Assembly: GCA_947629955.1 (NCBI GenBank) | Contig: CANRFT010000017.1 | Span: 1-39,892 of the forward strand | Length of the DNA: 39,892 nt | From: an uncultured Oscillospiraceae bacterium | GTDB taxonomy: Bacteria; Bacillota; Clostridia; Oscillospirales; Oscillospiraceae | Direction of reading: 5' to 3' | Shown: one piece after another, positions 1 to 39,892 of the stretch | How positions within the stretch are numbered: the first letter of the stretch is position 1 | How the letters are laid out: each line of letters opens with the position of its first letter | Notes under the pieces: generated by a model | What the model was told of the DNA's origin: nothing | Database searches by the model: none | Seen by the model: only the letters and a program-made list of their open reading frames with translations | Program-made: the position numbers and the translations under genes

Positions 1-1079
1 CGGGTCTGCTCGGCGGTGCGCTGGGCGGTGACGTCGTGGATGAGCACCAGCACGCCGCCCTGGTTGGCCCGGGCGAAGGGGGCCAGCAGCAGCTCCAGAT
101 ACCGCCCGTCCACGGTGCGCTCAGCGGCCAGATGGCTGGCGGCGCTCTCCACCTCGCGGAAGGGGAACAGGTCCCCGAACAGGGGACCGTAGCTGTCCCG
201 GTCGGTGAACTCCCGCCCCAACAGCTGGGCGGCGGCGGGGTTGGAGTGGATGACCCGCTCCTCCCGGTCGAAGGCCACCACGCCGTCGGCCATGTGGAGG
301 AACAGGGTGTCCAGCTTGTTCCGCTCGTTCTCCACCGCGGCGATGGTGGTCTGGAGCTGGCCCGCCATGGCGTTGAAGCTCTCGGTGAGCTGGCCGATCT
401 CGTCACCGCTGGTGACCTCCAGCTCCTTGGAGAAGTCCCCCTCCGCCACGTCCTCGATGGCGTTGGTGAGCCGCTGAAGGGGGGCCACCATGGTCTTGGA
501 CAGCAGGAAGGACAGCAGCACCGAGATCACCAGGCCCAGCACCAGCGCCTCCAAGATCAGGGAGAACATCTCCCCGTTCAGGGAGCGGGCGGTGGCCCGG
601 TTGTCCAGGATATAGACGATGTAGTTCACCCCGCCCCGGGTGATGGGGACGGCGGCGTCCATGTAATCGGCGGCGGCGCTGCTGTCAAAGCCCGGCTTCC
701 CCAGCAGGGCGGTGGTGATGTTGGGGGTGATGGCCAGGCCGCCCGCCGGCTTGGGGGCGGAGCCCGCCAGATATTTGCCGGTGGTCCCGTCCAACACGTA
801 GTAGTTGCGGTTGCGGCCATCCACGCCCAGCGTGCCGCCATAGGCCCGCAGGACCGCCTCCACCATGGCGGCGCCGTCGGTCTCGTCCTTGGTGGGCCTC
901 TGGAGATCCCGGATGAAGTCCACGTTGTCCTGGCCGAAGGCGGCGGCCATCTGCTCGTAAAAGTCGTCGATATAATATCTCGTGACGGAGTTCATCAGGA
1001 ACGCGCCCACCACCACCATCAGCGACACGATGAGCAGTATCATGATGAGCATCAGTTTCAGGTGCAGGCTGCGGCGCAT
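1..1079 (-). CDS. WalK/PhoR-type sensor histidine kinase, N-terminal part (cut by window edge)
   Basis: The reading frame runs from an ATG at 1079 off the left edge, giving about 359 residues without a stop. A short cytoplasmic start is followed by TM1 (about residues 8-28), an extracytoplasmic sensor region (about 30-172), TM2 (about 174-197), a HAMP segment (about 198-250) and a PAS domain from about 265. The HisKA and ATPase domains must lie outside the window. This is the architecture of WalK and PhoR: membrane sensing, then autophosphorylation and phosphotransfer to the adjacent regulator. The gene starts 23 bases after the regulator's stop and is presumably cotranscribed with it. The WalK assignment rests mainly on its WalR-like partner; PhoR remains possible. 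Confidence 0.85.
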   Translation of the reverse strand, partial: MRRSLHLKLMLIMILLIVSLMVVVGAFLMNSVTRYYIDDFYEQMAAAFGQDNVDFIRDLQRPTKDETDGAAMVEAVLRAYGGTLGVDGRNRNYYVLDGTTGKYLAGSAPKPAGGLAITPNITTALLGKPGFDSSAAADYMDAAVPITRGGVNYIVYILDNRATARSLNGEMFSLILEALVLGLVISVLLSFLLSKTMVAPLQRLTNAIEDVAEGDFSKELEVTSGDEIGQLTESFNAMAGQLQTTIAAVENERNKLDTLFLHMADGVVAFDREERVIHSNPAAAQLLGREFTDRDSYGPLFGDLFPFREVESAASHLAAERTVDGRYLELLLAPFARANQGGVLVLIHDVTAQRTAEQT

Positions 1080-1102
1080 GGGCGCACCCCCTTTCGATCA
1101 GA

Positions 1103-1804
1103 TCAGCCGGGCTGGCAGAACGCGTAGCCCAGACCCCGGCGGGTGAGAACAAACTCCGGAGCGGCGGGGTCATCCTCCAGCTTCTCCCGAAGGCGGCGGA
1201 TGGCCACGTCCACGGCCCGGACATCCCCCACATAGCCCTCGTAATTCCACACCTTTTCCATCAGCAGCTCCCGGGAGAACACCTGCCCCGGCTTGGAGGA
1301 GAGCAGGCGTACCAGCTCATACTCCCGCTGGGTCAGGTCCACAGGCGCGCCGTCCTTGTACACCATCATGGCGTCCAGGTCGATCCGCAGCCGGCCGATC
1401 TCCACCTGGTTGGGATTCGCGGCGGGCTGGGACTGCATTTCAGTGCGGCGGATGTTGCTTTTGACTCTTGCCAGCAGCTCCCGCATGGAGAAGGGCTTGG
1501 TGATATAGTCGTCCGCACCCAGCTCCAGGCCCAGCACCTTGTCGGTCTCCTCCTCACGGGCGGTGAGCATGATGATGGGCGTGGCCTTCCCCGCCTCCCG
1601 GAGGCGGCGGCACACCTCGAAGCCGTCCATCTTGGGCAGCATCAGGTCCAGCAGGATCAGATCCGGGTCCTTCTCCATGGCCAGCTGGAAGCCCAGGGCC
1701 CCGTCCAGGGCCTCCAGGGTGCTGTACCCCTCTCTGGCCAGATTGAAGGCCAGGATGTCCACGATGTTGCGCTCATCCTCCACGATCAGGATCTTTTTAG
1801 CCAT
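1103..1804 (-). CDS. OmpR/PhoB-family response regulator, WalR-like
   Basis: This is a full-length 233-aa regulator. The receiver domain (about 1-118) has the acidic pair E9/D10, phospho-acceptor D53 in DLILLDLMLP, and the conserved T and K of MLTAR and TKPF. A winged-helix DNA-binding domain follows (about 133-230). Its C-terminus (GDVRAVDVAIRRLREK, then a TRRGLGY motif) matches WalR/YycF more closely than PhoB. WalR proteins control cell-wall hydrolase genes in Firmicutes. The ATG overlaps the last 8 bases of the upstream Nudix gene, and the kinase follows directly, so the three genes read as one operon. Confidence 0.9.
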   Translation of the reverse strand: MAKKILIVEDERNIVDILAFNLAREGYSTLEALDGALGFQLAMEKDPDLILLDLMLPKMDGFEVCRRLREAGKATPIIMLTAREEETDKVLGLELGADDYITKPFSMRELLARVKSNIRRTEMQSQPAANPNQVEIGRLRIDLDAMMVYKDGAPVDLTQREYELVRLLSSKPGQVFSRELLMEKVWNYEGYVGDVRAVDVAIRRLREKLEDDPAAPEFVLTRRGLGYAFCQPG

Positions 1805-2345
1805 CCTGTTCCCTCCTCATGATCCGCTCCGCCCGGTACAGGGCGGCGATGGTCTTGCAGTCCTGGATGCGCCCGTCGGCGGCCATGTCCAGCGCCTCCT
1901 CAAAAGGCACCCTGAACACGTCCAAGAACTCGTCCTCGTCCAGATGCCTGTCCCCAAAGGTGAGACCCCGGGCCAGATACACGTGCTGGAGCTCGTCGCA
2001 GTAGCCGGGGGTCGGCAGCATCTCCCCCGCCCTCTCCCAGCGGGACGCCTCGGCGCCGATCTCCTCTTTCAGCTCCCGCCTGCAGGCGTCGTCGGGGTCC
2101 TCCCCCCACTCCAGCTTGCCGGCGGGCACTTCGATGATCACCCGGTCGTAGGGATAGCGGAACTGCCGCTCCAGATAGACGTTCCCCTCGTCGTCCACCG
2201 GGACCATCACCACCGCGCCGGGGTGGCGGATGACCTCACGCCAGGAGGTCTTGCCGTTGACCAGCTCCACCGTATCGTAGTATACCTTCAGCAGTCCGCC
2301 GTCGTACACCAGCTTGCTGGTGAGGGTCTTTTCGTTCAGGTCCAT
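1797..2345 (-). CDS. Nudix hydrolase, probable ADP-ribose pyrophosphatase
   Basis: The 182-aa protein carries a complete Nudix box at residues 76-98 (G-x5-E-x7-RELKEEIGA), the Mg2+-binding catalytic helix. The flanking sequence fits the NudF/ADP-ribose pyrophosphatase group, which hydrolyses ADP-ribose to AMP and ribose-5-phosphate. An in-frame ATG exists at 2375, but I chose the ATG at 2345: GGAGG precedes it by about 7 bases, and a TATAAT hexamer at 2379-2384 would put transcription start at or beyond the first ATG. The gene's end overlaps the regulator start by 8 bases. Substrate is inferred from the family. Confidence 0.88.
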   Translation of the reverse strand: MDLNEKTLTSKLVYDGGLLKVYYDTVELVNGKTSWREVIRHPGAVVMVPVDDEGNVYLERQFRYPYDRVIIEVPAGKLEWGEDPDDACRRELKEEIGAEASRWERAGEMLPTPGYCDELQHVYLARGLTFGDRHLDEDEFLDVFRVPFEEALDMAADGRIQDCKTIAALYRAERIMRREQDG

Positions 2346-2378
2346 GAAAACCGCCTCCGGGCCATAAAAATTCAAGTT

Positions 2379-2384
2379 ATTATA
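2379..2384 (-). promoter_or_regulatory. -10 hexamer for the Nudix-walR-like operon
   Basis: The minus strand reads a perfect TATAAT about 34 bases before the chosen ATG. The -35 region is poor (TTTCTA at 17 bp). Its position argues against the upstream ATG at 2375. Confidence 0.4.
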
Positions 2385-2435
2385 TCACACTCCGCGGGAA
2401 ATAGAAAGATAAAAATCGACTGCTTTATTTGGATG

Positions 2436-2464
2436 TTGTAAAAAAGCGCGGAGTCTGGTAGAAT
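2436..2464 (+). promoter_or_regulatory. Sigma-A promoter of the DUF815-type ATPase gene
   Basis: TTGTAA (2436-2441), a 17-bp spacer, and TAGAAT (2459-2464). The upstream in-frame ATG at 2463 lies inside this -10 box, so it would not be transcribed. This supports the GTG start at 2493. Confidence 0.7.
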
Positions 2465-2492
2465 GTCACTATCGAAAAACGAGGTGATCGCC

Positions 2493-3680
2493 GTGAATTT
2501 CAAAATGCTGCTGTCCGCTCTGCGGGGCGTGAGCGCCTATAAGGATATCCTGGACACCCATGTGATGGAGGCCGCCCTGCGGCTGACCTCCTGCGCCGTG
2601 TACGGGGATGGGCTGGGCGGACTGGACGCCTATACCGATTTGTTTTACCGTCTACACGCCGAGGGCTTCGACGGATTGGGCGCCTGGCTGGACGGCGCCC
2701 TCGCCCGCTCGGAGGGGCCCTATCCCCGGCTGGCGGAGCGGGAGGCCCGGGACCCGGCCCTGGAGCAGGCCGCCCGGCGGGACATCGCCACCTTTGATCT
2801 GCTGGCCAACGTGGACTGTGACAAGTGGATCGCCCGGCTCACCGAGCTGCTGGACAGTGACTACCAGGGAGTCCTCACCGCCCTGCCCCGGTGGCGGGTG
2901 GGCCGCCGCCTGAGTTTTGAGGACTACACCGCCCTCTACCGGAGGGGAGCGGGCATTTTCACCTATCGGGCCTTCGTGTGGGAGGAAGGAGAGCTCATCC
3001 CGGTGCCCCATCCCGACTGCCCCGGCGCGGACGACCTGCTGGGCTACCAGCGCCAGCGGGACCAGGTCATCCGCAACACCCGGCGGCTGCTGGCGGGGCA
3101 GTACGTGAACAACGTGCTGCTCTACGGGGAGAGCGGCACCGGCAAGTCGGCTACGGTGAAGAACCTGCTGACCCTGGACGGCATGGAGGACCTCCGCATC
3201 ATCGAGGCGGACAAGGAGAACCTGGGCGGCCTGCCCGCCCTCATCCGCCAGCTGGAGGGCAGGCCCCAGAAGTTCATCATCTTCATCGATGATCTGACCT
3301 TCGACCGGGACGACGCCACCTACTCCGTCCTCAAGACCATTTTGGAGGGCGGGCTGGAGCGCCGGCCCCAAAACGTGGCGGTCTATGCCACCTCCAATCG
3401 CCGCCATCTGGTGCGGCAGACCATCTCCGAGCGGGCGGGGGACGAGATCGACCGGTCCGAGACCATCCAGGAGAAGACCTCCCTGGCCGACCGGTTCGGC
3501 CTGCGGGTGCTGTTCCAGGGGCTCACCAAGCAGGAGTACCTGGACATGGTGGACTATCTGGCCCGCCGCGCCGGGATCGACATGCCCCCGGAGGAGCTCC
3601 ACGAGCGGGCCGTTACATGGGAGCGCCGGGGCGGCTCCAGGACCCCCCGGACGGCAAGGCAGTTCATATTGTCGCTGTAA
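2493..3680 (+). CDS. DUF815-type AAA+ ATPase
   Basis: This is a 395-aa cytoplasmic protein from a GTG start. GAGGTG lies 6 bases upstream, whereas the longer ATG at 2463 falls inside the promoter. The N-terminal half has no motif I recognise. The C-terminal half is an AAA+ module with Walker A GESGTGKS (about 212-219) and Walker B IIFIDD (about 262-267), then a sensor-1-like ATSN. This layout matches the DUF815 family, common in Firmicutes and of unknown role. It is monocistronic, with its own promoter and terminator. The family call is from memory of the sequence pattern. Confidence 0.85.
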   Translation: MNFKMLLSALRGVSAYKDILDTHVMEAALRLTSCAVYGDGLGGLDAYTDLFYRLHAEGFDGLGAWLDGALARSEGPYPRLAEREARDPALEQAARRDIATFDLLANVDCDKWIARLTELLDSDYQGVLTALPRWRVGRRLSFEDYTALYRRGAGIFTYRAFVWEEGELIPVPHPDCPGADDLLGYQRQRDQVIRNTRRLLAGQYVNNVLLYGESGTGKSATVKNLLTLDGMEDLRIIEADKENLGGLPALIRQLEGRPQKFIIFIDDLTFDRDDATYSVLKTILEGGLERRPQNVAVYATSNRRHLVRQTISERAGDEIDRSETIQEKTSLADRFGLRVLFQGLTKQEYLDMVDYLARRAGIDMPPEELHERAVTWERRGGSRTPRTARQFILSL

Positions 3681-3695
3681 TGACAAAAGACCGCC

Positions 3696-3732
3696 GGGGA
3701 GGCGTTTCCCGTCAAACGCCTCCCCGTTTTTT
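3696..3732 (+). terminator. Intrinsic terminator after the DUF815-type gene
   Basis: A perfect 12-bp stem (3696-3707 with 3714-3725) has a 6-base loop and ends in six T residues. It begins 15 bases after the stop. Confidence 0.93.
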
Positions 3733-3824
3733 CATAATCCAACACAAAGAGGCCGCCGTGTCGTTCCCTTCGCATGGAGCATCCGGTATTCTGATATTGC
3801 CAAAACAAAAGGAGGTAATATCAC

Positions 3825-4184
3825 ATGAACACCGACAGGATCTATGCCGAGGCCATCGCCAACGAGTACTCCAAAAAGAGCGCTTCCAAAGTCGTGGCGC
3901 TGAAAAAGCTGGACCGGAGGGCCAAGCTGCCGGCCCGGCTGTTCGCCTGGATCTTCGGAACAGTCTGCACCCTGCTGGCCGGCACCGGCATGTGCCTGGT
4001 CATGGGGGTCATCGGCGGGGAGGGCGCCGTCTTTATGGCGCTGGGCGTCGTGACCGGCGTCATCGGCTTTGTGGGGATGGGGGTGAACTACCCCATCTAC
4101 CGGCGGCTTTTGCGGCGGAGTAAGGACAAGTACGCCGGCGACATCATCCGTCTGGCCGGGGAGATCACCGGCGGCGAGGAATAA
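3825..4184 (+). CDS. Small two-helix membrane protein, unknown function
   Basis: The 119-aa protein has a basic, soluble N-terminus (about 1-36), two hydrophobic helices (about 37-60 and 66-88, glycine-rich) and a charged C-terminal tail with RRLLRRSK. The start has a near-perfect SD (AAGGAGGT). I do not recognise a characterised family. It is the first gene of a tight three-gene set with a TetR-type regulator and a larger membrane protein. Such neighbours often make a self-regulated envelope-stress or efflux unit, but this protein shows no transporter motif. Confidence 0.75.
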   Translation: MNTDRIYAEAIANEYSKKSASKVVALKKLDRRAKLPARLFAWIFGTVCTLLAGTGMCLVMGVIGGEGAVFMALGVVTGVIGFVGMGVNYPIYRRLLRRSKDKYAGDIIRLAGEITGGEE

Positions 4185-4214
4185 GGCCAGCGGGGGCGAA
4201 AGGGGGTGGAGCGG

Positions 4215-4850
4215 TTGAACCGATCGGAGAGCAGATATTTCAACACCGCCGTCCGGATGGACGCGGCGCTGATCGAACTGCTGGAAAAAAAGAGCTTTGA
4301 ATACATCACGGTCAAAGAGATCTGCCAGAAGGCCGGGGTCAACCGCTCCACCTTCTATCTGCACTACGAGACCATGGCCGACCTGCTGAACGAGTGCGCC
4401 GAGTACGCCAACCGGAAGTGCTTTGACCGGTACGGCAAGGAGTACGCGGATATGTCCAAACGGCTGTCGTCGGCGGACCTGAAGGAGTTGATCTTCATCA
4501 CGCCGGACTATCTCCGGCCCTATTTTGAGTTTGTGAAGGAGAACCGGCGGCTGATGAAGGTGGTGCTGTCCCATCCGGCGGCGCTGAACATGGAAAACAC
4601 CTTCAACTCGCTGTTTCAGCGCATCTTCTCCCCGGTACTGGGCCGGTTCCGCTTCCGCGAGGAGGACAAGCCCTATATCATCCGCTTCTATCTCTCGGGC
4701 ATCATGGCCATTGTCGCGGAGTGGATCAAGGACGACTGCCGCATGCCCGTGGATCGGATCATCGGGCTCTGTACGCAGTGCATCCTGCCCGACGGGGCGG
4801 AGACCCGTCTGTCCCGGTTCGGCGCGCAGGCGGAGGAGCAGCCGGTATGA
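4215..4850 (+). CDS. TetR/AcrR-family transcriptional regulator
   Basis: This 211-aa protein starts at TTG 4215, with AGGGGG 8 bases upstream. The in-frame GTG at 4206 overlaps that SD and looks unusable. The N-terminal helix-turn-helix is typical: FEYITVKEICQKAGVNRSTFYLHY (about 29-52). A helical ligand-binding C-terminus follows. Such proteins repress by default and release DNA on ligand binding; the ligand is unknown. It lies 30 bases after the two-helix protein gene, and its TGA overlaps the ATG of the next gene, so all three are probably coexpressed and autoregulated. Confidence 0.9.
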   Translation: MNRSESRYFNTAVRMDAALIELLEKKSFEYITVKEICQKAGVNRSTFYLHYETMADLLNECAEYANRKCFDRYGKEYADMSKRLSSADLKELIFITPDYLRPYFEFVKENRRLMKVVLSHPAALNMENTFNSLFQRIFSPVLGRFRFREEDKPYIIRFYLSGIMAIVAEWIKDDCRMPVDRIIGLCTQCILPDGAETRLSRFGAQAEEQPV

Positions 4851-5491
4851 TGGGAGAAGGGCTGAAAAAGGCCGCCGCCGCGCTCCATAAGGATGCCCGC
4901 GTCCGGGACAGGGTTCTCCTGTACGTCAGTCTCGCGGTCAGCTGCGGCTACGCCTGCCTCAACGCGGTGGGGGGCGTGATGCTCCGCTCCCCCTGGCTGG
5001 GCACGCTGGCCTTTTACTATATCATGCTGAGCCTGCTCCGGTTCAGCCTGGCCCGCGGCTACCGGCAGGAGAGCGTCGCGGACAAATGGAAGCGCTACCG
5101 TCTCACCGCCGTGCTGATGCTGCTCCTGACCGTCGCCCTGTTCGGCATCTTCTGCATGACGATCTACTCCGGCCACATCATCGCCTATCCCGGCTATTTG
5201 ATTTACGCTGTGGCCGCCTACACCTTCTACGCGGTCATCAGCGCCGTGCGGAACATCATCGTCTGCCGCAGATACGATGACCCGATCCTCTCGGCCAGCA
5301 AGGCCCTCAAGCTGGTGGCGGCGGTCATCTCCGTCTACTCCCTGCAATCCGCCCTGATCTCTGCCTTTGGCGACGACGAGGCGTTCCGGGCCGCCATGGG
5401 CCGATGGGTCGGCGGCGGGGCGTTTCTGATCATCGCGGGCGTCTCGGTGCATATGATCGTCAAAAGCTCCCTGGCGCTCCGGCGCGTATAG
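4847..5491 (+). CDS. Six-helix integral membrane protein, unknown function
   Basis: The 214-aa protein begins at an ATG that overlaps the regulator's stop (ATGA), with GGAGGA upstream, so translation is probably coupled. I count six hydrophobic segments (about residues 20-44, 50-66, 82-104, 110-133, 148-168 and 187-210), with a short basic loop (RYRQ-type residues) between segments 2 and 3. No transporter, kinase or enzyme signature is visible. A second in-frame ATG directly follows the first. Function is not assignable; its link to the TetR regulator is the best clue. Confidence 0.75.
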   Translation: MMGEGLKKAAAALHKDARVRDRVLLYVSLAVSCGYACLNAVGGVMLRSPWLGTLAFYYIMLSLLRFSLARGYRQESVADKWKRYRLTAVLMLLLTVALFGIFCMTIYSGHIIAYPGYLIYAVAAYTFYAVISAVRNIIVCRRYDDPILSASKALKLVAAVISVYSLQSALISAFGDDEAFRAAMGRWVGGGAFLIIAGVSVHMIVKSSLALRRV

Positions 5492-5524
5492 GGCTGGCAG
5501 TTCGTGCTGTCGCTGTGAATATGG

Positions 5525-5561
5525 AAAACCTCCCCGGACCAACAGGTTTCGGGGAGGTTTT
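5525..5561. terminator. Bidirectional terminator between convergent genes
   Basis: A 12-bp perfect inverted repeat (5525-5536 with 5550-5561) starts with AAAA and ends with TTTT. It therefore works as a terminator for the plus-strand membrane cassette and the minus-strand GyrI-like gene. Confidence 0.85.
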
Positions 5562-5614
5562 TATACGGGGAAAATGCGGCGAAGGTTCGCTCAGGGAGAC
5601 AAACGGGAACTTGC

Positions 5615-6247
5615 TTATATCTTTTTGATTGGATGCCGAATAACGGTTTTCCATTTTTCGGGGGCAACCTTTCTCGCATCTGACATATAGATCTCATGGT
5701 GCAATCTTGCAGTCGTTATATCATTCACATATCCGTTTTCAGCCAAATACTCATCCATCAAAGCGACTGTGGCGGGCTCGTCATCAAAAGGCCCCAAGTG
5801 CATGATCTGAACACACAGCCCCTCGTCGATGGTCATAAACTCCGCTGACGAACAATCCAGCTTTTTCTTTTTGGTCGCTGTTTCGACCGCCCATTCAAAA
5901 TCCCTTTTCGTTACGAAATCAGGCAATCGAATGACAGAAATCCAATTGAATGAGGACTTATCTGTATAATTGATACCTCCCTCATGATCTTGCCACCAAA
6001 AGCCCTCAAGAGGCGGTACAACATATTCAAAAAAGCCCTCGATTTTGTAATCTGCTTTATAGCTCATTTTCAAGGTGTACGCAACCGCGTATAACACACT
6101 GATTGCCTGCTGATACGCGCCGCCGGCCTCGTTTGGGTCGCCTTTTCCTCTGACCGCAATATAATTTGCCTCCGGTACGTTTACAATTTCGGGTTTATTC
6201 TTCGGCAAATAATATTCTTTATACTCTCTCTTAAAATCAAAAGCCAT
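5615..6247 (-). CDS. GyrI-like small-molecule-binding protein
   Basis: This 210-aa protein starts at ATG 6247 (MAFDFKREYKEYY), with GGAGG just upstream; the GTG at 6259 sits before that SD. It matches stand-alone GyrI-like/SOUL-fold proteins (PF06445 type), recognisable by the NYIAVRGKG motif near residue 30, FFEYVVPPLEGFWW in the middle and a C-terminal HHEIYMSDARKVAPEKWKTV. Relatives bind or hydrolyse small hydrophobic compounds; some sequester toxins. The gene is visibly AT-richer than everything around it, with codons such as TTT, AAA and ATA, suggesting recent acquisition. It lies 36 bases after the GTPase-nuclease gene with no terminator between. Confidence 0.85.
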   Translation of the reverse strand: MAFDFKREYKEYYLPKNKPEIVNVPEANYIAVRGKGDPNEAGGAYQQAISVLYAVAYTLKMSYKADYKIEGFFEYVVPPLEGFWWQDHEGGINYTDKSSFNWISVIRLPDFVTKRDFEWAVETATKKKKLDCSSAEFMTIDEGLCVQIMHLGPFDDEPATVALMDEYLAENGYVNDITTARLHHEIYMSDARKVAPEKWKTVIRHPIKKI

Positions 6248-6283
6248 AATTACCTCCACAAAATCCCGATTGGTTTCTTCCGC

Positions 6284-8848
6284 TCACTTCCCGCCGATGG
6301 TCCGGCGTATCTCCTCCTCCGTCTGCCTCAGCTCAAACTCCAGCTCGGCGGCGGGCACCCGCACCGCCCCGTGGCCCAGGATGATGAGCTGTTCCAGCCC
6401 GTCGGAGGTGGCCACCCGCACCCGGTGGTCCTTTTTCTCCCTCCCCAGGGCGTAGGTGACCTTCTCGATATACATGTCCGCCGTCTCCGCCTCTTTGGTG
6501 TAGATCACGGACACCTCCCCGTCCCGCTCCACCGAGCCGGGGCTGCCCTTCACCTTGTAGGCGTCGAACACCACGATGACGTTGCACTTCTTCCAGCCCT
6601 GATAGTTTTTCAGCCGGTCCACCAGCCGCTGGCGGGCACCGTCCAAATCGGTCTGGGACAGCTTTCGCAGCTCGTCCCAGGCGTGGATGATGTTGTAGCC
6701 GTCCACCAGCAGGTAGTCCTCCCCGTCCCGGAGCTTCAGGCCCTTCCAGGGCCGCTCTTTTTTGGAGGCGGACAGCTTGGGCGCGGGTCGGAAGGCCCTG
6801 GGCTTTACCGGACCGTACACCTTGGCGAAGATGGCCTCCAGCTCCTTGTCCAGGGCCTGCTGGGACTCGTAGCTCATCCGCCGGGGGGCTGGCGCGGGCT
6901 CGTCCGCGATCTGCCCCGCCTCGGCCCGCCAGCCGGAGTCCAGATGGGCGTGGCCCTTCACCTCGTCCCAGGGCACGTTGTACCCCGCCCCGTGGGCGCA
7001 GAACACCGAGCCGGGCGGATTGGCCAGGTCGGCCTCCGGGTCGTAGCCCATGGAGGCCACCACCTCGTCCTGGTCGTGGCAGGGCCGGTAGCCGTCCACC
7101 GTGCAGGACAGCCGGCCCCGGCCGGCGGTGTAGGCGGCCACTTCCGTCCAGTAGCCGCCGAACTCGGACACGGGCACCGCCCCGGTGAGGACAGCGGTCT
7201 CCCCTGACGATTCCGGCGGGTCCATAGTCCCGCCCATCCGCTGGAGGTCGGTCATGGCCCGGCCCAGGCAGTTCGCCGGCAACTCCAGCCGGAAGGAATA
7301 CCAGGGCTCCAGCAGGACGCTCTGGGCGCACATGAGCCCCTGCCGCACCGCCCGGTAGGTGGCCTGCCGGAAGTCGCCCCCCTCGGTGTGCTTCAAGTGG
7401 GCCCGGCCGGTGAGCAGGGTCAGCTTCATATCGGTGATGGGAGAGCCGGTGAGCACCCCCAGATGGGTCTTTTCGATGAGGTGGGTGAGGATGAGCCGCT
7501 GCCAGTGTCCGCTGAGCACGTCCTCGGGGCAGGCGGTGGCGATCTCCAGCCCCGCGCCCCGCTCCAGGGGCTCCAGCAGCAGATGTACCTCCGCGTAGTG
7601 GCGGAGGGGCTCGAAGTGGCCCACCCCCTCCACCGGGGCGGCGATGGTCTCCAGGTAGATGATGCTCCCCGGCCCGAAGGTGACCTCGGTGCCAAACCGC
7701 TGGGCCATCACCCGGGACAGGATTTCCAACTGGACCTCCCCCATCAGGCGGACGTGGATCTCTCCAAGCTCCTCTTTCCACTCGACGCGCAGTTGGGGGT
7801 CCTCCTCCTCCAGGATGCGGAGCTGGGAGAGCAGGGTGTGGACGTCCATGCCCTCCGGGGGCAGCACCTGCCAGGTGAGCACCGGCTCCAGCTCGGGGCC
7901 CTCCCAATCCTCCTCCGCCCCCAGGCCCTGGCCGGCCCTGGTTTGGGACAGGCCGGTGACGGCGCACACGGTGCCCGCCGGGGCCTCGTCTACGGGGGTA
8001 AATTTGGTACCGGAGTAGAGGCGGATCTGGGTCACCTTCTCCTCCCAGTCCTCCGCTTTCAGCGGTTCCCGAACCCTGAGGGCTCCGCCAGTGACCTTCA
8101 TCCAGGTGAGCCGTTCCCCCTTCTCGTCCCGGGTGATCTTGAACACCCGGGCGGCAAAGTCGGAAGGCCAGTCGGGCTCCAGGGTGAACCGCTCCAGCCC
8201 GTCCAGCAGCCCGTCCACGCCCTCCACCTTCAAAGCGGAGCCGAAGAACACCGGGAACAGTTTTCTTTGGGCGATGAGGGCGGCCAAATCGAAGTCAGAC
8301 AGGGCCCCCGTCTCCAGGTAGCGCTCCATGAGGGCCTCGTCGCAGAGGGCCGCGTGTTCCAGCGCGTCCTCCCAGGGGCCGGAGAAGTCCACGCAGTCGC
8401 CGGACAGCCGCGCCCGAAGCCGCTCCATGAGGGCGTCCTCGTCGGTGTCGGGCTGGTCCATCTTGTTGACAAACAGGAAAGTGGGCACCCCGTGCCGCGC
8501 CAGCAGCCGCCACAGGGTCTCGGTGTGGCCCTGGACGCCGTCGGCGGCGCTCACCAGCAGCACGGCGTAGTCCAGCACTTGAAGCGTCCGCTCCATCTCG
8601 GCGGAGAAGTCCACGTGGCCGGGGGTGTCGACCAACGTCAGCTCCAGCTCCCCCCGCCGCAGGATGGCCTGTTTGGAGAAGATGGTGATGCCCCGCTCCC
8701 GCTCCAGCGCGTCGGTGTCCAGAAAGGCGTCCCCGTGGTCCACCCTTCCCAGTTTCCGCACGCTGCCCGCCCGGTACAGCATGGCCTCGGTGAGGGTGGT
8801 CTTGCCCGAGTCCACATGGGCCAGCATACCCACAGCTAACCGTTTCAT
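6284..8848 (-). CDS. TetM-like translational GTPase fused to a Rae1/YacP-type NYN endoribonuclease domain
   Basis: The 854-aa protein has an EF-G/TetM-like body: G1 AHVDSGKTT (10-18), G2 RGITI (52-56), G3 DTPGH (74-78), G4 NKMD (128-131), a G5-like GSALK, then domains II-V with a TetM-like domain IV. After a linker (about 660-710), residues 712-854 match Bacillus YacP/Rae1 almost throughout: LLVDGYNIIHAW, VVFDAYKVKG, TKEAETADMYIE and VATSDGLEQ. The acidic residues D716, D762, D791 and D816 are present. Rae1 cuts mRNA in the ribosomal A site; TetM-type GTPases bind the same region. The inferred role is a ribosome-recruited RNA cleavage or rescue factor. Annotating it as tetracycline resistance is unsafe. 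SD GAGGAGG precedes the ATG, 24 bases after recG. Confidence 0.9.
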   Translation of the reverse strand: MKRLAVGMLAHVDSGKTTLTEAMLYRAGSVRKLGRVDHGDAFLDTDALERERGITIFSKQAILRRGELELTLVDTPGHVDFSAEMERTLQVLDYAVLLVSAADGVQGHTETLWRLLARHGVPTFLFVNKMDQPDTDEDALMERLRARLSGDCVDFSGPWEDALEHAALCDEALMERYLETGALSDFDLAALIAQRKLFPVFFGSALKVEGVDGLLDGLERFTLEPDWPSDFAARVFKITRDEKGERLTWMKVTGGALRVREPLKAEDWEEKVTQIRLYSGTKFTPVDEAPAGTVCAVTGLSQTRAGQGLGAEEDWEGPELEPVLTWQVLPPEGMDVHTLLSQLRILEEEDPQLRVEWKEELGEIHVRLMGEVQLEILSRVMAQRFGTEVTFGPGSIIYLETIAAPVEGVGHFEPLRHYAEVHLLLEPLERGAGLEIATACPEDVLSGHWQRLILTHLIEKTHLGVLTGSPITDMKLTLLTGRAHLKHTEGGDFRQATYRAVRQGLMCAQSVLLEPWYSFRLELPANCLGRAMTDLQRMGGTMDPPESSGETAVLTGAVPVSEFGGYWTEVAAYTAGRGRLSCTVDGYRPCHDQDEVVASMGYDPEADLANPPGSVFCAHGAGYNVPWDEVKGHAHLDSGWRAEAGQIADEPAPAPRRMSYESQQALDKELEAIFAKVYGPVKPRAFRPAPKLSASKKERPWKGLKLRDGEDYLLVDGYNIIHAWDELRKLSQTDLDGARQRLVDRLKNYQGWKKCNVIVVFDAYKVKGSPGSVERDGEVSVIYTKEAETADMYIEKVTYALGREKKDHRVRVATSDGLEQLIILGHGAVRVPAAELEFELRQTEEEIRRTIGGK

Positions 8849-8872
8849 TGGGACGCCTCCTCTCGTAAAAAA

Positions 8873-10960
8873 TCAGTTGAACAGCTCCGCGTTCTCCTCA
8901 AACAGGCGCTGAATTTGGGCTTTCAAGGGCTTGTGCTCCGGCCTGGACAGGTCCGGGTCGGCAGCGATGAGCCCGTCGGCGGCCCCCTTGGCCTCCTTCA
9001 GCAGCTCCATGTCCGAGGCGAAGTCGGCCACCTTCAGCTGGGGCAGGCCGTGCTGCCGCTTGCCGAAGAAGTCGCCGGGGCCCCGCAGTCTTAAATCTTC
9101 CTCGGCGATCTGGAACCCGTCGTTGGTGGCGCAGAGGGCTCTCAGCCGCTCCCGGGCGGTGTCGCTCTTGGATGCCGACACCAGCACACAATAGCTCTGG
9201 TGCCGTCCCCGGCCCACCCGGCCCCGGAGTTGGTGGAGCTGGGACAGGCCGAACCGCTCCGCGTTCTCCACCACCATCAGGGAGGCGTTGGGCACGTCCA
9301 CCCCCACCTCGATGACGGTGGTGGACACCAGCACCTGGGTCTTGCCGGACACGAAGTCCGCCATGGCGGCCTCCTTGTCTTTGGGCTTCATCTTGCCGTG
9401 GACCAGGCCCACGGTCAAATCGGGGAGCACCCTCTCCCGCAAGTCCTTTGCGTAGGTGGTGACGGCTTTCATGTCCATGGGCGGGGCGTACAGGTCGTTC
9501 CAGGCGGGCAGGTCCTCCGTCTCCTCCACCGCAGGGCAGACGATGTACACCTGCCGCCCCTCTTTCACCTGCTTGCGGACGAAACCGTACATCCGGGCCC
9601 GCTTGTCCTCCCCCACGGCGAAGGTCTGCACCGGCGTGCGGCCGGGGGGCAGCTCGTCGATGACGGACACGTCCAAATCGCCGTAGATGATGAGCGCCAG
9701 CGTCCTGGGGATGGGGGTGGCGGACATGACCAGCACATGGGGCGGCATTTTTTCCCCCTTCTCAGCCAGCGCCGCCCGCTGGGCCACGCCGAAGCGGTGC
9801 TGCTCGTCGGCCACCACCAGCCCCAGGTCCTTGTAGGCCACTCCCTCGGAGAACAGGGCGTGGGTGCCTACCACCAGGTCGATCTCCCCCTCCGCCAGGG
9901 CGTTCAGCAGGGCCTTTCTGGGCTTCCCCTTCACTGAGCTGGTGAGAAGGGCCACCCGCACCCCGGCCGGGGCCAATAGGGCGTCCAGCGTTTTGGCGTG
10001 CTGCTCGGCCAGCAGCTCGGTGGGGGCCATCAGGGCACACTGGCAGCCGTTTTTTGCCGCCGCCCAGGCCCCGAAGGCGGCCACCGCCGTCTTGCCGGAA
10101 CCCACGTCCCCCTGGACCAGCCGGTTCATCACCCGGCCGGAGGCAAAATCCGCCGCCATGTCCTCCATGGCCCGTTTCTGCGCGCCTGTCGGTGTAAAGG
10201 GCAGGAGCTTTGCGAACTTTTCCGGGTCCGAGGCCAACACACGGCCCACACCCCGCTCCCGGCGCTCCTTCAGCAGGGAGAGGCCGCAGGTGAGCGTGAA
10301 CAGCTCCTCGAACACCAGCCGCCGCCGGGCGATGGCCAGCTCCTCCCAGTTGGGTGGGAAGTGGATATTCTTCCGGGCGTACTGGACCTGGCACAGGGCG
10401 TGGTCCAGCCGCACCTGCTCCGGCAGGAACTCCGGCAGGCCCTCCAGGCAGTCGTCCACCGCCCGCCGGGCGAGGCCGGCGAGCAGATTGTTGGAGATGC
10501 CCGCCGTCAGCGGGTACACCGGCATGATGAGGCCGGTGACCCGACCCGCGCCCTCCTTCTCAAACACCGGGTTGGTCATGGACCGGCCGCGGCCCTGGCG
10601 CTCCGCCGTGCCGTAGAACACATAGGTCTCCCCCGGCTTCAATGCAGTTCGGATGTAGGTCTGGTTGAAGAAGGTGAGGTGCAGCACGCCGAAGCTGTCC
10701 ACCGCCTTCACCTTCACCAGCTCCAGGCCCTTGCGGACGCGGCTCACCGTGGGAGTAGAGGCCACCATGGCCGCCACACAGCAGGGCCGGTCCTCCGGCG
10801 CGTCCCGGAGGTTGAAGCACTCCCGCCGGTCCTCGTACCGCTGGGGCAGATGGTACAGCAGGTCCCCCGCTGTGCGGAGGCCCAGCTTCTCCAGCTTTTT
10901 CGCCCGTGCGGGGCCCACCCCCGGCAGATCGGTCAGCGGGGTCTCCCGTGTCAACGCCAT
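8873..10960 (-). CDS. recG: ATP-dependent DNA helicase RecG
   Basis: The 695-aa protein is full length for RecG, which remodels stalled replication forks and Holliday junctions. The N-terminal wedge region begins with an HhH-like LTDLPGVGPARAKKLEKLGL. The helicase core carries Walker A GDVGSGKT (about 283-290), DEQH (about 384-387), SATPIPRT (motif III) and a C-terminal helicase lobe ending in the QLRGRVGRG motif VI. The ATG has a strong SD (AGGAGGT). The GTPase-nuclease gene follows after 24 bases, so the two are probably cotranscribed. Confidence 0.97.
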   Translation of the reverse strand: MALTRETPLTDLPGVGPARAKKLEKLGLRTAGDLLYHLPQRYEDRRECFNLRDAPEDRPCCVAAMVASTPTVSRVRKGLELVKVKAVDSFGVLHLTFFNQTYIRTALKPGETYVFYGTAERQGRGRSMTNPVFEKEGAGRVTGLIMPVYPLTAGISNNLLAGLARRAVDDCLEGLPEFLPEQVRLDHALCQVQYARKNIHFPPNWEELAIARRRLVFEELFTLTCGLSLLKERRERGVGRVLASDPEKFAKLLPFTPTGAQKRAMEDMAADFASGRVMNRLVQGDVGSGKTAVAAFGAWAAAKNGCQCALMAPTELLAEQHAKTLDALLAPAGVRVALLTSSVKGKPRKALLNALAEGEIDLVVGTHALFSEGVAYKDLGLVVADEQHRFGVAQRAALAEKGEKMPPHVLVMSATPIPRTLALIIYGDLDVSVIDELPPGRTPVQTFAVGEDKRARMYGFVRKQVKEGRQVYIVCPAVEETEDLPAWNDLYAPPMDMKAVTTYAKDLRERVLPDLTVGLVHGKMKPKDKEAAMADFVSGKTQVLVSTTVIEVGVDVPNASLMVVENAERFGLSQLHQLRGRVGRGRHQSYCVLVSASKSDTARERLRALCATNDGFQIAEEDLRLRGPGDFFGKRQHGLPQLKVADFASDMELLKEAKGAADGLIAADPDLSRPEHKPLKAQIQRLFEENAELFN

Positions 10961-10990
10961 GGTCTCACCTCCTGAAAAACATCGGAAATG

Positions 10991-10996
10991 ATTATA
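10991..10996 (-). promoter_or_regulatory. Possible -10 element of recG
   Basis: The minus strand reads TATAAT about 30 bases before the recG ATG. No convincing -35 is visible at 16-18 bp, so this is weak. Confidence 0.4.
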
Positions 10997-11199
10997 TCAT
11001 ATTCTCAGCGGAAATACAGCCTTTTTTGAAAGGGGAAGGCAGCGCGGCGGCGGACGATCGCACGGGGAAGACCGCTCCCTCCGCCTTATCGGGCGCGATA
11101 CACCAAATGGGAGAATAATAAGAACTAAAAATAAACTAAAATCGGTTGAATTTTTATTTCATCGGTTATCGTTGTAGTAGAAAACAGGAGGCTGTGCCT

Positions 11200-11379
11200 A
11201 TGAAACCCAACACCAAGACCTTTCTCAGCATCCGCATGAACAAAGAGCTCCATGACAAGTTCCAGTACATTGCCGCCTATGACGGCCGCTCCATGAGCGG
11301 TGAGATCATCTACCTGCTGAACAATTGCGTCCGCGAGTTCGAGAAGGAGCACGGTCCCATCCGGCTGGAGGATCAATGA
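11200..11379 (+). CDS. Small ribbon-helix-helix (Arc-like) DNA-binding protein
   Basis: The 59-aa protein starts at ATG 11200, with AGGAGG upstream; a longer frame from 11146 lacks an SD. The pattern TKTFLSIRMNKELHDKFQYIAAYDGRSMSGEIIYLLNNCVREFE fits Arc/MetJ-type proteins. The beta strand is at about 5-11, helix A at 13-26 (AAYDGRS turn), and helix B at 28-43. Such proteins bind DNA as dimers. Its TGA overlaps the ATG of the comF-like gene, so the two are translationally coupled. The target is unknown; autoregulation of this pair is plausible. Confidence 0.85.
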   Translation: MKPNTKTFLSIRMNKELHDKFQYIAAYDGRSMSGEIIYLLNNCVREFEKEHGPIRLEDQ

Positions 11380-12026
11380 ACGCTCTGCGCACCCTGTATG
11401 AACTGATTTTCCCGCCCAAGTGTCCGTTTTGCGGCAAGGTGCTGGAAAAATGGGAGGGCGGCATCTGCGCCCTGTGCGGGAAATCCCTGCCCCGCACGGC
11501 CCCGGAGGACATCCGGCAGATAGAGGGCTGCTGCGTCTGCCTGTCTCCGCTGTGGTACCGGGACGGGGTAGTGAACGCCGTTCACCGCTGCAAATTCCAG
11601 GGGGCCAGGGGCTATGCCGGGGTCTTGGGCGGACTGATGGCGGACTGTCTCACCGAGCGCCGACAGGAGCCCGCGGACCTCATCACCTGGGCACCTCTGT
11701 CGGCCAAGCGGCGGAAGAAACGGGGCTATGATCAGGCGGAGCTTCTGGCCCGCCGGGTAGGGGAGCTCACCGGGATCCCCGCCCTGCCCGCGCTGGAGAA
11801 GACCCGTCAGGCAGGGGTCCAGTCCCGCATCGGGGACGACGAGGCGCGCCGGGCCAACGTGTCCGGGGTGTATCGGGTCCTCCCCGGCGCGGACATAAAG
11901 GGGAAGCGGATCGTGCTGGTGGACGACATCGTCACCAGTGGGGCCACGCTGGCGGAGTGCGCCGCCTGTCTCCGGGACGCGGGGGCGGGTTCTGTCGTCG
12001 CGCTCACCCTCGCCAGGGCCAGATAG
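11376..12026 (+). CDS. ComF-family phosphoribosyltransferase-like protein
   Basis: The 216-aa protein starts at ATG 11376 inside the previous stop (ATGA), with GGAGG upstream. An N-terminal zinc-binding segment has the paired cysteines CPFC and CALC, then CCVC (about 12-55). The C-terminal half is a type I phosphoribosyltransferase fold, with the PRPP loop IVLVDDIVTSGAT at about 184-196. ComF proteins are linked to DNA uptake and, more recently, to helicase partnership in recombination. ComFA is not nearby. Coupling to a ribbon-helix-helix gene is the unusual feature. Confidence 0.9.
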   Translation: MNALRTLYELIFPPKCPFCGKVLEKWEGGICALCGKSLPRTAPEDIRQIEGCCVCLSPLWYRDGVVNAVHRCKFQGARGYAGVLGGLMADCLTERRQEPADLITWAPLSAKRRKKRGYDQAELLARRVGELTGIPALPALEKTRQAGVQSRIGDDEARRANVSGVYRVLPGADIKGKRIVLVDDIVTSGATLAECAACLRDAGAGSVVALTLARAR

Positions 12027-12056
12027 GGCCTCCTTTTATGGGCGGCCCCTCTGCCC

Positions 12057-12085
12057 TTGACTTTCCCTCGCTAAAGGCGTAAACT
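12057..12085 (+). promoter_or_regulatory. Sigma-A promoter of the alpha/beta hydrolase gene
   Basis: TTGACT (12057-12062), a 17-bp spacer, and TAAACT (12080-12085), 32 bases before the ATG. Confidence 0.65.
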
Positions 12086-12117
12086 GTCCTGGATGTTCGG
12101 GAAGGAGCTGCCGCCTC

Positions 12118-13116
12118 ATGGAGACAAAGAAAAAGGACAAAAAGAAGATCATTATTATCGTCGTCGCGGTGATCCTGGTACTGTTGGCGTGTGCGCTGCT
12201 GTTCGCCGGCAATTTCCTGTTCGAGTTCGCCCTGTACCCCGGGGCCTCCTTCACCATGAACGATTTGTTCCAGCGGGGGAACGTGGAGGGCATCGGCGAC
12301 GGACCGGTCGTTGAATTGTCCCCCGAGCGGCAGGAGTGGCGGGACTACGCCGTCGGCGCCTATGAGTGGTTCCAGACCGAGGGCGAGGCGGTGGAGCTCC
12401 AACGGCCCGACGGGGTCCGCCGGGGAAAGTGGTTCCAGCAGGAGGGCCACAGATACGGTATCTTCTGCCACGGCTATTACAGCAGCTCCGTCTCCGAGGC
12501 CCCCTACGCCAAAAAGTTCTATGACATGGGCTGGTCGGTCCTGATCCCCGACGCCCTGGCCCACGGGGAGAGCGACGGCACCTTCATCGGCATGGGCTGG
12601 CTGGAGCGGCCCGACGTGCTGGGGTGGATCGGCACCATCATTCAGAAGGACCCGGAGGCGGAGATCATTCTCCACGGGGTATCCATGGGGGGCGCCACGG
12701 TGATGATGGTCTCCGGCGAGGACCTGCCCGACAACGTGAAGTGCATCGTGGAGGACTGCGGCTACTCCTCCGTGTGGGACGAGTTCAGCCTCCAGCTGAA
12801 AAACCTGTTCCACCTGCCCACGTTCCCCATCCTGAACGTGACCTCCATGTTCTCCAAGCTGCGGGCGGGGTACTCCTTCGAGGAGGCGTCCGCCGTCGAC
12901 CAGTTGAAAAAAGCCACGGTACCCATGCTGTTCATCCACGGGGACGCAGACACCTTCGTGCCCTTTGAGATGCTGGACGTGGTGTACGACGCCTGCGCCA
13001 GCGCGGAGAAGGAAAAATTGGTAGTTCCCGGCGCGGCCCACGGCGAGGCGGCAAGCACCGAGCCCACCCTCTACTGGGACACCGTGACCGTTTTTGTGGG
13101 CAGGTACGTAGATTGA
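12118..13116 (+). CDS. Membrane-anchored alpha/beta hydrolase
   Basis: The 332-aa protein has a lysine-rich start followed by one hydrophobic segment (about 10-33), so it is likely a signal anchor with the enzyme outside the membrane. The catalytic domain has the nucleophile elbow GVSMGG (Ser189), the acid in HGDADTFVP (Asp276 or Asp278) and the histidine in GAAHGEA (His308). It resembles the cell-surface BAAT/FrsA-like or YqkD-type hydrolases of Firmicutes. Substrate is unknown; esterase or peptidase-like acyl cleavage is likely. SD GGAAGGAG precedes the ATG. It is probably monocistronic. Confidence 0.88.
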   Translation: METKKKDKKKIIIIVVAVILVLLACALLFAGNFLFEFALYPGASFTMNDLFQRGNVEGIGDGPVVELSPERQEWRDYAVGAYEWFQTEGEAVELQRPDGVRRGKWFQQEGHRYGIFCHGYYSSSVSEAPYAKKFYDMGWSVLIPDALAHGESDGTFIGMGWLERPDVLGWIGTIIQKDPEAEIILHGVSMGGATVMMVSGEDLPDNVKCIVEDCGYSSVWDEFSLQLKNLFHLPTFPILNVTSMFSKLRAGYSFEEASAVDQLKKATVPMLFIHGDADTFVPFEMLDVVYDACASAEKEKLVVPGAAHGEAASTEPTLYWDTVTVFVGRYVD

Positions 13117-13118
13117 GG

Positions 13119-13147
13119 TTGCTTTTTTCGCCGGAACATAGTAAAAT
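13119..13147 (+). promoter_or_regulatory. Probable promoter of glnS
   Basis: TTGCTT (13119-13124), a 17-bp spacer and TAAAAT (13142-13147), 42 bases before the ATG. The -35 matches three of six bases. Confidence 0.5.
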
Positions 13148-13189
13148 AGCGGCGTTACGGCAAACTACCACCGACAGGAGTGAACACAC

Positions 13190-14872
<1,683 letters not shown>

Positions 14873-14881
14873 ACAGGCCAA

Positions 14882-14909
14882 CGCCGCCCGTTCCGGGCGG
14901 CGCGCCCTT
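14882..14909 (+). terminator. Probable terminator of glnS
   Basis: A 9-bp GC-only stem (14882-14890 with 14894-14902) has a 3-base loop and a short TTTT tract. It is weaker than the other terminators here. Confidence 0.55.
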
Positions 14910-14940
14910 TTACAAACGGAGCCAATGGGAACAGGGGGCG

Positions 14941-15456
14941 ATGGGGATGAGAAAACAGGCGGAGGTGGTCGCGGCCTGCGGCGTGGCCGCCGCGCTGGGC
15001 GTCGTCCTCATGCTGCTGGGCTCCTTCCTGGGACTGGGTATGTACGTGTCCCCCATGCTGACGGGGCTGTGTCTGGCCCCCATCGGGAGGAGATGGGGGA
15101 CGAAATATCAGCTCGTCCTGTGGGTCGCTGTCAGCCTGGTCTGCCTGATGGTGGTGCCGGACGTGGAGGAAAATCTGATGTTTGCCGGGTTCTTCGGCTG
15201 GTATCCGGCGGCCAGACCGAAGCTGGAGCGGCTGCCGCCGGTCTGGCGCTGGCCGGCAAAGCTGGCGGTCTTCAACGGGCCGGTGATCGCGCTGGAGCTG
15301 CTTGTAGTGCTGGCGCTGGTCCCGGAGCGCATCGGGCTGCTATCGGGCCTCGCGCTGCTGGCGCTGGGAAACGCCGTCTTTATCCTCTACGACAAGGCGA
15401 TCCCGCATATCGAAATGCTTATGAGCGCATATCTCAAAAAGCTGCGCCCGAAGTGA
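14941..15456 (+). CDS. Small polytopic membrane protein, unknown function
   Basis: The protein is about 171 aa with five likely hydrophobic segments (about 8-30, 33-50, 57-74, 105-124 and 129-150) and a basic C-terminal tail. The start is uncertain: ATG 14941 and ATG 14947 are both in frame, and the purine-rich AGGGGG suits the second slightly better. The pattern resembles small Clostridia membrane proteins that look like ECF-transporter S components, but no ligand motif is visible. No promoter of its own is clear. Function is unassigned. Confidence 0.7.
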   Translation: MGMRKQAEVVAACGVAAALGVVLMLLGSFLGLGMYVSPMLTGLCLAPIGRRWGTKYQLVLWVAVSLVCLMVVPDVEENLMFAGFFGWYPAARPKLERLPPVWRWPAKLAVFNGPVIALELLVVLALVPERIGLLSGLALLALGNAVFILYDKAIPHIEMLMSAYLKKLRPK

Positions 15457-15478
15457 CCGGCCGCGGCCATACGGCAAC

Positions 15479-15514
15479 AGAACGCCCCCGATGGAGGTCC
15501 ATCGGGGGCGTTCT
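15479..15514. terminator. Inverted repeat between convergent genes, likely terminator
   Basis: A perfect 17-bp inverted repeat (15479-15495 with 15498-15514), including a CGCCCCCGATGG core, lies between the membrane protein and RNase J. T tracts are weak on both sides. Confidence 0.6.
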
Positions 15515-15519
15515 CATTC

Positions 15520-17178
15520 TCATACTTCCGTGATAACAGGCAGGATCATGGGATTCCGCTTGGTCTTCTTATAGAGGTAGTTGGACAGGTCGCCCTTGAT
15601 GGCGCTCTTGATGGAGGACCAGTCCCGGATGTTGTTGTCCTCGCAGTCGTAGAGAGCGTCCTGGGCCACCTGGCGCAGCTCCTCCATCAGCTCCTCAGAC
15701 TCCTTCACATAGACGAACCCCCGGGTGATGATGTCCGGCCCGGAGATGATCTGGCCATCCTCGGCGGAGATGACGGTGGCCACCACGATCATGCCGTCCT
15801 GGGCCAGGTGCTGGCGGTCCCGGAGGACCACCGCCCCCACGTCGCCCACGCCGTAGCCGTCCACGAACACCCGCCCGGCGGGAACGGTACCGTTGACCTT
15901 GATGGAGCTGCGGCTCACCTCAATGATGTGGCCGATGTCGCTGATAACGATGTTTTTGGGGTCCATGCCCATGTCCCGGGCCAGCTTGGCATGGGTCTTC
16001 AGGTGCCGCTGCTCCCCGTGGACGGGGATGAAGAACCTGGGCCGCACCAGGGCGTGGATGATCTTCAGCTCCTCCTGGCAGGCGTGGCCCGACACGTGGA
16101 GGGGCAGCTCCCGCTCGTTGACCACCTCAGCGTCCCGGCGGTAGAGCTCGTTGACCACGCTGTCCACCGCGTTCTCGTTGCCGGGGATAGCGCTGGCGGA
16201 GATGATGACCCGGTCCCCCGGCTGGATGTCCACCTGCCGGTGGGTGTTGAAGGCCATCCGGGTCAGGGCGGACATGGTCTCCCCCTGGCTGCCGGTGGTG
16301 ATGATGCACACCTTGTCCTTTGGCAGGCTCTTGATCTGGTTGATGTCCACCATGGTACCCGCCGGGGGCGTCATATAGCCCAGCTCGGTGGACACCTTCA
16401 GGGCGTTCTCCATGGACCGGCCGGTGACGGCCACCTTGCGGCCGTACTTGGCGGCCACGTCGATGATCTGCTGGATGCGGTCGATGTTGGAGGAGAAGGT
16501 GGTAACGATGATCCGCTGGTCGCAGCCCCGGAACAGCGCCTCGAAGGAGGCGCCCACGCTCCGCTCGCTCTTGGTGTAGCCGGGCCGCTCCACATTGGTG
16601 GAGTCGCACAGCAGGCACAGGACCCCCTCGTTGCCCAGCTGGCCCAGCCGGGTCAGGTCGATCATGCCGCCCTGGATGGGGGTGGAGTCGATCTTGAAAT
16701 CGCCGGTGTGGACGCATACGCCGATGGGAGTGCGGATGGCGAAGGCCACCGCGTCGGAGATGGAGTGGTTCACGTGGATGAACTCCACGGAGAAGCACCC
16801 CGCCTTGACCACGTCCCCCGCCTCGCAGGTGACGAGCTTGACCTTGTTCTCCAGCCTGTGCTCCTCCAGCTTCAGCTTGATGAGCCCGGCGGACATGCGT
16901 GTGGCGTAGATGGGGGCGTTCACGTCCCGCATGAGATAGGGGATGGCCCCGATGTGGTCCTCGTGTCCGTGGGTGATAAAGATGGCCCGGATACGGTCCC
17001 TGTTCTGGACGAGATATGTGAAATCGGGGATGACCACGTCGATGCCGTACATATCGTTGTCAGGGAAGCCCATGCCCACGTCCACCAGAATGATGTCGTT
17101 CCCGTACTCGTACACAGTGAGGTTCTTGCCGATCTCATTGAGGCCGCCAAGGGAGATGATTTTCAGTTTTTCTGCCAT
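15520..17178 (-). CDS. rnj: Ribonuclease J
   Basis: This 552-aa metallo-beta-lactamase/beta-CASP enzyme performs 5'-to-3' exonucleolytic and endonucleolytic RNA decay and rRNA maturation. Zinc-binding HGHEDH is at 70-75, with further ligands in the HVNHS and HTGDFK segments. The beta-CASP region (SGHACQEEL, PVHGEQRHL) and the RNase J C-terminal domain are intact. The start is ATG 17178, with AAAGGAG upstream; a 32-residue N-terminal extension in the same frame lacks family similarity. The promoter lies about 200 bases away, leaving a long structured leader. Confidence 0.96.
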   Translation of the reverse strand: MAEKLKIISLGGLNEIGKNLTVYEYGNDIILVDVGMGFPDNDMYGIDVVIPDFTYLVQNRDRIRAIFITHGHEDHIGAIPYLMRDVNAPIYATRMSAGLIKLKLEEHRLENKVKLVTCEAGDVVKAGCFSVEFIHVNHSISDAVAFAIRTPIGVCVHTGDFKIDSTPIQGGMIDLTRLGQLGNEGVLCLLCDSTNVERPGYTKSERSVGASFEALFRGCDQRIIVTTFSSNIDRIQQIIDVAAKYGRKVAVTGRSMENALKVSTELGYMTPPAGTMVDINQIKSLPKDKVCIITTGSQGETMSALTRMAFNTHRQVDIQPGDRVIISASAIPGNENAVDSVVNELYRRDAEVVNERELPLHVSGHACQEELKIIHALVRPRFFIPVHGEQRHLKTHAKLARDMGMDPKNIVISDIGHIIEVSRSSIKVNGTVPAGRVFVDGYGVGDVGAVVLRDRQHLAQDGMIVVATVISAEDGQIISGPDIITRGFVYVKESEELMEELRQVAQDALYDCEDNNIRDWSSIKSAIKGDLSNYLYKKTKRNPMILPVITEV

Positions 17179-17383
17179 AATTGCTCCTTTCCAGGTGAAA
17201 ATAGCGGGGTTTTTGCGCAGGACGACACAGCCGGTCCTCATTGCCCGGCTTTTCGTCCTATATGTATGGTACATATCAAAAGCGCACTCTCTGGCGCTTT
17301 ACGCCTCAGCAAACACGCTCGGCCCTTTTCGGGGAGCGGTCCCGGCCATGCCGCGATACAGGGCGGACAGCCGCATTGCGGCT

Positions 17384-17412
17384 ATTTTACCACGGGCCGC
17401 CCGCGTTGTAAA
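17384..17412 (-). promoter_or_regulatory. Sigma-A promoter of rnj
   Basis: On the minus strand, TTTACA (17407-17412), a 17-bp spacer and TAAAAT (17384-17389). Transcription would start near 17377, about 200 bases before the start codon. Confidence 0.65.
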
Positions 17413-17448
17413 GGGTTTTTTGACGAAGGGTTCCTGTCCGCACGCAAA

Positions 17449-17479
17449 AGGAGCTGCCGGCTCAACGCCGACAGCTCCT
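17449..17479 (-). terminator. Terminator of the ECF-linked membrane-protein gene
   Basis: A 13-bp stem with one mismatch (17449-17461 with 17467-17479), 5-base loop, followed on the minus strand by TTTTG. It lies 34 bases after the stop. Confidence 0.85.
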
Positions 17480-17512
17480 CTCGTATTTTCTCTTGCTCGG
17501 AACGGCTCTTTG

Positions 17513-18262
17513 TCACGGGATGGCGTCGATCAAGTCGATCAGCTGCGCCGGGGTCAGCCGGTCGCTCCAGATGTTGAGATACACATCCCCACTGGAGAAG
17601 GTGACCAGCAATCGCGTCTCCGTCTGCCCCGCCAGGTAGTCCGTCAGGGTTTCCCGGGTGTAGATCTCCCGGCCTTCCACCCGTGGCCGGTGGTCGTACA
17701 CCATCACGCACAGGCTCTCTCCGTACTCCATAGAGCCGTCCGGCGTGGGGAACAGATGGTCCTCCAGGGCATAGGACCCCCGCAGCATATTGTATTCCGT
17801 GCCGTCCTTCATGGTGGTGTGGTAGAGGTCCGCCCTGTTCAGGAAGAAGCCCCCCGGTAACCGGTCAGGCAGGTGCGTCCCCAGTTCGCCCAAATCGTCC
17901 AGCGCCAGGTCGATGAACTCCGCATCGGCCACATCCCGGATGTCCTCAGTAGCCGGGAACTGGGCGACGCTGGCGATCCCCGGGTCCACGCCCTCCGGCA
18001 ACATATTGTCGCCGGGCACATCGACGCCGCCGGGCACATCGACGCCGCCGGGCGCTTCAACGCCGCCGCCGGGCACTCCGGCGCCGCCGCCCTCGGGCCG
18101 GCTCCACCGCCACACCAGCACGCCGCCCGCCACCAGACACAGGCAGGCCGCCAGCGCGGCCCATCTCACCCAGGTCCGGCGCTTTTTCTGATACTCCACG
18201 GCCTCGGTGACGTACTCGTCCCGGACGTCCCCCAGGGCCGCCCACAGCTTCTCTCCGCTCAT
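17513..18262 (-). CDS. Single-pass membrane protein paired with an ECF sigma factor
   Basis: The 249-aa protein has a short cytoplasmic N-terminus (about 1-32), one transmembrane helix (about 33-52), a low-complexity Gly/Pro/Val linker with repeats of GGVDVP (about 60-84), and an extracytoplasmic domain to the end. It overlaps the sigma gene (ATGA at 18259-18262), the usual arrangement for a cognate anti-sigma factor. However, I see no zinc-binding ZAS motif and no other known anti-sigma domain. Anti-sigma or sensor function is inferred from context only. The linker repeats are 18-bp tandem units. Confidence 0.8.
   Translation of the reverse strand: MSGEKLWAALGDVRDEYVTEAVEYQKKRRTWVRWAALAACLCLVAGGVLVWRWSRPEGGGAGVPGGGVEAPGGVDVPGGVDVPGDNMLPEGVDPGIASVAQFPATEDIRDVADAEFIDLALDDLGELGTHLPDRLPGGFFLNRADLYHTTMKDGTEYNMLRGSYALEDHLFPTPDGSMEYGESLCVMVYDHRPRVEGREIYTRETLTDYLAGQTETRLLVTFSSGDVYLNIWSDRLTPAQLIDLIDAIP
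18014..18088 (-). repeat. Tandem 18-bp repeat encoding the GGVDVP linker
   Basis: Two identical 18-base units (18014-18031 and 18032-18049) are followed by two degenerate units (18050-18067 and 18071-18088). They keep the reading frame and encode a flexible linker just after the membrane helix. Confidence 0.85.
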
Positions 18263-18816
18263 GCGAATACCCCCCGTTCCGTCAGATAGGTTTTAAGACG
18301 CTTCCGCACCCGCGCCAGCCGGACGGACACGTTCTTCTCCGACAGACCGGTCCGCTCCGCGATGAGAGCGTAAGGGTCGCAGAACCAGTACCGCCGCAGG
18401 AAGATCACCCGATCCAACCGGTCCAGCCCCTCTAAAAAGCGGTCCAGCAGGCGGGTCAGCTCCTCCGTCTCCGCCGCGTCCTCCACCGAGGCGGCAGAGG
18501 GCAGGCACTCCGCCAGCTCCTCCAGGGGCACATCCCCTGTCCCATCCCGTTTCTGTGCCGTGTTGGCCCGCCAGCGGGAGACGGAGATATGGCGGACAAG
18601 TTTACATAAAAACGTCAGCAGCGGATGGGGCCGCGCCGGCGGGATGGCGTTCCAGGCACCCAGGTACGCGTCGTTGACACACTCCTCCGCGTCCCGCCGG
18701 TCCCCCACGATCTGCCGGGACAGCGCCCAGCAGGCGGGGCCGTACTTGGCGTCCGTCTCCTGGATGGCCCGCTCCGACCGGGCGAAATACAGTTCGATGA
18801 TGGCCTCGTCGTCCAC
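18259..18816 (-). CDS. ECF-type RNA polymerase sigma factor
   Basis: The 185-aa protein starts at GTG 18816 with GGGGGAG upstream. Region 2 covers about 18-85 (AEECVNDAYLGAWNAIPPARP), and region 4 covers about 115-175 (LDRVIFLRRYWFCDPYALIAERTGLSEKNVSVRLARVRKRL). It belongs to the Clostridia ECF group that starts with a DDEAIIELYFARSE-like segment. It is a clear paralog of the sigma at 30864, sharing the FARSE, KYGP and NAIPPARP signatures. Its stop overlaps the membrane-protein start. Confidence 0.93.
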   Translation of the reverse strand: MDDEAIIELYFARSERAIQETDAKYGPACWALSRQIVGDRRDAEECVNDAYLGAWNAIPPARPHPLLTFLCKLVRHISVSRWRANTAQKRDGTGDVPLEELAECLPSAASVEDAAETEELTRLLDRFLEGLDRLDRVIFLRRYWFCDPYALIAERTGLSEKNVSVRLARVRKRLKTYLTERGVFA

Positions 18817-18894
18817 GCCGCTCCCCCCTTTTTTTGTCCTCTCACCTCTATACTCGCGATTTGGCGGGAGATACTACACCGATTTGAATCTTTT

Positions 18895-19575
18895 TCACAG
18901 CGCCAGCGGCACCGGTCTGGTCATGGTCAGGCTGTCCGGGGTCACGTCACACTCCACCGCCAGCACCTCCACCCCGGCGGCATACGCCTCCCGGAGGGCC
19001 TGCCCGAATGCCGGGTGGGTAGCGTCGTTGGGGGAAAAGGACTTCATGCCCGCCATCTGGATCACAAAGCACACGGCGGCCTCGTACCCCTGTTTTTTGG
19101 CCTCGACCAGCTCCCGGAGGTGCTTCACCCCCCGCTCGGTGGGGGCGTCGGGAAAATAGGCGTGGCCGTCCACCTCCAGGGTGACTCCCTTCACCTCCAC
19201 GAAGCCCCTCCGCTCCCCCGCCTCAAAATAGAAGTCGAACCGGGAACTGCCCCATTTCGTCTCCGGGCGGAGCAGGGTCAGATTGTCCGCAAAATGGCCC
19301 GCCTCCGCCCACTCCGCAAAGACTTTGTTGGGGGCCTGGGCATCCATGTTCACCAGCAGGCCGTCCTTGTCCACGGCCACCAGGTCATATTTCGTCTTCC
19401 GGGCGGGATTTTCGCCTCCCTCCAGCCAGACGGTCCGGCCGGGGAGCAGCAGCTCCCGGCACCGCCCCGTGTTCTTCACGTGGACGATCTCCACCCCGCC
19501 GTTCAGCCCCACCCTCGCGATGAACCGGTTGGGCCGGGCCAGGAATTTCGCGGGCAGAATATGGTCATAAGTCAC
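18895..19575 (-). CDS. sfsA: SfsA-family protein
   Basis: The 226-aa protein matches SfsA (sugar fermentation stimulation protein A). It has an N-terminal OB-like half and a C-terminal nuclease-like half carrying KWGSSRFDFYFE, RGFVEVKGVTLE and FPDAPTERGVKHL (about 110-160). The family binds DNA and is suspected to be a nuclease; its physiological role is unclear. I chose GTG 19575 because AGGGGTG ends 6 bases upstream; the GTG at 19584 overlaps that SD. It has its own promoter. Confidence 0.92.
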   Translation of the reverse strand: MTYDHILPAKFLARPNRFIARVGLNGGVEIVHVKNTGRCRELLLPGRTVWLEGGENPARKTKYDLVAVDKDGLLVNMDAQAPNKVFAEWAEAGHFADNLTLLRPETKWGSSRFDFYFEAGERRGFVEVKGVTLEVDGHAYFPDAPTERGVKHLRELVEAKKQGYEAAVCFVIQMAGMKSFSPNDATHPAFGQALREAYAAGVEVLAVECDVTPDSLTMTRPVPLAL

Positions 19576-19596
19576 AGGGATCACCCCTTTTTTGAT

Positions 19597-19625
19597 ATTT
19601 TATCACAAAAAACGCCCTCCGTCAA
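19597..19625 (-). promoter_or_regulatory. Sigma-A promoter of sfsA
   Basis: On the minus strand, TTGACG (19620-19625), a 17-bp spacer and TAAAAT (19597-19602), 22 bases before the start codon. Confidence 0.75.
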
Positions 19626-19718
19626 ATTGTACAAAATTTAACCGGATAAAGTGTGACCCATCCACCCTTTGTGCGCCGGCCCCCATTCGATTTGGCACAT
19701 CTTGTGGTCCCGTCAGAA

Positions 19719-19737
19719 TTTGTCGAATTTTGTCGAA
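19719..19737 (+). promoter_or_regulatory. Tandem Spo0A boxes
   Basis: Two copies of TTTGTCGAA, the canonical 0A box (core TGTCGAA), lie at 19719-19727 and 19729-19737, exactly 10 bp apart and so on the same face of DNA. They sit just upstream of the -35 of the small gene at 19801, a position typical for Spo0A activation. Confidence 0.7.
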
Positions 19738-19746
19738 ACTTTTCTC

Positions 19747-19775
19747 TTGCGGCGGGCGATCCATTCGACAATAAT
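19747..19775 (+). promoter_or_regulatory. Promoter with an inverted Spo0A box over its -10
   Basis: TTGCGG (19747-19752), a 17-bp spacer and AATAAT (19770-19775). An inverted 0A core (TTCGACA, 19764-19770) overlaps the -10, so Spo0A could repress as well as activate here. Confidence 0.45.
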
Positions 19776-19800
19776 GGGGGCCAAAGGAGGTCGAACTGCT

Positions 19801-20070
19801 ATGCGTGAACTATTTTTACAGACCCTGGAACTGCCGGACGAGCAGGGCGTTCTCAGACAGTACGACTATTCCATCCTCATCGGCGAGATGGATGTGGGCC
19901 GCTTCTTCTGCGAGAGCTACGGCGTCAAGGTGGCCCAGCGGGACGGCCCGGATGCCTCCGTGCCCAATGTGACGTGCAGCATCCAGCGCATCGACGAGCT
20001 GTCCACCCTGCTACTGCGCCACGGCGTCACCCCCGCGACGCTGGCCGATGTGGTCCAGGACTGGCTTTAG
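19801..20070 (+). CDS. Small DUF6514-like protein behind Spo0A boxes
   Basis: The 89-aa protein starts at ATG 19801, with AAAGGAGGT at ideal spacing. It is soluble and acidic, with no membrane segment. The layout resembles the DUF6514 small-protein family of Clostridia: an N-terminal strand pair, ESYGVKV near residue 40, and the C-terminal RIDELSTLLLRHGVTPATLADVVQDWL. I am moderately sure of that family; its function is unknown. The promoter carries tandem Spo0A boxes, suggesting expression around sporulation entry or stationary phase. Confidence 0.8.
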   Translation: MRELFLQTLELPDEQGVLRQYDYSILIGEMDVGRFFCESYGVKVAQRDGPDASVPNVTCSIQRIDELSTLLLRHGVTPATLADVVQDWL

Positions 20071-20082
20071 CGCTGTCGGAAA

Positions 20083-20127
20083 ATAACGGGGGCCGCCGCC
20101 GGCAAAACCGGCAGCGACCCCCGTTAT
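20083..20127 (-). terminator. Long hairpin between convergent genes, terminator mainly for the minus strand
   Basis: ATAACGGGGG (20083-20092) pairs with CCCCCGTTAT (20118-20127), with an inner GCCGG/CCGGC stem. On the minus strand it is followed by TTTTCC; the plus side lacks a T tract. Confidence 0.7.
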
Positions 20128-20150
20128 GTCAACCGTTATCTTTCTTTATG

Positions 20151-21218
20151 TCAACTCAAAATGTCCTCGGCCACCCGGTCGGCCACCTGGCCCACCCCGT
20201 CGAAGTCTACATAGGGGTGATACAGGCCCTCCAGCTTATCATGGGCCTCCTTGGCCTGGGTGAGATCGGCCATGCCGTCGTCCATGAGGGCGCCCGCCAC
20301 CCGCCTGGTGAAGCGGAGCCTGGGCCGGCTGATCCGGTACAGGTCGGGGTCCACCATGGCGTCCACCCGGATGCGCCGGTAGGGGTGCTTCGGCCAGGGG
20401 CTCTCGGTTGTGGAGGTGACAAAGGCCAGCCCCAGCTCCGGCAGGATCACATGGAGCAGCTTGTTGGGGGCCATGGGATCGGGGCAGGCCACCGCGTCGT
20501 GGCCCGCGGCCAGCGCCGCCGTCAAAACGGGGGCCAGCAGATGATGGCTCAGGCCGCAGCTGTCCGCCAGCTCATACACCCGGTCCGCCTGGGCGGTGAC
20601 GGTGTCCCACAGGGCCACCCGCCCCTGGCAGGAGATGGCGTTCAGGAACCGCTGGTCGCAGCGGCCCTCGCCGGAGCCGTGCTTCTTGATCTCCCGGCTG
20701 ATGATGCCCGCGGCCCGCTTGGCCATCTTGTGCTGGAGGGTCCCGGTATCCAGCAGCTCGCTCATGTCCTGCCGCAGCTCCCCCGCCGCCCCCAGGCAGC
20801 GGTAGGCACGCTTGTAGTGGCCCTTGTACTCGGCGAAGGCGGCCAGGATGTCGTCCTTCAGGGGCTGGAGCCCCGCCCGGTCATAATAGTCGCTGAGATC
20901 TAAGTATCGGTCGATGACACCGGGGCACTCCGGCTCGATGATGTGGGGGGACGTGCCGTCCACCACCGCCGCCCCCAGGGCGGGGATGATCACCGCGTCC
21001 AGGGAGTCCGGGTCGCCGGAGCAGAGGATCTCCTCCACGTCGTATCCCGCCGTCTGGGCGTGGCGGCCCACCCGCCGCATAAGGGTGGACTTGCCGCTCC
21101 CCGGCCCGCTCTTGATGACATATACCTGTTTGAATTTATCGGGATCGGACAGCTCATGGTAGAGGGAATAGAATCCGGAGGGCGTATTGGCCCCCAGGAA
21201 GTATCGCGTGTTGGGCAT
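20151..21218 (-). CDS. P-loop ATPase, PRK06851-like
   Basis: The 355-aa protein starts at ATG 21218, with GGAGGAGG upstream; a 12-residue extension lacks an SD. Walker A is in SGPGSGKSTLMRR (about 37-49), near the N-terminus after a RYFLGANTPSGFYSLY motif. The remaining sequence is soluble. It resembles the PRK06851 group of Bacilli and Clostridia, usually described only as an ATPase; its reaction is unknown. It is monocistronic and divergent from the MATE gene. A stem (21244-21250 with 21256-21262) lies in its leader just upstream of the SD. Confidence 0.85.
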   Translation of the reverse strand: MPNTRYFLGANTPSGFYSLYHELSDPDKFKQVYVIKSGPGSGKSTLMRRVGRHAQTAGYDVEEILCSGDPDSLDAVIIPALGAAVVDGTSPHIIEPECPGVIDRYLDLSDYYDRAGLQPLKDDILAAFAEYKGHYKRAYRCLGAAGELRQDMSELLDTGTLQHKMAKRAAGIISREIKKHGSGEGRCDQRFLNAISCQGRVALWDTVTAQADRVYELADSCGLSHHLLAPVLTAALAAGHDAVACPDPMAPNKLLHVILPELGLAFVTSTTESPWPKHPYRRIRVDAMVDPDLYRISRPRLRFTRRVAGALMDDGMADLTQAKEAHDKLEGLYHPYVDFDGVGQVADRVAEDILS

Positions 21219-21330
21219 AGCGTAAGGCCTCCTCCAAACTGGGCCGCCGTCCAAAACGGCGGTCCCTCGATTTCCATACCAGACTATGCCCTTTTCGCCG
21301 GAGAGGTGCCCCCTTTCCGCAGACGCGAAA

Positions 21331-21363
21331 CGCCGCCCTCCCCATGTCCCGGGGAGGGCGGCG
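21331..21363. repeat. Palindromic GC hairpin between divergent genes
   Basis: A perfect 13-bp stem, CGCCGCCCTCCCC with its complement, and a 7-base loop. No T tract follows it on either strand, and neither flanking gene ends here. Its 11-bp core recurs in the terminator at 39303. Confidence 0.8.
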
Positions 21364-21380
21364 CTGGTTAATTATCGGCC

Positions 21381-21409
21381 TTGCAAACTCACGGCACAGG
21401 GAGTATAAT
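21381..21409 (+). promoter_or_regulatory. Sigma-A promoter of the MATE gene
   Basis: TTGCAA (21381-21386), a 17-bp spacer and TATAAT (21404-21409), 57 bases before the ATG. Confidence 0.8.
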
Positions 21410-21465
21410 AACGGCTCAAAGACGACAGCAGCGCGGATACCGCCCAGAAAGAAAGGATCGCTCCC

Positions 21466-22854
21466 ATGGCCCCTCATGAACAACCCGGCCGCTCCGCGGC
21501 AGATCCCCGGAAGGTGCAGCTCTTTGAGCAGACGCCCATTCCCAGGGCGGTGATGACCCTCGCCGTCCCCACCATCCTCAGCTCGCTGGTGATGGTGCTC
21601 TACAATCTTGCCGACACCTATTTCGTAGGGATGCTGAACGACCCCATTCAGAACTCCGCGGTGACCCTGGCGGCGCCGGTGCTGCTGGCCTTCAACGCGG
21701 TGAACAACCTGTTCGGCGTGGGCTCCTCCAGCATGATGAGCCGGGCGCTGGGGCGACGGGACTACGAGACGGTCCGCCGCAGCTCCGCCTTCGGGTTCTA
21801 CTGCGCCCTGCTTTCCGCCGGGCTGTTCTCCCTTCTCTACACGGTGTTCCGGGGGTCCTTTCTGGTTATTCTCGGCGCTGACGACACCACCGCGCAGGCC
21901 ACCGCCGCCTATCTGCTCTGGACCGTCTCCTGCGGGGCCGTCCCGTCCATTCTGAACGTGGTGCTGGCCTATCTGGTGCGGGCCGAGGGCTCCTCCCTCC
22001 ACGCCAGCATCGGCACCATGAGCGGCTGTCTGCTGAATATCGCGTTGGACCCCTTTTTCATCCTGCCCTGGGGACTGAACATGGGTGCGGCGGGCGCGGG
22101 CCTGGCCACCTTTTTGTCCAACTGCGCCGCCTGCGGATATTTTTTCGTGCTGCTCTTCCTTAAGCGGGGGCGGACCTATGTCTGCGTCGATCCCTCCAAG
22201 CTGAGATTCGATTGGGACGTGATCGCCGGGGTCTGCTCGGTGGGGATTCCCGCCGCCATCCAGAACCTGCTGAACGTGGTGGGGATGACGGTGCTGAACA
22301 ACTTCACCTCCTCCTTCAGCCCGGACGCGGTGGCGGCCATGGGCATCGCCCAGAAGATCCAGATCGTGCCCGTGCAGATCGCCATGGGCTTTTCCCAGGG
22401 TATCATGCCCCTGGTGGGGTATAACTACGCCTCGGGCGACGTCAAACGCATGAAGAAGACCATCCTGTTTACGGGAGGGATCATGGCCGTCTTCCTTGTG
22501 GCCGTGGCCGGCGGGTGCTGGGCAGGAGCCGGCTGGTTGTCCGGGCTGTTCATGAAAAAGCCCTCTGTGGTCGCCTACAGCGCCAGCTTCCTGCGGGGGC
22601 TGTGTCTGGCCATCCCCCCGCTCTGCGTGGACTTTTTGGGCGTGGGCGTGTTTCAGTCCTGCGGGCTGGGCCGCAACGCCCTCCTGTTCGCCGTTCTGCG
22701 GAAGATCGTGCTGGAGATCCCCGCCCTGTGCGTCCTGAACACGCTCTTCCCCCTGTATGGGCTGGCATACGCCCAGTTCTGCGCCGAGATCGTCCTGGCC
22801 ATTGCGGCGGTGATCGTGCTCCGGCGGCTGATCCGGAAACTGGAGAGCGCCTGA
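21466..22854 (+). CDS. MATE-family efflux transporter
   Basis: The 462-aa protein has about 12 hydrophobic helices in two related halves, the usual length for the family. The N-terminal helix sequence (PTILSSLVMVLYNLADTYFVG), GVGSSSMMSRALG and the mid-protein LDPFFI match the DinF/NorM-like bacterial MATE group, which exports cationic drugs or metabolites using a Na+ or H+ gradient. SD AAAGGA precedes the ATG. It has its own promoter; no terminator follows, so reading into the TtcA-like gene is possible. Substrate is unknown. Confidence 0.93.
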   Translation: MAPHEQPGRSAADPRKVQLFEQTPIPRAVMTLAVPTILSSLVMVLYNLADTYFVGMLNDPIQNSAVTLAAPVLLAFNAVNNLFGVGSSSMMSRALGRRDYETVRRSSAFGFYCALLSAGLFSLLYTVFRGSFLVILGADDTTAQATAAYLLWTVSCGAVPSILNVVLAYLVRAEGSSLHASIGTMSGCLLNIALDPFFILPWGLNMGAAGAGLATFLSNCAACGYFFVLLFLKRGRTYVCVDPSKLRFDWDVIAGVCSVGIPAAIQNLLNVVGMTVLNNFTSSFSPDAVAAMGIAQKIQIVPVQIAMGFSQGIMPLVGYNYASGDVKRMKKTILFTGGIMAVFLVAVAGGCWAGAGWLSGLFMKKPSVVAYSASFLRGLCLAIPPLCVDFLGVGVFQSCGLGRNALLFAVLRKIVLEIPALCVLNTLFPLYGLAYAQFCAEIVLAIAAVIVLRRLIRKLESA

Positions 22855-22957
22855 GCCGGCGGCCGGGCGGATCGGCCCGGACCGTCTGGCCGCCCCGAAA
22901 ACTGTCATATCTTTTCCGGCGACACAATAGCCGGTCAAACAGAGAGGATGGAGCGCT

Positions 22958-23881
22958 ATGGCACGGACCCTGGAGAAATATCAGCTGATCGAGCGGAGCA
23001 TCATCAAAAAATACCGCAAGGCGCTGTGGAATCCATTTGCCTACGCGGTAAAAAAGTACGAGCTCATCCAGCCGGGGGATAAGATCGCGGTGTGCGTCTC
23101 CGGCGGCAAGGACTCCATGCTCATGGCCAAGCTGATGCAGGAGCTCCACCGCCACAGCGACGTGCCCTTCGATCTGGTGTTTCTGGTGATGGATCCCGGC
23201 TACAATGAGGTCAACCGGCAGAAAATCGAGTCCAACGCCGCCCTGCTCCGGGTGCCGGTGGAGATCTTCGAGAGCAGCATCTTTGACATCGCCAACCACG
23301 CGGGGGGAAGTCCCTGTTACCTCTGCGCCCGGATGCGCCGGGGGCACCTCTACGCCAAGGCCAGAGAACTGGGCTGCAACAAGATCGCCCTGGGCCACCA
23401 TTTCAACGACGTGATCGAGACCACCGTGCTGGGACTGTTCTACGGCTCCCAGCTCCAGGGGATGATGCCCAAGCTCCACAGCACGAATTTTCCCGGCATG
23501 GAGCTCATCCGGCCCCTGTACTGCGTCCATGAGGAGGACATCATCGCCTGGGCCCGGTACAACGGCCTGGAGTTTTTGCAGTGCGCCTGCCGGTTCACCC
23601 AGGACGCCGCCGACCGGGCCGGGGCGTCCAAACGGCTGGAGATCAAGACGCTGCTGAAGCGGCTCCGGAAGGACAGCCCCGACATCGAAAAGAGCATCTT
23701 CAACGCCGTCCACGCCGTCATGCTGGACACCTTCCCCTGCTACAAGACCGGCGGCAGCTATCACTCGTTCCTGGAGGACTACGCGGAACACCCGGCCGGC
23801 GGCGGCGAATGGATCGGGCCCGCGGCTCGCGAAAACCCACATCCTGATCCGGCCGGTCCCCGGAAAATCAATGGTGCCTGA
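22958..23881 (+). CDS. TtcA-like PP-loop ATPase, probable tRNA thiolation enzyme
   Basis: The 307-aa protein has the PP-loop SGGKDS (48-53) that adenylates the tRNA base. Paired cysteines CYLC (120-123) and a further CAC (209-211) are arranged like the Fe-S ligands of TtcA, which makes 2-thiocytidine at tRNA position 32. GHHFNDVIETT (146-156) is also a family mark. The last 25 residues are Pro/Gly-rich and not conserved. SD-like AGAGAGGATGGAG precedes the ATG. Exact tRNA target is inferred from the family. Confidence 0.88.
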   Translation: MARTLEKYQLIERSIIKKYRKALWNPFAYAVKKYELIQPGDKIAVCVSGGKDSMLMAKLMQELHRHSDVPFDLVFLVMDPGYNEVNRQKIESNAALLRVPVEIFESSIFDIANHAGGSPCYLCARMRRGHLYAKARELGCNKIALGHHFNDVIETTVLGLFYGSQLQGMMPKLHSTNFPGMELIRPLYCVHEEDIIAWARYNGLEFLQCACRFTQDAADRAGASKRLEIKTLLKRLRKDSPDIEKSIFNAVHAVMLDTFPCYKTGGSYHSFLEDYAEHPAGGGEWIGPAARENPHPDPAGPRKINGA

Positions 23882-23891
23882 CAGCAAAACG

Positions 23892-23921
23892 CAGGGGCAG
23901 GTCTTTTCAGACCTGCCCCTG
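23892..23921. terminator. Bidirectional terminator between TtcA-like and carbonic anhydrase genes
   Basis: A perfect 13-bp stem (23892-23904 with 23909-23921) with loop TTTC, flanked by T- and A-rich sequence. Confidence 0.85.
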
Positions 23922-23938
23922 TTCCGTTTGCGTTTCTC

Positions 23939-24484
23939 TCACAAAAACTCCACCGAGCCGTCCTCCAGATGATAGACCGCGCCGCGGACCGGCACACCCA
24001 GCCGCGCCCGGATCGTCTCCACACTGTGGTCCACATTGAGGCAGCAGGCCCGGTATTCGTCCCGCTCATCGCCGATGGCCTTCCTGATCTCGTCGGTGAT
24101 GGTCCTGATAAAGCCCTCCGCCTCGCGGCCCAGAGCGGCCCCGACGGCTCCGCAGTGATCGTGGCCCATCACCACCGTCAGGGGGCATCCCAGATGCCCG
24201 GCGGCGTACTGGATACTGCCCAGCTCGTAGTCCCCGATGACATTGCCCGCCACCCGGATGACAAACAGCTCCCCGATGCCGGCAGAAAACACATGCTCCG
24301 GGATCACCCTGGAGTCCGAGCAGGTCACAATGATCGCATAGGGGGCCTGGCCCTGCTCACAGCTTCTCCGGCGGGCAGCCGGAGAGACGTCTCCGAGCCC
24401 TCTCTCCGCAGACAGATAGCGCTGATTGCCCGCTTTCAGGCGCTCCAGCGCCTCCTGGGCGGTACACACGGCGGTCTTGCTCAT
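23939..24484 (-). CDS. Beta-class carbonic anhydrase
   Basis: The 181-aa cytoplasmic enzyme interconverts CO2 and bicarbonate. Zinc and active-site residues are intact: C55, D57 and R59 in CSDSR, then H108 and C111 in GHDHCG. Length fits the short bacterial beta class. It starts 32 bases after the stop of the decarboxylase gene with AAAGGAG upstream and no terminator between, so the two are probably one transcript. The decarboxylase product CO2 is its substrate, which gives the pairing a plausible metabolic logic. Confidence 0.95.
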   Translation of the reverse strand: MSKTAVCTAQEALERLKAGNQRYLSAERGLGDVSPAARRRSCEQGQAPYAIIVTCSDSRVIPEHVFSAGIGELFVIRVAGNVIGDYELGSIQYAAGHLGCPLTVVMGHDHCGAVGAALGREAEGFIRTITDEIRKAIGDERDEYRACCLNVDHSVETIRARLGVPVRGAVYHLEDGSVEFL

Positions 24485-24516
24485 TGGCTGACGCTCCTTT
24501 CAGCGGTTCGTTCTTT

Positions 24517-25773
24517 TCACCACACCAGGGTGGCGAAGTAGTCGTCTGGGGTCTCCGCCCGGCGGATCAGCTCCACCGAGCCGTCCTCCTTCAGCAGCAG
24601 CTCGGCGGAACGGAGCTTGCCGTTGTAGTTGTAGCCCATGGAGAAGCCGTGGGCCCCGGTATCGTGGATGACCAGGATGTCCCCCATGTCGATCCTGGGC
24701 AGGGGCCGGTCGATGGCGAATTTGTCGCTGTTCTCGCAGAGAGAGCCCACCACGTCGTACACGTGGTCGCAGGGCTCGTTTTCCTTGCCCAGCACGGTGA
24801 TGTGGTGGTAGGCACCGTAGATGGCGGGGCGCATCAGGTTGGCGGCGCAGGCGTCCACCCCGATATACTCCTTCCAGATGTGCTTCTCGTGGACGGCAGT
24901 GGTGACCAGGTGGCCGTTGGGGGCCAGCATGAACCGCCCCAGTTCGGTGAAGATGGCGGCCTCCCCCAGGCCGGCGGGGACCATGATCTCCTCGAAGGCT
25001 TTCCGCACCCCCTCGCCGATGACGGCGATGTCGTTGGCGCTCTGGTCCGGGCGGTAGGGGATGCCCACCCCGCCGGACAGGTTGATGAAGGCGATCTCAC
25101 AGCCCGTTTTGGCGGACACGTCGGCGGCCAGCTGGAACAGGATGCGGGCCAGGGCGGGATAGTAGTCGTTGGAGATGCTGTTGGAGGCCAAAAAGGCGTG
25201 GATGCCGAACCGCTTGGCCCCCAGCGCTTTGAGCCGTTTGAATGCCTCCAGCAGCTGGTCCGGGGTCATGCCGTACTTGGCCTGGCCGGGGTTGTCCATC
25301 ACCTGGAAGCCCTCTTTGCTCTCCCCCAGGGTGAAGGTGCCGCCGGGGTTGAAACGGCAGCACACCGTCTCGGGCACATGGCCCAGGGCGTCATAGAGGA
25401 AGTCCACATGGGTCAGGTCGTCCAGATTGATGATGGCCCCCAGCCTGTCCGCCAGCAGGAACTCCTCCGCCGGGGTCTCGTTGGAGGAAAACATGATCTC
25501 GTGGCCGGAGAAGCCGCAGCGGTCAGACATCATCAGCTCGGTGAGGGAGGAGCAGTCCACGCCGCAGCCCTCCTCCCGCAGTATTTTAAGGATGGCCGGG
25601 TTGGGGGTGGCTTTGACGGCGAAATATTCCTTAAACCCCTTGTTCCAGGCAAAAGCGGCGTTCAGGGCCCGGGCGGTGGCCCGGATGCCCTTTTCGTCGT
25701 AGATGTGGAACGGGGTGGGATACTTCTCTTTGATGGCTCTGGCCTGGGCCAGGGTGAGGAAGGGCTTTTTCAT
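24517..25773 (-). CDS. lysA: Diaminopimelate decarboxylase-like PLP enzyme
   Basis: The 418-aa fold-type III PLP enzyme has the Schiff-base lysine K54 in YFAVKATPN and a glycine-rich phosphate loop LSGGVGIP. The usual CESGD motif reads CENSD here (about 340). LysA makes lysine from meso-diaminopimelate in the last step of lysine biosynthesis. The motif change places it in a divergent LysA-like branch, so another amino-acid decarboxylation cannot be excluded. It has a consensus promoter, and SD GGAGGAG lies before the ATG. It leads into the carbonic anhydrase gene. Confidence 0.8.
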   Translation of the reverse strand: MKKPFLTLAQARAIKEKYPTPFHIYDEKGIRATARALNAAFAWNKGFKEYFAVKATPNPAILKILREEGCGVDCSSLTELMMSDRCGFSGHEIMFSSNETPAEEFLLADRLGAIINLDDLTHVDFLYDALGHVPETVCCRFNPGGTFTLGESKEGFQVMDNPGQAKYGMTPDQLLEAFKRLKALGAKRFGIHAFLASNSISNDYYPALARILFQLAADVSAKTGCEIAFINLSGGVGIPYRPDQSANDIAVIGEGVRKAFEEIMVPAGLGEAAIFTELGRFMLAPNGHLVTTAVHEKHIWKEYIGVDACAANLMRPAIYGAYHHITVLGKENEPCDHVYDVVGSLCENSDKFAIDRPLPRIDMGDILVIHDTGAHGFSMGYNYNGKLRSAELLLKEDGSVELIRRAETPDDYFATLVW

Positions 25774-25805
25774 CTCTCTGTCTCCTCCTGATGAGGTTTT
25801 GTAAC

Positions 25806-25834
25806 ATGATAAAACAGCACGGGGCCTTTGTCAA
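25806..25834 (-). promoter_or_regulatory. Sigma-A promoter of the lysA-like operon
   Basis: On the minus strand, consensus TTGACA (25829-25834), a 17-bp spacer and TATCAT (25806-25811), about 33 bases before the ATG. The -35 abuts the rlmH stop codon. Confidence 0.82.
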
Positions 25835-26317
25835 TCACTTGTGATAATCAGAGCCCTCCTGTATTTTGAACGCCCGGTAGAGCTGCTCCAGCACCATCAC
25901 CCTTGCCAGGTGGTGGGGGAAGGTCATCTCCGACATGGACAGCCGCAGGTCGGCCCGCTGCTTCACCAGGGGGGACAGGCCGTAGGAGCCGCCGATGATC
26001 AGCGTCAGGGAGGACATCCCCCCTACCGTCCAGGTCCCGACGGTACGGGCCAGGTCCTCGCTGGACAGGGGCGTTCCTTCCACGCACAGGGCCACCACCC
26101 GGCCGGACTGGGGCAGTTTGGCCAGAATGGCCTCCCCCTCCCTGTCCAGCGCCGCCTGGATGGAGCCCAGCGTGGGTCTGGCGGGCAGTTTCTGCTCCGC
26201 CAGCTCCACGATGTTCAGCTTACAGTGGGCGGACAGGCGTTTGGCGTACTCCGCCGCGGCGTCCTTGTAAAACTTCTCTTTCAGCTTGCCCACGCAGAGA
26301 AGGGTCACATTCAGCAC
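25835..26317 (-). CDS. rlmH: 23S rRNA pseudouridine-1915 N3-methyltransferase RlmH
   Basis: The 160-aa SPOUT methyltransferase acts on 70S ribosomes to methylate pseudouridine 1915 of 23S rRNA. The SAM-binding knot sequence is present: VALCVEGTPLSSEDLA (about 76-91), TLIIGGSYGLS and the C-terminal FPHHLARVMVLEQLYRAFKI. It uses a GTG start at 26317, with GGAGGTG inside the end of the upstream metallo-hydrolase gene 3 bases away, so translation is coupled. The pairing with a walJ-like gene is conserved in Firmicutes. Confidence 0.96.
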   Translation of the reverse strand: MLNVTLLCVGKLKEKFYKDAAAEYAKRLSAHCKLNIVELAEQKLPARPTLGSIQAALDREGEAILAKLPQSGRVVALCVEGTPLSSEDLARTVGTWTVGGMSSLTLIIGGSYGLSPLVKQRADLRLSMSEMTFPHHLARVMVLEQLYRAFKIQEGSDYHK

Positions 26318-26320
26318 GGG

Positions 26321-27109
26321 TCACACCTCCATCCAGCGGTCGCATTCGCTCCGGGGGGCAACGGAGAGGAGCACGTCCTCCCCCACCTTCGTGCCCAGCG
26401 CCTCCAGCGCCTTTTTTGAAGCCGCCAGGGCCAGGGCCGGGGTGTTGTTCTCCTGGGACAGGTGGGCCAGCACGACGCGCCGGGCCCCGCCCCGGACGGC
26501 GAACGCCGCCAGCTCCGCCCCTGCCTCGTTGGACAGGTGGCCCCGGTCCCCCAGGATGCGCTCCTTCAAATAGGCGGGATAGGGCCCGGAGCGGAGCATA
26601 TCCACATCGTGGTTGCTCTCGCAGATGAGCAGGTGGCAGCCCCGCACGGCGGCCGCCGCCTCCTGGGTAACGTACCCGGTGTCGGTACACAAAACCAGCT
26701 TCCGGCCGCCCCCCTCGATGGCGTAGCCCACCGGACAGGCGGCGTCGTGGCTGTTGGCGAAGGGGTGGATCACCAGACCGCCGATGGCGAACCGCTCCCC
26801 CGGCTCGAACACCTGGAAGCGGCCCTCCATCCCCGCCCGCCGGTAGCAGATCTGCCGGGCGGTGCCCTCGGCGGTGTAGAGGTCCGCCCCCGTCTGCCGA
26901 CACAGCACGTCCAGGCCGCTGATGTGGTCGGAGTGCTCGTGGGTGATGAGCACCCCCGCCAGCCGAGAGGGCTCGATGCCCAGCCGCCGCAGGCCGGCGG
27001 TGATCCGCCGGGCGGAGATGCCCGCGTCGATGAGGATATGTACGGTCCCGTCGCTCACCACGGCGCAGTTGCCGCTGGAGCCGCTGGCCAGGGTAGCCGC
27101 TCGAAGCAT
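26321..27109 (-). CDS. WalJ/YycJ-like MBL-fold metallo-hydrolase
   Basis: The 262-aa protein starts at ATG 27109, with GGAGGG upstream. The metal-binding THEHSDH is at 56-62, with later ligands around FANSHD and LCTDTGY and a C-terminal HLS. The sequence opens LASGSSGNCAVVS, typical of YycJ/WalJ. WalJ links cell-wall control and cell division with replication in Firmicutes; the exact reaction is unknown, possibly a 5' exonuclease. The WalR-like regulator lies far away at 1103, unlike in Bacillus. It is followed by rlmH 3 bases later. Confidence 0.88.
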   Translation of the reverse strand: MLRAATLASGSSGNCAVVSDGTVHILIDAGISARRITAGLRRLGIEPSRLAGVLITHEHSDHISGLDVLCRQTGADLYTAEGTARQICYRRAGMEGRFQVFEPGERFAIGGLVIHPFANSHDAACPVGYAIEGGGRKLVLCTDTGYVTQEAAAAVRGCHLLICESNHDVDMLRSGPYPAYLKERILGDRGHLSNEAGAELAAFAVRGGARRVVLAHLSQENNTPALALAASKKALEALGTKVGEDVLLSVAPRSECDRWMEV

Positions 27110-27126
27110 AGTGTTCCCTCCATGAA

Positions 27127-27151
27127 AAGAGGGCGGCAGAGCCGCCCTCTT
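27127..27151 (-). terminator. Terminator after murA
   Basis: An 11-bp perfect stem (27127-27137 with 27141-27151), followed on the minus strand by TTTTC. It lies between murA and the walJ-like gene and probably allows some readthrough, because no walJ promoter is evident. Confidence 0.75.
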
Positions 27152-27165
27152 GCTGATCTTTTGCG

Positions 27166-28461
27166 TTACGCGGTGGCCGGGACCCGGTCCGGGTCGGGAA
27201 CGTCCACCACCCGGATGTCGGCGCCCACACCGGACAGCTTGCCGATCAGGTTCTCGTAGCCCCGCTCGATGTGGCCGATGTTGGATACCTCGCTGGTGCC
27301 TTTGGCGGCCAGCCCCGCGATGACCATAGCCGCGCCGGCCCGCAAATCGCAGGCCTCCATGGGCGCGCCGGTGAGGTGGTCCACCCCCTCGATGACAGCG
27401 ATCTTGCCCTCCACCTGGATCCTGGCGCCCAGCCGGCGAAATTCCTCCACGTAGCGGTAGCGGTTGCCCCAAACGCCCTCGGTGAGAACGCTGGTGCCCT
27501 GGGCGATGGACAGCACCGCCGCGATCTGGGGCTGCATATCGGTGGGGAAGCCGGGATAGGGCATGGTCTTCACGTTGGTGCGCTGAAGAGGGCCGCTGCG
27601 GCGGACGATGAGACTGTCGCCCTCCTCCTCCACCTCCACGCCCATCTCCATGAGCTTGGCGGTGATGCACTCCATGTGCTTGGGGATCACATTGCACACC
27701 CGGACCTCGCCGCCGGCGGCGGCCACGGCAGCCATATAGGTGCCCGCCTCGATCTGGTCGGGGATGATGGAGTATTCCCCGCCCCGGAGCTTTTCCACGC
27801 CCCGGATCTTGATGACGTCGGTGCCGGCACCGGCGATATCCGCCCCCATGGAGTTGAGGAAGTTGGCCACGTCCACGATATGGGGCTCCTTAGCGGCGTT
27901 CTCGATAACGGTGAGGCCTTCGGCCAGAGTGGCGGCCAGCATGATGTTGATGGTGGCCCCTACGGAGGCGATGTCAAGATAGATCTGGGCGCCCCTCAGC
28001 CGGCCGCCGTCAGGCACCTTGGCAAAGACGTAGCCCTGGCGGGTATCCACCTGGGCTCCCAGAGCGGTGAGTCCCTTGATATGCAGGTCGATGGGCCGCC
28101 CGCCCAGGTCGCACCCGCCGGGGAGGGGCACCTCTGCCCAGCCGTACCGGCCCAGGAGGGCTCCGATGAGATAGTAACTGGCACGGATCTTCCGGCCGTC
28201 CTCATAGGGGATCCGCCTGTTGACGATATGGGTGCAGTCCACATCCATGGTGGTGCGGTTGAAGGTGCGGATGTTGGCGCCCAGAGACTGGAGCATGTTC
28301 AGGATCAGGTCGACATCGCTGATCTGAGGGATATTGTCGATGCGGCAGACCCCGTCCACCATCAGCGCGGCGGGGATGATGCCCACGGCGGCGTTTTTCG
28401 CGCCGCTGATCTCGATCCGGCCATAAAGGGGCCGTCCGCCATGAATCACATATTTTTTCAA
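27166..28461 (-). CDS. murA: UDP-N-acetylglucosamine 1-carboxyvinyltransferase MurA
   Basis: The 431-aa enzyme transfers enolpyruvate from PEP to UDP-GlcNAc, the first committed step of peptidoglycan synthesis. The two-lobed EPSP-synthase-like fold is intact: SGAKNAA near residues 19-25, the catalytic and fosfomycin-target cysteine C117 in LPGGCDLGG, and a C-terminal AGAAMVIAGLAA. The start is TTG 28461, with GAGGTG 5 bases upstream; a longer frame from TTG 28485 adds eight residues not seen in the family. A consensus-like promoter lies 105 bases upstream. Confidence 0.96.
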   Translation of the reverse strand: MKKYVIHGGRPLYGRIEISGAKNAAVGIIPAALMVDGVCRIDNIPQISDVDLILNMLQSLGANIRTFNRTTMDVDCTHIVNRRIPYEDGRKIRASYYLIGALLGRYGWAEVPLPGGCDLGGRPIDLHIKGLTALGAQVDTRQGYVFAKVPDGGRLRGAQIYLDIASVGATINIMLAATLAEGLTVIENAAKEPHIVDVANFLNSMGADIAGAGTDVIKIRGVEKLRGGEYSIIPDQIEAGTYMAAVAAAGGEVRVCNVIPKHMECITAKLMEMGVEVEEEGDSLIVRRSGPLQRTNVKTMPYPGFPTDMQPQIAAVLSIAQGTSVLTEGVWGNRYRYVEEFRRLGARIQVEGKIAVIEGVDHLTGAPMEACDLRAGAAMVIAGLAAKGTSEVSNIGHIERGYENLIGKLSGVGADIRVVDVPDPDRVPATA

Positions 28462-28565
28462 GGCTGCACCTCGAACCTCCGGCAAGCCGGGTTGATAGCG
28501 CCCAAACAGGCGAAAACAGTTAACATAAAACCGGCGCTGCGCATGGTCTCACATTTTCACATGGT

Positions 28566-28594
28566 ATTATAGCACCGTCTGAAAAGAAAGGCAA
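28566..28594 (-). promoter_or_regulatory. Sigma-A promoter of murA
   Basis: On the minus strand, TTGCCT (28589-28594), a 17-bp spacer and TATAAT (28566-28571). Confidence 0.75.
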
Positions 28595-28721
28595 TCTAAA
28601 GTTTCCCATAACGGGCAAAAATATCGCGTTCTTCTGCGTATTATCCAATTTATGGCAGCTATAGTTTGCCCCCGCCCGGCCGGTCCCATGCAGGGAAATT
28701 GTGAATTTTCCGTGAAAGGGC

Positions 28722-28750
28722 TTGCAATCGGCGCGAAATAGGATTATCAT
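28722..28750 (+). promoter_or_regulatory. Sigma-A promoter of htpG
   Basis: TTGCAA (28722-28727), a 17-bp spacer and TATCAT (28745-28750). The CIRCE element starts 3 bases after the -10, across the expected start site. Confidence 0.85.
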
Positions 28751-28753
28751 AGG

Positions 28754-28780
28754 TTAGCACTCAAAGTTATCGAGTGCTAA
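28754..28780 (+). promoter_or_regulatory. CIRCE operator (HrcA binding site)
   Basis: A perfect TTAGCACTC, nine bases, GAGTGCTAA. This is the exact consensus for the heat-shock repressor HrcA. HrcA would block htpG transcription until heat stress titrates GroEL. Confidence 0.97.
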
Positions 28781-28824
28781 AATCTGTTTTCAAAAAATTT
28801 TCACATACAGAGGAGCGACCAAGC

Positions 28825-30738
28825 ATGGCAAAGAAGCAGTTCAAAGCGGAGTCCAAGCGGCTGATGGATCTGATGATCAACTCCATCTACACCCACAAGG
28901 AGATCTTTCTGCGGGAGATCATCTCCAACGCCAGCGACGCCATCGACAAGCTGGCCTATCTGGGCCTCACCGACGACACCGTCAAGACCAAGCGGAGCGA
29001 CTTCCGCATCACCGTCACCCCGGACAAGGGGGCCAGGACCCTCACCGTGTCCGACAACGGCGTGGGCATGACCGCCGACGAGCTGGAGAAGAACCTGGGC
29101 ACCATCGCCCGCAGCGGCTCCCTCCAGTTCAAGCAGGAGATGGAGAAGGGGGACACGTCCGACATCATCGGCCAGTTCGGCGTGGGCTTCTACTCCGCCT
29201 TCATGGTGGCCGACAAGGTCACCGTGGTCACCCGCCGTCACGGGGAGGAGACCGGCCACGTCTGGCAGTCCGAGGGGGCCGACGGCTACACCATCTCCGA
29301 CTGCGAGAAGGACGGCGACGGCACCGACGTCATCATGCACCTGAAACCGGACACCGACGACGAGAAGTACGGCGAGTATCTGGAGACCCACCGCCTCCAG
29401 GAACTCATCAAGAAGTACTCCGACTACATCCGCCACCCCATCCGCATGGTGGTGGAGGACTACCGGCAGAAGGAGAAGCCCGCCGACGCGGGCGACGACT
29501 ACAAGCCCGAGTGGGAGACCGTCCAGGAGGAAAAGACCATCAACTCCATGGTCCCCCTGTGGCAGCGGCCCCGCTCCAAGGTAAAGCAGGAGGAGTACGA
29601 CCGGTTCTATCAGGAGAAGTTCGGCGACTGGCAGGCCCCCCTGGCCACCATCACCACCTCCTCCGAGGGCACCGTCACCTTCAAGTCCCTGCTGTTCGTC
29701 CCCTCCGCCACCCCCTACGACTTCTACACCCGGGAGTACGAGAAGGGCCTCCAGCTCTACTCCAGCGGCGTGCTCATCATGGACAAGTGCGCCGATCTGC
29801 TGCCCGACTGCTTCCGCTTCGTCCGGGGCGTGGTGGACTCCCCCGACTTCTCCCTGAACATCTCCCGTGAGATGCTCCAGCACACCCGGGAGCTGAAAGT
29901 CATCGCCGGGGCCGTTGAGAAGAAGATCAAGAACGAACTGGTCAAGCTCATGAAGGACGACCGGGAGAAGTACGAGAAGTTCTGGGCCGCCTTTGGCCGC
30001 CAGCTCAAGTACAGCGTGGTGGAGGGCTACGGCGCCAAGAAAGACCTGCTCCAGGACCTGCTGCTGTTCACCTCCTCCAAGGAGGGCAAGCTGACCTCGC
30101 TGGCTGAGTATGTGGACCGCATGGCGGAGGGCCAGGAGTTCATCTACTACGTCTGCGCCGACGACGCCGCCCAGGCCGCCAAGCTGCCCCAGGTGGAGCG
30201 GGTGGCCGACAAGGGCTACGAGATCTTCTATCTCACCGGGGAGGAGGACCAGTTCGTGGTCAACACCCTGAGCGAGGTCTCCGGCAAGAAGCTGAAATCG
30301 GTGGCCGACCCCGACGCCCTCCCCGAGAGCGACGAGGAGAAGGCCGCCCAGGAGAAGCAGGCCGAGGACGCCAAGCCGGTGCTGGACTTTGTGAAGGAGA
30401 CCCTGGGGGACCGCATCCACGAGGCGCGGGTGTCCAAGATCTTAAAGAGCGCCCCGGTGTGCATGACTGCCGACGGGCCCATGACCCTGGAGATGGAGAA
30501 ATACTTCTCCAAAATGGAGGCCAACCCCATGATGGGCCCCATGAAGGCCCAGCGGGTGCTGGAGGTGAACCCCAACGCCGCCCCCTTCGCCGCCCTGAAA
30601 AACGCCCTGGACGCCGGCGACAAGGAGAAAGCCGCCAAGTTCACGGAGATCCTGTACCACCAGGCCCTGCTCATCGCCGGGCTGCCCATCGAGGACGCGG
30701 CGGCCTACACCGAGCTGGTGTGCTCGCTGATGGCGTAA
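28825..30738 (+). CDS. htpG: Molecular chaperone HtpG (Hsp90)
   Basis: The 637-aa homodimeric ATP-driven chaperone has the GHKL ATPase site: ISNASDAID (about 32-40), DNGVGM (about 75-80) and GQFGVGFYSAFMV (about 115-127). The middle and C-terminal dimerisation domains are complete, ending at a usual length. The start ATG 28825 follows AGGAG. An upstream in-frame ATG at 28774 lies inside the CIRCE element and is excluded. Control by perfect CIRCE makes this an HrcA-regulon member, unlike htpG in Bacillus subtilis. A strong terminator follows. Confidence 0.97.
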   Translation: MAKKQFKAESKRLMDLMINSIYTHKEIFLREIISNASDAIDKLAYLGLTDDTVKTKRSDFRITVTPDKGARTLTVSDNGVGMTADELEKNLGTIARSGSLQFKQEMEKGDTSDIIGQFGVGFYSAFMVADKVTVVTRRHGEETGHVWQSEGADGYTISDCEKDGDGTDVIMHLKPDTDDEKYGEYLETHRLQELIKKYSDYIRHPIRMVVEDYRQKEKPADAGDDYKPEWETVQEEKTINSMVPLWQRPRSKVKQEEYDRFYQEKFGDWQAPLATITTSSEGTVTFKSLLFVPSATPYDFYTREYEKGLQLYSSGVLIMDKCADLLPDCFRFVRGVVDSPDFSLNISREMLQHTRELKVIAGAVEKKIKNELVKLMKDDREKYEKFWAAFGRQLKYSVVEGYGAKKDLLQDLLLFTSSKEGKLTSLAEYVDRMAEGQEFIYYVCADDAAQAAKLPQVERVADKGYEIFYLTGEEDQFVVNTLSEVSGKKLKSVADPDALPESDEEKAAQEKQAEDAKPVLDFVKETLGDRIHEARVSKILKSAPVCMTADGPMTLEMEKYFSKMEANPMMGPMKAQRVLEVNPNAAPFAALKNALDAGDKEKAAKFTEILYHQALLIAGLPIEDAAAYTELVCSLMA

Positions 30739-30753
30739 GTCAGCCTTCTTTTC

Positions 30754-30785
30754 AGTCCCCCGCGCGGCGCGCGGGGGACTTTTTT
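30754..30785 (+). terminator. Terminator of htpG
   Basis: A 12-bp GC-rich perfect stem (30754-30765 with 30769-30780), 3-base loop and a run of six T. Confidence 0.95.
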
Positions 30786-30863
30786 CAGATTTCCCGCAAC
30801 CAAACCGTTCAAATCCCACTCTATATAGTCGGAGACCGGTTTCCAGTCTGAGGAGGTGACGCC

Positions 30864-31412
30864 ATGACCGACCAGGAGCTCATCGACCTGTTCTTCGCCC
30901 GGTCGGAACAGGCGGTGTCCGCCCTCCAGGCCCAATACGGCCCCTACTGCCGCGCCGTCGCCGGAAACCTGCTGTCCGACATCCGGGATGTGGACGAGTG
31001 CCTGAACGACTGCTGGCTGGCGGTGTGGCGGGCCATCCCCCCCGCCAGGCCGGAGCATTTCAAGGGCTGGCTGGGGGCCGTCGTCCGAAACCGGGCCCTG
31101 GCCATCGGCCGGGAGAACGGCCGCCGTCCGGCTACCGTGGGCGACAGCGCCCTGGAGCTGGCCGCCGCCCTGTCCGGCGCGGCGGACCCCCACAGCGAGG
31201 CGGAATACCGGGAACTGGCCGCCGCCGTCTCCCGGTTTTTGTGGACGGAGCGGCCGGAGATCCGCGCCGCCTTCCTCCGCCGGTACTGGTACGCCGACAG
31301 CGTGGAGGACACCGCCGCCCGCATGGGCTGGTCGGTGAGCAAGACCAAAAGCGCCCTGTTCCGGGTCAGGAACAGGCTGCGGGACTATCTGAAAAAGGAG
31401 CGGTTATTATGA
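30864..31412 (+). CDS. ECF-type RNA polymerase sigma factor (second copy)
   Basis: The 182-aa protein has region 2 at about 22-85 (DVDECLNDCWLAVWRAIPPARP) and region 4 at about 115-178 (FLRRYWYADSVEDTAARMGWSVSKTKSALFRVRNRL). SD GAGGAGGTG precedes the ATG. It is a paralog of the sigma at 18259-18816, with the same start pattern (DLFFARSEQA) and the same gene order. Its TGA overlaps the ATG of the next gene. An 8-base motif TTCAAATC lies at 30808-30815, as it does before the other sigma. Confidence 0.93.
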   Translation: MTDQELIDLFFARSEQAVSALQAQYGPYCRAVAGNLLSDIRDVDECLNDCWLAVWRAIPPARPEHFKGWLGAVVRNRALAIGRENGRRPATVGDSALELAAALSGAADPHSEAEYRELAAAVSRFLWTERPEIRAAFLRRYWYADSVEDTAARMGWSVSKTKSALFRVRNRLRDYLKKERLL

Positions 31413-32086
31413 CAGAACACGCTATCTTAGAAGTCATGGACCACCTGGACCCCGCTCTCATCGAGCAGGCCGATGTCAAAAAAGTGAGGAAGCCATCCCG
31501 GCCGGCGAGAGTTGCCGTGATCGCCGCCTGTATGTGCCTGCTCGTGGTCGGCGCGGCCTTTGCCGCCTCCGCCGGGATGCGGTACGGCATGTGGGCCCGC
31601 GCGGTCTCCGAGATCGACGGCGTGAAGTTCCCCAAACAGCTCGGCGAGTTTTCTCTGGCGGGTACCCGCGAGTTTTATGTGGTGCCTGACGGCGTCTCCT
31701 TCGACGATGCCCCCTTGTCCGCCGTTTACCGGCCCGCGGAGTTTTCCTATGTCAGCGGCGGCGGTCTCCCGGACGGACGCCGCCTCACCGTGGATGTGGG
31801 GAAAACGGACCCGGCGTATTGGTCTGTCTATTTCAGCTTTGACCCGGAGACGCTGGAGTTCATCCCGGGCGAGAATGACCGGGATCTCCGCGCCGTTGAG
31901 ACGCGGGGGCGCACGGTCTATTTGTACGACTCCGAATATCCGGACGGGGAGCTTGTGACGCACAGCGCCGTCTGGCTGGAGCCGGAGCGCGGCCTGTGCA
32001 TCTCCCTGTCGCTGCAAGGCGGCCCGGAGGCTCTGCCTGACGGCGTGATGCCCTGCGTGGAACTGGTGATGGATCTTTTCCGGTGA
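31409..32086 (+). CDS. Single-pass membrane protein paired with the second ECF sigma factor
   Basis: The 225-aa protein overlaps the sigma stop (ATGA). It has a short cytoplasmic N-terminus (1-32), a hydrophobic helix (about 33-54) and an extracytoplasmic domain of about 170 residues. The position and topology suggest an anti-sigma factor or sensor, but no ZAS or other known anti-sigma motif is visible. It does not closely resemble the partner at 17513 outside the topology. Function is inferred only from coupling. Confidence 0.75.
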   Translation: MTEHAILEVMDHLDPALIEQADVKKVRKPSRPARVAVIAACMCLLVVGAAFAASAGMRYGMWARAVSEIDGVKFPKQLGEFSLAGTREFYVVPDGVSFDDAPLSAVYRPAEFSYVSGGGLPDGRRLTVDVGKTDPAYWSVYFSFDPETLEFIPGENDRDLRAVETRGRTVYLYDSEYPDGELVTHSAVWLEPERGLCISLSLQGGPEALPDGVMPCVELVMDLFR

Positions 32087-32104
32087 GCGTTTCCCCGAAG
32101 CCGC

Positions 32105-32136
32105 AAAAAGTCCGGCCCGCGTGGGCCGGACTTTTT
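32105..32136. terminator. Bidirectional terminator between convergent genes
   Basis: A perfect 14-bp stem (32105-32118 with 32123-32136) begins with AAAAA and ends with TTTTT. It also overlaps the stop codon of the XRE gene. Confidence 0.93.
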
Positions 32137-32362
32137 ATGGCTTCTTGCGCAGAGGCGTCGGCTTGTTGGTCAGCCCCGCAATGTAGTCGATAGACACGTT
32201 ATACAGCTTTGCTAACTTGACGATGAGCTCAAAAGGCGGTTCCCGCTTTCCCTGCTCGTAGTTGGTGTAGGTGGTCTTGTGCATCCCCAGCAGCTTTACC
32301 AGCTCCGTTTGGGTCAAATCGGCATCTTCGCGCAAATCCCGCAGCCGTGGATAATAGGCCAC
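32135..32362 (-). CDS. XRE-family helix-turn-helix repressor
   Basis: The 75-aa protein is essentially one Cro/C1-type domain. The HTH covers LTQTELVKLLGMHKTTYTNYEQGKREP (about 14-40), followed by FELIVKLAKLYNVSIDYIAGLT, a standard XRE tail. It starts at GTG 32362, with AAAGGGGGTG upstream; the longer frame is not supported. It is divergent from a 64-aa gene whose promoter is covered by inverted repeats, so it very likely represses that gene and perhaps itself. Confidence 0.9.
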   Translation of the reverse strand: MAYYPRLRDLREDADLTQTELVKLLGMHKTTYTNYEQGKREPPFELIVKLAKLYNVSIDYIAGLTNKPTPLRKKP

Positions 32363-32393
32363 ACCAACACCCCCTTTGGCATTAGTGTGCCAC

Positions 32394-32436
32394 AATACAA
32401 CATATGTAGTTGACAAAATACATCGTTTGTTGTATT
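32394..32436. promoter_or_regulatory. Candidate operator for the XRE repressor
   Basis: AATACAACA (32394-32402) is the inverse of TGTTGTATT (32428-32436). A nested pair, AAAATACA (32415-32422) and TGTATTTT (32431-32438), overlaps the -35 end and the -10 of the plus-strand promoter. The layout suits cooperative repression by dimers. Confidence 0.6.
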
Positions 32437-32438
32437 TT
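32410..32438 (+). promoter_or_regulatory. Sigma-A promoter of the 64-aa gene
   Basis: Consensus TTGACA (32410-32415), a 17-bp spacer and TATTTT (32433-32438), inside the candidate operator. Confidence 0.8.
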
Positions 32439-32460
32439 CTTGATAAAGGAGGCGTTGCAA

Positions 32461-32655
32461 ATGTCCGATCTATACCAACAGCTCTATTCCTACCTGGTGG
32501 GCCAGGTGGACGACACCCTGCAGTACATGACCCAAATGGTCCTGGTGGACCACACCGTGGACCGGGACCACGTGGTCCGCGCCATGGAGATGCTGAGAGA
32601 CGCTCTGCAGACGGCGGAGGAACGGTATATTGAGGCCGGGGAGGCCGAAACGTGA
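32461..32655 (+). CDS. Small 64-aa acidic protein, unknown function
   Basis: The protein is a likely helical, soluble polypeptide (MSDLYQQLYSYLVGQVDD, a central VDHTVDRDHVVRAMEML, and a Glu-rich tail). The ATG at 32461 has AAAGGAGG at good spacing; a longer frame from 32410 begins inside the promoter. No known family is recognised. A dedicated strong promoter under an XRE-type operator suggests a regulated product, possibly the partner of the XRE protein in a toxin-antitoxin-like or stress switch. Its terminator overlaps the valS promoter. Confidence 0.75.
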   Translation: MSDLYQQLYSYLVGQVDDTLQYMTQMVLVDHTVDRDHVVRAMEMLRDALQTAEERYIEAGEAET

Positions 32656-32687
32656 GGTTTTTCTTGACAAACCTCACGTTTTCCTTT
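32648..32687 (+). terminator. Terminator of the 64-aa gene, overlapping the valS promoter
   Basis: A perfect 13-bp stem (32648-32660 with 32669-32681) has an 8-base loop and a T-rich tail. The gene's stop codon lies in the left arm, and the valS -35 box spans the loop and right arm. Confidence 0.8.
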
Positions 32688-32692
32688 ATACT
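32664..32692 (+). promoter_or_regulatory. Sigma-A promoter of valS
   Basis: Consensus TTGACA (32664-32669), a 17-bp spacer and TATACT (32687-32692). Transcription would start near 32699, just before the T-box leader. Confidence 0.85.
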
Positions 32693-32698
32693 ATGCGC

Positions 32699-32940
32699 CG
32701 TAAAAGGCGCAGAGGGGAAGCAGTACCCGCAAGTCCCGTCTCAGAGAGCGGCCGGTTTGGTGCGAGGCCGCGTCGGGACCCGGCGAAGTCGTCCCGGAGC
32801 TCCGCCCCCGAACTTAGTAAGGGGCGGCGGGCCCTCCCGTTACAGAGGCAACGAGTGTCCCCCCTGGGGGAAATTCAGGTGGTACCGCGGTTTTATAAAT
32901 CGCCCTGAGCAAACTATGCTTGGGGCGGTTTTTTACGCCC
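32699..32940 (+). ncRNA. Valine T-box riboswitch (valS leader)
   Basis: The leader senses uncharged tRNA-Val. Stem I contains the AGAGAGC and GGTTTGGTG-type distal motifs (about 32744-32775), and the descending arm has GAA followed by GTC, the likely valine specifier (32788-32790). The T-box core AGGTGGTACCGCGG is at 32877-32890. A terminator (32901-32910 with 32918-32927, then six T) follows; its left arm would compete with the antiterminator. Uncharged tRNA-Val should therefore allow reading into valS. The specifier codon agrees with the gene that follows. Confidence 0.93.
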
Positions 32941-32959
32941 CAAAAGGAGTGGATTTCCC

Positions 32960-35587
32960 ATGCGCAAAGAACTGCCCAAAGTGTACGATCCCCGGGAGGT
33001 GGAGCCCCAGATCTATGAGATGTGGGAGAAGAACGGCTGCTTCCGGGGCCACCGGGACCCGGACAAGAAGCCCTTCACCATCGTCATGCCGCCCCCCAAC
33101 GTGACCGGCCAGCTCCACATCGGCCACGCTATGGACGACACCCTCCAGGACATCCTGACCCGCTTCAAGCGGATGGAGGGCTACGCCGCCCTCTACCTCC
33201 CCGGCACCGACCACGCCGGCATCGCCACCCAGATCAAGGTGGAGGAGGACCTGCGGGTCAACGAGGGCAAGACCCGCCACGACCTGGGCCGGGAGAAGTT
33301 TCTGGAGCGGGTGTGGGCCTGGAAGGAGAAGTTCGGCGGCCGCATCGTGGCCCAGCAGAAGAAGCTGGGCGTCTCCGCCGACTGGGAGCGCTCCCGGTTC
33401 ACCATGGACGAGGGCTGCTCCAAGGCCGTCCGGGAGGTGTTCGTGTCCCTCTATGAGAAGGGCCTCATCTACAAGGGCAGCCGGATCGTCAACTGGTGCC
33501 CCCACTGCGTCACCGCCCTGTCCGACGCCGAGGTGGAGTATCAGGACAAGCCCGGCCACCTGTGGCACATCCGCTATCCGCTGACCGACGGCACCGGCGA
33601 GCTGGTGGTGGCCACCACCCGGCCCGAGACCATGCTGGGCGACACCGGCGTGGCTGTCAACCCCGCCGACGAGCGGTACAAGGACATCGTGGGCAAGACC
33701 TGCACCCTGCCCCTGGTGGGCCGGAAAATGCCCATCGTGGCCGACGAGTATGTGGAGCTGGACTTCGGCACCGGCTGCGTGAAGATGACCCCCGCCCACG
33801 ACCCCAACGACTTTGAGGTGGGCCTCCGCCACCACCTGGAGACCATCCGGGTGCTGGACGACAACGGCAAAGTGGTGGAGGGCTACGGCAAATACTCCGG
33901 CATGGACCGGTACGAGGCCCGGGAGGCCATCGTGGCCGACCTGGAGGAGCAGGGGTATCTGGTGAAGGTGGAGCCCTACTCCCACAACGTGGGCACCTGC
34001 TACCGCTGCCACAAGGACGTGGAGCCCATCATCTCCGCCCAGTGGTTCGTGAAGATGGAGCCTTTGGCCCGCGAGGCCCTGCGGGTGGTCAACGACGGGG
34101 AGGTCAAATTCGTCCCCGAGCGGTTCGCCAAGACCTACACCAACTGGATGGAGAACGTCCACGACTGGTGCATCTCCCGGCAGCTGTGGTGGGGCCACCA
34201 GATCCCCGTGTGGTACTGCGCCGACTGCGGCCACATGACCGTGAGCCGCCAGGACGCGACCTGCTGCGAAAAGTGCGGCTCCAAGAACATCGAGCGGGAC
34301 CCCGACGTGCTGGACACCTGGTTCTCTTCCGCCCTGTGGCCCTTCTCCACCCTGGGCTGGCCGGACGACACCGAGGACCTGCGCTACTTCTACCCCACCG
34401 ACGTGCTGGTCACCGGGTACGACATCATCTTCTTCTGGGTGGCCCGGATGATCTTCTCCGCCTGCGAGCACACCAAACAGCCCCCCTTCCACACGGTACT
34501 GATCCACGGCCTGGTCCGGGACGACAAGGGCCGCAAGATGTCCAAGTCCCTAGGCAACGGCATCGACCCGCTGGAGATGGCGGACAGGTACGGCGCCGAC
34601 GCCCTGCGCTTCAACCTCATCACCGGCAACGCCCCCGGCAACGACACCCGCTTCTTTGTGGAGAAGTGCGAGGCCATGCGGAACTTCGCCAACAAGATCT
34701 GGAACGCCAGCCGGTTCGTGATGATGAACCTGACCACCGACAAGCTGGGCCTGCCGGGGACGCTGGAGCAGGAGGACAAATGGATCCTGTGCCGCCTGGG
34801 CGAGGTCATCCGCGAGGTGACGGAGAACATGGAGGCCTACGAGCTGGGGGTGGCCTCCGCCAAAATCTATGACTTCATCTGGAGCGACTTCTGCGACTGG
34901 TATATCGAGCTGACCAAGGCCCGCCTCCAGGGGGAGGACGAAGCCGCCAAGGAGAACGCCCAGCGGGTGCTGGTGTACGTCCTCACCGAGACGCTGAAGC
35001 TGCTGCACCCCTTCATGCCCTTCATCACCGAGGAGATCTGGCAGGCCCTGCCCCACGAGGGGGACTTCCTGATGCTCCAGTCCTGGCCCAAGGCCGACCC
35101 CGCCTGGGCGGACGTGGAGGCCAAAGAGTCCATGGAGGCGGTGATGGACGTCATCAAGGCCGTCCGGGCCCGCCGGGCGGAGATGAACGTGCCCCCGTCC
35201 AAAAAGGCCGCCCTCATCGTGCACACCTACGAGAAGGACATCTTCGAGGCGGGCCGTGCCCATCTGATGCGGCTGGCCTGGGCCTCCTCGGTAGACATCC
35301 GCGCGGAGGACCTGACCGACGCCGCCGGCATGGTGTGCGACATCACCCACATGGCAAAGGTCTATATGCCCCTGGCCGAGCTGGTGGACATCGAGAAGGA
35401 AAAGGCCCGGCTCACCAAGGACCTGGGCAAGAAGCAGGGCGAGCTGAAGAGCCTGGAGGCCAAGCTCAGCAACCCCGGCTTCCTGAACAAGGCCCCGGAG
35501 GCGGTGGTGGCCGCCGAGAAGGACCGGGCGGAGAAGCTGAAAATGCTGATCGCCAAGATCGAGGAGCAGCTGGCGGCCATGGGCTGA
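32960..35587 (+). CDS. valS: Valine-tRNA ligase
   Basis: The 875-aa class I synthetase charges tRNA-Val. HIGH is at 53-56 ([14 protein letters not shown]), KMSKS at 526-530, and the editing CP1 domain carries [11 protein letters not shown] and HDPNDFEVG. Zinc-binding pairs CPHC, CYRC and CADC/CEKC are present. A C-terminal coiled coil rich in Lys/Glu (about 810-875) is typical. SD AAAAGGAG precedes the ATG. Transcription depends on the valine T-box, so supply responds to tRNA-Val charging. Confidence 0.98.
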
Positions 35588-35607
35588 CGGCGAAGGGGGT
35601 ACAGAGA

Positions 35608-35913
35608 ATGGCGGAAAAGAAGTACCGGCTCATCGGCGAGGCCGGGATGCCCTTCGACTTCCCGCCGGAGGGACCTCTCTGGTGGGCCAAGATGGCCTTT
35701 GTGGACTACCTCCGGGACGAGGCCGGCCAGGTGTGCGGCGTGAAGCTGACGGCCGAACTGGGCCGCGGTTACGGATTCAATTACGGCTGGCAGGAATTCA
35801 CCCTCCGCCCCGGTGAGGAATTTCAGTTCTATCATCACTACACCGACACCACGGACGGCACCTGGGAGAACGACTTTTTCCCCGTGACGGTCCGGCTGGT
35901 GGAGGACCCGTGA
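35608..35913 (+). CDS. Small soluble protein, unknown function
   Basis: The 101-aa protein starts at ATG 35608, with AAGGGGGT upstream, only 20 bases after valS, so it probably shares that transcript and its T-box control. The sequence has several aromatic residues (LWWAKM, FNYGWQEF, FQFYHHYTDT) and no membrane segment. I do not recognise a family. A role linked to valS is not obvious. A strong terminator lies 60 bases downstream. Confidence 0.75.
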   Translation: MAEKKYRLIGEAGMPFDFPPEGPLWWAKMAFVDYLRDEAGQVCGVKLTAELGRGYGFNYGWQEFTLRPGEEFQFYHHYTDTTDGTWENDFFPVTVRLVEDP

Positions 35914-35973
35914 GAGGGTAAATTTTATCACGCCCCTCCCCTTCAACAAAATCTGACCCCAACTCAATACTAT

Positions 35974-36019
35974 AATAAGCGCGATATGGGACATTCTCCC
36001 ATACCGCGCTTATTTTTTT
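35974..36019 (+). terminator. Strong terminator between the valS transcript and spoIIAA
   Basis: A 17-18-bp stem with one mismatch (35974-35991 with 35997-36014), loop CATTC, and seven T residues. It ends 23 bases before the spoIIAA ATG and leaves no space for a promoter after it. Confidence 0.9.
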
Positions 36020-36041
36020 ACCCAAAGGAAGTGGACAAGCC

Positions 36042-36347
36042 ATGCCCATCACCGTCACCCACCGGGACGGGGCCCTCATTGCCGCCCTGTCCGGGGAGAT
36101 CGACCACCACGGCGCCCGGGCCATGATGGACGAGCTGGGAGAGCTCATCGCCGCCCGCCTGCCCCAGCGTCTGGTGCTGGATCTGTCCGGCGTCACCTTT
36201 ATGGACAGCTCGGGCATCGCCGTGCTGCTGCGGGCCCTGCGGGAGATGAAACGGCTGGGGGGCTCCCTGCGGGTGACCAACATCCCGACCCAGGCAAGGC
36301 GCGTACTGGACGCCGCCGGCGTGGGCCGCCTCATCACATTGGACTGA
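36042..36347 (+). CDS. spoIIAA: Anti-sigma F factor antagonist SpoIIAA
   Basis: The 101-aa STAS-domain protein releases sigma-F from SpoIIAB in the forespore. The phosphorylation site is in MDSSGIAV (Ser56 by family analogy); length is slightly short of Bacillus SpoIIAA. SD AAAGGAAG precedes the ATG. It is the first gene of the spoIIA operon, 21 bases before spoIIAB. Expression should begin at sporulation entry, but the leader contains a strong terminator and no obvious sigma-H promoter. Confidence 0.93.
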   Translation: MPITVTHRDGALIAALSGEIDHHGARAMMDELGELIAARLPQRLVLDLSGVTFMDSSGIAVLLRALREMKRLGGSLRVTNIPTQARRVLDAAGVGRLITLD

Positions 36348-36368
36348 CCGGGAAAGGAGGTTTACATA

Positions 36369-36818
36369 ATGAAACTGGAGCTGCTGGATCAGACCACCAT
36401 CGTGTTCTCGTCCCGCTCGGCCAACGAGGGCTTCGCCCGGGCCGCCGCCGCCTGCTTTGCCGCCCGGCTGGACCCCACCCTGGACGAGCTGGCTGACGTA
36501 AAGACCGCCGTGTCCGAGGCGGTGACCAACGCCATCGTCCACGCCTACCCGGACAAGCTGGGGAAGGTGACCATGCGTCTGCGCCTCTACACCGGCAATG
36601 TGCTGGAGGTGCAGATCAAGGATTCCGGCGTGGGCATCCCCGACGTGGAAAAGGCCAAAGAGCCCCTCTACACCACCGGCAACGAGGAGCGCTCCGGCAT
36701 GGGCTTCACCATCATGGAGAGCTTCATGGATTCGCTGAAGGTGCGCTCCGCGGTGGGCAAGGGCACAACCGTCACCATGCGGAAGCGGTTCTCCCGCCGG
36801 GCCGGGGCCCCCGCGTGA
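36369..36818 (+). CDS. spoIIAB: Anti-sigma F factor / serine kinase SpoIIAB
   Basis: The 149-aa GHKL-fold kinase binds sigma-F and phosphorylates SpoIIAA. The N box EAVTNAIVHAY (about 50-60), G1 DSGVGIPD (about 85-92) and G2 GMGFTIM (about 114-120) are intact. SD AAAGGAGG precedes the ATG. The stop overlaps the sigF start (TGATG), so anti-sigma and sigma are translationally coupled. Confidence 0.96.
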   Translation: MKLELLDQTTIVFSSRSANEGFARAAAACFAARLDPTLDELADVKTAVSEAVTNAIVHAYPDKLGKVTMRLRLYTGNVLEVQIKDSGVGIPDVEKAKEPLYTTGNEERSGMGFTIMESFMDSLKVRSAVGKGTTVTMRKRFSRRAGAPA

Positions 36819-37528
36819 TGCGGGGACTGGACGCCCCCGCCCTGCTGGACGCGGCCAGGGCCGGGGACAACGACGCCTGCGAGCGGCTGCTCATCGACAA
36901 CAGCGGCCTCATCTGGTCGGTGGCACGGCGGTACTATGGCCGGGGGGTGGATCCGGAGGACCTGTACCAACTGGGCTGTCTGGGCTTTTTGAAGGCCGTC
37001 CGGGGGTTCGACCCCGCCTACGGCACCCAGTTCTCCACCTACGCGGTACCCAAGATCGCGGGCGAGATCCGCCGGTTCCTCCGGGACGACGGGGCGGTGA
37101 AGATCAGCCGGGGCGTGAAGGAGCGGGCCCAGGACCTGCGGCTCAAGCGGCAGGAGCTGTGCCAGCGGCTGGGCCGGGAGCCCACCGTGTCCGAACTGGC
37201 CGGCGCTGCGGGGCTGGAGATCGAGGACGTGGCCGCCGCCGAGACCGCCGCCCTGTCGGTGGCCTCCCTCCAGGAGGAGACGGGAGAGGGCGGCTTGTCC
37301 CTGGAGACCGCCCTGGGGGATGAGGGCATCGAGGACGAGCTGGTGGAGCGCCTCACCCTCCGCCAGGCCATCGACGCGCTGCCGGAGCGGGAGCGGACGG
37401 TGATCTTTCTGCGCTACTACAAAAATCTCACCCAGGACCGGGTGTCCCGGGTGCTGGGGGTCAGCCAGGTGCAGGTGTCCCGCATCGAGCGAAGGGCGGT
37501 AGAGCATCTGCGGGAGGCGCTGACCTGA
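36818..37528 (+). CDS. sigF: Forespore sigma factor SigF (SpoIIAC)
   Basis: The 236-aa sigma-70 family protein directs early forespore transcription. Region 2 has DLYQLGCLGFLKAVRGFDP (about 49-67) and FSTYAVPKIAGEIRRFLRDDG (about 72-92). Region 4 ends with the helix-turn-helix NLTQDRVSRVLGVSQVQVSRIERRAV. I chose ATG 36818; GTG 36815 is an alternative. The ATG overlaps the spoIIAB stop by one base. A clear terminator follows. Confidence 0.95.
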   Translation: MRGLDAPALLDAARAGDNDACERLLIDNSGLIWSVARRYYGRGVDPEDLYQLGCLGFLKAVRGFDPAYGTQFSTYAVPKIAGEIRRFLRDDGAVKISRGVKERAQDLRLKRQELCQRLGREPTVSELAGAAGLEIEDVAAAETAALSVASLQEETGEGGLSLETALGDEGIEDELVERLTLRQAIDALPERERTVIFLRYYKNLTQDRVSRVLGVSQVQVSRIERRAVEHLREALT

Positions 37529-37533
37529 TTTAC

Positions 37534-37564
37534 AAAGGCCCCGTTCGGGGCCTTTACTTTTTTT
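37534..37564 (+). terminator. Terminator of the spoIIA operon
   Basis: A 9-bp stem (37534-37542 with 37547-37555), loop GTTC, followed by AC and seven T. Confidence 0.93.
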
Positions 37565-37619
37565 CGTTTTCGTATTAGAATACGGTATCGGCAAGATTGT
37601 AAACATTTTGTGACTACTG

Positions 37620-37648
37620 TTGACATCTAATATTATATGCTGTATAGT
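37620..37648 (+). promoter_or_regulatory. Sigma-A promoter of the glycosyltransferase gene
   Basis: Consensus TTGACA (37620-37625), a 17-bp spacer and TATAGT (37643-37648), in an AT-rich stretch 24 bases before the ATG. Confidence 0.87.
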
Positions 37649-37671
37649 ATCAAACAGAAAGGGGCGAGTCC

Positions 37672-38640
37672 ATGACGCCCAGACCCAACACATTATACGT
37701 CGTTGTGCCCTGCTATAACGAGGAGGCCGTCCTCCCCGAGACCGCAAAGCGCCTCCGCGCCAAGCTCCGGGCCCTCATCAAGGCGGGGACCGTCAGCCCT
37801 AAGAGCCGAGTGCTTTTTGTGAACGACGGCTCCAGGGACGCCACCTGGGAGATCATCTCCAAACTCCATGAGGTGGACCCCATCTTCTGCGGGGCGGACC
37901 TGTCCCGGAATAGGGGCCACCAGAACGCCCTGCTGGCGGGGCTGATGACCGCCAAGGACCGGGCGGACCTGGTCATCTCCATGGACGCCGACCTCCAGGA
38001 CGACGTGGAGGCGGTGGACGCCATGGTGGAGAAGTACATGGCCGGGGCCGACGTGGTCTACGGGGTGCGCTCCTCAAGGAAGAAGGACAGCTTCTTTAAG
38101 CGGTTCACCGCCGAGAGCTTCTACCGGCTGATGGACGCCCTGGGGGCGGAGACGGTGTTCAACCACGCCGACTACCGGCTCCTGTCCAAACGGGCCTTGG
38201 AAGGACTGGCCGAGTTCAAGGAGGTCAACCTGTTCCTCCGGGGCATCGTGCCCATGGTGGGGTTCAAGTCCGACACGGTGGAGTACGAGCGGGGAGAGCG
38301 GTTCGCCGGGGAGAGCAAATATCCCCTGAAAAAGATGCTGTCCTTCGCCCTGGAGGGGGTCACCTCCCTGTCGGTGAAGCCCATCCGCATGATCACCGCC
38401 CTGGGGTTCCTGGTGTTCCTCATCTCTCTGGGGATGATCGTCTACAACATCGTCCGCTGGGCCACCGGCAACACGGTGGCGGGCTGGGCCTCCCTGTCCT
38501 GCTCGGTGTGGCTCATCGGCGGGCTGATCCTCCTCTCCCTGGGGGTGGTAGGGGAGTACATCGGCAAGATCTACCTGGAGACCAAGGGCCGGCCCCGGTT
38601 CCTCATCCGGGAACTGCTGATAGACGGTGACCAGGACTGA
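37672..38640 (+). CDS. GT2-family membrane glycosyltransferase (GtrB/YkcC-like)
   Basis: The 322-aa enzyme has an N-terminal GT-A domain, VVVPCYNEEAVLPE (about 9-22), VNDGSRD (about 50-56) and the metal-binding DADLQDD (about 104-110). Two C-terminal membrane helices follow (about 241-265 and 272-298), ending in a short basic tail. This is the pattern of polyprenyl-phosphate glycosyltransferases (GtrB/ArnC-like) that load a sugar onto a lipid carrier. The sugar and acceptor are unknown. SD AAAGGGG precedes the ATG. Confidence 0.93.
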   Translation: MTPRPNTLYVVVPCYNEEAVLPETAKRLRAKLRALIKAGTVSPKSRVLFVNDGSRDATWEIISKLHEVDPIFCGADLSRNRGHQNALLAGLMTAKDRADLVISMDADLQDDVEAVDAMVEKYMAGADVVYGVRSSRKKDSFFKRFTAESFYRLMDALGAETVFNHADYRLLSKRALEGLAEFKEVNLFLRGIVPMVGFKSDTVEYERGERFAGESKYPLKKMLSFALEGVTSLSVKPIRMITALGFLVFLISLGMIVYNIVRWATGNTVAGWASLSCSVWLIGGLILLSLGVVGEYIGKIYLETKGRPRFLIRELLIDGDQD

Positions 38641-38682
38641 ATCCCCGCTTCGGAAATAACTTCATGATTTGTCAGAAAAAAC

Positions 38683-38711
38683 TTGCATTTTCCCCAATAA
38701 TAGCATACAAT
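38683..38711 (+). promoter_or_regulatory. Sigma-A promoter of the helical repeat protein
   Basis: TTGCAT (38683-38688), a 17-bp spacer and TACAAT (38706-38711), 68 bases before the ATG. Confidence 0.75.
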
Positions 38712-38779
38712 ACCATATACGTACCCAACGGGCGGAACGCCTGGAAAACACATAAACAATATTCAAGGAGGATATCAAC

Positions 38780-39271
38780 ATGGCCATCGATTTTGAAAGC
38801 CTGAAGGACAGCGTCATCGCCGCGGTGCAGAGCGGCGCCACCAAGGCCAAGGAGCTGGCCGGTACCGGCGTCTCCAAAGCCAAAGAGCTGGCGGGCACCG
38901 GCGTCTCCAAGGCCAAGGAACTCAGTGAGATCAGCAAGCTGAAGGTGCAGAACTCCGTGGAGCAGGACGCCATCCGCAAGGCCTATGCCGAGCTGGGCAA
39001 GCTCTACTATGCCGAGCACGGCGCTGACCCCGATCCCGCCTGCGCCGACCTGTGCCAGAAGATCACCGATTCCATGAGCAAGATCTCCTATAACAACGAG
39101 CGCATCGCCGATATGAAGGCCGCCGGCGCCCCCGATCCGGAGGAAATGGTGGAGAACGCCGCGGAGAAGGTGGAGGACGCCGTCGAGACCGCCGAGGCCG
39201 TGGTCGAGGAGAAGGTGGAGGAGATCAAGGACGCCATCCACGACGCCGCCGACGATAAGAAGGACGAGTAA
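38780..39271 (+). CDS. Helical protein with 11-residue repeats, unknown function
   Basis: The 163-aa soluble protein has an excellent SD (AAGGAGG). Residues 23-33 and 34-44 are near-identical 11-mers (AKELAGTGVSK), with a partial third copy from 45. The middle (about 50-112) looks helical with two cysteines, and the C-terminal 45 residues are an acidic Ala/Glu/Val coiled coil ending in DDKKDE. The 11-mers resemble amphipathic helices of LEA or synuclein-type proteins. No known domain is recognised. It has its own promoter and terminator. Confidence 0.8.
   Translation: MAIDFESLKDSVIAAVQSGATKAKELAGTGVSKAKELAGTGVSKAKELSEISKLKVQNSVEQDAIRKAYAELGKLYYAEHGADPDPACADLCQKITDSMSKISYNNERIADMKAAGAPDPEEMVENAAEKVEDAVETAEAVVEEKVEEIKDAIHDAADDKKDE
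38846..38923 (+). repeat. 33-bp tandem repeat inside the helical protein gene
   Basis: Units at 38846-38878 and 38879-38911 differ at a few third positions; a 12-base partial copy follows. The differences are synonymous, which suggests selection on the protein repeat. Confidence 0.85.
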
Positions 39272-39302
39272 GCCCCCGGCATCAGCCAATTCACATATAA
39301 TA

Positions 39303-39345
39303 AAGCGAGCCGCCCTCCCCAGGATATGGGGAGGGCGGCTCGCTT
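39303..39345. terminator. Bidirectional terminator with recurrent core stem
   Basis: A perfect 18-bp stem (39303-39320 with 39328-39345), 7-base loop. On the minus strand it is followed by an AT-rich tail. Its 11-bp core is the same as in the hairpin at 21331. Confidence 0.85.
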
Positions 39346-39358
39346 GTTCCGCTTTGAT

Positions 39359-39892
39359 CTACTCGGCGGAGATCATATAGTAGTAGACGGGCTGTCCGCC
39401 GGACAGCAGGGTGATCTCGGCGTTGGGGCAGGCCGCCTGGAAGACGGCCAGGGCCTCGTTCCCCTGCTCCTCGGTCACGTCCTCGCCGTAGAAGATGCTG
39501 ATGAACTCGGCCTCCCGGCAGGTCTTGGACTGGGCCAGCCGCTCCAGCAGGGTGTCGACGGTCTTGTCAGTGCCGAACAGCTGTCCGTCGGCCAGGGCCA
39601 TGTAATCCCCGGCGTGGATCTCGAAGCCGTCGAAATCGGAGTCCCGGGCGGCGTAGGTGATCTCAGCGGTGCGGACGTTCTTCATGGCGGCGGTCATGGT
39701 CTCCCGGTTGGTCTCCACCTCGGCATCGGGGTCCATGTTCAGCAGAGCGGTGATCCCCTGGGGCACCGTTTTGGAGGGCAGCACGATGACCTCCCGGCCC
39801 TCGATGAGGCCCACACACTGCTCGGCGGCCATGATGATGTTCTTGTTGTTGGGCAGCACGAACACCACCTCGGCGGGGGTGCGGGCGATCTC
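39359..39892 (-). CDS. C-terminal part of a YloV/FakA-like DAK2-domain protein (cut by window edge)
   Basis: The frame is open from the right edge to the stop, at least 177 residues. It contains FVLPNNKNIIMAAEQ, a hallmark of the C-terminal region of YloV/FakA. FakA is the ATP-binding subunit of fatty acid kinase, which phosphorylates fatty acids held by FakB. The N-terminal DAK2 kinase domain must lie outside the window. The apparent start at 39868 is just an internal GTG. Family identity rests on this C-terminal region. Confidence 0.85.
   Translation of the reverse strand, partial: EIARTPAEVVFVLPNNKNIIMAAEQCVGLIEGREVIVLPSKTVPQGITALLNMDPDAEVETNRETMTAAMKNVRTAEITYAARDSDFDGFEIHAGDYMALADGQLFGTDKTVDTLLERLAQSKTCREAEFISIFYGEDVTEEQGNEALAVFQAACPNAEITLLSGGQPVYYYMISAE

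Follow-up and report, generated by a model that had tools for sequence, protein, structure and literature searches.

An 854-residue protein encoded by an uncultured Oscillospiraceae bacterium joins a translational GTPase and a Rae1-type nuclease domain in one chain. By sequence, the GTPase part appears to constitute a subfamily of its own, related to the Tet proteins and EF-G but not a tetracycline ribosomal protection protein (RPP). On balance, we favor the explanation that the nuclease is a tethered endoribonuclease that cuts mRNA in the ribosomal A site for rescue by tmRNA. The gene is located in a stretch of 39,892 nucleotides (contig CANRFT010000017.1 of assembly GCA_947629955.1), referred to here as the window. 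Its features are listed in Table 1.

Table 1. Features of the fused gene and the adjoining recG gene, with positions in the window
Feature	Residues	Position	Strand	Basis or remark
Fused gene, 854 aa		6284..8848	-	single uninterrupted ORF
G domain (GTP_EFTU), G1-G5 motifs	4-220	8189..8839	-	Pfam, motif inspection
Domain II (EF-G_D2)	231-307	7928..8158	-	Pfam
Domain III (EFG_III)	321-392	7673..7888	-	Pfam
Domain IV (EFG_IV)	395-508	7325..7666	-	Pfam
Domain IV tip loop GRAHLKHTEGGDFR	481-494	7367..7408	-	alignment
Domain V (EFG_C)	511-593	7070..7318	-	Pfam
C-terminal extension	594-640	6929..7069	-	alignments
Linker	641-710	6719..6928	-	pLDDT <50 at 644-660 and 683-706
14-residue linker motif	667-680	6809..6850	-	family alignment and predicted helix
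NYN_YacP (Rae1-type) nuclease domain	713-850	6299..6712	-	Pfam and structure alignment
recG		8873..10960	-	ends 24 bp before the fused gene starts

Architecture and nuclease domain

The original prediction that a TetM-like GTPase and a Rae1 domain form one protein is confirmed: a single reading frame encodes five EF-G-type domains and an NYN_YacP domain. The domain order is identical in 48 fused proteins, each from a different genome and with the window protein among them, and in 80 of 80 named loci, which are the top 80 of 593 relatives when ranked by their resemblance to the window protein. Thus, the fusion is neither a chance event nor an assembly artefact.

The C-terminal domain belongs to the NYN_YacP family (Pfam PF05991), which it matches with an E value of 1.2e-46 and a score of 159.2 bits vs. 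a cut-off of 24.6. In an alignment with Rae1 of Bacillus subtilis, the acidic residues D716, D762, D791, and D816 correspond to D7, D53, D81, and D104, respectively. All four are invariant in the 48 fused proteins and in all 21 further NYN domains, of which 20 are solo and one (L148) is a fragment at a contig edge; in an alignment of 81 rows, D816 is found in 80 rows and the other three in all 81. The predicted retention of acidic residues across homologs, including D716 and D791, was thus observed. The predicted model of the domain has the fold of Rae1, with 42-43% identity in structure alignments (PDB 5mq8 and 5mq9, the latter being the W164L mutant). Near-colinearity with Bacillus YacP/Rae1, which had also been proposed, applies to the core and the acidic residues but not to the C terminus: the structure alignment stops at Rae1 residue 142, and the C-terminal tail of Rae1 is missing.

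In solo Rae1 proteins, this tail contains an LExxRR-like sequence, a feature noted in the present analysis rather than a published criterion. It was detected in 30 of 37 solo proteins with a strict pattern and in all 37 with a loose one, vs. 0 and 13, respectively, of 150 fused proteins (20 duplicates, two proteins with open C-termini, and the edge fragment L148 were taken out); the window protein ends before the position of the tail. By position, R166 of B. subtilis Rae1 falls within the tail region, and the R166P substitution is among the mutations that were read by the authors as loss of function (PMC6613710). Loss of the tail could mean that nuclease activity is altered or weaker, and the GTPase may have taken over a targeting role of the tail.

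The nuclease is connected to the GTPase via a linker that, being of low confidence in the model, is read as flexible. The spacing between W627 and D716 ranges from 80 to 131 residues (median 93) in 81 proteins, and the linker sequence is variable outside one 14-residue motif. This motif, with the consensus DKELxxIFERTYGP, shows no length change in the 81 proteins, 71 of which fit the pattern; in the window protein, it overlaps a predicted helix (residues 660-678). The segment after the motif is basic, with a median net charge of +5. As a guess, the motif might serve in docking.

Identity of the GTPase part

The window protein contains the G motifs AHVDSGKTT, RGIT, DTPGH, NKMD, and GSALK (G1-G5) in a GTP_EFTU domain as well as EF-G domains II-V and is, as predicted, a member of the translational GTPase superfamily. 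With simple patterns, G1 and G2 were each found in 47, G3 in 48, G4 in 42, and G5 in 45 of the 48 fused proteins. G4 deviates from NK[MLVI]D in six fused proteins and in three of seven unfused orthologs; in the four fused ones where the motif could be read, it is NKTD or NKSD in three and TKMD in one (L078). The unfused orthologs (L130-L136) are proteins of 647-655 residues with 42-48% identity over approximately residues 1-635. In domain IV, the loop residues H411, E413, H417, E420, H484, K486, H487, and D492 are kept in 80 or 81 of 81 rows, and the tip pattern KHTxGGDF is present in 41 of 48 fused proteins and in all seven unfused orthologs.

The C-terminal extension is common to the unfused orthologs and absent from the RPP-like rows and from the sole EF-G-like row shown. 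Conserved cysteines and histidines are C590 (80 of 81 rows), just before the extension, and C617 (81), H619 (80), and H635 (78) within it. This set (window positions 6929-7081, residues 590-640) is a candidate metal site, a possible role read from the pattern of conservation.

The best NCBIfam match of the window protein is tet_protect (NF012153), at 407 bits vs. the RPP cut-off of 775. With this model, another fused protein (L163) scored 395 and an unfused ortholog (L130) 414 bits, and of the RPP-like proteins, L140 (819) and L138 (1001) pass whereas the divergent L137 (561) fails. For the EF-G model TIGR00484, the score was 289.1 bits vs. a cut-off of 659.4, and the genome has another gene, with a frame of 683 aa, that is EF-G-like. 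At the position of the tip loop, the TetM-type rows L138 and L140 carry GLYYSPVSTPxDFR. The L140 tip YYSPVSTPADF is replaced by AHLKHTEGGDF in the window protein, with HLKHT in place of YSPVS, the TetM-type tip of domain IV. The tip loops of Tet proteins are described as dislodging tetracycline (Atkinson, 2015; PMC4342817). Furthermore, G013, a congeneric species, has a TetM/TetW-type RPP (L140) in addition to its fused gene.

As structure matches to TetM and EF-G cannot rank the GTPase among subfamilies, a sequence tree was used instead. This tree of 61 rows was made with a quick method, and its only outgroup, an EF-G-like row, has a very long branch. A single branch (SH-aLRT 95) sets off the 48 fused GTPases; the group of seven unfused orthologs (support 86) is next to them, and the five RPP-like rows lie outside. 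The score and the replaced tip argue against an identity as tetracycline protection protein. The label "TetM-like" is loose for a protein so far below the RPP cut-off, and the warning that a resistance-style annotation would mislead proved justified: on sequence grounds, the fused proteins are not to be counted as tetracycline resistance genes. A function as anti-phage defense protein was considered and rejected, with 0 families matched by the fused protein in a search of 5027 PADLOC 2023 models of known or candidate defense proteins at E 0.001.

Distribution, gene neighborhood, and origin

The only YacP domain in the genome of the window is the fused one. In the order, a YacP match was found in 101 of 295 genomes. 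The best match was in an open frame of at least 833 residues in 95 genomes and in a short frame in six; among the latter, L148 (G107) lies at a contig end, the gene of G275 is apparently frameshifted, and others are near contig ends. Of 118 genomes sampled from the class, 79 contained YacP, 35 in solo form (frames of 168-213 residues) and 44 in fused form, and in none of the 118 were both present. The fused genes were found in frames of at least 850 residues in 41 cases, in two shorter ones (G355, 734; G364, 789), and in one split gene (G337), and all 44 genomes also gave a GTPase match of 48-100% identity. In G337, G275, and G355, the fused gene lies in two frames or pieces, representing broken genes or assembly errors. 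In a larger sample of 393 genomes, five had more than one YacP match. G565 contains a fused and a free form; the second YacP matches in G411, G462, G494, and G645 were not recovered with the window protein as the query at E 1e-9. Fused forms are not confined to the class (e.g., G1033, G875, and G1024). Among the best 80 of 593 relatives, the carriers include many gut Oscillospiraceae and Lachnospiraceae; named carriers include Caproicibacter fermentans (L163), Intestinimonas butyriciproducens, Hydrogenoanaerobacterium saccharovorans, and Mediterraneibacter massiliensis. The fusion apparently replaces the usual separate Rae1 in many gut Clostridia.

Four of the 118 genomes (G319, G322, G347, and G361) contain an unfused GTPase ortholog and no YacP match. 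Thus, the GTPase has a role of its own even where the nuclease is absent. An unfused ortholog together with a solo Rae1 is found in G353 and G397, the latter with two GTPase paralogs (L134 and L135) and the solo Rae1 at its canonical locus. In G495, a separate GTPase (654-aa frame) and a separate nuclease (L117, 173 aa) are encoded on different contigs.

The gene neighborhood of the fused form differs from that of free Rae1. Of 20 solo Rae1 loci, 18 have rlmB and mrnC next to the nuclease gene; of the other two, L115 stops at a contig edge, and L117 is a true exception. In contrast, rlmB, mrnC, and cysS were found in 0 of 128 fused loci at E 1e-15, in a scan of up to ~6 kb on each side and less at contig ends. 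At the same threshold, a sigH-like gene was found near one of the 128 loci (L171), and a protein-level comparison revealed a distant rlmB-like protein (31%) near L199, on the opposite strand. In the genome of the window, no YacP match adjoins the best rlmB match (C2). When all ORFs within 2.5 kb were considered, the most recurrent neighbor in the 128 fused loci was an ABC transporter family (12 loci), and no conserved neighbor pointing to rescue was found. The reported recG gene is indeed directly upstream on the same strand, but of the 110 fused loci for which the upstream DNA extends over 1 kb or more, recG adjoins in only three by tblastn, i.e., in the window, L154, and L156, which are close relatives. 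This is not a general link, and a recG operon was rejected as a functional clue. Other genes in the window encode a GyrI-like small-molecule-binding protein just downstream of the fused gene (5615-6259, - strand; specific to the window among the 128 fused loci when searched at E 1e-15), a DUF815 AAA ATPase (2463-3680, + strand; likewise close to the fused gene of L070 and L154), and RNase J (15520-17274, - strand).

The GTPase tree fits one origin of the fusion. In a quick nuclease tree, 19 solo Rae1 proteins were on one side (support 100), and the fused label required three changes. In a more careful tree, from which L090 and L148 were left out, two changes were required, and a single fused clade was neither rejected (p-AU 0.235) nor shown. 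Fission rather than fusion was considered for G495 and judged less likely: its nuclease L117, located outside the rlmB locus, groups near the fused domains yet keeps a tail, LEKIR. This arrangement resembles a relic from before the fusion more than the result of a later split, a question that the nuclease tree does not settle.

Possible mode of action and known counterparts

Rae1 has been described as an endonuclease that cuts mRNA in the A site (PMC6613710), A-site cleavage is described in the literature as preparing ribosomes for tmRNA, and a tmRNA is present in the genome of the window. A GTPase with a tethered nuclease acting in ribosome rescue is our best explanation and the most economical one. 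What has been observed in its favor are the domains, the G motifs, the acidic center, the Rae1 fold of the model, the low-confidence linker, the wide conservation, the GTPase tree, the mutual exclusion of fused and free forms in a sample, and the tmRNA. The GTPase part would bind the ribosome at the EF-G site, with the A site open or blocked, and would clear or probe the A site. After GTP hydrolysis, domain IV would leave, and the nuclease on its flexible linker would enter the vacated A site or reach the mRNA beside it. Cleavage would then leave a ribosome with truncated mRNA for rescue by tmRNA. Ribosome binding, A-site cleavage, the order of events, and the link to rescue are what we infer for the fused protein. 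Sequential docking must be assumed, since domain IV and the Rae1-like domain cannot share one A site. This requirement argues against the explanation, as do the existence of GTPases without YacP, the patchy presence of YacP in the order, which indicates that it is dispensable, and the loss of the tail. The deviations in G4, the presence of both forms in G565, and the absence of a rescue-type neighbor are further points against it. A wider version is more tentative: a one-polypeptide, GTP-driven machine that cuts mRNA in stalled ribosomes might have arisen once, supplanted the free form of Rae1 across much of the Clostridia, and shed the tail of its nuclease.

There is a smaller chance that the protein is a plain Rae1 made ribosome-bound, with the GTPase serving only to dock an ordinary mRNA-decay enzyme and so to concentrate it locally, GTP hydrolysis serving turnover, and no role in rescue. 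The unchanged acidic center, the loss of the free Rae1 tail from most fused forms, and the mutual exclusion of fused and solo forms in the 118-genome sample would fit this reading. However, the conserved charged loops of domain IV suggest an active role in the decoding center, and unfused orthologs occur without any YacP. A role in rRNA or tRNA maturation or in ribosome quality control, with the GTPase as an assembly factor, is improbable. Ribosomal particles are conceivable targets of EF-G-like GTPases, and such a general role for NYN domains was proposed in 2006. The latter proposal, as reported by Atkinson (PMC4342817), is difficult to reconcile with the description of Rae1 as an A-site mRNA endonuclease (PMC6613710) and with the occurrence of YacP in about a third of the genomes of the order, unlike that of a core maturation enzyme. 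Tetracycline protection with an added RNase step, in which the GTPase displaces the drug and the nuclease helps somehow, was suggested in 2015 (Atkinson; PMC4342817). The RPPs among the closest named relatives, the best NCBIfam match, and the filing of such proteins under Tet in that paper speak for it, but it is made very doubtful by the low tet_protect score, the replaced TetM tip, the additional RPP in G013, and the separate branch in the GTPase tree. Finally, two independent enzymes fused for co-expression only, as the long, variable linker might suggest, are hardly to be expected given the conserved linker motif, the persistence of the fusion across many families, and the halves on different contigs in G495, which indicate that free halves need not be co-expressed.

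The fusion architecture was already known and has been in print since 2015: one passage describes Tet proteins with a YacP-like NYN domain, and a possible role in resistance, in ten species of Clostridiales (Atkinson, 2015; PMC4342817). Matched by description, not by accession, these proteins are most likely the fused family analyzed here, with the same architecture in the same bacterial group; the description, in which a resistance role was considered, predates the Rae1 paper of 2017. Among the literature matches listed, the coverage of which does not extend to the main Rae1 papers, no other paper on the fusion was found, nor any mention of how the family separates from RPPs, of its exclusion of free Rae1, of the tail and locus that it has lost, of relatives with split halves, or of a mechanism based on Rae1. 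The original interpretation is partly supported: the domain content, the acidic center, and the misleading resistance label stand, and the self-delivering A-site cleavage is putative. Points against its stronger wording are the earlier description of the architecture, a recG link that is not conserved, and the GTPase orthologs in four genomes without a YacP match.

TetM, TetO, and TetW share the five EF-G-type domains with the fused protein, at about 30-34% identity, but the latter has a different tip, an extra C-terminal extension, a nuclease, and a score below the cut-off. It also falls below the cut-off for EF-G, for which the genome has a separate candidate gene. The unfused orthologs, of which no description was found in the literature searched, have the same tip loop, domain IV loops, and extension but lack the linker and the nuclease. 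B. subtilis Rae1/YacP has the NYN core, the acidic residues, and the fold in common with the window nuclease but is a free protein of ~170 residues. The free Rae1 genes retrieved in this analysis have a cysS-mrnC-rlmB-yacP-sigH type locus and encode an LExxRR-like tail, whereas the window gene lies elsewhere and is tail-less. The way in which Rae1 locates paused ribosomes and gets into them becomes directly testable with a natural fusion that links this nuclease core and an EF-G-like GTPase and whose halves occur separately in the relatives G495, G397, and G353. If the wider version given above is true, the fused protein would be a bacterial one-chain counterpart of a rescue GTPase plus its endonuclease.
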